A stretch of 58,143 nt of DNA from Cyanobacteria bacterium CG_2015-22_32_23 (GTDB lineage: Bacteria > Cyanobacteriota > Cyanobacteriia > Cyanobacteriales > Cyanobacteriaceae). A program made the translations under genes and the position numbers. Location of the stretch: the NCBI GenBank assembly GCA_009993045.1, contig JAACUG010000087.1, positions 1-58,143 on the forward strand, given 5' to 3'. The notes beneath the pieces are model-generated. The model had not been told where the DNA came from and ran no database searches. It saw nothing but the letters and a program-made list of their open reading frames with translations. This document shows positions 1-58,143 of the stretch, piece after piece (position 1 is the stretch's first letter; each line of letters opens with the position of its first letter).

Positions 1-73
1 AATCAATTAGAGATAAATTGGAGTAAAAAATTTAAGAATAAGGGAAATTTGATTAATGCAACTTAAATGCGTC

Positions 74-514
74 TTAGCTTATATCATTTAAAACTACTGC
101 ATTGGCACCAATTTTGGCATGATTACCGATAGTAACAGGTTTAATAATTTTAGCACCAGCACCAATGTCCACATGACCTCCAATTTTCACATTAGCAACG
201 ATAGTAACTTGTTGAAAAATTAAACAGTTTACCCCGATTTCTGCTCTAGGATGAATAATAATTCCATTAGGATGAATTAAAATTAATCCACCTCCTAGTT
301 GACAATTTAAAGGAATATCTGCACCTGTAACAATACTCCAAAAACGATGTTGTAAAACATAAGATTTTTGTATAATTTTAGCCAATAAATGAGATGTGTT
401 TTCCCATTTTTGATATTGACGAATAGACTTTAAAAGTTGTTTGGAAGGAGTCCACCATTTTTCTATTTTTTCTCGACTCCAATCTGCTTCAGAAGCTGAA
501 ATTTTGATTATCAT
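74..514 (-). CDS. Serine-acetyltransferase-like hexapeptide acyltransferase, short at its C-terminus
   Basis: This 146-residue protein has the left-handed beta-helix repeat of CysE/WcaF-type acyltransferases. The helix region (about residues 65-146) shows hexapeptide rungs such as IHPRAEIGVNCLIF and KIGGHVDIGAGAKI. It probably transfers an acetyl or other acyl group to a sugar, given its place in an exopolysaccharide cluster. It ends at NDIS, where relatives, including the 180-residue neighbour at 1200-1742, continue with a DGKTAVGIPAK-type closing turn. The last coil is therefore missing, through natural shortening or a recent nonsense or frameshift change. The N-terminal helical part (1-60) is also shorter than in true CysE, so a role in cysteine synthesis is unlikely. 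The substrate is unknown. Confidence 0.75.
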   Translation of the reverse strand: MIIKISASEADWSREKIEKWWTPSKQLLKSIRQYQKWENTSHLLAKIIQKSYVLQHRFWSIVTGADIPLNCQLGGGLILIHPNGIIIHPRAEIGVNCLIFQQVTIVANVKIGGHVDIGAGAKIIKPVTIGNHAKIGANAVVLNDIS

Positions 515-575
515 ACTTGGTTAGTTATAATTATTATTTATTTAAACAATAAACTACCATTTAATTATTAAAACC

Positions 576-1154
576 ATGTTGGCTATTATCAATAATAACA
601 TTTGGTATCCTACTATCGGCGATCCTACTTTTATGGGATGGTTAACGGTGGTAGCTTATCTATTAACAAGTGTTTTAGCAATAATTTCGGCTATTAAAGT
701 TGATAAAAATAATCCTGATAAACAAGAATATCGTACTAATCAATTTATTTGGTGGTTAATTGCTTTGATTCTCTTGTTTTTAGGTATTAATAAACAGTTA
801 GATTTACAATCTTGGTTAACTGTTACTGGAAAAAATTTAGCTATCAAGGAGGGATGGTATGAAAGTCGTCGTATTATTCAAGGTATTTTTATAGTTACTC
901 TTAGTATATTTATTTTAGCTTTTATGATAACCATAACTTGGTTAATGAAAAATAATCGCTCTAATGCTCGTTGGGGTTTAATTGGTTTAAGTTTCCTGAG
1001 TTCTTTTGTCATAATTCGTGGTGCTTCTTTTCACCATGTGGATAAATTAATCAGTTTTGCCCCTGTTGGTATCCGTTTCAATTGGATTCTTGAATTAGGA
1101 GGAATATTGGCGATCGCAATTTCTGCTATACAAAATATTAAACCCCATAACTGA
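576..1154 (+). CDS. Polytopic membrane protein of unknown function in the polysaccharide cluster
   Basis: The 192-residue product has about five hydrophobic segments (roughly residues 20-40, 57-75, 100-125, 133-150 and 168-185) and no soluble domain. A polar stretch with LGINKQLDLQ follows the second segment, and a conserved-looking RGASFHH lies before the last. I do not recognise a named family. Similar small membrane proteins occur beside polysaccharide genes, so a role in envelope or EPS assembly is a guess from context. It is transcribed opposite to the acyltransferase at 74-514, 61 bp away, so the two are divergent. The ATG at 576 is the natural start and the first in-frame hydrophobic segment follows it. 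Confidence 0.7.
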   Translation: MLAIINNNIWYPTIGDPTFMGWLTVVAYLLTSVLAIISAIKVDKNNPDKQEYRTNQFIWWLIALILLFLGINKQLDLQSWLTVTGKNLAIKEGWYESRRIIQGIFIVTLSIFILAFMITITWLMKNNRSNARWGLIGLSFLSSFVIIRGASFHHVDKLISFAPVGIRFNWILELGGILAIAISAIQNIKPHN

Positions 1155-1199
1155 ACAAGATAAAATTATTTATGCTGTTTTTAATTATGTTCTCTGAAT

Positions 1200-1742
1200 T
1201 TAAAGAATATTAATGATTTTAGCCGGAATACCTACCGCAGTTTTTCCATCAGGTATATTGGTTAAAACCACTGCATTTGCACCAATATTAACGTTATCGC
1301 CAATGGTAATACTACCAAAAAGTTTTGCTCCTGCCCCAATATTGACTTTCTTACCTAATTTTGGAGCTTCTAATGGACGATCAAGATAACGATTACCAAT
1401 AGTTACGCCTTGACGAATAATACAATCATCACCAATAAAAGCGTTCCCATGAATGACAATAGCACTTTGATGCTCAATAATAACTCTTCTTCCTAATACC
1501 ACTGTGTAAGGAAGTTCTATGCCATAGGTATTGCGTACTTTACGGAATAACATTCTATATAAAATACTAAAAGGAGCTCGTAATATTTTTGGCTCAATAT
1601 TCATCCGCCAATTACCAAAACGATGGATAGCAACAGCACGAAATCCTGGTTTTGTCCAATCTTTTCCGTGGGCAATCCAGTCTTCTTTTATTTGTGCAAA
1701 CAATCCAATATTTTCAATGTTTTCTATTAGTTTATCTGACAT
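1200..1742 (-). CDS. CysE/WcaB-type hexapeptide acyltransferase
   Basis: This 180-residue protein has the serine acetyltransferase-like fold: a helical N-terminal part (about 1-65) and a left-handed beta-helix (about 70-175). The helix carries rungs such as IGDDCIIRQGVTIGN and VNIGANAVVL and the closing sequence DGKTAVGIPAKI. Proteins of this size and pattern in EPS loci usually acetylate a sugar precursor or lipid-linked repeat unit in the cytoplasm. It lies 17 bp downstream of the GT2 gene at 1760-2737 on the same strand, so the two are probably cotranscribed. It resembles the gene at 74-514 but keeps the full C-terminus. The acceptor sugar cannot be read from the sequence. Confidence 0.85.
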   Translation of the reverse strand: MSDKLIENIENIGLFAQIKEDWIAHGKDWTKPGFRAVAIHRFGNWRMNIEPKILRAPFSILYRMLFRKVRNTYGIELPYTVVLGRRVIIEHQSAIVIHGNAFIGDDCIIRQGVTIGNRYLDRPLEAPKLGKKVNIGAGAKLFGSITIGDNVNIGANAVVLTNIPDGKTAVGIPAKIINIL

Positions 1743-1759
1743 AAAATTTTATTCAACTT

Positions 1760-2737
1760 TTAGAGAAAAGGATAACAAAATACTGTATTAATCCAAAAAT
1801 CTATTAATAAATAAGGCGGATCATGATTGGGTTTTTGTTGTATAAATTGTCTTATTCTCCAAAGAATATAGGTGAAAGCCCAAATTGAATCTGTCATGGC
1901 GGTATAAAACCAACCATAATTTTTTAAAAAATATCTACGTCTGGAATCAAACCAATATTTTGGTAGTCTTTTAGGTTTTTTGTTATCTTGATCAATACCT
2001 GAACTTTGTCCTACAAGATGAACTACTCTACTTTTTGGTACATACCAACAACTCCAACCTGCTTTTTTTGCTTGTAAACAAAAGTCCATTTCTTCGCAGT
2101 ACATAAAATAACCTTCATCTAGTAATCCTATATCTTTAAAAACTTCTCGCCGAATGATCATACTTGCTCCTGCTACCCAATCTGTGGAGCAATTATTATC
2201 GGAGACGGCAGGGGCGACAGTCCATTTATTAAGTATTTTTGAGACGATTCCTAATCGTAACCCAGAATCTAACTCGCTCAAAATTGTACGAAAACGAAAA
2301 GCTGATTGTTGAGGAGTTGTATCTAAATTTTCTAATCTACTTCCTGCTATCCCAACAGTAGGATTGTCATTCATAAATTCAATCAGGGCATTTAATGCTC
2401 CTTTTCTGACGATGGTATCAGGATTTAGTAACAAAATATATTCGGGTAAATTATCAGATTCCATTAATGGGCGAATAGCAAAGTTATTACCGTAGGAAAA
2501 TCCGCCGTTAATGGGAGAGGAAATTAAGGAAACCCATTCTTGCCAATGATTAGATGCGATCGCATTTTGAATTAAAGAAATAGAATCATCTGAAGAATTA
2601 TTATCTACTACCAATACTTTTGTCGAGGGTAAATCTTTGATTTCTGAGGATAAAGAATCTAAACAGTCAATGGTTAATTGAGGAGTGCGGTAGTTAACTA
2701 TTACTATTGAAGTAGAGATATTAATTTCTAAAGCCAT
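1760..2737 (-). CDS. Family 2 glycosyltransferase (rhamnosyltransferase-like)
   Basis: This 325-residue GT-A-fold protein opens with SIVIVNYRTPQLTIDCLDSL, typical of the WcaE/RfbF-like branch of GT2. An NPDT motif (about residues 103-106) stands at the metal/nucleotide-sugar site, and a later MYCEEMDFCLQAKKAGW block contains the likely catalytic acidic residues. The C-terminal 60 residues carry hydrophobic stretches suggesting membrane association. It should add one sugar to the lipid-linked repeat unit on the cytoplasmic face. The acyltransferase gene 1200-1742 follows closely on the same strand. The sugar donor is unknown; rhamnosyltransferase is only the common annotation for this branch. 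Confidence 0.87.
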   Translation of the reverse strand: MALEINISTSIVIVNYRTPQLTIDCLDSLSSEIKDLPSTKVLVVDNNSSDDSISLIQNAIASNHWQEWVSLISSPINGGFSYGNNFAIRPLMESDNLPEYILLLNPDTIVRKGALNALIEFMNDNPTVGIAGSRLENLDTTPQQSAFRFRTILSELDSGLRLGIVSKILNKWTVAPAVSDNNCSTDWVAGASMIIRREVFKDIGLLDEGYFMYCEEMDFCLQAKKAGWSCWYVPKSRVVHLVGQSSGIDQDNKKPKRLPKYWFDSRRRYFLKNYGWFYTAMTDSIWAFTYILWRIRQFIQQKPNHDPPYLLIDFWINTVFCYPFL

Positions 2738-2884
2738 AACTAAGGGTAAAAATTATTGTGAACAAATTTTAAAATAATTAATTTATTTCTTTCCATTCAA
2801 TAATATTATTATTAATTGTATAGATTTTTTGTCTAAATTATCAGATAATACAAAACATAAGTTTTTTAATAAGTTTTAATATTC

Positions 2885-3505
2885 ATGTTCCAATCATTAA
2901 TCAAAAAAATTATTCGTTCACTAGCTTTTAAATACGGCAAGTTCTCGTCATTATATCGCAAAATCTGTCACCCTAACGGTAAAGAATATGCAGATTATTT
3001 AAAACTTCACGGTAATTTCTATAGTATAGGAGAAAACTGTACCATTTTGACAAGTAATGTTTTTACAGATCCTGATTATGTACGCATTGGTAATAATGTT
3101 CATTTTTCTACCTGTAGTATTATCGGTCATGATGGTTCGATCGCCATGCTGAATAAAGCCTATAATGTCAAACTAGATGCAGTGGGTAAAATAGATATTC
3201 GAGATAACGTTTTTATTGGTTTTAATGTCGTTATACTTCCAAACGTCACCATAGGGCCTAATGCTATCGTTGGTGCTGGTGCAGTAGTTACTAAAGATGT
3301 GAAAGAAGGAGAAATTGTCGGAGGTATTCCAGCCAAAAAAATAGGTAATATTAGTGATCTAGTAACTAAATTACAAGAAGAAACTAATAACTTACCTTGG
3401 GCTTATTTAATTAAATCTCGTGAGGGAGGTTATGATCCTAAAATAGAACCTTTGTTAAGACAAATGAGAATCAATTATTTTTACTCAAGTGATGATTGCG
3501 AATAA
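2885..3505 (+). CDS. WbbJ/CapG-like hexapeptide acetyltransferase
   Basis: This 206-residue acyltransferase has an N-terminal helical region and a long left-handed beta-helix (about 45-150). Rungs such as IGNNVHFSTCSIIGHDGS and IGPNAIVGAGAVVTKDV and the closing EIVGGIPAKKIG place it in the WbbJ/maltose-acetyltransferase branch. It is the third acyltransferase of the cluster and probably decorates the polysaccharide or a precursor. It is the only EPS gene besides 576-1154 on the plus strand. Its last 35 bp overlap the 3' end of the convergent lipoprotein gene (3471-5204), so the transcripts are complementary there. The ATG at 2885 follows a roughly 150-bp AT-rich gap. Confidence 0.83.
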   Translation: MFQSLIKKIIRSLAFKYGKFSSLYRKICHPNGKEYADYLKLHGNFYSIGENCTILTSNVFTDPDYVRIGNNVHFSTCSIIGHDGSIAMLNKAYNVKLDAVGKIDIRDNVFIGFNVVILPNVTIGPNAIVGAGAVVTKDVKEGEIVGGIPAKKIGNISDLVTKLQEETNNLPWAYLIKSREGGYDPKIEPLLRQMRINYFYSSDDCE

Positions 3506-5204
3506 AATCCATTAAAGCATTATATTTAGGAGATTCTTTTTGATCTAAATATTCTAAACTTCCCCAACTACCGTGTTTACTTGGTTGTCCAATATCAACA
3601 AAGTGCATAAATAAACCTCCTCCAGTTTTTTCCCAGTTATTTAATACCTCTGTATATAAATCATACATTTCTGGTCGTCGATTCAATTCCATAAAAAAGT
3701 TATTTAACTGTTCATTTTCTTGAACTTTGCCTACGGCGACGATATGTTGTCCACCTTCATAAGCAACTAATTGTAAGCCTCTTTCTTGGGCTACTTGACG
3801 ATGATAAGTGAATAAATCGAAAAGATCTGGTAAACTATCCTTTGTTTTGCCTTGAAGTAATTTTCCTGTTTTTAATTGTTCAATTGCTTTATTAAATCCA
3901 CCATCAGATTCATTTAACCATGATTTGACTTTTGATTCATTATCAGAATGACCTAAAGCGCCACTAAAATAACCCGTAATGGCATAAGCATCAATACCAT
4001 GCTGATAACAAGGTTTATTACCTTCTTTCACCCACAAAGGACAATCTAATAAGGGTTTTTCTCGTCCTTTATAAGCAGTTTGAGTAGAAATTACACAAAT
4101 TACTCGATTTTTTTGATCTCCAAATTCTTTTTTCCAAATATCACACATTTGAGCTGTGCGCATTCCATACCACTGCATATAAGCATTACCTTCTTGATTC
4201 CATTTTGCTTTACCTTGTGCTAAAGAGTATTTAGCTTGTTTAAATTGCCAATTCCACACTTCATTAGAATATTCAATATAAATTTTTAACTTAGGATTTA
4301 ATTTTGCTTTGACTAATTGAGCGAATTTTGTCATATATTCATCAGTAGCTTGATGAGGTATGTTAAACCAAACATCTTTATTAAGTTTATTTCCTAAAGC
4401 AATCATCGTTTCTACTGAAGCACCTTTAAGGGCATAGGAAGAAATATTTGGAGTTGGTCTGTCACTCCATTCTATCTGTTCGGAATTGTTGGTTTGCATC
4501 CAATCCATAAAACGAAGGGTAGTAAAAGCCTTAATTTTTTCTAAAAACAGAGGATTAAAAATTTCACCTTGATTAAACAGTTTCTCGTTTTTAGCTTCAA
4601 TAACTTTTATATTACGAATATAATTACCATTATTTTTAGGATCTGTAGCGGTTATAGTAAGGAGAATTCCCCCACCACTACTTGAATCAACTTCGATAAC
4701 ATCTCTTCCTGGTTTAGATTCTGAAGGAATTTTCTTAGCAGCGAATTTATATTCTAATGTTCCTTCTCCGTCATATAAAACTAAATATTTTCCTCCCCTA
4801 AATTTATTTGGTATGTCTCTAAATAACAATGTACTAACACGAGTGTATTCTTGTGGATCTTCAGGCTTTGGTAATGATTTTACCCAACCATTTTCATCTA
4901 AATTTAATAGCTTATTTTCTTCTGTACTCCACTTCCCTTGACAATCTGGTTCTGAATTAAGACATTGAGTAATCCAAGCACGAGAAGTTTTAAAATGGTT
5001 GATAAAAGGAAGTTGAGTTGACCAATCAGCTATACCATTTAAACCAATACCGACATTGGCTTTTTGTGGAGGAAGATTTGACTTATTAGGAACTATTACA
5101 ACAGGGGAAGATTGAACTGCCTCTTCTTTCAAAGATTGACAAGCAGAAATTAATACTGCTAATAAAGACAACAAAGTGATAATTTTAAAATTTTTGATTA
5201 ACAT
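3471..5204 (-). CDS. Lipoprotein with clan GH-A glycoside-hydrolase-like catalytic motifs
   Basis: This 577-residue protein begins with a lipoprotein signal peptide (hydrophobic 8-20, lipobox LISAC with Cys22), so it should be anchored in a membrane facing the periplasm or outside. The sequence EYSNEVWNW gives an Asn314-Glu315 pair typical of the acid/base of clan GH-A TIM barrels, and AYEGGQH puts Glu483 where the nucleophile would be. A beta-rich region (about 110-205) precedes the barrel. Similar proteins are often annotated as cellulose-binding or arabinofuranosidase-like. It overlaps the polymerase gene upstream by 7 bp, which points to translational coupling and a role in trimming, releasing or editing the nascent polysaccharide. 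The substrate is unknown. Confidence 0.72.
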   Translation of the reverse strand: MLIKNFKIITLLSLLAVLISACQSLKEEAVQSSPVVIVPNKSNLPPQKANVGIGLNGIADWSTQLPFINHFKTSRAWITQCLNSEPDCQGKWSTEENKLLNLDENGWVKSLPKPEDPQEYTRVSTLLFRDIPNKFRGGKYLVLYDGEGTLEYKFAAKKIPSESKPGRDVIEVDSSSGGGILLTITATDPKNNGNYIRNIKVIEAKNEKLFNQGEIFNPLFLEKIKAFTTLRFMDWMQTNNSEQIEWSDRPTPNISSYALKGASVETMIALGNKLNKDVWFNIPHQATDEYMTKFAQLVKAKLNPKLKIYIEYSNEVWNWQFKQAKYSLAQGKAKWNQEGNAYMQWYGMRTAQMCDIWKKEFGDQKNRVICVISTQTAYKGREKPLLDCPLWVKEGNKPCYQHGIDAYAITGYFSGALGHSDNESKVKSWLNESDGGFNKAIEQLKTGKLLQGKTKDSLPDLFDLFTYHRQVAQERGLQLVAYEGGQHIVAVGKVQENEQLNNFFMELNRRPEMYDLYTEVLNNWEKTGGGLFMHFVDIGQPSKHGSWGSLEYLDQKESPKYNALMDFIRNHHLSKNN

Positions 5205-6622
5205 TTTTTTGTTATGGATGTTCTCAATGGACTTAATTGTTTAGGTTTTATAGCTAATTTTTTGCGTTTTTTATTTTTAGAAGGAACATTATTAAGTACT
5301 AATCCTGATAATCCACCGCTAATTAAAGGAAAAATAGGGTTAAACATGGCATTAACGAGAGAATCAATGACAAATAAAATAAGAGAAACGCTTAAAACTG
5401 CTGCTGATGCTACCTGTGGATGAAACCAAGTTTTTGCTGGATAACGAAAAACTGCAAAGTAAAATACTGGTAATAATAAAGATGTTATTAGGGTAATTAA
5501 ACCAAATAAACCATTAACTCCGAAAACAATAATCCAGTAACTATCTGTTACAGATTTATCTTCTAAATCTCCTTTCCAATCTGCCGTTAATACTTTATTC
5601 CTTCCCCATCCAGCCCAACCAAATAATATTCTTTCTCTAGCTCTTTCTCCTAATAGTTTTTCATTATCTAATCTAAATTCTAAAGATTGACTTCTTTCTT
5701 CTCCAAAGGAATTATTTGCGAATCGCACTAAATTATCTCCGTTGAAATTCCCCGTAGTAGCGATCGCCAAATAGTAAACAATACCAATCATTAATAAAAT
5801 TAAAGGTAAATTTGATCGTAACCATTTAGCCGAAGCTAAAACCATTAAACCAGCAAATAGCAATACATAAGCCCCAGTGGATTTGATCAAAATAAAAGTA
5901 ACAAGTAAAATCACTACTACCCATTCCATGGGAATTCCCCAGATTTTCTTGATCACTTTTCCCTGCCATAACCAAATAGCAAGAAGGGTGGCCGTCATCA
6001 TAAATAACCCTAACATTAAGCCGTGATTCATGAAAACTTGTGGTCTCCATCCCCCTAAACGCATAGTTTGTCCAAAAGAATGGGGAAAATAGCCATATAC
6101 CATTGTATGGATTTGAGGACTCATTCTTATTTCATAAAGACATAAAGGAACATAAATTAATCCCCCTTTAATCGTATTAATGGCTAACTCTTTTAATCCT
6201 GATAAATTATTGAGATATAATCGCCCTAAAAAATAAGGCATTCCCCATTGAAAACTTTGACTAATAGACTGATTAATACCATCATATAAAGCGAAAATGA
6301 TATTAAGGTCAGAAAAATTACTGAGGCTCGAAAAAAAGGGACTAATACCAAATAAAATGATAGGGAGATCAAACCAACTAAACTTAAATTTTCTAAATAT
6401 TTGGGAATCGTAAATAATAATAGCGATAAAAATACCATAACAAGTTGCAATCATTCCTTCATAATCAGGAATTAAAGGTAAAGCAAAACCTGCTTTTCTG
6501 GGCAGAAATAATAAACCGCCTAAAAAACTAACGATTACGGCTTTTCTAGGAGAAAATTTTTTAAATAAATATATAGTTATCGGCAGCCATAAAATCATGG
6601 CTAATTGTGCTTGAAAACTCAT
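5198..6622 (-). CDS. O-antigen ligase/Wzy-like polysaccharide polymerase
   Basis: This 474-residue integral membrane protein has about ten to twelve hydrophobic segments and a large loop (about residues 290-350, with FGEERSQSLEFRLDNEK and GWAGWGRNK) before the last helices. This layout is characteristic of the O-antigen ligase/polymerase superfamily. In a cluster with Wzx flippases it most likely joins lipid-linked repeat units at the periplasmic face. Relatives without a neighbouring polymerase can act as ligases, so this remains a family-level call. It follows the two sulfotransferases on the same strand after a 205-bp gap and overlaps the start of the GH-like lipoprotein gene by 7 bp. The C-terminal tail is basic and cytoplasmic. 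Confidence 0.78.
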   Translation of the reverse strand: MSFQAQLAMILWLPITIYLFKKFSPRKAVIVSFLGGLLFLPRKAGFALPLIPDYEGMIATCYGIFIAIIIYDSQIFRKFKFSWFDLPIILFGISPFFSSLSNFSDLNIIFALYDGINQSISQSFQWGMPYFLGRLYLNNLSGLKELAINTIKGGLIYVPLCLYEIRMSPQIHTMVYGYFPHSFGQTMRLGGWRPQVFMNHGLMLGLFMMTATLLAIWLWQGKVIKKIWGIPMEWVVVILLVTFILIKSTGAYVLLFAGLMVLASAKWLRSNLPLILLMIGIVYYLAIATTGNFNGDNLVRFANNSFGEERSQSLEFRLDNEKLLGERARERILFGWAGWGRNKVLTADWKGDLEDKSVTDSYWIIVFGVNGLFGLITLITSLLLPVFYFAVFRYPAKTWFHPQVASAAVLSVSLILFVIDSLVNAMFNPIFPLISGGLSGLVLNNVPSKNKKRKKLAIKPKQLSPLRTSITKKC

Positions 6623-6827
6623 TATTGATCCATTAATTATTTGAGATGAATTGATGATATAATATTCTTAAATCATTTGTCAGAATTTTTACTTCCCTAA
6701 AGGCAATTTTGAGGGAAATTAAATGATTATTTTGTTATCACTCAAAGAGGATTACTATATTAACAATATTAGTTATTTTTAAGATCATTTTGTCCTTTTA
6801 ACTCATAGGTTTTGTGATCTTGACATT

Positions 6828-7784
6828 CTACTTATCCATTAAATCATAACCAAAATCCCTGAGATTGATGTTAATTAATTCACTGGTTTTTTGATTACTT
6901 TCAACAAACATATTTTCAGTATATTCTTGAATAAAATCTTTAATCTGAGATTTTGCCTTATTTTGCAGTTCTTCAGGTAATGTATTATCAAGTAAACGCA
7001 AGATTTTCCAAATAATGATCCATCTCCAAGAATTTGAGGAAGAAATCAATCTCTTATCTTGAAAAAGAATAAAATTATTAATTTTTCTATGAATAGCTAA
7101 TGTCGCCGCTTTATAATTAACATTAGTCTCTTTTGATGGGATGTTATCAAAACTTTGATTTTCAATACCTACAAACTGACATATTTTTTGTAAATAGAGA
7201 TTTTTATCCTTTTTTAATAACTCAAAAGGCAATACTAAAACTTGATTTTCGCCAAAAAGATTATAGTAATAATTAATTAAATAATGATATTCTAAACAAT
7301 ACAATCTCAAGAGTGGATATAAGCCTGATTTAATATTTTTAGTACTAATTAATTGTTCTATAGAGTGTCTTCCTCCTTTCCGAATATAATGTCCATAAGC
7401 AGAAAAAATCATCGACTTTTGTTCTCTAATAACGATTAAAATTTTAGCTTTAGGGAAAACTTGATGAAGTCTTTGCGCCACTTCTTTTCCCCAATAGCCA
7501 CTTTGATCCATAAAATTACAAGAAAGCATCTCTTGAGATAATACGGTACATAAATGTTTTTTTTCCCCTTCTTTTAAACCATTTTCAAAAGCGGCATAAG
7601 CATTTTCAGCAGAGAAAGAAAAACTGTTTACTGTGATAAATTGATCTACAGCAATACTATCAGACCAATGTCCCCTCCAAGGAGAAAAAAAGCCCATTTT
7701 CTCGTCTTTAAAAATTCCTTGTTGAAGCCATGTAGAAGCTGTTTTAGGATAACCAATATGAATTAGTAATTGATTGTTCAACAT
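6828..7784 (-). CDS. PAPS-dependent sulfotransferase (first of a tandem pair)
   Basis: This 318-residue protein starts with LIHIGYPKTASTWLQ, the 5'-phosphosulfate-binding loop of sulfotransferases (Lys14, Ser17, Thr18). A second block, AKILIVIREQKSMIFSAY, supplies the Arg120 and Ser128 expected to bind the 3'-phosphate of PAPS. It should transfer sulfate from PAPS to a hydroxyl of a sugar in the nascent polysaccharide. It lies 11 bp downstream of a paralogue (7796-8719), and both end with an ESNQKTS segment, so the pair arose by duplication. No signal peptide is seen, so it acts in the cytoplasm. Lipid or small-molecule acceptors cannot be excluded, but the EPS context favours a glycan. Confidence 0.85.
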   Translation of the reverse strand: MLNNQLLIHIGYPKTASTWLQQGIFKDEKMGFFSPWRGHWSDSIAVDQFITVNSFSFSAENAYAAFENGLKEGEKKHLCTVLSQEMLSCNFMDQSGYWGKEVAQRLHQVFPKAKILIVIREQKSMIFSAYGHYIRKGGRHSIEQLISTKNIKSGLYPLLRLYCLEYHYLINYYYNLFGENQVLVLPFELLKKDKNLYLQKICQFVGIENQSFDNIPSKETNVNYKAATLAIHRKINNFILFQDKRLISSSNSWRWIIIWKILRLLDNTLPEELQNKAKSQIKDFIQEYTENMFVESNQKTSELININLRDFGYDLMDK

Positions 7785-7795
7785 TTACAACTTAA

Positions 7796-8719
7796 TTATT
7801 CCATTTGATAATTATACAGAGAAAGATCCATGTTAATTATATTACTGGTTTTTTGATTGCTTTCTATATAGTAATTATGTATTTTTTCAGCGATTATTTC
7901 TTTCATATGATTTTCCACTTTTTGAATTAATGCTTCTGGTATTGTGTTCTCAACAACTTGATTTAATCGATAAAAAAAAGAATTATTTATTTTTTGATAT
8001 AAAGATGAATTTACCCTACAAATTCTAGGGGCAAAAAAATTAGTCCATCGTTTAAAATAAAGAGATAAATATGAATAACTTTTATTAACTTGTGAAAAAT
8101 TCATTTTAGTATCAATGTTTGTTTTTGTAAAATTAGATATTTTTTCAAGAAAAAGTACCTTATTATCTTTTAGCATTTCATAGGGTAAAACTAAAACCTG
8201 ATCTTTCCCAAATAAACTTTGATAGTGATTAATTAACCAGTGATATTGAAGATAATCAAAGTTAAAAAATGGTTCAAAACTAGGAAATTCTTTTTGTATT
8301 TGCTCTAAATATTCATTAATTCCTACCGTTAAATCACTATTTAATCTATGTTTATAAATAGACCAAATCATATCTAATTGATTTCTAATTATAATTAATA
8401 TTTTCGACTGTGGAAACAAGGAATATAATTTATTTGCCATATCATAATTGTTATAACCACCTGAAGTTATACTCCCCGATAATCTTTCTTCACTTATCAC
8501 AGAAACTAAGTTTTCTTTCGCCGCTTTTTCTATTTTTTCCTCAAAAAATAAACGAGTTTTATTAATATCAAAAAGAAAAGGATTTACTAAAAGTAATTTT
8601 TCATAATAATCTTGACGACACCAAGGAGAAATAAACCCGAAATTTTCTTGATTAAAAACTTGTTTTTGTAAAAAAGTACTCCCTGTTTTATGGTAACCAA
8701 TATGAATCAATAAGGACAT
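7796..8719 (-). CDS. PAPS-dependent sulfotransferase (second of a tandem pair)
   Basis: This 307-residue protein has the PAPS-binding loop LIHIGYHKTGSTFLQ near its N-terminus (Lys11, Ser14, Thr15) and SKILIIIRNQLDMIWS with Arg112 and Ser120 for the 3'-phosphate. It is clearly related to the adjacent sulfotransferase at 6828-7784: same order of motifs, and the same ESNQKTS sequence close to the C-terminus. The middle (about 120-230) differs strongly, which suggests another acceptor position or sugar. It probably sulfates the lipid-linked repeat unit in the cytoplasm before export. It is on the same strand as the GT4 gene 8857-10044, 137 bp downstream of it. Confidence 0.85.
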   Translation of the reverse strand: MSLLIHIGYHKTGSTFLQKQVFNQENFGFISPWCRQDYYEKLLLVNPFLFDINKTRLFFEEKIEKAAKENLVSVISEERLSGSITSGGYNNYDMANKLYSLFPQSKILIIIRNQLDMIWSIYKHRLNSDLTVGINEYLEQIQKEFPSFEPFFNFDYLQYHWLINHYQSLFGKDQVLVLPYEMLKDNKVLFLEKISNFTKTNIDTKMNFSQVNKSYSYLSLYFKRWTNFFAPRICRVNSSLYQKINNSFFYRLNQVVENTIPEALIQKVENHMKEIIAEKIHNYYIESNQKTSNIINMDLSLYNYQME

Positions 8720-8856
8720 AAATAAAAATTTAGGTTATTCCAGTCTAAACTATAGTTAATTATTCCATAAAAATCATTATACTGTTCCAAAAAATAAAGA
8801 TTGTTATGTAACTATTAAAGCTATTTATAGAAAGACATAATTTTTAAAAATGTTGA

Positions 8857-10044
8857 TTAAATATAATAATTTGACGTTAAATTATGTTGTAATAACCAAT
8901 CAATATCTTCCTGAGTATTTGATAACCAATGATCAATTAATTCTCCAAAGTTACAAGGAATTTCCAAATTTAAAAGTGTTTCAGCAGAATTTAAAGATAG
9001 TTTATGATATAAATCATCATTAGAAAGAACTTTTTTAATACTATTTGCTAAAGCTAGAGAATCACCTGAAGGAAAAATCATAGCATTAACTTCATTAATT
9101 AACTTATTAACAAATACGGGATGATTAGAAGCAACAATGGGTGTTTTACAAGTTAATGCTTCATTAATAACTTTAGGAAAACCTTCAGCACATTCTATTC
9201 TACTCGGTACAATTACTAAATCAGAATTTCTCATCAAAGACATTACTTGACTATGATTTATTAAGCCTAAAAAATTTATTTGATTGTCAATTTTTAAATT
9301 TTTAGCAAGATTAGAAAATTTCTCAATATCACCATTACCAGCCATATTTAAGGTTAAATATAATCCTTGTTTATGTAAGATATTTATTGCCTTAATTACA
9401 TCTGTCACTCCTTTTTGTTCTATAATTGAACCACAGTATAGTATAGATATATTTTCATTATCTTTCGGTTTATTTTTAGGAATAAAGTCTTCTGAAGTAT
9501 TATGATTAGGCCAATCCCAAGGAATAATTTTATTCGGATTAACTCCTATATATTGCAATGTATAAGACGCATAAATACCATGATTAGCAACCCAATTAAT
9601 AGATGAATTATTCAACTGTTTAGCAAGAAAATAGTTTTTAATTTTTTGTTTAATGGTTTTATTTTCTATATAGTCAGAAAATGTTGTTAAAGTCGATATT
9701 TTGTATTTAATTGCTAATGATAAAATTTCTGGTGATGGAAATCTTAAAATCAATTTATCAGGTTTTATTTGTTGTATATATTGACTAATATCTTGTTTAA
9801 TTTTTTGCTGATCATAATTATTTTTTAGACCTAATCCGATAGCTCTTAATTTAGGTTTTAATAATTCACTATAACTATCTTTTGAAGATATACATATTGT
9901 AGTTACTTCTTCTAAGGTTTCTGCAAGTTTAGCTACATAATCAACGGAATATTTTTGATAACCGTAGATTTCCTCCTCCCCGTTAGCGAATCTTTGATAG
10001 GCTTCTCGATAATCTCCACCGTATTGAATGATTAATAAACGCAT
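8857..10044 (-). CDS. Family 4 glycosyltransferase
   Basis: This 395-residue GT-B protein has an N-terminal acceptor domain (1-about 190) and a C-terminal nucleotide-sugar domain. The latter carries ISILYCGSIIEQKGVTDVIK and the donor-binding segment AEGFPKVINEALTCKTPIVA (about residues 285-305), typical of GT4. It should add a sugar to the growing repeat unit with retention of configuration. It lies 34 bp downstream of the flippase gene 10079-11422. The N-terminus carries an unusual acidic NGEEEIYGYQKY stretch. Donor and linkage are unknown. Confidence 0.87.
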   Translation of the reverse strand: MRLLIIQYGGDYREAYQRFANGEEEIYGYQKYSVDYVAKLAETLEEVTTICISSKDSYSELLKPKLRAIGLGLKNNYDQQKIKQDISQYIQQIKPDKLILRFPSPEILSLAIKYKISTLTTFSDYIENKTIKQKIKNYFLAKQLNNSSINWVANHGIYASYTLQYIGVNPNKIIPWDWPNHNTSEDFIPKNKPKDNENISILYCGSIIEQKGVTDVIKAINILHKQGLYLTLNMAGNGDIEKFSNLAKNLKIDNQINFLGLINHSQVMSLMRNSDLVIVPSRIECAEGFPKVINEALTCKTPIVASNHPVFVNKLINEVNAMIFPSGDSLALANSIKKVLSNDDLYHKLSLNSAETLLNLEIPCNFGELIDHWLSNTQEDIDWLLQHNLTSNYYI

Positions 10045-10078
10045 AGTTAATGATAATGCGATTGATTTTTTCTATATT

Positions 10079-11422
10079 TTATAATGATAAATAAGCTAAA
10101 GGAAAACCTGCACCTAAATAGTATCTAATTAAGATGATTAAACTTATTATAGTTATTAACAATAAAGTTGCTAAAATATCTTGTTTAATGGTCATTAATC
10201 CTTCTTTCCATAAACCATATTGTACAGCTATATAAAAAGGAAAATCGTTAAAGGCAATTACTAAAATTGCTCCTAATATGCCCATAATATTCGACATTAA
10301 AGGCAGTAGAATAATCATATAGATAAATTTTAACAAATATCCATAAGCACCATACATGGGTTTTCCGATTCCCATTTGTACACTTCTCATGGTGACAGCA
10401 AGTAAATTAGGCCAAATTCCTAATGCTAAAATTGGTAACATCCAAGAACCTTGTTTATAACGATCATCGTATAAAGTTAGAATTAATAAATCTCCAAAAC
10501 AACTTAAAAAAGTTACAAATACAATACCAATAGCTAATAAAAACTTTCTTTTACTTAAAATCTTTTCTCTTAAAATTTTTCTAGGTAAGTCACTGCATTT
10601 AGAAATAAGAGGAAAAACTACTGTACCATTGATTTTATCAATTATCTGTAAAGAAATATCCGCAAAAGTAAAAGCGATGGTATAAATTCCTAATATTTCG
10701 ATGGAGAATAATCTACCTAAAATTAATCTATCGGATTGCATTGCTAAAAAAGTTAACATTGTGGAAATAAAAATCCACTTACCAAAAGAAAATAATTCTT
10801 CTAATGATTTTTTATCCCATGTAAAAGTATTTTTAACTTCTTTAATTAATTGATGACTAATAATAGTACTCAATAGACCTGATATAATCGTAGCAATAGC
10901 TAAAGATAAAATATTACGATTAAACCATACGAGAATAATGGTAATAATCAAAGAAAAAACTTGTATTCCTACATTAAATAATGTTTTTTTTTCTACACTG
11001 ATATTTCTATCAAGTAAGGGTAAAGCCGTTGACTGAAAACCATTGACAATGGAATTTAAACCTAGAATCGGAATTAACCATTTTAATTCGGGAGTATCAT
11101 AAAAAATCGATAGAGGATAAGCAATTAATAAACAAGCAAACCAGATAAAGAAACCTCTTATTACCTGTAAAGTCCATGCTGTATTATAAAAAATTGGCTC
11201 ATTTCCACGTTTATTCTGAATAATACTAGGTGCGATTCCTACGTCAGAAAATAGATTTAATCCTATAATAAAAGTATTGACTAAAGACATTAAGCCAAAA
11301 ACTTCTGGCACTAATAAACGAGTGAGTATTAAATTACTTCCCAAACGTAAAACTTGACTACCCCCATAACCAATAAAAGTCCAAATTGTGCCACGAATTG
11401 CTAATTGTTTGAGGGATGACAT
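10079..11422 (-). CDS. Wzx-type polysaccharide flippase, copy 1
   Basis: This 447-residue membrane protein of the MOP superfamily has about 12-14 hydrophobic segments. Its N-terminus (SLKQLAIRGTIWTFIGYGGS) is typical of the WzxC/lipopolysaccharide-exporter branch. It should move undecaprenyl-linked repeat units across the cytoplasmic membrane. A second flippase gene lies at 12670-14007. The first 52 codons of the two genes are identical at DNA level, while the rest has diverged to an estimated half identical residues by eye. It sits between two GT4 genes, 12 bp downstream of 11435-12532, in one transcription direction. Confidence 0.87.
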   Translation of the reverse strand: MSSLKQLAIRGTIWTFIGYGGSQVLRLGSNLILTRLLVPEVFGLMSLVNTFIIGLNLFSDVGIAPSIIQNKRGNEPIFYNTAWTLQVIRGFFIWFACLLIAYPLSIFYDTPELKWLIPILGLNSIVNGFQSTALPLLDRNISVEKKTLFNVGIQVFSLIITIILVWFNRNILSLAIATIISGLLSTIISHQLIKEVKNTFTWDKKSLEELFSFGKWIFISTMLTFLAMQSDRLILGRLFSIEILGIYTIAFTFADISLQIIDKINGTVVFPLISKCSDLPRKILREKILSKRKFLLAIGIVFVTFLSCFGDLLILTLYDDRYKQGSWMLPILALGIWPNLLAVTMRSVQMGIGKPMYGAYGYLLKFIYMIILLPLMSNIMGILGAILVIAFNDFPFYIAVQYGLWKEGLMTIKQDILATLLLITIISLIILIRYYLGAGFPLAYLSL

Positions 11423-11428
11423 TTCTAA
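11265..11428. repeat. 164-bp perfect direct repeat, copy A
   Basis: These bases are identical, letter by letter, to 13850-14013, an offset of 2585 bp. The copy covers the first 52 codons of the flippase gene 10079-11422 plus the 6 bp before its start codon. The match ends with a mismatch at 11264 against 13849 and at 11429 against 14014. Confidence 0.95.
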
Positions 11429-11434
11429 TTTAAA

Positions 11435-12532
11435 TTATAATTCTCTTTTTTTCGTTCTTTCTATAGCTCTATATAATGCCTGTTCAAATAATTGAGTTGC
11501 ATCATCCCAAGTATAGCCCGTCGCTGTACTATAAGCTGCATCGGACATTGATCGCCATTCTAAATTAGACATTTGAGCAATTTTAATGATTGCTTTTGCC
11601 ATATCTTCTGGATTTTCAGGTTTAACTAAAATACCGCCACCTTTTGCTAATAATTCAGGTGCCGCACCTGCCGGAGTGCCAATAACAGGAGTACGACAAG
11701 CCATTGCTTCTAAAATAGGTAATCCAAATCCTTCCGCACGACTACCAAAAAGCCACCCATCACACTGACTATAAATATTCTTAATCTGATCTTGAAGTGG
11801 GTTTGTCCAATAAGTTGTATTTTCAGGTAATGGTAAGTCTTTAGTCGGACTTGTTGTCCCGAAAGCCACCAAGTGTAAATTCGGTATTTCTTGTCGTGCT
11901 AATGCTAAAGCCTTGAAACTAAGAGCACAGCCTTTCCAATAAACAGGGGAATACAACAAACCAACAGTAGGTATTGCCTGTTTTGTGCGGACGGGAGCAT
12001 TGAACTGTTGCGTATCAACACTATTAAAAATAAGAGAAACATTTTCATCTTCATATTCTGTTTTGGCTAAATCCACTAACCATTGAGAAATAGTAATTTT
12101 ATGAAAAGGTAATTTCCATGTTGCTTTAACTCTTTCTTTGGGGAGATAATCAAATATTTCATGATGTTGAATAAAATAAGCCTTAGCCCCTTTTTTTTGA
12201 GATAAATTAGCAACCCATTCCGCCGTTTCCCACCATGTAGCAATTACCACATCACCATCTGGTACATCATCATCAGTAACAGGGCGACAGGTTTCTAAAA
12301 TTTTGTGAGTGACACTTAAATCATCAAAGTAAGAATATTCGGATTTATTTTCAAAAAGTTTAATTTTTCCTTTAATTAATGATTTGATTTGTTGTTTTAA
12401 ATTAGGTTTTTTTTTCGGTTGAGAAATGACAAAAACTTCATGACCTAATTTCTGGAGGCGATCAGCATAAATGGAGATAACACGATTACCACCAGATAAA
12501 TCCGCATAGGGTAAAATAAAAGTAATTTTCAT
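11435..12532 (-). CDS. Family 4 glycosyltransferase between two flippase genes
   Basis: This 365-residue GT-B enzyme starts with MKITFILPYADLSGGNRVIS, a common GT4 N-terminus with a glycine-rich turn. Its donor site carries SRAEGFGLPILEAMACRTPV (about residues 265-285) followed by GTPAGAAPELL, both diagnostic of GT4. It probably adds a sugar to the polysaccharide repeat unit. It is the only gene wholly inside the segment bounded by the two 164-bp direct repeats, so it would be lost if those repeats recombined. Many genes of this kind are annotated as mannosyltransferases, but the donor cannot be read here. Confidence 0.88.
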   Translation of the reverse strand: MKITFILPYADLSGGNRVISIYADRLQKLGHEVFVISQPKKKPNLKQQIKSLIKGKIKLFENKSEYSYFDDLSVTHKILETCRPVTDDDVPDGDVVIATWWETAEWVANLSQKKGAKAYFIQHHEIFDYLPKERVKATWKLPFHKITISQWLVDLAKTEYEDENVSLIFNSVDTQQFNAPVRTKQAIPTVGLLYSPVYWKGCALSFKALALARQEIPNLHLVAFGTTSPTKDLPLPENTTYWTNPLQDQIKNIYSQCDGWLFGSRAEGFGLPILEAMACRTPVIGTPAGAAPELLAKGGGILVKPENPEDMAKAIIKIAQMSNLEWRSMSDAAYSTATGYTWDDATQLFEQALYRAIERTKKREL

Positions 12533-12669
12533 ATATACAATATATTTTGTTTGGGTACTTATGATTAAATATTAATATTAGAGCATAAATAAATTCAAAT
12601 AGAAAAAATAGCTTATTTATTTTCTTCCCATAAAGACCAAATTTAGATTTTCAAAAAAATATATAAATT

Positions 12670-14007
12670 TTAGATAAAATTTTCCAAAGAATAACCAAAT
12701 CCCAAAAAGTATCGAATACTGGTTAAAATTATTGAAAATAAGATTAATAAACAAGTCATTTGTAAGTCTTGAGTAACTACTGTCATTTGTTCTTTCCAAA
12801 GTCCATAACTAACTGATAAATAAAAAGGTAAATCATTAAATCCAACAACAATAACTCCTCCTAAAATACCAAAACTATTAATACTCCAAGGTAAAATTAA
12901 TATCATATAAATAAATTTGATAGCATTACCTAATGATACAAATTTTGGATTACCCAAAGCGAACAAGATTGGATCTATTGTCATAGATAATATTAGAGGC
13001 CATAAACCTAAAGTTAGAATAGGCAACATCCAACTTGCTTTTTTATACCTTTGATCATATAAAGTTTCGATAATTATGTCTCCAAAAGAAAATAAAACAG
13101 AAATTATTAAAACTGAAAGTATCAATAAAATAATACGTTTCTTCAATATTTTAATTTTTAATTCATGTCTTGGTAAATGTATTTTTTGAGAAAAAATGGG
13201 AAAGATGATTTTGTTACTAATTGTTCCGATGATTTGTCGAGGAATATCTGCAAAGGTAAAGGCTATGGTATAAACTCCTAATATTTCTAACGGAAATAAT
13301 TTACCAAGAATTAATCTATCTGTCTGAGATGCTAAAAAAGTCATCATCGTAGAAATAAATATCCAACGTCCAAAAGAGACTAATTCTTTGATACAATCTC
13401 GATTCCAAATAAAACGGTGATGGATTGTTGATATAGAATGACTCCAGTAGAGTTTAACAAGATTGGAGACTAAACTACCAATTATTAAAGCCCAAATTGT
13501 TGGCTTGTAAAATGCCCAAATTAGCATCATACCCAAAGATATTATTTGAGTGACTAATTCAATGAGAGTAAGTTGTCCTACTTTTACTTGACGATTTAAA
13601 ATTGCTAATGAAGTAGAATCAAATCCTAAAAGAATAGTATTTAAACCCACAATAGGTATTAACCATTTTAAGTTTGGTTGTTCATAAAATTGAGCGACTG
13701 GAAAAGCAATGATGAGACAACCAATCCATAAGCCAAATCCTCTGATAACTTGTAAAGTCCATGCCGTATTTAGAAAAATAGGATCTTCTCCTCTAGGACT
13801 TCTGACAATACTAGGATTAATACCAATATCTGAGAATAGATTTAATCCCATAATAAAAGTATTGACTAAAGACATTAAGCCAAAAACTTCTGGCACTAAT
13901 AAACGAGTGAGTATTAAATTACTTCCCAAACGTAAAACTTGACTACCCCCATAACCAATAAAAGTCCAAATTGTGCCACGAATTGCTAATTGTTTGAGGG
14001 ATGACAT
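12670..14007 (-). CDS. Wzx-type polysaccharide flippase, copy 2
   Basis: This 445-residue MOP-superfamily protein has about 12-14 membrane segments and is a paralogue of the flippase at 10079-11422. Both share the N-terminus up to NTFI, then differ at one residue (Met for Ile) and go on diverging. Two Wzx proteins in one EPS cluster may serve two repeat units, or one may be a recent capture. It is the first gene of the long minus-strand run, so a promoter should lie in 14014-14113, where I see no clear sigma-70 match. A sequence ending in TTAGAA precedes the ATG instead of a good Shine-Dalgarno. Confidence 0.87.
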   Translation of the reverse strand: MSSLKQLAIRGTIWTFIGYGGSQVLRLGSNLILTRLLVPEVFGLMSLVNTFIMGLNLFSDIGINPSIVRSPRGEDPIFLNTAWTLQVIRGFGLWIGCLIIAFPVAQFYEQPNLKWLIPIVGLNTILLGFDSTSLAILNRQVKVGQLTLIELVTQIISLGMMLIWAFYKPTIWALIIGSLVSNLVKLYWSHSISTIHHRFIWNRDCIKELVSFGRWIFISTMMTFLASQTDRLILGKLFPLEILGVYTIAFTFADIPRQIIGTISNKIIFPIFSQKIHLPRHELKIKILKKRIILLILSVLIISVLFSFGDIIIETLYDQRYKKASWMLPILTLGLWPLILSMTIDPILFALGNPKFVSLGNAIKFIYMILILPWSINSFGILGGVIVVGFNDLPFYLSVSYGLWKEQMTVVTQDLQMTCLLILFSIILTSIRYFLGFGYSLENFI

Positions 14008-14013
14008 TTCTAA
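13850..14013. repeat. 164-bp perfect direct repeat, copy B
   Basis: This is the partner of 11265-11428 and covers the 5' end of the flippase gene 12670-14007. The two copies have the same orientation and reading frame, so recombination between them would delete 2585 bp and leave one intact flippase gene with the body of copy 1. Confidence 0.95.
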
Positions 14014-14113
14014 GTTATGTTGTTTTTTTTCGCTAAATAGTCAAAATATAGAATTAATTTTTGAGTAAAAAATTGTTAATTCCTCTTGCTGATAATTGCT
14101 AATTGTTACTTAA

Positions 14114-14512
14114 TTAATCTTTAGGTTCAAATTTGAGGGCAACAGAATTCATACAATAACGTTTTCCTGTGGGTTTTGGTCCATCGTCAAAAACATGACC
14201 TAAATGAGCGTCACAAGCACCACATAAGACTTCTACTCGTTTCATAAAGAGGCTAATATCAGTTTTATAGGTGACGCTATCTTCTCTGACGGGTTGCCAA
14301 AAACTGGGCCAGCCTGTGCCTGAATCATATTTAGTGTCAGCAGTAAATAACTCATTGTCACAGCAAACGCATCTATAAATACCATCGGCTTTATTTTTGT
14401 AATATGCTCCCGTAAAAGCTCTTTCTGTACCATGTTTTCTAGTAACTTGGAATTGCTCAGGGGTAAGAATTTCTTTCCATTGTGCTTCAGTTTTTGTGAC
14501 TTTTTCTACCAT
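14114..14512 (-). CDS. msrB: Peptide-methionine (R)-S-oxide reductase MsrB
   Basis: This 132-residue enzyme reduces methionine-R-sulfoxide in proteins, using a catalytic cysteine and usually thioredoxin. The signature GTGWPSF (residues 65-71), the HLGHVFDDGP block (103-112) and RYCMNSVAL with catalytic Cys120 are all present. Two CxxC pairs (Cys48/Cys51 and Cys97/Cys100) form the structural zinc site found in one class of MsrB. The length matches a stand-alone single-domain MsrB. It stands alone after the EPS cluster. The ATG at 14510-14512 gives the usual N-terminus. Confidence 0.95.
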   Translation of the reverse strand: MVEKVTKTEAQWKEILTPEQFQVTRKHGTERAFTGAYYKNKADGIYRCVCCDNELFTADTKYDSGTGWPSFWQPVREDSVTYKTDISLFMKRVEVLCGACDAHLGHVFDDGPKPTGKRYCMNSVALKFEPKD

Positions 14513-14619
14513 GATATTGTGATAATTTATGAGATAAAATAACTTTTATATTTTACCTTAATTGATCAAAGGTTAATAGGATTAAATTAATTACTAGATG
14601 GTTTTTGAAATAAAAATTA

Positions 14620-15084
14620 CTATAAAAATTTAGTCAAATCAAAATTACTAAAAGTAGGAGATTTTTGACTTTTTCCTTGATTCAAAATTAATAATATTCT
14701 CTCACTATAATCTACTGCGCCTTTTAGTTGATCTTGTAGTTTCATTAATCCACCATTAGCATATTCTTCAAAAATCATTACTCTTTCTTCTTCCGCAATC
14801 ATATCATAAGCAGAAATGATGTCTGGATTATGAGTCTCGGTAATAGCTAAAAGTTTAAATAAAAAATCATAACCACGAGTACTAAAAACATCTAAACTGA
14901 TGGGAGATGGTTCTTTCGCAATAGCGTTTAATGGTAATCTAATTTTATTATTTTTACCTAAAGCAGCCGCAAAGGCCATAATATCAGCATAAGTTGCAAA
15001 AACTCCTTGACTATTTTGGTTATTTAAGACTAAACTTTGGACTAAATTAGCTTTATCTTGAGCAATTTTAATTCTAATAGCCAT
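14620..15084 (-). CDS. Protein resembling DNA phosphorothioation-associated protein 4
   Basis: This 154-residue soluble protein has the pattern I recall for the family called dnd system-associated protein 4: an N-terminal RIKIAQDKANLVQSLV, then FATYADIMAFAAALG, and near the end EEYANGGLMKLQDQL. The biochemical role of the family is not established. It is linked by name to the Dnd DNA phosphorothioation/restriction system, yet cyanobacterial members are often found alone. No dndA-E or dptFGH gene is in this window. It is divergent from a HicA-like/HTH pair, so this short zone may be a defence remnant. The family call is from memory of the motif pattern. Confidence 0.6.
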   Translation of the reverse strand: MAIRIKIAQDKANLVQSLVLNNQNSQGVFATYADIMAFAAALGKNNKIRLPLNAIAKEPSPISLDVFSTRGYDFLFKLLAITETHNPDIISAYDMIAEEERVMIFEEYANGGLMKLQDQLKGAVDYSERILLILNQGKSQKSPTFSNFDLTKFL

Positions 15085-15098
15085 GATATTAATAGATA

Positions 15099-15115
15099 AT
15101 TAGGGGTTGCCTAAT
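15099..15115. promoter_or_regulatory. Perfect 6-bp inverted repeat upstream of 14620-15084
   Basis: ATTAGG-GGTTG-CCTAAT is a perfect palindrome with a 5-nt spacer. It ends 15 bp before the start codon of the minus-strand gene. It could be an operator or a hairpin in the leader. No function is proved. Confidence 0.3.
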
Positions 15116-15334
15116 AAGTGGAATAGGGAGATAGGAGAAATACTTATAAATCAAGCTCTCAATCTTAGTATTAATAATAATTACAATAACAAGTTTTTAG
15201 ACAATGGTATCAAAAATGTTGAGTTTTTGACTAAAAATTGCTAAAACGGCTACGAAGTATATTACTATTTGATGACTCAATCCCTTGCTATGGTATTGAA
15301 TATTTTTAAGGTATTTTTCGTTTTAAAATAAAAA

Positions 15335-15352
15335 GTTGTCAATCAACAACTA
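15335..15352. promoter_or_regulatory. Inverted repeat upstream of the toxin-antitoxin-like pair
   Basis: AGTTGT-CAATCA-ACAACT is a perfect 6-bp inverted repeat ending 10 bp before the ATG at 15363. Its position fits an autoregulatory operator for the HTH protein of the pair, or a leader hairpin near the ribosome-binding site. The 15085-15362 gap otherwise shows no gene. Confidence 0.35.
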
Positions 15353-15362
15353 TATAATTAAA

Positions 15363-15623
15363 ATGAGTCAAAAACATCCAAACAAGGAAATAAGGGAGAT
15401 AATTGAATATGGCGTCAAAAAAGGATGGATAGTTAAAGAATCTAATGGTCATGCTTGGGGTATTTTATATTGTCCTTATAACAACAAAAACTGTCGTGCA
15501 GGAAAACATTGTAAAACAAGTATTTGGAGTACTCCGACAGATCCTCAATACTTTGCGAAACATTTAAAAAGAATTATAGATAAATGTAATTATACGGAGG
15601 AGAATACAGATGAATTATTATGA
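15363..15623 (+). CDS. HicA-like small protein, probable toxin of a TA pair
   Basis: From the ATG at 15363 the product has 86 residues; an upstream in-frame TTG at 15336 would put the inverted repeat inside the gene and is rejected. The order KHPNKEIREIIEYGVKKGW, SNGHAWGILYCP, SIWSTP and KHLKRIIDKC resembles HicA-like double-stranded-RNA-binding-fold proteins, in which a histidine (here His30) is important for mRNA cleavage. Four cysteines (37, 44, 50, 75) are visible; a metal site is possible but speculative. The gene overlaps the next one (15610-16131) by 14 bp, as in many toxin-antitoxin operons. Toxic activity is inferred, not shown. Confidence 0.6.
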   Translation: MSQKHPNKEIREIIEYGVKKGWIVKESNGHAWGILYCPYNNKNCRAGKHCKTSIWSTPTDPQYFAKHLKRIIDKCNYTEENTDELL

Positions 15624-16131
15624 TTTTAGTTTAATTTTTGACTTTAAAGATCAAACAGATCCTGAGATTTACTTAGATTCATTATATGAAGCAGGATGTG
15701 GAGATGCACTAATAGGTATAGCAGAGAAAGGATCGATGGCCTTAGATTTCATGAGAAAATCAGATTCTGCCTATCAAGGTGTTTATAGTGCTATTCAACA
15801 AGTTAAATCAGTGATACCCAATGCCGTTTTAATAAAAGTTTCCCCTGATATAGTAGGAGTTTTAGAATTATCGGAAATATTTGAATGTACAAAACAAAAT
15901 ATACAAAAATATGTCAATAAAGAGAGTTTTCCTAAAGCATTTTATAAAGGCTCTCAAGCTATTTGGCACTTAGATGAAGTACTAGAATGGTTTTTAATCA
16001 ATAAGGAAGAAAAAGTAGATACCAGTTTATTAGACATAGCTCGATTAGCAAGAAGTATAAATTTAAGTTTAGAAACTAAAAAAGCTAATGTTGAAATATT
16101 TAAACAAGCTCAAGAATTAGTAGCAATTTAA
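15610..16131 (+). CDS. HTH DNA-binding protein, probable antitoxin partner
   Basis: This 173-residue protein has two parts. Residues 1-80 (YDFSLIFDFKD, LYEAGCGDALIGI, GSMALDFMRKSDSAYQGVYSAI) look like a HicB-type alpha/beta domain. Residues 82-130 (VLELSEIFECTKQNIQKYVN, then a basic stretch and AIWHLDEVLEWFL) look like a MerR/AlpA-type helix-turn-helix with a wing. The remaining C-terminus is helical. Coupled by a 14-bp overlap to the HicA-like gene, it probably neutralises that protein and represses the operon. The toxin-first order is usual for hicAB. A plain transcription regulator is the alternative. Confidence 0.6.
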   Translation: MNYYDFSLIFDFKDQTDPEIYLDSLYEAGCGDALIGIAEKGSMALDFMRKSDSAYQGVYSAIQQVKSVIPNAVLIKVSPDIVGVLELSEIFECTKQNIQKYVNKESFPKAFYKGSQAIWHLDEVLEWFLINKEEKVDTSLLDIARLARSINLSLETKKANVEIFKQAQELVAI

Positions 16132-16198
16132 GAGATTAACGAAAAAATGTAACCTAAATTTTTTTATTGCCTAAATGAACAAAATAAATTATTAATTG

Positions 16199-16783
16199 AT
16201 GAAAATTGTTACCGTTATTTTAGCGGGGGGAAAAAGTTCACGCATGGGAGAAGATAAGAGTTTATTAGAGATCAATGGCGAAGTTTTTTTAAGGAATATT
16301 TATCATATTGCTCAACAATGTACAGAAGAAGTTTATGTTATTTGTCCTAAACCTAAAAAATATATTTCTATTTTACCATTTTGTAATTTTATTCCTGAAT
16401 CGCAATTTTTTCAAGGGCCATTAATGGCTTTTCATGAGGCTTTAAATTATGTCCAAAGTGATTGGGTTTTATTATTAGCTTGTGATTTACCTTTTTTAAC
16501 CGTAATTGAGCTTAAATATTGGATTAATTCTTTATGTAATCTCCCAGAAAATATCATGGCTTTTTTGCCTAAAAATGAGAAAGGTTGGGATTGTTTATGT
16601 GGTTTTTATCGCCCTAGTTGTCGAGAATCTTTACAAAAGTATTTAAGTCAAGGAAATCGATCTTTTCAACAATGGTTAAATCAAGAAAAAGTAGCAGAAA
16701 TATTAGTAAAGAATAGAGAAATATTATTTAATTGTAATACTCCTCAAGATTATGAACTGTTAAAAAATATTACCCAGAAATAG
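16199..16783 (+). CDS. mobA: Molybdenum cofactor guanylyltransferase
   Basis: This nucleotidyltransferase attaches GMP to molybdopterin, forming the guanine dinucleotide cofactor. The N-terminal signature LAGGKSSRMGEDK (residues 8-20) binds GTP, and LACDLPFL (about residues 96-103) contains the metal-binding aspartate. The ATG at 16199 is chosen; an upstream TTG at 16196 adds only one residue. The product of 194 residues has the normal length. Other molybdopterin genes are not in the window. Some homologues are annotated only as NTP transferases, but the combined motifs fit MobA. Confidence 0.87.
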   Translation: MKIVTVILAGGKSSRMGEDKSLLEINGEVFLRNIYHIAQQCTEEVYVICPKPKKYISILPFCNFIPESQFFQGPLMAFHEALNYVQSDWVLLLACDLPFLTVIELKYWINSLCNLPENIMAFLPKNEKGWDCLCGFYRPSCRESLQKYLSQGNRSFQQWLNQEKVAEILVKNREILFNCNTPQDYELLKNITQK

Positions 16784-16822
16784 CCGATAAAATCAAGTTG
16801 ATCAAGAAAAAGTAGGCAAATC

Positions 16823-16850
16823 TTGACTTTTAATTGGTTAAAAATACTCT
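16823..16850 (+). promoter_or_regulatory. Possible sigma-70 promoter for argG
   Basis: TTGACT (16823-16828) and TACTCT (16845-16850) are separated by 16 bp and lie 48 bp before the argG start codon. The -10 match is only fair. Confidence 0.35.
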
Positions 16851-16897
16851 TATTGCTACAATAACCACTTAGTTCTATAGATAATAGAGTAAATTTT

Positions 16898-18106
16898 ATG
16901 AGTCGTGCTAATAAAGTAGTTTTAGCTTATTCTGGTGGGGTTGATACCTCCGTTTGTATTCCTTATTTAATGAAAGAATGGGGTGTTAAAGAAGTTATCA
17001 CCTTAGCGGCGGATTTAGGGCAAGGAGAAGAATTAGGTCCTATTCAAGAAAAGGCGTTAAGATGTGGTGCGGTGGAATCTTTAGTAGAAAATGCTATTGA
17101 AGAATTTGTCACTGATTATGCTTTTCCTGCCATTAAAGCTAATGCTTTATACGAAAATCGTTATCCTCTATCTACGGCTTTAGCTCGTCCTTTAATTGCT
17201 AAAATGTTAGTGCGAGTTGCAGAAAAATACGGTGCTGATGCTGTAGCTCATGGTTGTACAGCTAAAGGAAATGATCAAGTACGTTTTGACTTAGGTATTA
17301 CAGCTTTAAATCCTAGCCTCAAAATCCTCGCTCCAGCTAGAGAATGGGGTATGAGTAGAGAAGAAACCATAGCTTATGGCGAAAAATTTGGCATTGAATC
17401 TCCTGTAAAAAAATCCTCTCCTTTTAGTATTGATCGTAATCTATTAGGGCGTAGTATAGAAGCAGGACCTTTGGAAGATCCCATGACTGAGCCTCCTGAA
17501 GAAATCTACGACTTGACAAAATCCGTTATGGATGCACCTAACGAACCTCAATACGTTGAAATTACTTTTGAAAAAGGTATCCCCGTAGCCGTTGATGGTG
17601 AAGCATTGTCCCCTGTTACTCTGGTTACTAAATTAAATGAAATTGCAGGTAATCATGGTGTTGGGCGATTAGACATGGTTGAAAACCGTGTTGTGGGTAT
17701 TAAATCGAGAGAAATTTATGAAGCACCTGCGTTATTAGTTTTAATCAAAGCCCATGAAGATTTAGAAAGTCTTACTTTAACCAGCGATGTCACCCATTAT
17801 AAACGCTCTCAGGTGGATTTAATGTACACTCGTTTAGTCTATGAAGGTTTATGGTATAGCCCTCTTAAAACTGCTTTAGATGCTTTTATCGATAAAACTC
17901 AAGAAAGAGTGAGCGGTGTCGTCAGAATTAAATTCTTTAAAGGTAACGCTACTATTGTGGGTAGAAGATCCGATTATTCTCTTTATACTTCAGATTTATC
18001 TACTTACGGTGCTGATGATAAATTTGATCATAAAGCAGCAGAAGGATTTATTTATATTTGGGGCTTATCTTCCAGAGTTTGGGCTGAAAAAACACGCTCT
18101 TTATAA
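16898..18106 (+). CDS. argG: Argininosuccinate synthase
   Basis: This 402-residue enzyme condenses citrulline and aspartate using ATP in arginine biosynthesis. The N-type ATP pyrophosphatase loop AYSGGVDTS is at residues 10-18. [16 protein letters not shown] and [17 protein letters not shown] are further family signatures for citrulline and aspartate binding. Length and start match the family. It is flanked by mobA and lysC on the same strand, with separate candidate promoters, so it is probably monocistronic. Confidence 0.97.
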
Positions 18107-18119
18107 GTAATATTTCAGT

Positions 18120-18136
18120 GGCGAAGAATATTCGCC
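18120..18136. terminator. GC-rich hairpin after argG
   Basis: GGCGAA-GAATA-TTCGCC forms a perfect 6-bp stem 14 bp past the argG stop codon. No T-run follows, so Rho-independent termination is uncertain; it may be a dispersed palindromic repeat. Confidence 0.4.
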
Positions 18137-18170
18137 CGAAGAATCCCTAAGTCATGACAAAAGAAGAAGT

Positions 18171-18200
18171 TTGAATTTAGTTGGCAAATTTTGTTACTAT
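18171..18200 (+). promoter_or_regulatory. Possible sigma-70 promoter for lysC
   Basis: TTGAAT (18171-18176) and TACTAT (18195-18200) have an 18-bp spacer and lie 32 bp upstream of the lysC ATG. Confidence 0.4.
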
Positions 18201-18231
18201 TAATCAGTAAATTTTGATCATGATTTAGAAT

Positions 18232-20037
18232 ATGGCGCTAATTGTCCAGAAATATGGTGGTAGTTCGGTAGGTTCAACAGATCGTATTAAGTCGGTTAGT
18301 CAAAGAATTTCTCGCACTGTCAAAGAAGGAAACCAAGTTGTTGTGGTAGTTTCTGCGATGGGAAAAACCACTGATGGCTTGGTAAAATTAGCCCAAGAAA
18401 TTTCTACTAATCCCAGTCGTCGGGAAATGGATATGTTGCTTTCCACAGGAGAACAAGTTTCAATCTCTTTGTTAAGTATGGCGTTACAAGAAATCGGGCA
18501 ACCTGCTATTTCTTTAACGGGAGGGCAAGTTGGTATTGTCACAGAAGCGAATCATAGTAAAGCTCGGATTTTAGAAATTAAACCAGATCGTATTAATAGA
18601 GAATTACAACAAGGTAAAGTTGTTGTGGTAGCTGGTTTTCAAGGTATAACTAACTTAGCTGATTTAGAAATTACAACTTTAGGTAGAGGGGGATCTGATA
18701 CTTCAGCCGTAGCTCTAGCCGTTGCTCTTCAAGCGGATTGTTGTGAGATTTATACCGATGTACCCGGAATTTTAACCACAGATCCTCGTATAATACCATC
18801 AGCAAAACTAATGACGGAAATTACTAGCGATGAAATGTTAGAGTTAGCTAGTTTAGGGGCAAAAGTTTTACATCCTCGTGCGGTGGAAATTGCTCGTAAT
18901 TTTGGAATGCCTTTGGTGGTAAAATCCAGTTGGACTGACGATGTTGGTACTAAAGTTATTTCTCCTCCTCATGTTGGTAGATCTCTTGTGGGATTAGAAA
19001 TTACAAAAGCCGTTGATGCCGTTCAATTTGACTCAGATCAAGCTAAAATAGCCCTTTTAAGGGTTGCTGATCGCCCAGGTATTGCTGCAAAACTTTTTGG
19101 AGAAATTGCCCGTCAAAACGTCGATGTTGACTTGATTATTCAATCTATCCACGAAGGAAATAGTAATGATATTGCTTTCACTGTGGTTAAAGGCGTTTTA
19201 CCTCACGCTGAATCTGTCGCTATGGCCATCGCCCCTATTTTAGATGAAAATGGTAATACAGATATTTTGATTGAGAAAAAAATCGCTAAAATTGCTATTG
19301 CTGGGGCTGGTATGATTGGAAGGCCTGGTATTGCAGCCAAAATGTTTCAATCTCTAGCGGATGCCAGAGTTAATATTCAAATGATTTCCACTTCAGAAGT
19401 TAAGGTAAGTTGTATTGTAGATCAAGACGAATGTGATCAAGCCATCGCCGCATTATGTTCGGCTTTTGATATTGATAGTTCAAATATTATACAAAATCCA
19501 GTGGAAAAGAATAATATCTTAGTACCAGTTAGAGGAGTTGCTTTAGATGAAAATCAAGCACAATTAGCTATTTTATATGTGCCAGATTTACCCGGTATGG
19601 CTGCAAAAGTATTTACAATATTAGCGGAAGAAAATATCAGTGTTGATATGATAATTCAATCTCAAAGATGCCGTTTAGTGGATGGTATTCCCATGAGAGA
19701 TATAGCCTTTACCGTTGCACAACAAGATGCAGAACAAGGAAAAAAAGCCCTTTATAAGTTACAATCTGAGATTAAATTCAGGGATATTGTCGTAGATACC
19801 AACATCGCTAAAGTTAGTATAGTCGGTTCAGGAATGATTGGTTCACCTGGAGTTGCAGGGAAGTTTTTTGAGGCTTTAGCAAAGGAAAATATTAATATCT
19901 ATATGATTACTACTTCAGAAATTAAAATTAGTTGTGTAGTTGCTCAATCTCAAGGTATTCAAGCCTTAAAAGCAGTACATGAAGCCTTTGAATTAAGTGG
20001 TAATACGATTTTAGAAGTACCTTCAAAAGAAGGATAA
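18232..20037 (+). CDS. lysC: Aspartate kinase with four ACT domains
   Basis: This 601-residue enzyme phosphorylates aspartate, the first step to lysine, threonine and methionine. The kinase domain (1-about 245) starts with [10 protein letters not shown] and carries [16 protein letters not shown]. Four ACT-like regulatory units follow (about 265-340, 345-420, 440-515 and 520-595), seen as repeated blocks such as [43 protein letters not shown] and [15 protein letters not shown]. The four-ACT layout is the cyanobacterial form and should give feedback control by lysine and threonine. The stop codon forms part of the left 6-bp flank of the MITE-like element. Confidence 0.96.
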
Positions 20038-20040
20038 ATA

Positions 20041-20255
20041 GGGTTTGCTGAATAAATCAGAAAGCTATTAAAATCAAGGCTTGGGGCATCGTTAAGTTAA
20101 TAAAAAAGTGCGTAGTTTTAGGCATTTTTGCTCAAAAAACAGGGTAGTATTATACAGTTACAAACTCTAATTTCAAAAATCAAAACCATTAAAACCTTTG
20201 CCCTTTGCCCATTGCCCTTTGCCCTACCCCTTCCTCAGACTTTTTCAGCAACCCC
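20041..20255. mobile_element. MITE-like non-coding element with inverted ends and 6-bp direct flanks
   Basis: The gap 20038-20369 contains no gene. Its left end reads GGGTTTGCTGAATAA and the right end, in reverse complement, GGGGTTGCTGAAAAA, so the terminal inverted repeats match at 13 of 15 bases. TAAATA flanks both sides (20035-20040 and 20256-20261), as expected for a target-site duplication, and the left copy contains the lysC stop codon. The 215-bp body has no long reading frame, which fits a miniature element moved by a transposase elsewhere. The flanks are AT-rich, so chance agreement is possible. Confidence 0.55.
20195..20222 (+). repeat. Tandem heptamer CCTTTGC x4
   Basis: Four consecutive 7-bp units (CCTTTGC, CCTTTGC, CCATTGC, CCTTTGC) lie inside the MITE-like element. 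Short tandem heptamers of this kind (STRR) are known from cyanobacterial intergenic DNA. Confidence 0.75.
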
Positions 20256-20369
20256 TAAATAATCAGGTTTTAGGTAAAAATTGCTAGATTATATTTTAGG
20301 TTTTATCTGTTTAGACTAGAATATAAGATCGACTAAATTAAATAATTATAAATACTTCAAAAATATTTT

Positions 20370-22973
20370 ATGCAAATTCCTTATAATCCTAGCGATATTG
20401 AGTTGAAATGGCAAAAACAATGGACGGATTCTAATCTTTATTTTACCGAAGAAAATAGCAAAAAGCCTAAATTTTATGCCCTTTCTATGTTTCCTTATCC
20501 ATCAGGAAAGTTACATATGGGTCATGTGCGCAACTATGTTATAACCGATGTTATTGCCCGTTTTAAAAGAATGCAAGGACATCGAGTGTTACACCCTATG
20601 GGTTGGGATGCCTTCGGTTTACCTGCGGAAAATGCCGCCATTGATAGAGGTATTCCTCCAGCTAAATGGACTTTTGAAAATATCGCTCAAATGCGATCAC
20701 AACTCCAAGAATTAGGTTTATCCATTGATTGGAGTCGAGAAGTGGCTACTTGTTCCCCAGAATACTATAAATGGACACAGTGGTTATTTTTACAATTTTT
20801 AGAATCTGGATTGGCTTATCAACGAGAAGCTGCGGTAAACTGGGATCCTATAGATCAAACTGTACTAGCAAATGAGCAAGTCGATGCTGATGGTTTTTCA
20901 TGGCGTAGCGGTGCAAAAGTCGAGCGTAAATTATTAAAACAGTGGTTTTTCAAAATTACCGATTATGCCGAACAATTGTTAGATGACTTACAAAAACTAC
21001 AAGGTTGGCCAGAAAGGGTTAAAACCATGCAGGAAAACTGGATAGGAAAGTCAGTAGGGGCTTATTTAGAGTTTCCCGTTGTGGGAAGAGATGAAAAAAT
21101 TGCCGTGTTTACCACTCGTCCTGATACCGTCTATGGAGTCACTTATGTAGTACTTGCCCCTGAACATCCTTTAACAGAAATTGTAACTACAGAAGACAAA
21201 AAAGAAACGGTAGAAGCCTTTATTCAAGAAGTAAGTAACGAGAGTGAAATTGAGCGCACAGCCGATGATAAGCCGAAAAAAGGTACATTTACTGGCGGTA
21301 AAGCTATTAACCCTTTCACTGGGGAAGAAATACCTATTTTAATCGCCAATTATGTGTTATACGAATATGGTACTGGTGCAGTTATGGGTGTACCAGCCCA
21401 CGATGTGAGAGACTTTAAATTTGCTAAGGAAAACAATTTACCCATAAAAGTTGTTATTCTTCCCCATGATGCTGATAATTCTGATATTTGCCTATTAGAA
21501 GCATATACCGAGGCAGGAATCATGATTAATTCTGGTAGCTTTAATGGTATGGATTCAGTGAAAGGTAAAGAAGAAATAATTAAATTAGCTGAAGATAACG
21601 ACTATGGTAAAAAGCGTATTCAATATCGCCTTAGAGATTGGTTGATTTCCCGTCAACGTTATTGGGGTTGTCCTATTCCTGTTATTCACTGCGAAGATTG
21701 TGGTATAGTGCCAGTACCCTCTGAGCATCTTCCTGTTAAACTACCTGAGAATGTAGAATTTTCTGGACGGGGGCCTTCACCTTTAGCTAAACTAGAAGAA
21801 TGGGTAAATGTGCCTTGTCCGAAATGTGGAAAACCAGCAAAAAGAGAAACTGACACCATGGATACCTTTATTGACTCTTCATGGTATTTTTTCCGTTATA
21901 CCGATGCAATGAACCAAGATGAGCCTTTCAACCTTGACAGAGTTAATGATTGGATGGGAGTTGATCAGTATGTGGGGGGAATTGAACACGCAATCTTACA
22001 TTTACTTTATTCTCGTTTCTTCACAAAAGTAGTAAGAGATCGAGGTTTAGTCAGTGTTGATGAGCCTTTCAAGCGTTTATTGACTCAAGGAATGGTGCAA
22101 GGAATTACTTATAAAAACTTAAAAACAGGTAAATATGTAATTCCTGAAAATCTTTATTCTCTGGAAGAAACTAACGATAAAGGTAAAATTGAGACGGTTT
22201 TTTATGAGAAAGAAACTAATGATAAATTGTCAGTTTTCTATGAAAAAATGTCTAAGTCTAAATATAACGGTGTTGACCCTCAAGTGGTATTGTCAAAATA
22301 TGGAGCAGATACCGCTAGAATGTTTATCTTATTTAAAGCACCTCCTGAAAAAGATTTAGAGTGGCAAGATGCTGATGTTGAAGGACAATTTCGCTTTTTA
22401 AATCGAGTTTGGTTGTTAGTTAATGAGTTTGTTGAAAACCCTAATTCTTCTAAAGATAAAACCTTTGATAAAAGTCAGCTAACTAAGGAAGAAAAAGACT
22501 TACGCAGAGCAATTTATACCGCAATTAAAGAAATTTCTGAAGACTTAAACGGCGATTATCAATTTAATACGGCAGTTTCAGAGTTAATGAAATTAAGCAA
22601 CGCTTTACGAGATTCTAGTATTAAAAATTCTCCTGTTTTTCAGGAAGGAATTGAAACTTTAATTTTACTTTTAGCACCTTTTGCACCTCATATTAGTGAA
22701 GAATTATGGCAGTTATTAGGTAATAGTGAATCAGTGCATTTACAGTCATGGTTAACCTTAGATAATGATGCTTTAATTGTAGATGAAATTACTTTAGTTA
22801 TTCAGATTATGGGTAAAACCAGAGGCACAATTTCTGTACCTGCTTCCGCAACAAAAGAGGATTTAGAAACCTTTGCAAAAGAGTCAGAGATTGCTAAAAA
22901 ATATATTGCTGATAAAACTATCAAAAAAGTAATTGTTGTACCCAATAAGTTAGTTAATTTTGTCATAGTTTAG
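20370..22973 (+). CDS. leuS: Leucyl-tRNA synthetase
   Basis: This 867-residue class I synthetase charges tRNA-Leu. The HIGH motif appears as HMGH at residues 49-52 within [15 protein letters not shown], and KMSKS is at 626-630. The editing (CP1) domain lies between (about 220-410), with the family-typical [15 protein letters not shown]. Length is standard for the bacterial type. A 109-bp AT-rich stretch separates it from the MITE-like element upstream, so its promoter should lie in 20262-20369. Confidence 0.97.
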
Positions 22974-22990
22974 GTATTCAATACTTAAGA

Positions 22991-23037
22991 ATTAGGAATA
23001 AATATCAAAGATTTTAAATTTTTTCTTTATTTCTAAT
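22991..23037 (+). terminator. Possible AT-rich hairpin after leuS
   Basis: ATTAGGAATAAA (22991-23002) pairs with TTTATTTCTAAT (23026-23037) with one mismatch. There is little GC in the stem, so termination is uncertain. Confidence 0.3.
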
Positions 23038-23211
23038 CCTAACTTTTACTTATTAATTATCTCTTCTTTTTGAGTCTTAAGAAAATAATAAGTTAATTTC
23101 TCCGTTAGGGAAGCTAAAATTATCACCAATAATTTAGAAATACTATAGATAAATTTTATATAAAAAACAAATATTTAATTTAATCAAATAAGTAGCAGAA
23201 TATTAATTATT

Positions 23212-23841
23212 ATGACGGATAAAAAAGATAAACTAATTATTGGTTTAACAGGTGGAATAGCTACGGGTAAATCAACAGTATCAAGTTATTTAGCAGAAAA
23301 ATATTTTATCCCTATACTAGATGCAGATTTAATTGCAAGGGAAGCCGTAAGTATTAATTCTCCTATTTTCCAAAATATAGTTAACCGTTATGGGGAAGAA
23401 ATTTTATTAAAAGATGGTAACTTAAATCGAGCAAAATTAGGTAAAATTATTTTTAATAGTCCACAAGAAAAAATGTGGTTAGAAAATCAAATACATCCTT
23501 TTGTTTTCGATGATTTACAATCACAGATAAAATTATTATCTAATTCTATTATTGTTTTATCTATTCCCTTACTTTTTGAAGCAAAAATGACTAACTTAGT
23601 TGATGAAATTTGGGTAGTTAATTGTGATTTTTTTACTCAATTATCTCGCTTAAAAAGTCGTAATAAGTTAGCAGAAAATGAAGCTATTTCTCGCATAAAT
23701 AGTCAAATACCGTTAACAGAAAAAGTTAAACTGGCGGATGTTGTCATTGATAATAATAAAAAATTAGCTGATTTATATACACAAATAGATTTGATTATGT
23801 CAAAAAAATCAATAACTTCTAACTCCTATCTTCACCGATAA
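23212..23841 (+). CDS. coaE: Dephospho-CoA kinase
   Basis: This 209-residue kinase phosphorylates dephospho-CoA at the 3' position, the last step of coenzyme A synthesis. The P-loop GLTGGIATGKST is at residues 11-22, with LDADLIARE (about 37-45) for the substrate and IPLLFEAKM (about 118-126) as further signatures. Length is normal. It is on the same strand as hemC, 69 bp upstream; cotranscription is possible. The product is slightly basic and lysine-rich. Confidence 0.93.
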   Translation: MTDKKDKLIIGLTGGIATGKSTVSSYLAEKYFIPILDADLIAREAVSINSPIFQNIVNRYGEEILLKDGNLNRAKLGKIIFNSPQEKMWLENQIHPFVFDDLQSQIKLLSNSIIVLSIPLLFEAKMTNLVDEIWVVNCDFFTQLSRLKSRNKLAENEAISRINSQIPLTEKVKLADVVIDNNKKLADLYTQIDLIMSKKSITSNSYLHR

Positions 23842-23910
23842 TTTTATAGTTCAAAGCATTTTTCTGGTAAGCTAGATCGAGTTCTAAAAATTTCTATAAA
23901 AACTATTTAT

Positions 23911-24876
23911 ATGACCGCAACCATTGATAATGAACGTACTATAGTAATTGGATCTCGTAAAAGTCAACTAGCATTAGTACAAACTTATTGGGTAAAAAAA
24001 GAATTAGAAACTTCTTTCCCTGATGTAGAATTTGAAGTAGAAAAAATGAGTACTCAAGGAGATATAATTCTTGATGTAGCTTTAGCGAAAATTGGTGATA
24101 AAGGTTTATTTACCAAAGAGTTAGAAGTTGGAATGATTAACAAGCAAGTGGATTTTGCGGTACACTCTCTTAAGGATTTACCCACTAATCTTCCTGAAGG
24201 TTTAATGTTAGGTTGTGTTACGAAAAGAGTTAACCCTGCTGATGCTTTAGTCGTCAACGAAAAACATCAAGATAAACAACTTGATACATTGCCAGAAGGT
24301 GCAGTAATTGGTACATCTTCTCTTCGTCGTCTCGCTCAATTACGTTATCATTATCCTCATTTAACTTTTAAAGATGTGCGCGGAAATGTTAATACTCGTC
24401 TTGGGAAGTTAGACGCTGGTGAATATGATGCTATTATTCTCGCCGTCGCTGGTTTAGAAAGATTAGGCATGGGCGATCGCATACATCAAGAAATACCCTC
24501 TGATATTTCCCTTCATGCAGTAGGGCAGGGTGCTTTGGGCATTGAATGCCGAATTGGTGATGAAATGGTGTTACAAGTGATAAAAGGGATTGAAGATCAA
24601 GATACTAGAGATTGTACTGCTTCAGAGCGTTCTTTTTTAAGAGTTTTAGAAGGGGGTTGTCAAGTACCCATCGGCGTTAATAGTATGATTGAAGGTGATA
24701 ACCTAACTTTGAAAGGTATGGTTGCTAGTTTAGATGGTAAACAACTCCTTAAAGATAGTGTAACAGGCTCTCGTAGTAATCCTGATGAAATTGGTGCTCA
24801 ATTAGCAGAGAAACTAAAACAACAAGGCGCAGGAGAAATTTTAGCGGCTATTTTGGCGCAAATTGATCGCAAATAA
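23911..24876 (+). CDS. hemC: Porphobilinogen deaminase (hydroxymethylbilane synthase)
   Basis: This 321-residue enzyme joins four porphobilinogen molecules into hydroxymethylbilane for heme, chlorophyll, phycobilin and corrinoid synthesis. Signatures are [10 protein letters not shown] (15-24), VHSLKDLPT (84-92), SSLRRLAQL and VRGNVNTR (156-163). The dipyrromethane cofactor attaches to Cys250 in [10 protein letters not shown]. Length and start match the family. It converges with the antiporter gene 24928-27141 across a 51-bp gap that contains a strong palindrome. Confidence 0.97.
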
Positions 24877-24908
24877 AGTAACAAAGAAGCCATTTTAGTC
24901 ATTTATTT

Positions 24909-24927
24909 GGGTGAATGCCATTCACCC
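24909..24927. terminator. Palindrome between convergent hemC and antiporter genes
   Basis: GGGTGAAT-GCC-ATTCACCC is a perfect 8-bp stem with a 3-nt loop filling the gap up to the antiporter stop codon. Similar GGG(T/C)GAAT...ATTC(A/G)CCC palindromes are, as I recall, abundant in cyanobacterial genomes. It can serve transcripts from either side. Confidence 0.6.
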
Positions 24928-27141
24928 CTACTGATTGACTTGATTTAATAACTCTAACTTACCGAAAAGTAAGATATTATCTCCTAGTTTAATTTCCGTG
25001 TGAATGTCAGGAAAACGAATATAGCGATTTTTGCGCCTAATACCTTGAATAATAACTCCGAAATGTTCTTGTAAATTAATTTCACTGAGTTTTTTACCGA
25101 CGAAATCACTGTTTTTACAGATTGATAACCAGAGGCAAGAATCGCCATCTTTAGGTAAGATTACTTTTTCCTTGGCTAAATAATCAAAGGCTTGAAAGTC
25201 ATCATCATTACCGATTAATAACAGTTTATCACCTTTATTCATGACAGTTTGGGGATTAGGATAATCTATTTTTTCACCATTAGTACGTTTTATTTCGATA
25301 ATACTAACTCCTGTTAACTTTCTCACATAAGCCTCCTCAATAGTCATACCTTGGATATAAGAATTATCTGGTAATGTGTACCATTTATGATTCATAGTAG
25401 TAACAGCTTCTTCTAACTCTCTGGATATTTCTTCTTGAGAGCGATCAGGTTGTAACTGTAAATACTGCGTTTTTCTTATCTCCTGAATGTCTTTTTCTAT
25501 GGTTATTCTCGGTAATCCTAACACTCTAAATAAATGGGCGGAAAGTTCAAGACTGGCCTCAAATTCTGGTTGTATTACTTCTTTTGCACCTAATTGATAT
25601 AACATTTCAATGTCTTCTACGTCATTGGCACGAACAACTGTATCTAATTCTGGATTAAGTTGTAACGCTCTTTTAATACATAATCTAGCACTCATAGGAT
25701 CAGGTAAAGCAACGGCCATGGCTTTTGCACCAGATACTTCAGCTTTCTCCAGAACAAGTAAACTAGAAGCATTACCATATAAATAGGGAATTTTTTTCTC
25801 TCGTAATTTTTTGGTTTGTTCTTCCGATTGATCAATAACTAACACTTTATGACCTTGATTAAGTAAAAGTTTTACCACATTTTTCCCTACTCGTCCATAA
25901 CCACAAACAATAACATGATCATTTACAGGTAAATCTTCAGAAGTTTCTAGGGAAGTTTCTACATTAGTTAACCAACTTTCAAACAAGGGGTAAGATTCAG
26001 CTTTAGACAAAAGAATGGGAATAAATTTAAGCACAAAAGGGGTAACAACTAAAGTCATTGCCGTTGTGCCTAATATTAGCATATAAACTTTTTCAGAAAT
26101 TAAGGAAAAATCACGCCCTTCATCCGCTAAAACAAAAGAAAATTCTCCAATTTGAGCTAATCCTAACCCTGCGATAATAGCGGTTTTAAGAGGATATTTA
26201 AACAATACAACTATAGGGCTAATAATAATGAATTTACCAATTAAAACTAAGGAAACCAATCCTAAAATTAAAGGTAAATTATGCCAGAGAAAAACAGGAT
26301 CAATTAAAATACCAATAGAGACAAAAAATGCGGCGGCACAAATATCTCTTAATGGTTCAACATAATCAAGGGTTTGATCTGAATATTCTACTTCAGAAAT
26401 CATTAAACCTGCCACAAAAGCCCCCATTTCCGTTGACAAGCCAATATAGCCTGTTAACAAAGCGATACAAAGACATAACGCCACAACCCCTAATAAAAAT
26501 AATTCTCGACTTTCGGTTTTTGCTAATAATTTGAGTAATTTCGGAATTACCCATTTACCCACCATAAATGCACCTAAAGCAAATAAAGCCAGTTTAACTA
26601 ATGCGATACCGATGGCGATACCAATTTCATCAATAGGTTGATCTAAAGCGGGTAAAACCGCTAACATTAGTCCTAAAGCCAAATCTTGAACGATGAGGAT
26701 TCCTAACATAACTTGCCCATGAGACGTAGAAGTTTCGTTAGATTCCATTAAGGCTTTAATAACTACGGCAGTAGAAGAAAGAGAAAGAAGTTCCCCTAAA
26801 AATACACCTTGAGGTACAGAAGTTACCCAACCCACCGTAACAGAAACAAAAGCAGTTAATGCGATAGTTAAGGCAATTTGCAAACCACCGCCACCGAAAC
26901 TAATATTTTTAACCTTCTTTAATTCACCAAAAGAAAACTCTACGCCGATGGCAAATAATAAAAAAGTAACTCCCAATTCGGCTATAGTTTGCACTTGTTC
27001 ATAATCATGAATTAAACCTAATTCAAAAGGACCTACAATAATTCCCGCTAATAAATAGCCTAAAATAATCGGTTGCCCTAAGATAGAAGCGAATAAACCT
27101 CCCATGGCTGCCGCCGAAAAAAGTGCGATTAAATCAGTCAT
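24928..27141 (-). CDS. CPA2-type cation/proton antiporter with RCK (TrkA-N/TrkA-C) domains
   Basis: This 737-residue protein resembles KefB/KefC and related cyanobacterial Na+/H+ or K+/H+ antiporters. About 12 membrane segments occupy residues 1-385. A Rossmann NAD-binding RCK domain starts near 407 (VIVCGYGRVGKNVVKLL), and one or two TrkA-C domains lie in 570-737 (RKLTGVSIIEIKR..., LSEINLQEHFGVIIQGIRR). It should exchange K+ or Na+ for protons across a membrane, gated by nucleotides bound to the RCK part. Which ion is carried cannot be told from the sequence. Confidence 0.9.
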   Translation of the reverse strand: MTDLIALFSAAAMGGLFASILGQPIILGYLLAGIIVGPFELGLIHDYEQVQTIAELGVTFLLFAIGVEFSFGELKKVKNISFGGGGLQIALTIALTAFVSVTVGWVTSVPQGVFLGELLSLSSTAVVIKALMESNETSTSHGQVMLGILIVQDLALGLMLAVLPALDQPIDEIGIAIGIALVKLALFALGAFMVGKWVIPKLLKLLAKTESRELFLLGVVALCLCIALLTGYIGLSTEMGAFVAGLMISEVEYSDQTLDYVEPLRDICAAAFFVSIGILIDPVFLWHNLPLILGLVSLVLIGKFIIISPIVVLFKYPLKTAIIAGLGLAQIGEFSFVLADEGRDFSLISEKVYMLILGTTAMTLVVTPFVLKFIPILLSKAESYPLFESWLTNVETSLETSEDLPVNDHVIVCGYGRVGKNVVKLLLNQGHKVLVIDQSEEQTKKLREKKIPYLYGNASSLLVLEKAEVSGAKAMAVALPDPMSARLCIKRALQLNPELDTVVRANDVEDIEMLYQLGAKEVIQPEFEASLELSAHLFRVLGLPRITIEKDIQEIRKTQYLQLQPDRSQEEISRELEEAVTTMNHKWYTLPDNSYIQGMTIEEAYVRKLTGVSIIEIKRTNGEKIDYPNPQTVMNKGDKLLLIGNDDDFQAFDYLAKEKVILPKDGDSCLWLSICKNSDFVGKKLSEINLQEHFGVIIQGIRRKNRYIRFPDIHTEIKLGDNILLFGKLELLNQVNQ

Positions 27142-27233
27142 TTACTTTATTTAATAATTTTTAACATGAAGATGGCTTAACTATCATTGTGCTATTTTAT
27201 CCTAAGAGATAATTTCTTAATACTTTTTTTTCC

Positions 27234-27497
27234 ATGAAAATAATTTTATACAGTAAACTTGGATGTCATTTATGTGAAGGATTAGAGGAAAAATTAAAGG
27301 CTATTACTGACATGGATTTAGACATTGAAATCAGAGATATTAGTACTAATAATCAATGGTGGGAAATGTATCAATATGAGATTCCTGTATTGTTTTTATC
27401 TACTACTGAAGGAGAAAAATTAATTCCTCGTCCCTCTCCTCGAATTTCGGTGGTACAATTGACGAAAATTTTACGAAACTGTGTGCAAAATAAGTAA
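27234..27497 (+). CDS. Glutaredoxin-family (DUF836-like) protein
   Basis: This 87-residue thioredoxin-fold protein starts with ILYSKLGCHLCEGLEEKL and has a CxxC pair, Cys11 and Cys14, at the active site. VLFLSTTEGEK resembles the loop after the cis-proline region, although no clear TVP motif is present. It may act as a small disulfide or glutathione-linked redox protein. It is 52 bp upstream of murE on the same strand, so cotranscription is likely. Target and physiological role are unknown. Confidence 0.83.
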   Translation: MKIILYSKLGCHLCEGLEEKLKAITDMDLDIEIRDISTNNQWWEMYQYEIPVLFLSTTEGEKLIPRPSPRISVVQLTKILRNCVQNK

Positions 27498-27549
27498 TTA
27501 GAAAAAACAGAGAATCATTAACTATTGAAATAAGAAAGGAATAAATTAT

Positions 27550-29040
27550 ATGAAATTAAGCCAATTATTAGCAGATTTAAGTCATCTTAATTACATTCCC
27601 GAACATCCTAACCTAAACGCAGAAATAAAAGGTATTACGACTAATTCTCATGGTTGTACCTCTGGAGATGTATTTATTGGTATGGAAGGCACAAGGGTTG
27701 ATGGTGGTGAATTTTGGCAAAGTGCTTTAAAAGAAGGGGCTATAGCTGCTATTATAAGTCCATCGGCGGCGAGTAAAATACCGCCTAATAGTGAAGATTG
27801 CGTCATTATCAGTGATGATATTGTTAGTATTTGTGCTGATATTGCTAGTAAATTTTATAATTACCCTAGTCAGCAATTAAACATGATTGGGGTAACAGGT
27901 ACAAACGGTAAAACCACTACAACCCATTTGATCGAATATTTTTTACATCAAGCACAACAAAAAACTGCATTATTTGGCACTTTATATGCTCGTTGGCAAG
28001 GTTATCAAAAAATTGCAACCCATACAACCCCTTTTGCCATTGATTTACAAGCACAACTAGCGGAAGCGGTAGAAGCAGGAAATAATTATGTCGTTATGGA
28101 AGTAAGCTCCCATGCTTTAGCTCAAAAAAGAATTAGAGGATGTAAATTTGATGTCGCTGTATTTACTAATTTAACCCAAGATCATCTCGACTACCATAAA
28201 GATATGGATGATTATTTTGCCGCAAAAGCGTTACTATTTAGCCCTGAATATTTACAGGGAAAAGCAATTATTAATTACGATGACTCTTACGGGCAAAAAT
28301 TGATTAATAGCCTAAAATCTGAGCAAATTTGGACTTATAGCGTTAATAATCCTCAAGCAGATTTATACACAAGTCAATTAACCTATCAAGCCACAGGAGT
28401 TAAAGGTTTATTACATACTCCTTTAGGTAACATTAAATTTTCTTCTCCCTTGGTGGGACAATTTAACTTATCAAATCTTTTAGCTAGTGTGGGGGCAGTT
28501 TTACCATTAGGAGTAAATTTAGAAATTATCCCTCAATGTCTTCCTCATTTTAACGGTGTACCTGGGCGCATGGAAAGAGTTACTATTAGTAAGAATCAAG
28601 ACATAAATGTCATCGTTGATTATGCGCATACTCCTGACAGTTTAGAAAATTTATTGAAAGCCTCTCGTCCCTTTATTTCTGGTAAAATGATTTGTGTATT
28701 TGGTTGTGGTGGCGATCGCGATCGGACAAAACGCCCCATCATGGGTAAAATAGCAGCCGAAGGTGCAGATATAGTAGTAGTAACTTCCGATAACCCTCGC
28801 ACAGAAAACCCTGAGCAAATTTTAAAGGATATTTTAAAGGGTATTCCTGATCATATTAAACCGATAGTACAAGGAGATCGAGCAAAAGCCATCAAAATTG
28901 CTATCGAAATGGCACAAAGTGGAGATGGAGTTTTAATTGCGGGAAAAGGCCATGAAGATTACCAAATTTTAGGCACAGAAAAAATACACTTTGATGATAG
29001 AGAAGAAGCTAGAAAAGTTTTAGCCTCCATAAATACTTGA
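27550..29040 (+). CDS. murE: UDP-MurNAc-L-Ala-D-Glu:meso-diaminopimelate ligase
   Basis: This 496-residue ligase adds meso-diaminopimelate to the peptidoglycan precursor using ATP. GTNGKTT (residues 117-123) binds ATP, and DNPR (414-417) is the signature that selects meso-DAP over lysine. EVSSHALAQKR (about 178-188) is a further Mur-family motif. Length is standard. It follows the glutaredoxin-like gene, with a GAAAGGA ribosome-binding site about 10 bp before the ATG. Confidence 0.97.
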   Translation: MKLSQLLADLSHLNYIPEHPNLNAEIKGITTNSHGCTSGDVFIGMEGTRVDGGEFWQSALKEGAIAAIISPSAASKIPPNSEDCVIISDDIVSICADIASKFYNYPSQQLNMIGVTGTNGKTTTTHLIEYFLHQAQQKTALFGTLYARWQGYQKIATHTTPFAIDLQAQLAEAVEAGNNYVVMEVSSHALAQKRIRGCKFDVAVFTNLTQDHLDYHKDMDDYFAAKALLFSPEYLQGKAIINYDDSYGQKLINSLKSEQIWTYSVNNPQADLYTSQLTYQATGVKGLLHTPLGNIKFSSPLVGQFNLSNLLASVGAVLPLGVNLEIIPQCLPHFNGVPGRMERVTISKNQDINVIVDYAHTPDSLENLLKASRPFISGKMICVFGCGGDRDRTKRPIMGKIAAEGADIVVVTSDNPRTENPEQILKDILKGIPDHIKPIVQGDRAKAIKIAIEMAQSGDGVLIAGKGHEDYQILGTEKIHFDDREEARKVLASINT

Positions 29041-29214
29041 TAGTGGATAGTTAAAAATCAAAATGAGAAAGTTGAACCATTTTTAGATATTATTATTAAT
29101 TGCTTACCAAAAAAATGTAAACTAAAAAACAGTCAAACATTTTGTATTAATTTTTATTACTTAATAGAATAGAAATAATAAGCAGTTAATAGTTTAAATA
29201 AATATAGAGAAAAT

Positions 29215-29463
29215 ATGAACTTAGAAATATTAGAGAAAGTACAAGGAATCGTTGTTGATCAATTAGATGTTGAAATAGAACGTGTAACACCAGAAGCTAA
29301 CTTTGTGAACGATTTAGACGCTGATTCTTTAGACGTTGTGGAATTAGTAATGGCTTTAGAGGAAAAATTTGAAATCGAAATTACCGATGAAGAAGCGGAA
29401 AAAATATCTACGGTAGGAGCAGCAGTAGAGCATATTCAAAGCAAAACCCAAGCCGCCGCATAA
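29215..29463 (+). CDS. acpP: Acyl carrier protein
   Basis: This acidic 82-residue protein carries growing fatty acids on a phosphopantetheine arm attached to Ser38 in [10 protein letters not shown]. Length and charge are typical. It is followed on the same strand by fabF (229 bp later) and tkt, an order seen in many cyanobacteria. The spacer 29464-29691 contains no convincing gene. Confidence 0.97.
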
Positions 29464-29691
29464 GATTAAATTTTCTTTTTTTCAGAAGTTTTCTTAGTTT
29501 TAAGATAACTAAATTGAGCAAAATTCACTTACTCTGTTTAGTTATCCATCAAAAATTAAAATATCATTTAACAGAGACAATAAGACAAGAAGCCTACATT
29601 ATCAACCTATTATTAATGTTAAGTACTTGTACCACAACTTATTACTTATGTCTGGGATTAACTGCAGATGTACATATATATATAAATAATT

Positions 29692-30942
29692 ATGACTAAT
29701 TCACAACTAAAAAGAGTTGTAGTTACAGGTTTAGGAGCGATAACTCCCATCGGTAACACTTTAGAGACATATTGGCAAGGTTTAATAGAAGGGCGAAATG
29801 GTATCACAATGATTACTTGTTTTGATACAAAAGATCATGCCTCTAAAATTGCTGGAGAAGTCAAAAACTTTGATCCTTTATTATACATGGATCGTAAAGA
29901 AGCTAAACGTATGGCAAGATTTTCTCAATTCGCCATTGCCGCTAGTAAAGATGCTTTGAAGGACGCTAATCTAGTCATCAATGATGATAACGCCGACGAC
30001 ATTGGTATCGTTATCGGTACTGGAGTTGGCGGTTTAAGTGTCATGGAAGAACAACAAGAAGTATTGCTAACTAAAGGGCCAAATCGAGTTACTCCGTTTC
30101 TTGTACCAACTATGATTTGTAATATGGCGGCTGGTTTAACGGCGATCCATGTGGGGGCAAAAGGCCCTAATTCCTGCTCTGTAACGGCTTGTGCTGCGGG
30201 TTCAAATGCCATTGGTGATGCTTTTCGTCTCATTCAAAATGGTTATGCTAAAGCCATGATTTGCGGTGGTACAGAAGCTGCTATTACTCCTTTGGCTATG
30301 GCAGGTTTTGCTTCCGCAAAGGCTTTATCTACTCGTAATGATAGCCCCGAAACTGCTAGTCGCCCTTTTGATCAAGATCGTGATGGTTTTGTCATGGGGG
30401 AAGGTTCAGGTATTCTTATTTTAGAAGAAAGAGAATCTGCCTTAGCAAGAGGTGCAAGAATTTATGCTGAAATGGTAGGTTATGGTATGACTTGCGATGC
30501 TTATCATATGACTTCTCCCGTACCCGAAGGAGATGGAGCAACTAAAGCCATTGAGTTAGCCCTCAAAGATGGAAATTTAAGCCCTTCTCAGGTGAGTTAT
30601 ATTAATGCCCATGGTACAAGTACTTCTGCCAATGACAAAACAGAAACTAAGGCTATTAAACGGGCTTTAGGGGATAATGCTTATAACATTGTGGTGAGTT
30701 CGACTAAATCCATGACAGGGCATTTATTAGGTGGCTCAGGTGGCATTGAAGCGGTAGCAACGGTTTTAGCGATCGCTAATGATGAAGTACCGCCTACTAT
30801 TAACTTAAATAATCCAGATCCTAACTGTGATTTAGATTATGTACCGAATAAAAGCCGTAAGGTAAAAGTAGAGGTTGCTTTATCTAATTCTTTTGGTTTT
30901 GGCGGTCATAATGTTACTTTAGCGTTTCGCAAACATCAATAA
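29692..30942 (+). CDS. fabF: Beta-ketoacyl-ACP synthase II
   Basis: This 416-residue condensing enzyme elongates fatty acids by joining acyl groups with malonyl-ACP. The catalytic triad is Cys167 in SVTACAAGSNA, the histidine of NAHGTSTSAND and that of MTGHLLGGSGG. The start fits the KRVVVTGLGAITPIG N-terminus. It is cotranscribed with or closely follows acpP. The product length matches FabF. Confidence 0.97.
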   Translation: MTNSQLKRVVVTGLGAITPIGNTLETYWQGLIEGRNGITMITCFDTKDHASKIAGEVKNFDPLLYMDRKEAKRMARFSQFAIAASKDALKDANLVINDDNADDIGIVIGTGVGGLSVMEEQQEVLLTKGPNRVTPFLVPTMICNMAAGLTAIHVGAKGPNSCSVTACAAGSNAIGDAFRLIQNGYAKAMICGGTEAAITPLAMAGFASAKALSTRNDSPETASRPFDQDRDGFVMGEGSGILILEERESALARGARIYAEMVGYGMTCDAYHMTSPVPEGDGATKAIELALKDGNLSPSQVSYINAHGTSTSANDKTETKAIKRALGDNAYNIVVSSTKSMTGHLLGGSGGIEAVATVLAIANDEVPPTINLNNPDPNCDLDYVPNKSRKVKVEVALSNSFGFGGHNVTLAFRKHQ

Positions 30943-31050
30943 AATTTATTGTTAATGGTTAAAACTTGCTATCTCTACTCAAGAATGAGAAAATAATTTG
31001 TAATTGTTCAAACATTTATATTTAGTTAAATTAAGTCAAAAAAAATCATT

Positions 31051-33063
31051 ATGGTGGTTGCAACCCAGTCTATTCAAGAACTTTGCGTTAATGCTATTCG
31101 TTTCCTATCTATCGATGGTGTCGAAAAAGCAAAATCTGGACACCCCGGCTTACCTATGGGCGCGGCTCCCATGTCTTTTGTGTTATGGGATCAATTCATG
31201 AAATTTAATCCCAAAAATCCTCAGTGGATTAACAGAGATAGATTTGTGCTTTCTGCTGGTCATGGTTCTATGCTTCAATATTCTTTATTACATTTATTTG
31301 GATATGATAGTGTAACTATTGATGACTTAAAACAATTCCGTCAGTGGAAATCTAAAACCCCTGGCCACCCTGAAAACTTTGTTACTGCTGGTGTTGAAGT
31401 TACTACTGGTCCTCTAGGACAAGGAATCGCTAACGGTGTTGGTTTGGCTTTAGCTGAAGCTCATTTAGCTGCTAAATATAACAAACCAGACTGTACTTTA
31501 ATCGATCATTACACCTATGTGATTATGGGTGATGGTTGTAATATGGAAGGTATTTCTGGAGAAGCCGCTTCTTTAGCAGGCCATTGGGGTTTAGGTAAAC
31601 TCATCGCTTTATATGATGATAACCATATCTCTATCGATGGTTCAACGGACATAGCTTTTACTGAAGATGTTTCTAAGCGTTTTGAGGCTTATGGTTGGCA
31701 CGTTCTCCATGTAAAAAATGGTAATACTGATTTAGATGCCATCGCTGCGGCTATTGCTGAAGCTAAATCTATTACTGATAAACCTACCATGATCAAAGTT
31801 ACCACTACTATTGGTTATGGTTCACCTAAAAAACAAAATACCGCAGGTGTTCATGGTGCGGCTTTAGGTGGTGATGAAGTAGAAGCTACTCGTAAAAACT
31901 TGGGGTGGAATTACGCTCCTTTTGTCGTACCTCAAGAAGTTTATGATCACTTTAACAAAGCCATCGAACGTGGTGCAAGTTTAGAAGCGCAATGGAATCA
32001 AACCCTCGCTACTTACAAAACAAAATATCCTACCGAAGCCAAAGAATTTGAAACTATCACTTCTGGCGTACTTCCTGAAAATTGGGCAGATGTGTTACCT
32101 TCCTATACTCCTGAAGATAAACCTTTAGCTAGTCGTAAACACTCTGAAAACTGCTTAAATGCTATTTCTACGGTTTTACCTCAGTTAATTGGTGGTTCTG
32201 CGGATTTAACCCATTCTAACCTCACTCAACTTAAGGTTTCTGGGGATTTCCAAAAAGGTGCTTACGAAAATCGTAACGTGCATTTTGGTGTTCGTGAACA
32301 CGCTATGGGTGCAATTTGTAATGCAATTTCTTTACATAACACTGGTTTAATTCCTTACGGTGCAACTTTCTTGATTTTCTCTGACTACATGAGAAATTCT
32401 ATCCGTCTTTCGGCTCTTTCTGAAGCTCAAGTTATCTGGGTTATGACTCATGATTCCATCGCATTAGGTGAAGATGGTCCTACTCACCAACCCGTTGAAC
32501 AAGTGGCTTCTTTACGCTTAATTCCAGACTTAATGGTATTTCGCCCTGCTGACGGTAACGAAACTTCTGGAGCTTACAAAGTAGCCATCGAAACTAAGAA
32601 AAAATCTTCCCTCTTAGCTTTAACCCGTCAAAACTTAGATAACTTAGCTGGTTCGTCTATTGATGCCGTAGCTAAAGGCGGTTATGTAGCGGCTTGTGGA
32701 TTTGCTCCTAACGAATTAGACTTAATCTTAATCGGTACAGGTAGCGAAGTCGGACTTTGTATTAAAGCCGCCGAAAAATTAAAAGCCGAAGGCTTAAAAG
32801 TGCGTGTAGTTTCCATGCCTTGTGTGGAATTATTCGACTTACAAAGTGATGAATATAAAGAATCTGTATTACCCAAAGCCATCAAAAAACGTGTTTCTGT
32901 GGAAGCAGGTGTAACCTTTGGTTGGGAACGTTTTGTCGGTGACGAAGGAGCTTGTATCGGTATTAATACTTATGGTGCATCTGCTCCGGGTGATGTCGTT
33001 ATGGAGAAATTCGGCTTTACCGTTGATAATGTTGTGGCTAAAGCTAAAGAAATTTTAGGCTAA
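31051..33063 (+). CDS. tkt: Transketolase
   Basis: This 670-residue thiamine-diphosphate enzyme moves two-carbon units in the Calvin cycle and pentose-phosphate pathway. The start [20 protein letters not shown], the ThDP motif [14 protein letters not shown] (about 156-169) and the transketolase signature [12 protein letters not shown] in the pyrimidine domain are present. Length is that of a full-length enzyme with PP, Pyr and C-terminal domains. Codon use is rich in GGT, GCT and CGT, as in highly expressed genes. A good terminator follows. Confidence 0.97.
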
Positions 33064-33087
33064 TTTTTCTCTTTTATTTAACTACTT

Positions 33088-33117
33088 AAACCCTCCTATT
33101 TTTTAGGGGGTTTTTTT
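33088..33117 (+). terminator. Rho-independent terminator after tkt
   Basis: AAACCCTCCTA pairs with TAGGGGGTTT across a short T-rich loop (one bulge) and is followed by a run of T. It starts 25 bp past the tkt stop codon. Confidence 0.8.
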
Positions 33118-33299
33118 ATCCATAATTAAGCTATAAATCAATTCCCCGCTTTTATATTAAGTACTCAGGCGTATATAGGTAATGGTTAAAACCCATTGTT
33201 ACCAGAGGTTTGAGCCACATAAAATGTATAATTAATTTTACTCACCAATTTATTAAGCTACCTCAATCTTTTCTGTTATTCCTTACTCAGGTTTTAATT

Positions 33300-33554
33300 A
33301 TGGAATTAGTCACAATAATTGGTTTAATGGCAGGTTTTTTAACCACTATTTCTTTTTTACCTCAAGTTATTAAAACATGGCGATCGCGATCGGCTAAAGA
33401 TTTATCATTATCAATGTTTTTAAGTTTTTGTATTGGTGTTTTTCTATGGTTAATTTATGGAATTTTGCTGGGTGATGTGCCGATTATTATTAGTAATACA
33501 GTAACGTTAATATTAGCTGGTACAATCTTATTTTTTAAAGTCAAATATAAGTAA
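33300..33554 (+). CDS. SemiSWEET/PQ-loop sugar transporter subunit
   Basis: From the ATG at 33300 the product has 84 residues and three membrane helices, the size of a SemiSWEET half-transporter that works as a dimer. The PQ-loop motif FLPQVIKTWRSRSAKDLS (about 19-36) lies between helices 1 and 2. It should facilitate sugar diffusion across the membrane. The in-frame TTG 90 bp upstream would add a polar stretch without support and is rejected. The TGGCGATCGCGATCGG inside the gene contains a HIP1 site. The gene lies after tkt but is separated from it by the terminator. Confidence 0.85.
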   Translation: MELVTIIGLMAGFLTTISFLPQVIKTWRSRSAKDLSLSMFLSFCIGVFLWLIYGILLGDVPIIISNTVTLILAGTILFFKVKYK

Positions 33555-33559
33555 ATAGA

Positions 33560-33859
33560 ATGTCTTTAAAATTTGTGATTTTTGTTAATTTAATGATCGT
33601 GTTTTTTAACTTTTGTTTATTATGGAAACTGATAAAATTTAATAATTATTTATTTAATCTTAATAATTTATTATCACAAATTAATAGTAATTCCAATTTA
33701 ATTTTAAAAGAAATACCTCTAACGATTTTACTAACAGCTTTTGAAATCAAGAAATTTAGAACTAATTATGTCAACTTAAAGATTAAAATAAATAATACAA
33801 AAAAAATTATTATTATAACTAAATTTATTTATAAAATTTTCCGTCAAAAATTAATTTAA
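33560..33859 (+). CDS. Small single-pass membrane protein of unknown function
   Basis: This 99-residue protein has one N-terminal hydrophobic segment (about residues 4-24) followed by a lysine- and asparagine-rich, very basic tail. No domain is recognised. It starts 5 bp after the SemiSWEET stop codon, so it is likely translated from the same mRNA. The composition is AT-driven (many Ile, Lys, Asn), which makes it hard to judge from sequence alone. It could be a membrane-anchored, nucleic-acid- or lipid-binding protein, but that is a guess. Confidence 0.6.
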   Translation: MSLKFVIFVNLMIVFFNFCLLWKLIKFNNYLFNLNNLLSQINSNSNLILKEIPLTILLTAFEIKKFRTNYVNLKIKINNTKKIIIITKFIYKIFRQKLI

Positions 33860-33881
33860 TATTTGATTTTTAGAAAAAATA

Positions 33882-34244
33882 ATGCAACCAAAATTTAAAG
33901 ATATAAAAGAATATGAAAAAGCACAATTATTATTACAACCAATTTATATTAGATTAATAGATAACCTCCGTCAACAATCAGAATTATTGTCATGGGATAT
34001 AAGTTATGAAGAAATAACCAAACCTTTTCCTGCTTATATTGTTTGTTTAAAAAAAGGTAATTACATCAGTAAAAATAATATTTGGGAACTTTGTTTTCAA
34101 GTATGTTTTGATTCTTATAAATCAGGACAAATTCACCCTGTAGAAACTGATAAAAATTTGATAGATGATGATGGAGAATTAGATTGGCAACAATTAGATT
34201 TTAAGACAAAAATTTTAGTTAAAAGTTTATTTATTAGTGAATAA
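33882..34244 (+). CDS. Conserved-looking hypothetical protein
   Basis: This 120-residue soluble protein reads PIYIRLIDNLRQQSELLSW, then FPAYIVCLKKGNYI, NNIWELCFQVCFDSYKSG and an acidic DDDGELDWQQLDFKTKILV. The mixed hydrophobic/charged pattern looks like a folded domain, but I do not recognise the family. It is 22 bp after 33560-33859 on the same strand and forms a three-gene run with the SemiSWEET. It ends 2 bp before the convergent RecJ-like gene, so the two mRNAs probably overlap. Confidence 0.7.
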   Translation: MQPKFKDIKEYEKAQLLLQPIYIRLIDNLRQQSELLSWDISYEEITKPFPAYIVCLKKGNYISKNNIWELCFQVCFDSYKSGQIHPVETDKNLIDDDGELDWQQLDFKTKILVKSLFISE

Positions 34245-34245
34245 T

Positions 34246-36567
34246 TTATGAAGAATAATCAGTCTTTTTATTCATTTCTGATTCTAAAATATTAACAGGT
34301 ACTTGATAAAAATAAGTTTTTTGTAAGTTTTCTTGATTAATTATATCTTCAAAACAATTTTTAGTCTTTATATAAACTTCAGACTCAAAAAATGATTTAG
34401 TTTGTTTAAACATTATTTTGTTATCTATTTTTTCATAAATAATCCCTATGTCTTCTATGGCATTTAAAATACATTCTAAGGCTAATTCACTAATAGATAA
34501 TCTTGTTAATAACTTCTCTATTTCTATTATGTAATTTTTCTCAACTAAATATTTAATTATACCCAAAAAATCTTTCCATAATTCCTCTACATCATTTTTA
34601 TTGTGATGATTGTAGCTTAAAATTAAACTCCTTTGTGATGCGATCGCTTCATCATATTTTTGAGTCATTTCCACCCACTGTAAAGGACATTTATTCAATA
34701 AAATATTTGTCGAATTATTATTAATTAATAGAGATTTTTGACATCGATTATCTATGATAGAAGATGATAAATTTACTTTTTTTTCAACCTGATTTTCGAC
34801 TGCAAGTTTAAGAGCAATTATTCTTATATAATAATCTTTTATTTTGGCATTATAATCTAATTCTACTACCACGTCATAACGATAATCTGGATTAATTTCT
34901 GAGGGATAATGTTCCCACCAAATACCATCAAAACCATGAGATTTACTACTCTCATCATAAATAGTAAAATAAGTTTTAATATATTTAATTTTTTGCCCAT
35001 ATTTATCACTATGATTCACATTTTTAGGCTTACTAAACCAAGCATTTTTTATCAATAATTTAGGTGTAGAATTATTTAAGCAACAAGGCTCAATTAAACT
35101 TAATTCTTGCCATAAATTTTCTCCTAATTCCCTAACACTAACCATTAAATCAATAGGAATAATTGAAGGTAAATAATCCCAATTAATTTTACTTTTTATT
35201 TGTTGGTTAATACTATCTCTAAATAATTCTATATTTTCTAAAGGTAAAGATAATTCTATGGTGTTAGAATATTTGATAAAACTCTCTAATAAATCTCGTT
35301 GGTTAATAATTAATTCATCTAAATTTACATTATTAATTGAACTACCATAACCTTTTGCTATGATTAAATTATCTTGATTAAAACTATCTTTTGTCGATAA
35401 TAAAATAGTCGGCAGTGTATATTTTTTACTAACTATATTCGCAACGGAAGCTAAAATATTTTTCTCCCATCGATTATCTGTAAGAATAATTACTGCCGTT
35501 GTGGATAAATCTAATTCTTGTATTTTTTTTTCTGCTTGTTTAACTATTTCGTTCTGTAATTCCTTAAGATTTAGATTCGCTTTTTCTGCTTTTTCTGCTA
35601 ATTGTTTTCCTAAATCACTATTTTTAGTGGTTAATAATTGAAATGCAAAATCTGTACTACTATGAATGTAACTTATTGCATTTATTCTTTGTATAATACC
35701 TTGAGAAATATCCATCGGGCGATCGCCATTTTGTTGACATAATTTTAGTAAAGTTTCTAAACCAATACGTTTAGTATTTTTTAAAAACGGGATACCTTGT
35801 TTTACTAAATAGCGAGAATCTCCTTTTAACTCAGTTACTTCCGTTAATAACCCAATCACCACTAAATCAAGAAAATCTGTTAAAGGTTGAGAGAAAATAG
35901 CAGGAAATTGTTGATATAAAGCCTCTAAAAGTTTATAAGCAATAGCGACACCAGAAAAAGTATAAAAAGGATGATTGTCGGCGAAATTAAGAGGATTAAG
36001 AAAAGAAACCACAGGAGGACGTTCATCAGGTAAAATATGATGATCAATAATAATCATATCCATAGCCAAAGTTTGAGCATAATTAATTTCAGCCAAATTA
36101 CTGCTACCAGTATCCGCCACAATAATTAAAGTTACTCCTTTTTTCTTTAATAAATCAATACCATGAGAATTTAAACCCGAAAATTCCGTTAAGTTATCAG
36201 GAAAATAATAACTCCATTGACTTTCATCAGGAAAAAAAGGCTTTAAACCCTCCCATAATAAACAAGTAGTCGTTATAGCATCACCATAAACATTACCCCA
36301 AATAGCGACTTTTTCCCCCTCATCTCTGGCTTTTTTTAAACGAATTAAAGCCGATTTTATTTCTCTGCCAAATTCTGAAGCTGGAGAAGGTTGATAACTA
36401 TTGTTATCTAAAAATTCCCTCAACTTTTCCAAATCACGAATACCTCTACCCCATAATAATTTGGCTAAATAATCAGATTTGTTTCTTTTGGTGATATGGT
36501 TTACTTGTTCAAAAAACTCACGAGGAATATTATCACAAGGAGAAATTTGCCATTTTGTTTCCTTCAT
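34246..36567 (-). CDS. RecJ-like DHH-family protein with degraded motif I
   Basis: This 773-residue protein has the layout of RecJ single-strand exonuclease: a DHH domain (about 85-260), DHHA1 (about 330-460) and a long C-terminal part. DHH is intact at 175-177 and VADTG (Asp152) is motif II. Motif I, normally GDYDADG, reads GNVYGDA (residues 91-97), so two of three metal-binding aspartates are gone. Motif IV, usually GTxADVxPL, reads GLLTEVTEL with Glu243 for Asp. The protein may be catalytically inactive or altered, acting in structure or regulation. Cyanobacteria usually carry another, canonical RecJ. It converges with the gene ending at 34244. Confidence 0.75.
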   Translation of the reverse strand: MKETKWQISPCDNIPREFFEQVNHITKRNKSDYLAKLLWGRGIRDLEKLREFLDNNSYQPSPASEFGREIKSALIRLKKARDEGEKVAIWGNVYGDAITTTCLLWEGLKPFFPDESQWSYYFPDNLTEFSGLNSHGIDLLKKKGVTLIIVADTGSSNLAEINYAQTLAMDMIIIDHHILPDERPPVVSFLNPLNFADNHPFYTFSGVAIAYKLLEALYQQFPAIFSQPLTDFLDLVVIGLLTEVTELKGDSRYLVKQGIPFLKNTKRIGLETLLKLCQQNGDRPMDISQGIIQRINAISYIHSSTDFAFQLLTTKNSDLGKQLAEKAEKANLNLKELQNEIVKQAEKKIQELDLSTTAVIILTDNRWEKNILASVANIVSKKYTLPTILLSTKDSFNQDNLIIAKGYGSSINNVNLDELIINQRDLLESFIKYSNTIELSLPLENIELFRDSINQQIKSKINWDYLPSIIPIDLMVSVRELGENLWQELSLIEPCCLNNSTPKLLIKNAWFSKPKNVNHSDKYGQKIKYIKTYFTIYDESSKSHGFDGIWWEHYPSEINPDYRYDVVVELDYNAKIKDYYIRIIALKLAVENQVEKKVNLSSSIIDNRCQKSLLINNNSTNILLNKCPLQWVEMTQKYDEAIASQRSLILSYNHHNKNDVEELWKDFLGIIKYLVEKNYIIEIEKLLTRLSISELALECILNAIEDIGIIYEKIDNKIMFKQTKSFFESEVYIKTKNCFEDIINQENLQKTYFYQVPVNILESEMNKKTDYSS

Positions 36568-36675
36568 AAGTACCTAATTAATTGAATAAAGATAAGATTG
36601 CTATATAATAACCAGAAATCAAGATAATTTAAGTAAGATTTTGATCTAAAAATTATGTGATTTTCAGCTATTTCT

Positions 36676-37338
36676 ATGAGTAATAAAACCCTAAATTTAT
36701 CCCCTGAATTATACGAATATTTATTGTCAATATCCCTAAGAGAATCGCCAGTATTACACGAATTAAGGCAAGAAGCCGTTAACCATCCTCTGGGAAAAAT
36801 GCAAATTTCGGCAGATCAAGCGCAATTTTTGGCATTATTAATTAAGTTAATGGGAGTAAAAAAAATTCTTGAAATAGGTGTTTTTATGGGTTACAGTTCC
36901 ACTGCTATGGCTTTAGCCTTACCCGAAGAAGGAAAACTTATCGCCTGTGATATAAATGAAGATTTTACCGCCATTGCAAAAAGTTATTGGCAAAAAGCCC
37001 AAGTAGATCATAAAATAACCTTACATCTTGCCCCAGCTTTAGAAACCTTAGATAAATTAATTCTTCATGACGAAAAAGAAACTTTCGATTTTATCTTTAT
37101 TGACGCAGATAAAAGTAACTATGATAATTACTATGAAAAATCTTTACAGTTATTAAGAAAAGGTGGTTTAATCGCCATTGATAACGTCCTTTGGTATGGT
37201 AAAGTAGCAGACGTTAATATTAATGATCATAGAACTCAAAAAATTCGAGACTTTAATACTAAATTAGCTCAAGATTCTCGTATTGATTTAAGTTTAATTC
37301 CCATCGGTGACGGTTTAACTTTAGCCATGAAAAAATAA
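36676..37338 (+). CDS. SAM-dependent O-methyltransferase (caffeoyl-CoA OMT type)
   Basis: This 220-residue class I methyltransferase has the SAM-binding ILEIGVFMGYSS (about residues 61-72) and FDFIFIDADKSNYDNYYE (about 137-154), whose aspartates and asparagine bind a divalent metal in the CCoAOMT family. DNVLWYGKV (about 169-177) closes the metal site. It should methylate a catechol-like or other vicinal diol; the substrate in cyanobacteria is generally not known. It is divergent from the RecJ-like gene (108-bp gap) and convergent with petD. Confidence 0.9.
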   Translation: MSNKTLNLSPELYEYLLSISLRESPVLHELRQEAVNHPLGKMQISADQAQFLALLIKLMGVKKILEIGVFMGYSSTAMALALPEEGKLIACDINEDFTAIAKSYWQKAQVDHKITLHLAPALETLDKLILHDEKETFDFIFIDADKSNYDNYYEKSLQLLRKGGLIAIDNVLWYGKVADVNINDHRTQKIRDFNTKLAQDSRIDLSLIPIGDGLTLAMKK

Positions 37339-37443
37339 TCAACACAAAAAAATATCTGCGATCGCCTCTAAACTCATCATCTAAAGAGCCTAAAAGCCAT
37401 CACAGATACTTGATTTCGATAATTTTGAATTTTAAGTCAAAAC

Positions 37444-37941
37444 TTAGAATAAACCCAAAGTTAAGGATTTATCAATGGGGAATACAGAACCAGCACCTAA
37501 CCAAAGAGTTACAGCAGTACCGAATAAAAATACAGTCATCGCAATAGGACGACGGAAAGGATTTTGGAACTTATTAACACTTTCAATGAAAGGTACTAAC
37601 ATTAAACCTAAAGGAATAGCTGCTTGACAAGCAATACCAAGAAGTTTGTTAGGTAAAACCCGTAAAATTTGGAAAACAGGATATAAATACCATTCAGGTA
37701 AGATTTCCAACGGAGTAGCAAAAGGATCAGCAGGTTCACCCATCATAGCAGGATCAAGAATTGCTAAACCAACAACTAAACCTAATGCACCTAAAATACA
37801 AACAGGAAACATATAGAGAATATCGTTAGGCCATGCAAGTTCACCGTAATAATGATGACCCATATTTTGAGCTAATTTTGCTCTTAATTTAGGATCATTG
37901 AGATCAGGTTTTTTGTGTAACTGAGAATTAGGATTGGACAT
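37444..37941 (-). CDS. petD: Cytochrome b6f complex subunit IV
   Basis: This 165-residue protein is subunit IV of the thylakoid cytochrome b6f complex, which links photosystem II, photosystem I and respiration. [25 protein letters not shown], the PEWYLYP motif of the quinol site and three membrane helices are seen. Its N-terminus has a few more residues (SNPNSQLH) than the common 160-residue form. The Shine-Dalgarno AAGGAGA lies about 12 bp upstream of the ATG. petB is 213 bp upstream on the same strand, so they probably form the usual petB-petD unit. Confidence 0.97.
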
Positions 37942-38154
37942 AATTTGAAATTGTCTCCTTAATTAAGAAGGGGATTTGACAAAAAGTAGATATGTTTATA
38001 TTTTATCCGTAAAAGATTTTAAATTTAGTCACTTTATCCACAAAAATTCAAAGATTTGTCTTATCTTCAAATTCCCCTTATTTTTGAGTACTTTTTTTCG
38101 TATTCACCCTCAAAATTAGGGATAAGGGGGTTATTAGTGATCATGATTTAAACA

Positions 38155-38823
38155 TTACAAAGGACCAGAAATCCCTTGTTTACGGATTAAGAGGAAGTGT
38201 AATAACATGAATACTGCCATTAACCAAGGTAAAACAAAGGTATGAATGGTATAGAAACGAGTTAAAGTAGCTTGACCTACACTTGCACCACCTCTTAAAA
38301 GTTCTACCATTTGATCACCCACTACAGGAATAGCCGCAGGTACACCAGAAACGATTTTAACCGCCCAATAACCCACTTGATCCCAAGGTAAGGAATAACC
38401 AGTTACACCGAAAGAAACGGTAATTACTGCCATAGTTACCCCCACAACCCAAGTTAACTCACGAGGTTTTTTGAAACCACCAGTTAAATAAACACGGAAT
38501 ACATGGAGAATTAACATTAATACCATCATACTAGCTGACCAGCGATGGATAGAACGAATCAACCAACCGAAGTTAACTTCATTCATAATAAATTGAACAG
38601 AAGAAAAGGCTTCGGTAACAGTGGGTTTGTAGTAAAAAGTCATAGCAAACCCCGTTGCAAACTGAATTAAGAAGCAAGTTAGGGTAATTCCGCCTAAGCA
38701 ATAAAAAATATTGACGTGGGGGGGAACATATTTGCTACTAATATCATCGGAAATCGCTTCTATTTCTAGGCGATCATTAAACCATTTATAAACAGGAGAA
38801 TCGGTTACTTGTTTAGTAAACAT
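38155..38823 (-). CDS. petB: Cytochrome b6
   Basis: This 222-residue protein is the b-type cytochrome of the b6f complex, with four membrane helices. Heme ligands are His93, His107, His194 and His209, and Cys42 anchors the extra heme c; these equal 86, 100, 187, 202 and Cys35 in the usual plant numbering, the shift of seven coming from the longer cyanobacterial N-terminus. [17 protein letters not shown] marks the quinol pocket. It precedes petD on the minus strand. No strong Shine-Dalgarno is visible before the ATG. Confidence 0.98.
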
Positions 38824-39199
38824 TAAGCCGTGAACTTTTAAGGATTATTTATGTACAGTGATTTTTAAATCAATATTTGAGACATTCTCTTACTTTCGTG
38901 GAGAGATTTTTTGCTTTGGTGCAAATACGGTTAGTCTTACCGTTTAATAACCATAAATCTCAGTTTTGAAGATCTATAGAATTAGTCAATTGAATTATAT
39001 CATGACGTTGTAGCAAGATCTGACATCATTAACAATGGTAATGGTGGGATCTTTTACTACATAAAATTTAACATATCTTTAAGGTTCATCGCAATAACCA
39101 GAGGTTTTTTATTCCAAATTATTGCTTTTAAAACTATTAATTCACTGTAAACTAAAATTGTAAAGTAGTTTTTGCTCAATGTAATCTTATAGAGGAATA
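38824..39199. other. Divergent intergenic region between petB and the ComFB gene
   Basis: This 376-bp stretch holds no gene. It must contain the promoters for petB (leftward) and the ComFB gene (rightward). The one clear structure is a long hairpin at 39015-39053, listed separately. AGAGGA at 39191-39196 is a ribosome-binding site for the ComFB gene. I cannot name a transcription start with confidence. Confidence 0.6.
39015..39053 (+). promoter_or_regulatory. Long two-part hairpin in the petB/comFB spacer
   Basis: CATCATTA (39024-39031) pairs with TAATGGTG (39039-39046), all eight bases including one G-U, around the loop ACAATGG. Outside it AAGATC (39015-39020) pairs with GATCTT (39048-39053). 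TTTT overlaps the end. It may be a leader structure or attenuator for the ComFB gene, or the terminator of a short RNA. Confidence 0.45.
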
Positions 39200-39739
39200 A
39201 TGGAAATCAATCAAATTGTTAATCAAGCATTGGAAACAGGATATTTGACTCCCACCATGGAAGCGGAAGTAGGAAAATTATGTGAAACATCCTCTGAGTT
39301 ATCTTTAGAAGAATATGTAGCATTAGATAAACTGATGGGTGCATTACTCACGGGAGAGGTTTTAGCGATGCCTCGTAAACAATTTATTAATGTTATGGAA
39401 GAATTAGTGGTTAGTGAGGTGATTTCTAGGGTTGCGGAAATTGAAACTAGCAGTAGTCGATTATTAGATGTTGGAGATATTTCTGCTTATGCCCTTAACC
39501 GTTTACCTCCCCTGTATGCTACCACTGAAGAAGGAGCTAATTTTCAAAGAGAGAAAGCCAAAGAAGAATTAAAAAACTTTATTGTTGAACAAGTAGAGCA
39601 ATCTATTTCATTATATCTTGACCGTCCTGAATTTTATCCAGAAAGACACGCTATTAATAAAAGCAAACCCTCTGACAGTGTTTTTACTCAAGTAACTCAA
39701 TTATTACAATCTCAGGCTTCTAATTATGAAACACATTAA
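39200..39739 (+). CDS. ComFB family protein
   Basis: This 179-residue protein matches the ComFB (late competence) family: the central NVMEELVVSEVISRV segment and DVGDISAYALNRLPPLY (about residues 90-106) are its hallmarks. Cyanobacterial ComFB-type proteins, such as Synechocystis CdgR, have been reported as receptors of cyclic dinucleotides controlling cell size and motility or competence. The N-terminal 1-60 is helical and acidic. A Shine-Dalgarno (AGAGGA) precedes the ATG. It is 24 bp upstream of the copper ATPase gene and on its strand, so cotranscription is possible. Ligand binding here is inferred. Confidence 0.85.
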   Translation: MEINQIVNQALETGYLTPTMEAEVGKLCETSSELSLEEYVALDKLMGALLTGEVLAMPRKQFINVMEELVVSEVISRVAEIETSSSRLLDVGDISAYALNRLPPLYATTEEGANFQREKAKEELKNFIVEQVEQSISLYLDRPEFYPERHAINKSKPSDSVFTQVTQLLQSQASNYETH

Positions 39740-39763
39740 CTTTAACAATAAATATAATTTAAC

Positions 39764-42124
39764 ATGGTTTCTTTAAGTTTAACTTCTCCCTTCCTAAAAC
39801 AAACAATACCTTCTATCGATACCATCACTTTAGATATAGATGGCATGAAATGTGGTGGTTGTGTCAAATCAGTAGAAAAACAAATCAGTCAACATCAAGG
39901 AATTATTTGTGCCAATGTCAATCTAATGACTTCTGTCGCTTTGGTAGAATATCAAGTAGGTGTTGTGGAATTAGAAACTATCGCCCAAAAACTGACAAAT
40001 CTCGGTTTTCCTACCCAAGTAAGATTAAAAGACGAAACACAGGAAAATCAAAAATTAATTATTCACCAAAAAAGATTATCGGCTAAAAAAAATCAACAAT
40101 ATCTTTTAATCAGTGCTGCTTTTCTTTTACTATTTTCTACCATCGGACATTTACATCATTTAGGTTTACATCCTTGGCATTGGTTAACTAATATTTGGTT
40201 TCATTGGGGTTTAGCTACCGCTAGTTTACTAATTCCGGGTAGAGAAATTTTACTTAACGGTTGGCAGGGTTTATGGCAAAGAAAACCTAATATGAATAGT
40301 TTAGTGGGTATTGGTGCGATTTGTGCTTATATAGCTAGTTGTATCGCACTCATTTTCCCTGAATTGGGTTGGGAATGTTTTTTTGATGAGCCAGTCATGT
40401 TACTTGGATTTATCTTTTTAGGTAAAGTATTAGAGTCAACCGCTAGAAATAAGGCTGTAGATTCTTTGGAAGCATTACTTAGTTTACGCCCTCAATTTGC
40501 GCGTTTAGTGGGTAAAATTAATTCTAATCAAGATCAAGGTTTACAAATTCCAGCCTTACAAGTTAAGCCTACGGAGTGGGTAAGAGTGTTATCAGGGGAG
40601 CAATTTCCCGTTGATGGTATTATTATCGAAGGTGAAACTACCGTTGATGAATCTTTACTCACGGGGGAATCTTTACCTACTTTCAAAAGTGTTGGCGAAA
40701 AAGTCTGTGCAGGAACAATTAATCATGGCAATATGGTAATTGTGGAAGCCGTCACCGATGGTAAAAATACTCTTCTCAGTCAAATTATTGCTACCGTTGA
40801 AGCCGCTCAAACTCGTAAACCACCAGTGCAAAAGTTCGCTGATACTGTTTCTAGTTATTTTACTTATTTTATCATTGCGACGGCCTTTTTTACCTTTAGT
40901 TTTTGGTATTTTTGGGGCACACAAATTTGGTCAAATATAGTTATAGAATTAGATACTACTAAAATTATTCTCAGCCTCAAGTTAGCGATTAATGTTCTTG
41001 TGATAGCGTGTCCGTGTGCTTTAGGTTTAGCTACACCCACAGCGATTTTAGTAGGCACAACCCTAGGTGCAGAAAATGGGTTGTTAATTAAAGGCGGCGA
41101 TGTGTTAGAACAAGTTAAGAACTTAAAAACCATCGTCTTTGATAAAACAGGAACTCTTACTCAAGGATACTTAGAAATTACTGATATATTCTCTTATTAT
41201 CCAGATAAATTTTCCGAAGATAAAATATTACAAATTGCCGCTAGTTTAGAAATTGTGGCTAATCATCCTCTAGCTGAAACTATCCTTAAAAAAGCCCAAA
41301 AACTCAACCTAGAAATTCTTGATAATCAAAAGTTAGAAAATTGTCACGGTAAAGGAGTAAAAGGAATTATCACGCCATTTATCGATTGCTTTTATTTAGG
41401 TAATCAGTCATGGTTAAGGGAAAATAATATTATGGTTAATGATGTCACAGTTAATCAAGTTAAATCCTTACAAACACAAGGTAAAACAGTAATTTATTTA
41501 GCCCAAAATACTACTATTATCGGTTTTATTGCCCTTGGAGATACCCTCAGACAAGATGCGAAACAAACCATTGATACCCTAGAAAAAATGGGTTTAGAAG
41601 TAATTATGATGAGTGGTGATCAACCTGAAACAGCTACATATATAGCTCAACAATTGGCTATCAAAACTTATTATGGCGGTGTCACTCCTCAAGGAAAAAG
41701 CGCTTTAATCAAACAAATACAACAAGAAAACCCTGATAAAATAGTGGTGATGATAGGTGACGGCGTTAATGATGCACCTGCCATGACAACCGCTCAATTT
41801 TCCATTGCTATGACTAATGGTGCACAAGTAGCCATTAAAACTGCTGAAATCATCCTCACTAGAGGCAAATTAAGTGATGTCATCACGGCTATTCATTTAA
41901 GTCAAATTACCCTCACAAAAATTCAACAGAATCTTTTTTGGGCATTAAGTTATAATCTTATAGCCATACCTTTGGCGGGAGGGTTTTTACTTCCTTCTTT
42001 TCACTTGCTATTAAATCCTGCTATTTCTGGTGCTTTAATGGCATTAAGTTCCATTATTGTTGTTACTAATTCTTTATTATTAAAATCCCAATTTCGTCGT
42101 TTTCAAAAGTTACTAGCAGGTTAA
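39764..42124 (+). CDS. Copper-type P1B ATPase (CtaA/PacS family)
   Basis: This 786-residue metal pump has an N-terminal heavy-metal domain with GMKCGGC (Cys30, Cys33), then eight membrane segments. The ion-binding CPC motif is in VIACPCALGLATP (about residue 417), TGES in the actuator domain, the phosphorylated aspartate in DKTGTLTQG (about 460) and GDGVNDAPAM near the C-terminus. CPC indicates Cu+ or Ag+. Cyanobacteria normally have CtaA (cytoplasmic membrane) and PacS (thylakoid), which feed copper to plastocyanin and oxidase; the GGC motif and a histidine-rich HLHHLGLHPWHW stretch hint at CtaA, but I cannot decide. Confidence 0.92.
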   Translation: MVSLSLTSPFLKQTIPSIDTITLDIDGMKCGGCVKSVEKQISQHQGIICANVNLMTSVALVEYQVGVVELETIAQKLTNLGFPTQVRLKDETQENQKLIIHQKRLSAKKNQQYLLISAAFLLLFSTIGHLHHLGLHPWHWLTNIWFHWGLATASLLIPGREILLNGWQGLWQRKPNMNSLVGIGAICAYIASCIALIFPELGWECFFDEPVMLLGFIFLGKVLESTARNKAVDSLEALLSLRPQFARLVGKINSNQDQGLQIPALQVKPTEWVRVLSGEQFPVDGIIIEGETTVDESLLTGESLPTFKSVGEKVCAGTINHGNMVIVEAVTDGKNTLLSQIIATVEAAQTRKPPVQKFADTVSSYFTYFIIATAFFTFSFWYFWGTQIWSNIVIELDTTKIILSLKLAINVLVIACPCALGLATPTAILVGTTLGAENGLLIKGGDVLEQVKNLKTIVFDKTGTLTQGYLEITDIFSYYPDKFSEDKILQIAASLEIVANHPLAETILKKAQKLNLEILDNQKLENCHGKGVKGIITPFIDCFYLGNQSWLRENNIMVNDVTVNQVKSLQTQGKTVIYLAQNTTIIGFIALGDTLRQDAKQTIDTLEKMGLEVIMMSGDQPETATYIAQQLAIKTYYGGVTPQGKSALIKQIQQENPDKIVVMIGDGVNDAPAMTTAQFSIAMTNGAQVAIKTAEIILTRGKLSDVITAIHLSQITLTKIQQNLFWALSYNLIAIPLAGGFLLPSFHLLLNPAISGALMALSSIIVVTNSLLLKSQFRRFQKLLAG

Positions 42125-42274
42125 ACCATTTTTATCCATCAAAAATAAAAGTGAAAAAAATACCCATCAGAAATATAATTATTCCGTACTTAAGTATTTT
42201 TCTTAAACTAAAAGAAAACTCATTAACTTTATTAAAACTTTTTATTTATTCTCATCTTTACTTAAGCGTTAAGA

Positions 42275-42715
42275 ATGCCACATAATTCAGCACAACCTCA
42301 CAAAGCTCATATTTTAGTCGTCGAAGATGATACAGGCAGACGAGAAATTTTGCTTAGAAAAAGTAAATATTCTATCGGTAGAGCGCAACAATCTGATATT
42401 AGGATTCATTCTCCTTTTGTTTCTCGATACCATGCTACTATAATCCGACAATTTGATGATCAAGGTTATACTTATTATGAAATTTTAGATGGCGATGGAC
42501 ATAAAATTTTTAGTGCCAATGGTATTCTTGTTAATGGCCGAAAAGTTAATAATCAACAACTTAAAAATGGTGATAAAGTTATTTTTGGCCCTCAAATATT
42601 TATCATATATCAACATTGTCCCAGAGATATTTTTCCCTCTTTACCTCCTGATGACCCTTTTGATATTACATTAATAGATCCTGCAATGATGGGTAGTGAA
42701 TGGGAAGATAATTGA
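42275..42715 (+). CDS. FHA domain protein
   Basis: This 146-residue protein is mostly one forkhead-associated domain: KYSIGRAQQSDIRIHSPFVS RYHA is split here into GRAQQSDI (about 36-43) and SRYHA (about 50-54), with NGILVNGRKV (about 87-96) completing the phosphothreonine-binding site. Such proteins bind phosphorylated partners in Ser/Thr kinase signalling. It stands alone, 150 bp after the copper ATPase, with a short acidic tail (DPFDITLIDPAMM). No kinase gene is nearby in the window. The partner is unknown. Confidence 0.9.
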   Translation: MPHNSAQPHKAHILVVEDDTGRREILLRKSKYSIGRAQQSDIRIHSPFVSRYHATIIRQFDDQGYTYYEILDGDGHKIFSANGILVNGRKVNNQQLKNGDKVIFGPQIFIIYQHCPRDIFPSLPPDDPFDITLIDPAMMGSEWEDN

Positions 42716-42871
42716 TAAATCTTTTTTTCTAGCTTTTTTATTTACTTATAATTTCATTAACAATTCAAAAAAATATTATAATAATTTCTGAATATTATTT
42801 TATTTATCACTAACTATTTAGGATTGTTATATTCTCTCTTTTTTTGTTCAGTCTCATACTATATTATTAGA

Positions 42872-44878
42872 ATGTCTAAAATTTTTACTGATTATCAACC
42901 ACTTAATTTTATTACTATTACGGAAGAAAATGCTTTAAAAATTGAATCTTTAGTGAAAATTACTGATGGGGTTTTATGGTTGCCTGAAAAGCTAAATAAT
43001 AATTTCCAAAACTCTATTTTATCCTCAGAAAAAAAAGAAAATAAATTATATCAATATTATCATACTTCTTTAGCAAAACATTTAGCTAATATTTGGGAGG
43101 ATTCTCAAGGAATTATCTTTTGTCTAACTCTGGGGGCAGTGGTGCGTTTAATCTCTCCTTTACTAACCAATAAAGAACAAGATCCTGCTATTATAGTTAT
43201 TGATCCTCATACTAAATATGTTATCAGTTTATTAGGCGGACATCAAGCTCATGGGGATAAATTAACTGAATTAATTGCCCATCAACTAGAAGCAAAACCC
43301 ATAATTACCAGTGCTTCTTTTAATCTTAATTTACCTCCTATTGATACTTTTGGTTATATATTTGGTTGGGAAAAAGGCCATGGTGATTGGACACAAGTTA
43401 GTGCTAATATTGCTCGTAATCAAATTACTTTAATTAAACAAGATGTTGGTTTAAATTGGTGGCAAAATTCTTTACCTTCCTCTCATAGTTTTATTTTTGA
43501 AAATAACACAATAATTGATAATAATAATTTAGATAATTTTTCCTCCCCTTTCTTAAATCAAAAACAAAAAAATAATCTTCCTTTATCAATAGAAGAAAAA
43601 GAAACAATAATAAATAATTCTTCTATCAACGCAATGGTTTATATTGGTGCAAAAAAAACTCCTGATGTCAATATTCCTTGTATAAGTTGGCATCCCAGAG
43701 TTTTATGGGTGGGAATTGGTTGTGAAAGAGATACTTCTCCTTCTTTAATTCAATCTGCGGTGACAAAAGTTTTTCATGAGTATAATTTAGAATTAAAAGC
43801 CATCGCCTCTTTCGCTACTATCAATATCAAAAGTGACGAAGTCGGTATTTTAGCCTTAGCTGATAAATGGCATTTACCCCTTAAAACTTTTAACAGTGAA
43901 GAATTAAAGGAAATTTCTGTACTCAATCCATCGAGTATTGTTAAGAAAGAAGTCGGTACACCTAGTGTTGCGGAGGCTTCCGCTTTAAAAGCGGCTTTAT
44001 CTCCTAATTTACCAGAAAATCAACTAAAATCTCCTCATTTAATTGTACCTAAACAAATTATCCGTGAGGAAGGAAAAAAAGGTGCAGTTACTGTGGCGAT
44101 CGCCCAATCAATGTTAGAATATAATCCTCATGATGGTAAATTATATCTTATTGGTACAGGGCCAGGGAGTATTGAATATCTTACCTCAAGGGCGAAAACT
44201 GCCTTGAGAGAAGCAGATATAATCATTGGTTATGGTTTATATATTGACTTGATTAAAAGTTTATTACGCCCCGAGCAAATGATTGAAAAATCTAAAATTA
44301 CTCAAGAAGTACAAAGAGCAGAAAGAGCGATTGAGTTGGCAAAATGGGGGTTGAAAGTAGCAGTAATTTCATCAGGAGATTGCGGTATTTACGGCATGGC
44401 AGGATTAGTTTTAGAAATTTTGCAAAATCAGAGATGGAATGGTAAACAACCATTAGTAGAAGTGATTTCTGGCATAACAGCCTTACAAAGTGTAGCCGCA
44501 AAAATTGGCTCACCTTTAATGCACGACTTTTGCGCTATCAGCCTTAGTGATTTATTAACTCCTTGGGATGTTATTGAAAAACGAATCATCGCTGCCGCCT
44601 CTGCTGATTTTATCACGGCTATTTATAATCCTCGCTCTTTGTCTCGCACTGAGCAAATTATCTCAACTCAAGCTATTTTTTTACAACATCGTAATCCTAA
44701 CACCCCCGTAGCTATCGCACGTTCAGTTACAAGAGATGACGAAAATATTATTATCACCACCCTCGCAGAAATGCTGAATCATCCCATTGATATGTTAACT
44801 ACGATTATGATAGGTAACAGTAGTACTAAACGTTACCATGATTTATTGATTACTCCTAGGGGATATTTAAAAAATTAA
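42872..44878 (+). CDS. cbiG-cobJ: Fused cobalt-precorrin-5A hydrolase / precorrin-3B C17-methyltransferase
   Basis: From the ATG at 42872 the product has 668 residues; an in-frame TTG 48 bp upstream adds a hydrophobic extension and is rejected. The N-terminal part (1-about 395) is CbiG, with LLGGHQAHGDKLTELIA and WVGIGCERDTSP. The C-terminal part (about 424-668) is a CobJ/CbiH tetrapyrrole methylase, with LYLIGTGPGSIEYLTSRA and SSGDCGIYGMAG. Both act in corrin ring contraction on the way to (pseudo)cobalamin. Such fusions are common in cyanobacteria. It converges with tldD, with only 11 bp between the stop codons. Confidence 0.93.
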   Translation: MSKIFTDYQPLNFITITEENALKIESLVKITDGVLWLPEKLNNNFQNSILSSEKKENKLYQYYHTSLAKHLANIWEDSQGIIFCLTLGAVVRLISPLLTNKEQDPAIIVIDPHTKYVISLLGGHQAHGDKLTELIAHQLEAKPIITSASFNLNLPPIDTFGYIFGWEKGHGDWTQVSANIARNQITLIKQDVGLNWWQNSLPSSHSFIFENNTIIDNNNLDNFSSPFLNQKQKNNLPLSIEEKETIINNSSINAMVYIGAKKTPDVNIPCISWHPRVLWVGIGCERDTSPSLIQSAVTKVFHEYNLELKAIASFATINIKSDEVGILALADKWHLPLKTFNSEELKEISVLNPSSIVKKEVGTPSVAEASALKAALSPNLPENQLKSPHLIVPKQIIREEGKKGAVTVAIAQSMLEYNPHDGKLYLIGTGPGSIEYLTSRAKTALREADIIIGYGLYIDLIKSLLRPEQMIEKSKITQEVQRAERAIELAKWGLKVAVISSGDCGIYGMAGLVLEILQNQRWNGKQPLVEVISGITALQSVAAKIGSPLMHDFCAISLSDLLTPWDVIEKRIIAAASADFITAIYNPRSLSRTEQIISTQAIFLQHRNPNTPVAIARSVTRDDENIIITTLAEMLNHPIDMLTTIMIGNSSTKRYHDLLITPRGYLKN

Positions 44879-44889
44879 TTATTCATTAT

Positions 44890-46272
44890 CTATAACTCTC
44901 CTCCAACAACTACATTATTAATTCGTAAACTAGGGCCACCACAACCTACAGGTAAACCACTTTGCCCACCTTTACCACAACCGCCAGATTCATCCCAATA
45001 AAAATCATCCCCAACAGCTTCAATGTTAGCTAAAGTTTTAAACACATTACCAGACAAAGTAACATTCTTGACAGGTTCAGCAATCTTACCATCACGAATC
45101 ATCCATGCTTCTCCCGCACTAAAAGTAAACATTTCACCGTTAGTCATACCTCCCAACCAGTTAGCGGCATAAACTCCTTCTTTAATATTGGTAAATAAAT
45201 CCTTCACAGGAGTTTTTCCCCTCGCAATCCAAGTATTCGTCATTCTGACAATAGGAGGATAATGATAGTTTAAACATCTTGCGTTACCAGTGGGTTTTTC
45301 ACTCAATTTTCCAGCAGTTTCACGGGAATGTAAACGCCCCACTAAAACACCGTCTTTAATTAACTGCGTAGTAGTAGCAGGTGTACCTTCATCATCATAA
45401 TAATAACTCCCTCGGTGTCCTTCAGGCATTGCACCGTCAAAAATTTGTAAAAATTCTTCTCCAAATTTGCGCCCCATCGTCATTACTTCTAATAAATCAG
45501 GGTTTTCATATGCCATATCCGCTTCGGATAAATGCCCAAAGGCTTCATGTACAAATAAACCTGTTAAAACAGGATCTATTACTACTTCATAAGTACCACC
45601 TTTTACTGACGGTAAAGTTAAGGCATTAATTCCCCGTTTGGCAGCACTTTCTACTTGTATATCTAAATTAGTTAAATCTTCATAACCTCGTCTTGTGCCT
45701 GTAGTTTCTCTACCCGTTTGCACGGATTCACCATTTTTCCCTGTGGCGCTAAACCTCATTTCACAGTCTATCCATGATTGTTCAATCATACTACCTTCTG
45801 ATGTCGCTAGTAAAATTGTTTGCTGACTATCTCTGTAACTGACAGTTGATGTAGTAACTTTTTCGTTATATTGGGCTAAAATACTATTATAGTGATGACA
45901 TAGTTGTTTTTTGTCAAAAAGAGGAATTAGACGAGGATTAGAGCCTGTTAATGGTAACTGACAGGTTATTTGTATAGGAGAAACAGGGGCTAAAATCGTT
46001 TCATCCTCTCCCACTAACAAAGCGGAATGGATGGCATCTTCAATCCTTGCGGTTATTTGAGTCAAATCATTGAAAGTAGAAAAACCCCAACCACCTTTAA
46101 AACAAGCCCTAACTTGCCCTCCCAGAGAGATTCCTTCGCTTAAAGTTTCTGTTTGATTATTTCGCAAAACAATATTACTACCCTCGGCTTTCTCTAATCT
46201 GATACTTAAAAAATCCACACGATTACGATAAATCTTAATTAAATCTGACAGTTGATTGCTGTAGTCTTGCAT
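44890..46272 (-). CDS. tldD: TldD-type metalloprotease
   Basis: This 460-residue protein has the HEXXXH zinc motif as HEAFGH (residues 242-247) and a glycine/cysteine-rich C-terminus (GGCGKGGQSGLPVGCGG). TldD usually pairs with TldE to cleave peptides, for example in microcin maturation. No tldE is adjacent, although a second gene elsewhere is expected. It is 17 bp downstream of the phosphorylase gene 46289-46957 on the same strand, so the two may be cotranscribed. The natural substrate is unknown. Confidence 0.93.
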   Translation of the reverse strand: MQDYSNQLSDLIKIYRNRVDFLSIRLEKAEGSNIVLRNNQTETLSEGISLGGQVRACFKGGWGFSTFNDLTQITARIEDAIHSALLVGEDETILAPVSPIQITCQLPLTGSNPRLIPLFDKKQLCHHYNSILAQYNEKVTTSTVSYRDSQQTILLATSEGSMIEQSWIDCEMRFSATGKNGESVQTGRETTGTRRGYEDLTNLDIQVESAAKRGINALTLPSVKGGTYEVVIDPVLTGLFVHEAFGHLSEADMAYENPDLLEVMTMGRKFGEEFLQIFDGAMPEGHRGSYYYDDEGTPATTTQLIKDGVLVGRLHSRETAGKLSEKPTGNARCLNYHYPPIVRMTNTWIARGKTPVKDLFTNIKEGVYAANWLGGMTNGEMFTFSAGEAWMIRDGKIAEPVKNVTLSGNVFKTLANIEAVGDDFYWDESGGCGKGGQSGLPVGCGGPSLRINNVVVGGEL

Positions 46273-46288
46273 TTTTAAGAATAAATAA

Positions 46289-46957
46289 TTAGGAATTAAT
46301 AATTGTTAATTGTTGACTGATTTTTTCTAAGGTTTTTAAACTGATAAGAGCGTTTTTAATTAATTTTAGCGCTTTAATTGGTTCTTTTAGAAAAGCCATA
46401 GTCATTTTAAGAATATCTAGTTTTCCTTCTGAATTAATTGCACCATTTAAATCTGGTAAATTATCATTATAATTGTCACTAATAATTCTAATGATTGATA
46501 CTGACTGAAAATAACTCATAACAGCATAAGTTTCCATATCTACAATATCACAGTTAGATAATTTATTTAAAGCTAATTTTTCTGTAGAAGAATGAATTAA
46601 ATTATCTGTAGTTAAACCCTTTGCTAAAGAAACATTTAATTTATTTTTAAGATAATTAGTTAAATCATAATCACAATATTTAGTATCTAATTTACCATCT
46701 TTATGTAAATAGCTACAACTTTCATAAATTAAAACTTCTCCAACTTTATAACTAGAAGATAAACTACCACCTAAACCGATTAAAATAATCGAAGATTCTG
46801 GTAAATGTTGAGATTTTAGAAATTGATTAACAGCTTTAATACCTATGGGTAAAAGAATAATTTTGTCAAGTAACTGATGATTTAATAATCCTTTTTTCAC
46901 CCTTTGATATTCAGCACCATTACAGACTAAGATTAAAATATTGTCTTGATTAATCAT
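46289..46957 (-). CDS. Nucleoside phosphorylase superfamily protein
   Basis: From the ATG at 46957 the product has 222 residues; a TTG four codons upstream is the only alternative. IILIGLGGSLSSSYKVGEVL (about 57-76) resembles the GxAG..p...vGDvv segment of purine/MTA phosphorylases, and IVDMETYAV (about 140-148) the DMEs(a/e)a base-site motif. It could be a nucleosidase or the hopanoid-associated phosphorylase type. The usual GSAG motif is modified to GLGGS. It lies just upstream of tldD on the same strand. The substrate is unclear. Confidence 0.75.
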   Translation of the reverse strand: MINQDNILILVCNGAEYQRVKKGLLNHQLLDKIILLPIGIKAVNQFLKSQHLPESSIILIGLGGSLSSSYKVGEVLIYESCSYLHKDGKLDTKYCDYDLTNYLKNKLNVSLAKGLTTDNLIHSSTEKLALNKLSNCDIVDMETYAVMSYFQSVSIIRIISDNYNDNLPDLNGAINSEGKLDILKMTMAFLKEPIKALKLIKNALISLKTLEKISQQLTIINS

Positions 46958-47066
46958 TATTAAGTACAAAAATTAATATTTAAAAAATTATATTGTTAAA
47001 GTAAATTACCCATAAAAATTATAATCTTAATCATATTAACTATCTCATCTTTTTTATAAATTAATT

Positions 47067-50021
47067 ATGAAAGTTTTAATCGCTGAATTCGACTTATTCT
47101 CTAAAATTGGCGGAGGGCAAACATTTTATCGCCGTCTTATTGAAACAAATTTTGATATAGAATTTTACTATTTAACAGTGGAGGAAAAAGTTAACAATTT
47201 TAGGGCGAAAAACGCTAGAATTATACCTTATAAGCAACAATATATTAAGTCAGATTTAAAAGATTTATCTACTAAGTTATCCCTAGAAAAAATTTATCGC
47301 CCTTTTTTAATTGCTAGTAATATTAGTTATTCGGTAAAAGGGTTAAATTTTGATATAATTGACTATCCTGATTATGAGCAATATGGACTTTTTTTAGCCT
47401 CTGCTTTGAGTTATCATCAAGTAAAATTCCAAAAAATTGTTATTTCTCTTCATGGTATTGTTTCTCAAAGTTTACATCATGATTGGGTGATAAATAGAGA
47501 CTATATTAATAATTTAGAATTTGTTGAAAATTTACAATACAAAATAGCTGATATTCGTTATGGTATTAGTAAAAATTATTTAGAATGGTGGCAAAAAAAA
47601 GATAATTTTTCTAATTATTATTACCATCCTTTACATTTTCTTAATTTAACTCCCACAGTAAATTATCAACCATCAACAGGAAAACCAATTTTAAATTTTA
47701 TTGGTAGAAAAGAGAAAGGAAAAGGAGTCGATATTTTTGTTAACTTAGTCAAGTTTTTACCAAAAAATCTCTATAGTCAAGCTAATATTATTGGCAGTAA
47801 TCCTCAAACCTTAGATGGAAAAACAGGAGAATTTTATTTACAACAAATGTTAGCCTTCCATTTTCGTCAAATAAATATATTACCATCTGTGTCTCGCTAC
47901 GCATTACAAGAAAAATTTGCACTTAATTCTATAACTTTTTTACCTTCTCGATTTGATACTTTAAATTTAGTCGCTTTAGAGTCATTATTTGCTGGTTGTC
48001 CCACTATAATTAGTAAAAAAGCAGGAGTTTGTCGTTTTTTAGAAGATAATTTTCCTGAGATACCTTTTATTAAACTCGATGTCGATAACTTTTATGCTTC
48101 CTTACCTAAAATTATTAAACTTTTAAGTAATTATCATAACTATCGTCTTGATTTAGAGGAAAAAATTATGTCTTTTTCTCCTCATCTTAACAAAGAAGAA
48201 TTAACATTAACTGATATTTATAAACAACAGAATCATTTTGAATTAGAAACCAGAGAAAAAATTAATCAATGGTATGAAGAATTAATTAATCATTGTCAAA
48301 TAAAGCAATATTGGGGAAAACAACAACTTATCTATCTAACAAAAAAAATAGCCACTCCTTTGCTTAATCAAGGAAAAAATCAATTAGAAGAAGTGAAAGG
48401 TAAACTTTATCAGCAAAAAAATATTGTTACTAATCAATTAATAAAAAGTATCTTTTTTCCTTCCGAATATGAAAGAGTTTTTCAACTACCAGAAACCTCA
48501 GCTAATGAAATTGACAAGAAAATTAATCAACTAAAAAATTTAAGTCATCCTCTTAAATTATCAGCAGAAGAAAAAATTAATAAACTTAAAACTGGTTATT
48601 ATATAAATCGTCTAAAAATTTGGCAACAAATCTCAAGATTAGAAAAAATTAGAGGAAATTATTTATTATCGGCTACTTATGAAATCAGAATTATTCGCCT
48701 TCTTAATCAAGATAAATTTCAACAACTCGAAAATATCTCAAAGACTCTCATTAATCATAATTTTGTTGAAGAATCTTCACTTTTAAACTTACTTTATTCT
48801 CCTGCTAAAAATTCTTCTGAATTAACTTATGAATACTTATCAAATAACTATCAAAATCTGCTTAACTATCAGGAAAAATCCTACGAATTTATTAAAGATT
48901 ATCGTCACAAAAAAAATTATCGAGTTTCTGTGATCATTTCGTTATATAATGCGGAAAGTAAACTAGGCTATTTTTTGTCAATTTTAGCTCAACAAACAAT
49001 CTTCCAAAAACAAGAAGCTGAAATCATCTTAATCGATAGTGGTTCACCCCAACAAGAATACCAAGTTTTTCAACAACTTTTACCCACTTTAAATTTACCG
49101 ATAGTTTACGCTAGAAGTGAGCAAAGAGAAACTATCCAAAGTGCATGGAATCGAGGAATTTTACTGTCACAATCTCCTTATCTCACTTTTTTAGGGGTAG
49201 ATGAAATGATAACCGCCGATGGTTTAGAAACTTTAGCAGATAAACTTGATCAAAATCATAACTTAGATTGGGTTATTGGTCATAGTTTGGTGACGGAAGT
49301 TGACAACAAAGGTAACTGGCAAGAAGATGTTATGACTTATAACCGCCGTAATTTTAGTCAAGATTTGGTTTACCTTGACACCTGTTACTTAACCTATGTT
49401 GGTGGTTTATATCGCCGTGACTTGCATCAGCGTTTTGGGTTTTATGATGAGACTTTTCGAGGCGCTGGAGATACAGAGTTTAAAAATAGAGTATTACCTC
49501 ATATTAACTGTGAATTAGTGGAAAATGTCTTAGGAATTTTTTGGAATTACCCCGATAATCGTACTACTCAAAGCCCACTAGCTGAAATTGAAGATATAAA
49601 AGCATGGTATCTTTATCGCAGTTTAGGAGGAATAAAATACGCTTTTGAAAATCAAGATATTTCAAGGGTAGAAAAATTATTACTATACTGCCTAAATTAT
49701 CGTAAAACTTTTTTAAATAATAACAGTACTGACTTTGATTTCGCTTATCAACTCATCTTATTTTTAGAAAAAAATTCTCCTCAATCTCCTTATCTGCTAT
49801 TTGGTGAGGGAGTTAAAAAAATTCGTGAAAGTTATCAAAAACTAGAATATATTGAAGATAAATACTCTCTTTTCTGGCAGTTATTCCAAACTCAAAAATT
49901 AACAAAACAAATCAGTAATTCTCATGAAAAAATTGCCCAAAATTTAGGTATAAATCAGTTTAAATCAGACTATCAAATTTTCAACGATAATCGTTATCAA
50001 CAACATTCACTTTTATTTTAA
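47067..50021 (+). CDS. Two-domain glycosyltransferase (GT4 + GT2)
   Basis: This 984-residue protein has a GT-B domain of the GT4 type in its N-terminal part (about 1-375; IGRKEKGKGVDIFVNL, FLPSRFDTLNLVALESLFAG). A long helical linker of about 240 residues follows, then a GT-A domain of the GT2 type (about 618-860; VSVIISLYNAESKLGYFLS, FLGVDEMIT). The last 120 residues are helical. It should add two sugars in a row to one acceptor, perhaps a polysaccharide or glycolipid. It lies alone, 33 kb from the EPS cluster. A terminator-like palindrome follows. Confidence 0.85.
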   Translation: MKVLIAEFDLFSKIGGGQTFYRRLIETNFDIEFYYLTVEEKVNNFRAKNARIIPYKQQYIKSDLKDLSTKLSLEKIYRPFLIASNISYSVKGLNFDIIDYPDYEQYGLFLASALSYHQVKFQKIVISLHGIVSQSLHHDWVINRDYINNLEFVENLQYKIADIRYGISKNYLEWWQKKDNFSNYYYHPLHFLNLTPTVNYQPSTGKPILNFIGRKEKGKGVDIFVNLVKFLPKNLYSQANIIGSNPQTLDGKTGEFYLQQMLAFHFRQINILPSVSRYALQEKFALNSITFLPSRFDTLNLVALESLFAGCPTIISKKAGVCRFLEDNFPEIPFIKLDVDNFYASLPKIIKLLSNYHNYRLDLEEKIMSFSPHLNKEELTLTDIYKQQNHFELETREKINQWYEELINHCQIKQYWGKQQLIYLTKKIATPLLNQGKNQLEEVKGKLYQQKNIVTNQLIKSIFFPSEYERVFQLPETSANEIDKKINQLKNLSHPLKLSAEEKINKLKTGYYINRLKIWQQISRLEKIRGNYLLSATYEIRIIRLLNQDKFQQLENISKTLINHNFVEESSLLNLLYSPAKNSSELTYEYLSNNYQNLLNYQEKSYEFIKDYRHKKNYRVSVIISLYNAESKLGYFLSILAQQTIFQKQEAEIILIDSGSPQQEYQVFQQLLPTLNLPIVYARSEQRETIQSAWNRGILLSQSPYLTFLGVDEMITADGLETLADKLDQNHNLDWVIGHSLVTEVDNKGNWQEDVMTYNRRNFSQDLVYLDTCYLTYVGGLYRRDLHQRFGFYDETFRGAGDTEFKNRVLPHINCELVENVLGIFWNYPDNRTTQSPLAEIEDIKAWYLYRSLGGIKYAFENQDISRVEKLLLYCLNYRKTFLNNNSTDFDFAYQLILFLEKNSPQSPYLLFGEGVKKIRESYQKLEYIEDKYSLFWQLFQTQKLTKQISNSHEKIAQNLGINQFKSDYQIFNDNRYQQHSLLF

Positions 50022-50038
50022 CCATAGACACAAAAAAA

Positions 50039-50055
50039 GGGTTAATTATTAACCC
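50039..50055 (-). terminator. Palindromic terminator between convergent genes
   Basis: GGGTTA-ATTAT-TAACCC is a perfect stem; on the minus strand it is followed by seven T, giving a classic Rho-independent terminator for 50076-50582. The plus-strand gene ending at 50021 may also use it. Confidence 0.75.
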
Positions 50056-50075
50056 CTAGCATCAAATTAAATTTA

Positions 50076-50582
50076 TTATTTATATTGATAACTCCAACGC
50101 AACAAAGTAATTGCTAAACCATACTTTAAAGTTTCTAAAATCCAGTAACCTTTATGCCATGAAATCATTGCTGACGGCATTGTTTCAACAGTATTAAATT
50201 GATTTAAACATAATCCCCATGCACTTAAATGGGGAATAAATAGATAAGTATAGGCTAAAGCTATTAAGAATAATAAACTAGAAAAAATCACAAATAAAGA
50301 CTGTTTTTTTACGTCATAATTATGATTAAAAGAAAATACAAACGCACAAGTTAAAACTAAAGATGCGCAAATTAATTCAATGCGATTAAACGCACCAAAA
50401 ATAACAAATCCAGCACTAGCAAAACCACTTTCTGTCATCATTCCCGTAGCTGAAAAGGCTGGAATTAAGACAAAATCTAATAATAAACTGCCACTAACCC
50501 AAAATCCTAATGCAAATAATATAATAGCAGACCAATTAATGTCTTTTTGTTCTTTATCATCGAAACGTGAAATAGTATTCAT
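50076..50582 (-). CDS. DUF4149-like four-helix membrane protein
   Basis: This 168-residue protein has about four membrane segments (about 17-38, 58-80, 92-114 and 145-163). Its pattern LGFWVSGSLLLDFVLIPAF, FGAFNRIEL and SWHKGYWILETLKYG resembles small cyanobacterial DUF4149-type proteins, from memory. The function of the family is unknown. It follows ado on the minus strand after a 322-bp gap and ends at a good terminator, so it is probably its own unit. Confidence 0.7.
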   Translation of the reverse strand: MNTISRFDDKEQKDINWSAIILFALGFWVSGSLLLDFVLIPAFSATGMMTESGFASAGFVIFGAFNRIELICASLVLTCAFVFSFNHNYDVKKQSLFVIFSSLLFLIALAYTYLFIPHLSAWGLCLNQFNTVETMPSAMISWHKGYWILETLKYGLAITLLRWSYQYK

Positions 50583-50904
50583 AATATCAGTACCTCTTAA
50601 TACCCATACTATTTACCATAACTTACTATTTTCTCTTTTTCTGTTAAGTATTTTTAAGGTTTTTTGTTAAGTTAAATTAAGAGATAAAGTTAAGCATTTA
50701 TACTTATATTTTCAACATTTGATCCGATTATTTACTATCTTTTTATTCTATGAAAAATAATTTTTATGAAGGGAAATATTATGATGTGTTTTTATCAGTA
50801 AAATAAAACAACCCTTAATTATTTTAAGCTCAAATTAACACTTTTTTACTATTACTTATTACTTATTACTTATTAGTGACTTAGGGTACTATGCCTTTAT
50901 TGAT
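50583..50904. other. 322-bp gap without a gene between the DUF4149-like gene and ado
   Basis: The stretch is AT-rich. It contains the ATTACTT heptamer repeat at 50851-50871 and presumably the promoter of the DUF4149-like gene. No coding frame or RNA gene is seen, and no aar (acyl-ACP reductase) fragment is present. Confidence 0.7.
50851..50871 (+). repeat. Tandem heptamer ATTACTT x3
   Basis: Three perfect 7-bp units lie end to end 34 bp downstream of the ado stop codon, with a degenerate unit on each side. This is the kind of short tandem heptamer known from cyanobacterial intergenic DNA. Confidence 0.75.
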
Positions 50905-51600
50905 TTATACGCCTCTTAAACCATAAGAAGACATTTTCATAATATCCCGAGTAGAAAAACCGATATTAGCTAAGGCTTCTCCATAACTAATCATAAAATC
51001 TTCTACTAACTCTTCTTTAGGCATACCTAATTCCTTAGCATCTTTCTCTACTTCGTTAAGCATTTTCCAGATAATAGGTAAATTTTCAGCGTTAGCTACT
51101 TGTAATTCTTCCTTAGATTCTTCAAAATGTCCTTTTAACCATTCTTCACCATAGTTAAGGTGTAAATATTCGTCTTTAACTACTCCTTCAGTAATTTTAC
51201 GAGCAAAAGGATCAGCAACGGGAATATAAATGTTATAAGCAGCAATAGCAAAGGCTTCAATGATTAAAGATTGAATTAATAAACAAGTAACAAGTTTACC
51301 TTCGGCTTTGGCTTTTTGGAAATTTCCATGTAATTGAGCAAAATATTTTTTAGCAAACTCCATATCGGGAGTCACACTCAAATTTTTGCCGCAAGATTCA
51401 AAACCTTTTTTATGGCGAAATTCCATTTTAGCAAGACGAATTAATTCCTCTTTATCGGAGGGAATCATTTCGGCAATGTCGATATAATTATCATAGGCTT
51501 CTTGTTCTCCTTCAATGACAATAGCATTAATACGACTATAAGCATCTTTATAGATGTCACTGTTGAAGTCAAGGGTAGGTAATTCGGCAACGATAGTCAT
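50905..51600 (-). CDS. ado: Aldehyde-deformylating oxygenase (alkane synthesis)
   Basis: This 231-residue di-iron protein converts fatty aldehydes to alkanes plus formate. All metal ligands are present with the numbering of the Synechococcus elongatus enzyme: Glu32, Glu60, His63, Glu115, Glu144 and His147. The ATG at 51600 is chosen because AGGAGA lies 10 bp upstream and the length equals the family; a longer frame adds 26 unrelated residues. Its usual partner aar (acyl-ACP reductase), normally adjacent, is absent on both sides, so the pair is split in this genome or aar is elsewhere. Confidence 0.97.
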
Positions 51601-51800
51601 AAATTTAAAATCTCCTGTTTCGTTTACTTGAGTAAATCTGAACTTCACGACTTCAAAGGTCGTATTTGATAAGAACAAGATGATGACTCATTTTATTATC
51701 ATTGTTAACTATCTTATCGGTTTTTCTCTCACAATGAATAGTTAATTTGATTACTTTTACTGATATTTTCTGCAAATCTGATAATCAAACCACCGAGAAA

Positions 51801-52268
51801 CTAATTTTTCATAATTACCTGTAATCTTTGTTTCACTTCATTATTTTGTCTAACTTGTTGATGAATTTGATTAAATTGATTAATGGTTAAACCATGTTTT
51901 TTGACGATGCCTTCTGATTGTTGACAATAATTTACGGCTAAACTACGAGCATTTTCAGGTAATTGGTTAAAACTTTCTTCTTGGTAACAATTAAGGGTAT
52001 TGGGTTTTGATTTACCTAAGATATTTTCAATATTATCAAAAGTAGTTTTGCGTAAACTTTCAATTTCCATAGCTGCATCAGCATATTTTTTTAATGTCGC
52101 ATCCGTAGGAGTTTGTGCATTAACCTGATTACTGATACTGATAGTTTTAGCGGTGAAATTTATTTCGGGGGTGATTCCTGTCGTTAAAGCAGTAATAGCC
52201 AGACTAAAAATAATCAGTATTTGATAACTTGTTTTGTGAAGGTGAAAACGATAATGATTAGTGAACAT
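51801..52268 (-). CDS. DUF4168 secreted protein
   Basis: This 155-residue protein has an N-terminal hydrophobic signal (about residues 15-32) and then the DUF4168 helical domain (about 57-150: LKKYADAAMEIESLRK and HGLTINQFNQIHQQVRQNNEVKQRL). A pair of cysteines (Cys99 and Cys119 region) may form a disulfide outside the cytoplasm. The domain is common in cyanobacteria and Proteobacteria and has no known role. It is on the same strand as ado and 200 bp upstream of it; a shared transcript is unlikely. Confidence 0.85.
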   Translation of the reverse strand: MFTNHYRFHLHKTSYQILIIFSLAITALTTGITPEINFTAKTISISNQVNAQTPTDATLKKYADAAMEIESLRKTTFDNIENILGKSKPNTLNCYQEESFNQLPENARSLAVNYCQQSEGIVKKHGLTINQFNQIHQQVRQNNEVKQRLQVIMKN

Positions 52269-52327
52269 ATTTTAATAATAAATAACAATAAGTACCTATA
52301 ATTTAGTATGAAGTAATTTGGGGTTAA

Positions 52328-53698
52328 TTAGTTCCCATATTTAGAAGTAATTAAAGAAGTTAAAGCACTAGCAAATACTGCTAATAAAGCTAAAATAATT
52401 AAAACTATTCGTAAACCGAAATAAGTTTCAGCCACCCCAGCTAAAGCTAACGGTAGAGATAAAGCAATATTAACCGCATTATTCTGTAAGCCAAACACTT
52501 TTCCCCGCATTTGAGGAGGAGTTTCTGCTTGAATGGTAGTTTGCATTGGTACACCCACAAAAGCGGCAAAAATACCTAAAATGATGGTCATGGTTAAAGC
52601 TAAAATTAGATTATTAGTTGCCACCGATAAACCGCTTAAAGCACCAGCCATGCCCATTGAACCCCAAAAACTAAGTTTAGCATGGGCGGTTATTTTTCCT
52701 TGATGAGTTACAATAGTAGCACCAATAGCAATACCTAACCCCGTAGCGGCGAGAAGATAACCAAATTGAGAGGCTTCCATTCCTGGAATGGTTTCCGCTA
52801 AACGAACTGCTAATACGGCTAAAGCGGCAAAAATAGAGAACAAGATTACTAGCTGAAATAAGGCGTTGCGTACTCGATGATTTTCGTTTAGGTATCTTAA
52901 TCCTTCTTTTATATCTTCAAAAGGATGATTTTCTTTAGTTTGTTTCTGTCGATTTTTTTCTTGAGTATTTAAGATAATTAAAATTAAACCAGCTAAACCA
53001 TAAGAAACACCAACTAACAATTCTTGTCCATAATTAAAAGAAACAATTTTACCCCACTTACCAACTAATACTAATAAAGGATCTCCGATAGCAAAACCAA
53101 TAATTAACATTGCCATCATCGTGGTTGTATAAACAGAATTAGCTGCTAATAAATCTTTTTTCTTAACAATTAAAGGTATGGTAGCTTGTTCTGCTGGAGC
53201 AAAAAATTGTGTTAAAGTTGATACTAAAAAAGTTATTAATAATAATAACCAAAATGCCCTCGGAAGTGTAAAAAAACCTTTTTCAATGTTATTTATAGAT
53301 AAACAAAAAGGAATCATTAAAACCAGTATTCCCCTCAATAAATTAGACACTACTAAAACAACTTTTTTTGACCAACGATCTACATATACCCCCGCCAATG
53401 AACCAAATAATACCGCAGGGATAGTAAAAGCAATCATCACTAAAGAAACCCAACCGCTAATACTTTCTCCTGAAGCCTGAAAATTACTACTAATAATAGC
53501 AATAATTAAAACTAGATAAATTTTGTCTGCTAATTGAGAAAAAACTTGTCCTAACCAAAGTATCAAAAAACTTGTATTTTGCAATACATTCATAAATCCT
53601 GTACTAGATTCTTCTTGATTAATAGATGATTGTATCTCCTTAAAATTGAGAGCTTCTAGGGAAGATTTTTCTTCTTTTTCCGTTTCAGAAACTTGCAT
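52328..53698 (-). CDS. MFS transporter
   Basis: This 456-residue membrane protein has about 12 hydrophobic segments and the MFS loop motif VYVDRWSKKVVLVVSNLLRG (about 105-124) between helices 2 and 3. It belongs to the drug/exporter-like branch with MFS_3-type sequences (GVPMQTTIQAETPPQMRGKVFG near 390). It may export small molecules; the substrate is unknown. The first 30 residues are a soluble acidic extension. It lies 59 bp upstream of the DUF4168 gene, so cotranscription is possible. Confidence 0.87.
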   Translation of the reverse strand: MQVSETEKEEKSSLEALNFKEIQSSINQEESSTGFMNVLQNTSFLILWLGQVFSQLADKIYLVLIIAIISSNFQASGESISGWVSLVMIAFTIPAVLFGSLAGVYVDRWSKKVVLVVSNLLRGILVLMIPFCLSINNIEKGFFTLPRAFWLLLLITFLVSTLTQFFAPAEQATIPLIVKKKDLLAANSVYTTTMMAMLIIGFAIGDPLLVLVGKWGKIVSFNYGQELLVGVSYGLAGLILIILNTQEKNRQKQTKENHPFEDIKEGLRYLNENHRVRNALFQLVILFSIFAALAVLAVRLAETIPGMEASQFGYLLAATGLGIAIGATIVTHQGKITAHAKLSFWGSMGMAGALSGLSVATNNLILALTMTIILGIFAAFVGVPMQTTIQAETPPQMRGKVFGLQNNAVNIALSLPLALAGVAETYFGLRIVLIILALLAVFASALTSLITSKYGN

Positions 53699-53929
53699 TT
53701 TGATTTAATTTTTATTATTCATAATAGATTAAGTAAGGGTTTAAAATTTTTCCTAATAATCTCTAAAGATACTTAATTTTTTATTGATAATTATTTATTT
53801 ATTAACTATTTTTATAGATATTAATCTTATTTTAAAAGGCTTTTAAGCCATAGATTTTTTTTATTTATGGTACTGTAAAAGTAGTTTTTATATTTTTATG
53901 ATCCCTTAAAATATCATAGGTTATTTGGG

Positions 53930-54736
53930 TTAAAATGCAATTAAAATATCTGTAATAATCTCTGCTGATTTTAGCGCATGACCTAAATAAAACTCAATAT
54001 AATCTTTTAGTATTCTTTCTACTCGAATCCAACTATTTTCAATCACAGAATCAGAATACATATGAGGGATTATTTCATGAATAGGTAATAAATTTTTACT
54101 GCCTAAACTTTGTAATAAGGCTAATTCTACCGCATTAAGTTGATTTTTAATGATAATAGGGTTTAACTCACTATTAATCGTTATTAAACCGCCATTTTTA
54201 AAACTAAATCCCACTTTCCAGCTTTTTTGCTCAAAGTTTGGTACAATATTTTGTTGAGTCTCAACACAAGCATAAACCTCTGGTGCAATTCCTATTACTG
54301 CTAAAAAATGAAATACCGCTTGAGCTATATACGGGAATAGACTATCTTTCACGGATAATTGTTCAATACGTCGCAAATGTTCATTAAATAATGCGTATAA
54401 TTCTCTCTGTGGTTGTTGAGTCATAGCTAAATTGACAATTAATTCCGCTAAATATTGACTAACACTTATTTTCTCGATAGTTTGTCTTAGTTTTGAATAG
54501 GATTCTTGAGTTTCAATTTCTCTGATACGATCAAGATTACGCCCTTTCGTTACTAAAAAGTTATTAACTACAAATAATTCTGTTTTACCTCTTAATTTCG
54601 ATTGATGTTTTTTTGCATTGGGAGCGATGGCACGAATTAAACCATATTCAGGAGAAAGAAATGTGATTAAAAGATCATTCTCCGCAAAACCTTGTTTTTT
54701 AACAATAATTCCCGTTGTTTGATAAGTAGATGTCAT
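53930..54736 (-). CDS. recO: DNA repair protein RecO
   Basis: This 268-residue protein assists RecF-pathway repair by loading RecA onto SSB-coated DNA. An N-terminal OB fold (1-about 80; TTGIIVKKQGFAENDLLITFLSPEYG) and a helical C-terminal part are seen. Most RecO proteins have a zinc-binding cysteine cluster in the C-terminal domain; here only Cys165 is obvious, so the cluster seems lost. It follows deoC by 21 bp on the same strand and is probably cotranscribed with it. Confidence 0.92.
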   Translation of the reverse strand: MTSTYQTTGIIVKKQGFAENDLLITFLSPEYGLIRAIAPNAKKHQSKLRGKTELFVVNNFLVTKGRNLDRIREIETQESYSKLRQTIEKISVSQYLAELIVNLAMTQQPQRELYALFNEHLRRIEQLSVKDSLFPYIAQAVFHFLAVIGIAPEVYACVETQQNIVPNFEQKSWKVGFSFKNGGLITINSELNPIIIKNQLNAVELALLQSLGSKNLLPIHEIIPHMYSDSVIENSWIRVERILKDYIEFYLGHALKSAEIITDILIAF

Positions 54737-54757
54737 AGAATAACTCAGTAGGCAAAA

Positions 54758-55429
54758 TTATTCATAACTTTTTTGTTGTTTAATTAACTCTAAGCCTTGA
54801 GATGTACCCAATCTAGTCGCTCCAGCATTAATTAAGGCGATAGCCGTAGGTAAATCACGAATACCACCAGAGGCTTTAATTTGGATTTTTCCTTTGGTAA
54901 TATCATGTAATAGTTTCACATCTTCTACTGTTGCACCACCAAACCAACCAGTACTTGTTTTCAAAAAAGCTACTCCTGCATCCAGACAAATTTCGGCGGC
55001 AATTCTTTTTTCCGTATCCGTTAAACGAGTGGTTTCTAAAATAGCCTTAACCACTAATCCTGTTTCATCACAAATCGAAGCTATTTCCTGATAAACTTTT
55101 TCAGATTTACCTTCTTTTAACCATCCTAAGTTTATCACTACATCTAACTCTACCGCTCCATTTTCTTTTGCTTCTTGAGCTTCATATAATTTACAAGCTG
55201 TAGTTGTCGCCCCTGTAGGAAAACCTATAACTGTAACCACATTTGTTTTATGATTATAAAGTAATTCTGCGGCAGCTTTAACATGACTCGGATAAACACA
55301 CACCCCCGGAAAATTATATTGAATGGCTTGATGACAACATTCTTCTACTTCTTTTGTGGTTGCGGTAGGATTAAGCAATGAATGATCTATATAATGAGTT
55401 ATATCAATATCGGTAGCTGAAATTGTCAT
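54758..55429 (-). CDS. deoC: Deoxyribose-phosphate aldolase
   Basis: This 223-residue class I aldolase splits 2-deoxyribose 5-phosphate into glyceraldehyde 3-phosphate and acetaldehyde. The Schiff-base lysine lies in [10 protein letters not shown] (about residue 156) and a second lysine in [12 protein letters not shown] (about 185). [14 protein letters not shown] is a third family motif. Length matches the short bacterial form. It is 17 bp downstream of the DUF2973 gene and 21 bp upstream of recO, so deoC-recO probably share an mRNA. Confidence 0.95.
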
Positions 55430-55446
55430 TTTTTGATAATAAATAT

Positions 55447-55767
55447 TTAAGCCTCTTCTTCTGTTTGTCTAGTTTGACTAGGGGAAGATTCATATATAGA
55501 ATCTAATCTTTGACGTGCATCTTCTACGGACACAGAACGAATTACCAGTAAAGGTTCATTAATGGGCTTACCTTGAGAATCGAATAATTCTGGGTGAGTA
55601 GGTTGATAAGTTGCTCTATAAGATGTTCTTGAGTTACTACCTCTAGGCGTATCTGTCCATGAACCACGTTGAGTTTCACCACTAATGGTAATTAAACTAC
55701 GAATTAAATTACTAATGGCAAAAAAGGCGATAACGGTAAAAGCTAAAATATAAACTAAATGTAACAT
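55447..55767 (-). CDS. DUF2973 membrane protein
   Basis: From the ATG at 55767 the product has 106 residues, with one N-terminal membrane helix (about 4-26; [17 protein letters not shown]) and a soluble tail. AGGGAG lies 7 bp upstream of this start, whereas a longer frame would overlap the preceding gene and is rejected. MLHLxYI is the usual start of DUF2973 proteins, which are restricted to cyanobacteria, as I recall. It follows the DUF2605 gene, a common neighbour pair. The function is unknown. Confidence 0.8.
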
Positions 55768-55841
55768 TGAAAAGCTCCCTAGAAATAAAAGATAAATAAA
55801 ATTACAAAAACAAAATATTATTAAATAGACTTGTTTAACTA

Positions 55842-56174
55842 TTAACTTTCTGTGGTTAACTGTGTCTTTTCCAAACGCCATTTTCGGGCAATTTGCCAAC
55901 ATTCCGACACTAATTGATGCCAAGAGAATAGTATTTTCGTCTCCACTCCCACTTGAGAATCAGTAATTTTAAACAGCATAATGCTAGTTTTTACTTCCTC
56001 TTGAGCGTTTTTTATTCTCTGTAATAAGTTTTCTTGCTCATCCACCGACAAAAATCCCATTTTTTGAGATTCTAATAACGATGAAGATCGAGAAAACCAG
56101 TAGTCAAAGTCTTCTAATAAAGGTGTCAATACTTTTTTTAAAATTTCTTTTTCTGTGGATTCAGAAGGATTCAT
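55842..56174 (-). CDS. DUF2605 protein
   Basis: This 110-residue acidic, helical protein has the DUF2605 pattern: LTPLLEDFDYWFSRSSSLLE, LSVDEQENLLQRI and a conserved WHQLVSECWQIARKWR near the C-terminus. The family occurs in cyanobacteria and has no known role; its pairing with DUF2973 suggests they work together. It starts the minus-strand run DUF2605-DUF2973-deoC-recO. It is divergent from the DUF790 gene, 97 bp away. Confidence 0.85.
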   Translation of the reverse strand: MNPSESTEKEILKKVLTPLLEDFDYWFSRSSSLLESQKMGFLSVDEQENLLQRIKNAQEEVKTSIMLFKITDSQVGVETKILFSWHQLVSECWQIARKWRLEKTQLTTES

Positions 56175-56271
56175 TTTGATAATTATTGATTTATTTATTT
56201 TACTATTCTAGTTGTTATCTTAACTAACTTTACAATAATTTACATTATTCTCATTTATTTTTTATCACATC

Positions 56272-57489
56272 ATGCTCAAAACTGATTTATTAATTTATCG
56301 TTATAGTGGGGCAACTATTATTCCGAAAAAATTACCTTTACAACCTCATATAATTGATTTAGCCTCAGAACAAATATATTGTTTTCAAGATTATTTAGGA
56401 AAAACTCAAGGGGAATTAGACGAAAAATTACAACAATTAGAAGGTGATAGCCCAGAATACCGAATAAAACGTGGTTTAGCTCATTTACTCAAAAATCATT
56501 TCGCCCAGTTTACCATAGTAAGCCCTATAAATCCTTCTATGTTACGAGAAAAAGTATTTACTCTAGCCGCTCAAAAAGCTACAATACCTGATCATCGTCA
56601 TCATACTTTAGAAATCATCGCCGATATATTGTCTAATGAATTAAATAAAGAAGTTTTACCCAGTGAAATTGAACAAGGATTATATGCAGATTTACAGGAA
56701 AATCGCATCTTAACAGAATTTGATCCTCCCACCCCTGAAACTTTAATCCATCGTTACAATTTATCTCAAGTGCAAGGACTTTTTTATCGTGCTACTAATA
56801 TTATCATTAATGCTTATCGCAATGATCCGGGGGAATATAAATTATTATTTCGTTACTTAAAATTATTTCAATTAATTGCTTATATTGAAGGTGATGCTGA
56901 CACTGGTTTTACTATTACCATTGATGGTCCTACCAGTTTATTTAAAGCTAGTACTCGTTATGGTCTATCCTTAGCAAAAATGATACCTGCTTTATTACAC
57001 GTTAGCAAGTGGAATTTAGAAGCAAAGTTGAAAATGAAAGATAGTTATAGTAATGGTGAAAAAAACCTTTATTTTAACCTTAATCATGAATGTGGTTTAG
57101 TTAGTCATTATGCTAATAATAAAAGTTACGACAGTTTATTAGAAGAATCCTTTGCCAAAAATTGGGAAAAATTAAAAACTCCTTGGCGTTTAGAAAGAGA
57201 AGTAAATTTAATTCCTTTACCCGGAGGAGTTATGATTCCTGATTTTCGTTTAGTGCATCCTGATGGGCGAGAATTTGTTTTAGAAATTATTGGCTTTTGG
57301 CATCCTAAATACTTACAGAAAAAATTTTACCAAGTAAGTCACGCAGAAATGGATAACTTAATTTTAGCTGTTTGTGAGCGTTTAAATTTAGAGAAAGCTG
57401 GAGTCAATTTCAGTGATTTACCTCATCGATTACTGTGGTTTAAAAATAAATTATCTCCTAAAGAAATTTTAGCAATAATTGAAAATTAA
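56272..57489 (+). CDS. DUF790 / Bax1-like nuclease
   Basis: This 405-residue protein belongs to DUF790, the family of archaeal Bax1, a structure-specific nuclease that works with the XPB helicase. The C-terminal half contains a PD-(D/E)xK-like core: Glu308 or Glu310 (LEREVNL), Pro323-Asp324 (MIPDFRLV), Glu338 (FVLEIIGFW) and Lys346 downstream. The N-terminal part (LIYRYSGATIIPKKLP) is typical. An XPB-like gene would be expected next to it but is not visible on either side in the window. It likely acts in DNA repair. Confidence 0.83.
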   Translation: MLKTDLLIYRYSGATIIPKKLPLQPHIIDLASEQIYCFQDYLGKTQGELDEKLQQLEGDSPEYRIKRGLAHLLKNHFAQFTIVSPINPSMLREKVFTLAAQKATIPDHRHHTLEIIADILSNELNKEVLPSEIEQGLYADLQENRILTEFDPPTPETLIHRYNLSQVQGLFYRATNIIINAYRNDPGEYKLLFRYLKLFQLIAYIEGDADTGFTITIDGPTSLFKASTRYGLSLAKMIPALLHVSKWNLEAKLKMKDSYSNGEKNLYFNLNHECGLVSHYANNKSYDSLLEESFAKNWEKLKTPWRLEREVNLIPLPGGVMIPDFRLVHPDGREFVLEIIGFWHPKYLQKKFYQVSHAEMDNLILAVCERLNLEKAGVNFSDLPHRLLWFKNKLSPKEILAIIEN

Positions 57490-57564
57490 ACACTATTAAA
57501 TCAATTACCTATTCTCTTGATTAACTTCAACTTTTCCTCTTAACAAAAGCTAAATTATTAGTTA

Positions 57565-57900
57565 TTAATTTTGCTCAATTTTAATTTCTTCTAGGGGAGA
57601 TTCTGGTACGTTATTATCTAATTTTAAATCAATATCAGGCACTTCTTCTGTTGATGTTTTATCAGGGTTTTTTACTTCTAAAGGTGGCTCTTTTTCTTCT
57701 TTATTAATGTCTATTTTGGGAACATTTTGTTGTTGAATTTCTTGTATTTTTTGCTCCATTAACTGATTTCCACGATCAAAAAATTCTTGAGAATCTTGTC
57801 CTCGAAATTGTGCTAAAACTTGGTTATTGTTAGGATATAATCCCAAAGTATTCAGCGTAATTAAACTACAAATAGATAAAACTTTTAACGGTAATTTCAT
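57565..57900 (-). CDS. Small secreted proline- and acid-rich protein
   Basis: This 111-residue protein has a signal-peptide-like N-terminus (about residues 1-30, with LAQF after the hydrophobic part), then a glutamine-rich stretch and an acidic, proline-rich tail (KEEKEPPLEVKNPDK, VPESPLEEIKIEQN). No domain is recognised. An AAGGAGA-type ribosome-binding site lies close to the ATG at 57900, supporting that it is expressed. It could be a small periplasmic or wall-linked protein. Confidence 0.65.
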   Translation of the reverse strand: MKLPLKVLSICSLITLNTLGLYPNNNQVLAQFRGQDSQEFFDRGNQLMEQKIQEIQQQNVPKIDINKEEKEPPLEVKNPDKTSTEEVPDIDLKLDNNVPESPLEEIKIEQN

Positions 57901-58056
57901 ATTATCTCCTTGGATAAAATATCCATAAACTAATAATTATTAATATCTATTAACTTAACATTTTTTAAGCTATTCGTAGCTATATATTATTCTAGTTCAT
58001 CTCATGGGTGCAATTATTCCTGAACATTTAGAAGGAAAATCAATATTGTGAACTAC

Positions 58057-58143
58057 TCACACTAAATCGAAGATTACAGTGTTAGCTTCTAACTTCACAG
58101 GCTCATGCCCCAAAACCGACTTACGTCCGCCTTTTGGTCTTAC
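58057..58143 (-). CDS. Partial frame at the window edge, possibly the C-terminus of a TnpB-like transposon protein
   Basis: The minus strand is open from the window edge for 28 codons to a TGA. The sequence reads VRPKGGRKSVLGHEPVKLEA and onward, which resembles, from memory, the basic C-terminal tail of IS200/IS605 TnpB proteins in cyanobacteria. The fragment is too short for certainty and the gene body is outside the window. Confidence 0.35.
   Translation of the reverse strand, partial: VRPKGGRKSVLGHEPVKLEANTVIFDLV

What the first reader, a model, noticed from the sequence alone, without database searches (positions are those of the whole stretch)
11265..14013. Two diverged flippase genes share a perfect 164-bp 5' segment
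Bases 11265-11428 equal 13850-14013 without a single difference, while the rest of the two wzx genes has drifted far apart. A perfect stretch inside diverged paralogues indicates recent gene conversion or a recombination-mediated insertion. The repeats are direct and in frame, so recombination would remove 2585 bp (one glycosyltransferase and one flippase body) and leave a working flippase. That is a simple one-way switch of polysaccharide structure between cells, with the shared start acting as a universal cap onto which different flippase bodies can be joined.
Basis: partly seen in the sequence, partly recalled or inferred. Interest (0 to 1): 0.7.

Follow-up and report, generated by a model that had tools for sequence, protein, structure and literature searches.

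The report
Flippase gene wearing its neighbour's start
In what looks like a cyanobacterial sugar-coat gene cluster, one of two neighbouring transporter genes has most likely had its first 164 bases overwritten with a copy of the other's; this is a neat but ordinary case of gene conversion, and nothing seen here shows that it works as a switch.

Summary
Bases 11265-11428 equal 13850-14013, a maximal 164-bp match running from 6 nt before both start codons into codon 53 of two tandem flippases (A 10079-11422, B 12670-14007) that are otherwise about 60% identical. Conservation does not explain it: among 3655 pairs of 86 family sequences, only A/B has a start at least 95% identical on bodies below 80%.

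Relatives suggest the history. G001 and G008 carry a wzxA-type gene without wzxB's glycosyltransferase; G007 and G010 carry wzxB-glycosyltransferase. B's body groups with G007/G010, but its start is A-like: 25 against 3 diagnostic sites, versus 66 against 85 beyond codon 60. B is a chimera, most likely an A-to-B gene-conversion tract; the start's tree alone does not settle direction.

No call showed deletion or cap reuse; the best long cap match elsewhere is 84%. Switch and "universal cap" are unsupported. Known kind, close to Helicobacter bab chimeras.

The parts
11265..11428 (-). 164-bp exact repeat, copy 1: 6 nt leader plus first 158 coding bases of wzxA (likely donor)
   Evidence: maximal exact match; 83% and 82% nt to wzxA-type genes in G001 and G008 over the first 53 codons
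13850..14013 (-). 164-bp exact repeat, copy 2: 6 nt leader plus first 158 coding bases of wzxB (likely recipient tract)
   Evidence: 82% nt to the wzxA-type genes of G001/G008 but 64% to the wzxB-type genes of G007/G010; 25 vs 3 diagnostic sites A-like
10079..11422 (-). wzxA, flippase of Polysacc_synt_3 family, 447 aa
   Evidence: PF13440 1.3e-50; 67% and 74% aa to G001 and G008
11435..12532 (-). glycosyltransferase (Glycos_transf_1 domain), 365 aa, partner gene of wzxB
   Evidence: PF00534 5e-23; orthologue next to wzxB in G007 and G010 at 58-59%; in 13 of 79 named loci a match above 42% identity lies on the same strand downstream of wzx
12670..14007 (-). wzxB, flippase of Polysacc_synt_3 family, 445 aa, chimeric: A-type start on a B-type body
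   Evidence: PF13440 1.6e-52; tree of codons 61-340 groups it with G007/G010, support 100/99.6
11429..13849 (.). segment between the two repeats; with one repeat it is the 2585 bp that recombination would remove
   Evidence: script deletion gives 2585 bp loss and a gene identical to wzxA; inference as to biology
5198..10044 (-). further cluster genes: wzy-like polymerase (5198-6622), two sulfotransferases (6828-7784, 7796-8719), another glycosyltransferase (8857-10044)
   Evidence: the Wzy_C match is below Pfam's cut-off; the protein aligns at 65-67% aa to genes near wzxA in G001/G008 and 61-62% to genes near wzxB in G007/G010

Best explanation
Two tandem, long-diverged flippase genes of one polysaccharide cluster underwent a recent non-reciprocal homologous recombination (gene conversion). 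The first 164 bp of wzxA were copied over the start of wzxB. The tract runs to the edge of homology just before the start codon and stops somewhere within codons 53-68. Shown: exact identity, mosaic ancestry of wzxB, absence of such a shared start in the other pairs compared. Inferred: that RecA-type recombination between resident copies did it, and that it happened after the wzxB-glycosyltransferase module and wzxA had come to lie side by side. Both genes stay full-length; the exchanged part is helix 1 and most of helix 2 of the modelled transporter. The repeat leaves the module deletable by a single crossover, which I take to be a by-product rather than an evolved switch.
For: Exact 164 bp, with 0 of 24 four-fold sites changed against 33 of 56 in the rest. 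A/B residual z 7.2, first of 3655 pairs; the next two are B/G001 and B/G008 (z 3.4, 3.3), as expected if B wears an A-type start. Diagnostic sites, B like A-type:B-type = 25:3 in codons 1-53 and 66:85 after codon 60, Fisher p 6e-6; sites where B matches neither type were left out (2 and 30). Maximum chi-square 19.7, reached by 0 of 10,000 permutations, break between coding bases 198 and 205. Tree of codons 61-340: B with G007/G010 100/99.6, and holding B with A, G001, G008 is rejected (p-AU 0.004); in the start tree A, B, G001, G008 are one side of a branch, support 84/91.6. Gene order: wzxB-GT-wzy in G007 and G010; wzxA-type gene without the GT in G001 and G008. Model of B: helices 4-36 and 39-60, mean pLDDT 85.
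Against: The start is short: a tree holding A and B with G007/G010 is not rejected for it (p-AU 0.28), nor one holding B alone with them (p-AU 0.11). Direction therefore rests on site counts and identities, and G007/G010 are long-branched there. The C-terminal quarter of B is ambiguous by sites (26 A-like vs 22 B-like), though its tree puts B with G007/G010 at 86.8/73. The upstream edge includes 6 nt outside the reading frame, which conversion alone need not copy. Only one draft assembly (142 contigs) of the species was available.
Confidence: 0.75

Rival explanations
1. Insertion with duplication: the wzxB body and glycosyltransferase entered an A-type locus by recombination within the wzxA start, so that the start was duplicated on both sides (integration of a circle or of a foreign segment).
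For: The repeat unit is start + wzxB body + glycosyltransferase; removing it gives wzxA alone, resembling G001/G008. wzxB and GT occur together elsewhere (G007/G010; 13 of 79 loci).
Against: The incoming DNA would already need a glycosyltransferase ending a few bases before a wzx start, i.e. a tandem of its own or an illegitimate joint at that spot. No intermediate was seen. The non-coding flanks of G001/G008 show no similarity visible by eye with which to test it.
Confidence: 0.17
2. An active one-way or heritable switch: cells delete the 2585 bp by recombination between the repeats and change polysaccharide structure.
For: Geometry: direct, in frame, 164 bp, product is an intact wzxA. Homologous recombination of this kind between direct repeats is general knowledge (recalled).
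Against: No variant could be looked for in a single assembly, and none was seen. The design was not found again: GT orthologue in 3 of 15 family genomes, only the own one beside two wzx; no shared start in the other pairs; no close cap elsewhere. A one-way loss cannot be maintained as a switch (inference). Only the flippase and glycosyltransferase ORFs of 100 aa or more lie between the repeats.
Confidence: 0.05
3. Assembly artefact, in which an assembler copied or mis-joined the start.
For: Draft of 142 contigs; 164 bp is about the length of a short read (recalled); connectivity around a repeat of that size can be wrong.
Against: Each copy has its own flanks on both sides and lies inside one 58-kb contig without N. 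Mis-joining needs two real copies anyway, and smoothing should not turn a start about 64% identical, as in G007/G010, into an exact one (inference).
Confidence: 0.03

Closest known systems
Helicobacter pylori bab adhesin chimeras (babBA, babAB) by gene conversion
   Same: Paralogues with different bodies share a start because a short 5' tract was copied; [quoted passage not shown]
   Different: bab genes sit at separate loci and the copied 5' part of babB carries CT repeats giving phase variation (same passages); here the genes are tandem and the proteins are flippases, and I know of no phase-variable repeat in the tract.
Concerted evolution by gene conversion in prokaryotes, incl. cyanobacterial psbA/psbD
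   Same: Copying between resident paralogues (PMC6053082, passages read).
   Different: There paralogues stay alike over long times; here one short tract in genes otherwise about 60% identical.
Sulfated polysaccharide cluster xss (synechan) of Synechocystis PCC 6803
   Same: Wzx/Wzy-type cluster with two sulfotransferase genes and glycosyltransferases (PMC8205485, passages read).
   Different: xss lists one wzx gene (xssH); the window has two in tandem. The polysaccharide made here is unknown.

Membership tests
Intragenomic gene conversion tract | Paralogues far more alike in one tract than flanking sequence and family constraint predict, silent sites included | tested here: met
   0 of 24 vs 33 of 56 four-fold sites differ; 1 of 3655 pairs
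Intragenomic gene conversion tract | Non-reciprocal: recipient tract carries donor ancestry, flanks keep their own | tested here: met
   25:3 vs 66:85 diagnostic sites; but the start tree alone does not reject the other grouping, p-AU 0.28
Intragenomic gene conversion tract | Donor and recipient were both resident when it happened | not testable with these tools
   needs close strains with and without the tract
Wzx/PST flippase (Polysacc_synt_3) | Family profile over the body and multi-helix membrane fold | tested here: met
   PF13440 at about 1e-50 for both; all-helical model, mean pLDDT 85, for B only; transport itself not tested
Deletion-based phase-variable system | More than one arrangement seen in a population or in related strains | not testable with these tools
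   one assembly of the species only
Deletion-based phase-variable system | Dedicated recombinase in the element, or the same design repeated in relatives | tested here: not met
   ORFs of 100 aa or more between the repeats are wzxB and the glycosyltransferase only; among 8 other same-genome pairs 7 share no start and 1 is a plain duplication. A recombinase elsewhere in the genome was not looked for

The most novel reading that the evidence does not exclude
The wzxB-glycosyltransferase unit is an exchangeable specificity module: it enters and leaves A-type polysaccharide loci by homologous recombination in the conserved first two helices of wzx, so the flippase start serves as a landing site and the cell can lose or regain a sugar addition together with its matching flippase.
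Probability: 0.1. Interest if true: 0.55.

Novelty: new member of a known kind. Interest (0 to 1): 0.28.

Why it matters
It is a clean and probably directional example of a flippase acquiring another flippase's first two helices without loss of reading frame, and of two locus types merged in one polysaccharide cluster. If the module proved to move by recombination in the flippase start, it would suggest how sugar-adding enzymes and their matching flippases travel together. As it stands it is a modest piece of genome evolution.

Tried and rejected
Purifying selection on the start was rejected: the first 53 codons are conserved, yet in 7 of 8 other same-genome pairs they are only 64-71% alike, and A/B is the one outlier of its kind among 3655 pairs. 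Recent whole-gene duplication was rejected for A/B, since the bodies have different nearest relatives; it does fit the G177 tandem, 89-94% over the larger segments. A reusable cap was rejected: outside the window's genome the best match of 100 bases or more is 84% (G001); 40 of 388 genomes match at all, own included, and three matches of about 30 bases at 88-93% are too short to count as a cap. That call scored two candidates per genome and reported no match in G005, G007 and G010, which one search had matched with a 264-base query, so its misses are not proof of absence.

Start trees holding A+B, or B alone, with G007/G010 were not rejected (p-AU 0.28; 0.11). The promoter scan gave fewer sites than shuffles and says nothing. 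Upstream flanks of wzxA in G001/G008 showed no similarity by eye to either copy's flank. Paper searches, listings and abstract starts only: wzx with gene conversion listed 4 papers, none on this; five related terms, four required, listed 7; 'two wzx genes' listed 1; repeat-deletion terms listed 1, on rice. led to the four papers from which passages were read.

Correction to the notebook: entries 2 and 3 say 14 of 79 loci have the glycosyltransferase with wzx, entry 2 'directly downstream'. One search shows 14 with a match above 42%, of which 13 lie on the same strand downstream, 8 of these within about 350 bp; in L130 it is upstream on the other strand.
Full report
OBSERVATION. Both genes read on the minus strand. 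The shared stretch begins 6 nt before the two ATGs and ends at coding base 158; after one mismatch and 14 matches the genes diverge. From codon 61 to the end the two genes are about 60% identical in DNA. In codons 1-53, 0 of 24 shared four-fold codons differ, against 33 of 56 from codon 61 on. With 0 differences in 164 sites, the 95% upper limit on divergence is about 1.8% (own arithmetic). The repeat was found only at these two places in the window's own genome, a 3.27-Mb draft of 142 contigs in which the window is one whole contig. The window holds no N.

WHAT THE GENES ARE. Both are Wzx-type flippases by profile (PF13440 at 1.3e-50 and 1.6e-52), separated by a glycosyltransferase (PF00534), in a cluster with two sulfotransferases, a further glycosyltransferase and a Wzy-like protein whose own Pfam match lies below the cut-off; hexapeptide transferases and a family 2 glycosyltransferase follow. 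The 25 best-matching named loci carry cyanobacterial titles; the species itself is named by no tool. An AlphaFold2 model of wzxB from 32 sequences (mean pLDDT 85) puts residues 4-36 and 39-60 in the first two helices, so the shared part is helix 1 and most of helix 2.

IS IT CONSTRAINT? No. The start of the family is conserved, but not to this degree. I aligned 86 sequences: A, B, four G genomes, and the wzx hits of all 79 named loci, one locus giving two. Of 3655 pairs none was skipped, and A/B is the only one with a start at or above 95% and a body below 80%; its residual is z 7.2. Five pairs have starts of 91-92%, but on bodies 80-82% alike. An earlier run with 42 of the 79 loci, 1326 pairs, gave z 6.9. 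Eight further same-genome pairs were compared: the four other two-copy genomes and four pairs of loci with the same genome title. Seven have starts 64-71% identical; the eighth (G177, Symploca sp. SIO2C1) is a tandem 89-94% alike over the larger segments, a plain duplication. Among 291 genomes of the order, 83 (own included) have the family at E 1e-60 and five have two copies, own included; at most five candidates per genome were scored.

WHERE DID THE START COME FROM? In G007 and G010 (same family, another genus) the order is wzxB-type gene, glycosyltransferase orthologue (58-59% aa), wzy. In G001 (same genus) and G008 (same family) there is a wzxA-type gene (67% and 74% aa), with wzy next or after one gene. 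The glycosyltransferase was found at E 1e-60 or better in 3 of 15 genomes of the family: own, G007 and G010. In the 79 named loci a match above 42% to the same glycosyltransferase lies downstream on the same strand in 13, and in 11 of these 13 the wzx is closer to B than to A by rounded identity; the loci were confirmed with B as query, which favours B. So the window appears to join two locus types.

B's body (codons 61-340) groups with G007/G010 (support 100/99.6), and holding B with A, G001 and G008 is rejected (p-AU 0.004). Its start is 82% identical to G001 and G008 but 64% to G007 and G010. At sites where G001=G008 differ from G007=G010, B follows the A-type at 25 and the B-type at 3 in codons 1-53, and at 66 and 85 beyond codon 60 (Fisher p 6e-6); 2 and 30 sites where B matches neither were left out. 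A maximum chi-square break lies between coding bases 198 and 205, not reached in 10,000 permutations. Second and third in the residual ranking are B/G001 and B/G008, which is what an A-type start on a B-type body predicts. Against this, the start tree, though it groups A, B, G001 and G008 at 84/91.6, does not reject A+B held with G007/G010 (p-AU 0.28) or B alone held with them (p-AU 0.11). B's C-terminal quarter is undecided by sites (26:22), its tree leaning to G007/G010 (86.8/73).

MECHANISM. The simplest account is non-reciprocal homologous recombination from wzxA to the tandem wzxB, ending upstream where homology ends and downstream between codons 53 and 68. That the event was between resident copies is inferred. 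The alternative, that the wzxB-glycosyltransferase unit was inserted into a wzxA start and duplicated it, fits the geometry, since deleting one 2585-bp period gives a gene identical to wzxA. It requires incoming DNA that already joined a glycosyltransferase end to a wzx start. In the stretches of G001-G004 around their closest msrB (20 kb each, 10.3 kb for G003) this polysaccharide cluster is absent, so its position beside msrB is not shared by these four and gives no empty-site control for the module.

THE SWITCH. The geometry of a deletion is real. Its use is not shown: only one assembly of the species could be examined, no other genome in these searches was seen to have the design, and a deletion without a way back is loss rather than switching. 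The 'universal cap' is not borne out: 40 of 388 genomes (own included) match the cap at E 0.001 or better, and outside the own genome the best matches of 100 bases or more are 84% (G001) and 82% (G008), in the wzxA-type genes; three matches of about 30 bases reach 88-93%; two candidates per genome were scored. A first search of 60 relatives gave 12 matching genomes including own, best elsewhere 81% over 258 bp.

KNOWN KIND. [quoted passage not shown] Gene conversion between paralogues is well documented in prokaryotes, including cyanobacterial psbA and psbD (PMC6053082, passages). For cyanobacteria, several homologues of most polysaccharide assembly proteins are reported, put down to duplication or transfer (PMC4594306, passages). 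I found no paper on conversion between wzx genes (listings and abstract starts only; most subscription journals are not in that library).

VERDICT. Real, well supported as recombination, probably directional, and of modest interest: a new member of a known kind.

Noticed in passing
L047:4900-5638 (G005:C90): A decayed flippase locus: only the first 96 codons of a wzx of this family remain, then a 96-aa remnant of wzy, between ribonucleotide reductase and a Proton_antipo_M/Ndh2_N gene.
   Followed up: partly
L071:6001-9010 (Symploca sp. SIO2C1; G177:C61): Two flippases of the same family in tandem, about 410 bp apart and 89-94% identical over the larger segments: a recent whole-gene duplication, the second copy running to the contig end.
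   Followed up: partly
window 6828-8719: Two adjacent sulfotransferase-domain genes in the cluster, suggesting a sulfated polysaccharide as in the xss cluster of Synechocystis (PMC8205485, passages).
   Followed up: partly
window 14114-16783: msrB, a 154-aa gene and a MobA-like gene lie together here and in G004; in G001 the last two sit about 7 kb from msrB, so the junction of the polysaccharide cluster with msrB is not shared by these relatives.
   Followed up: partly
window 15363-16131: An 86-aa ORF with no Pfam match overlaps the start of a 173-aa ORF, also without a match; the arrangement looks like a two-gene pair of unknown role.
   Followed up: no
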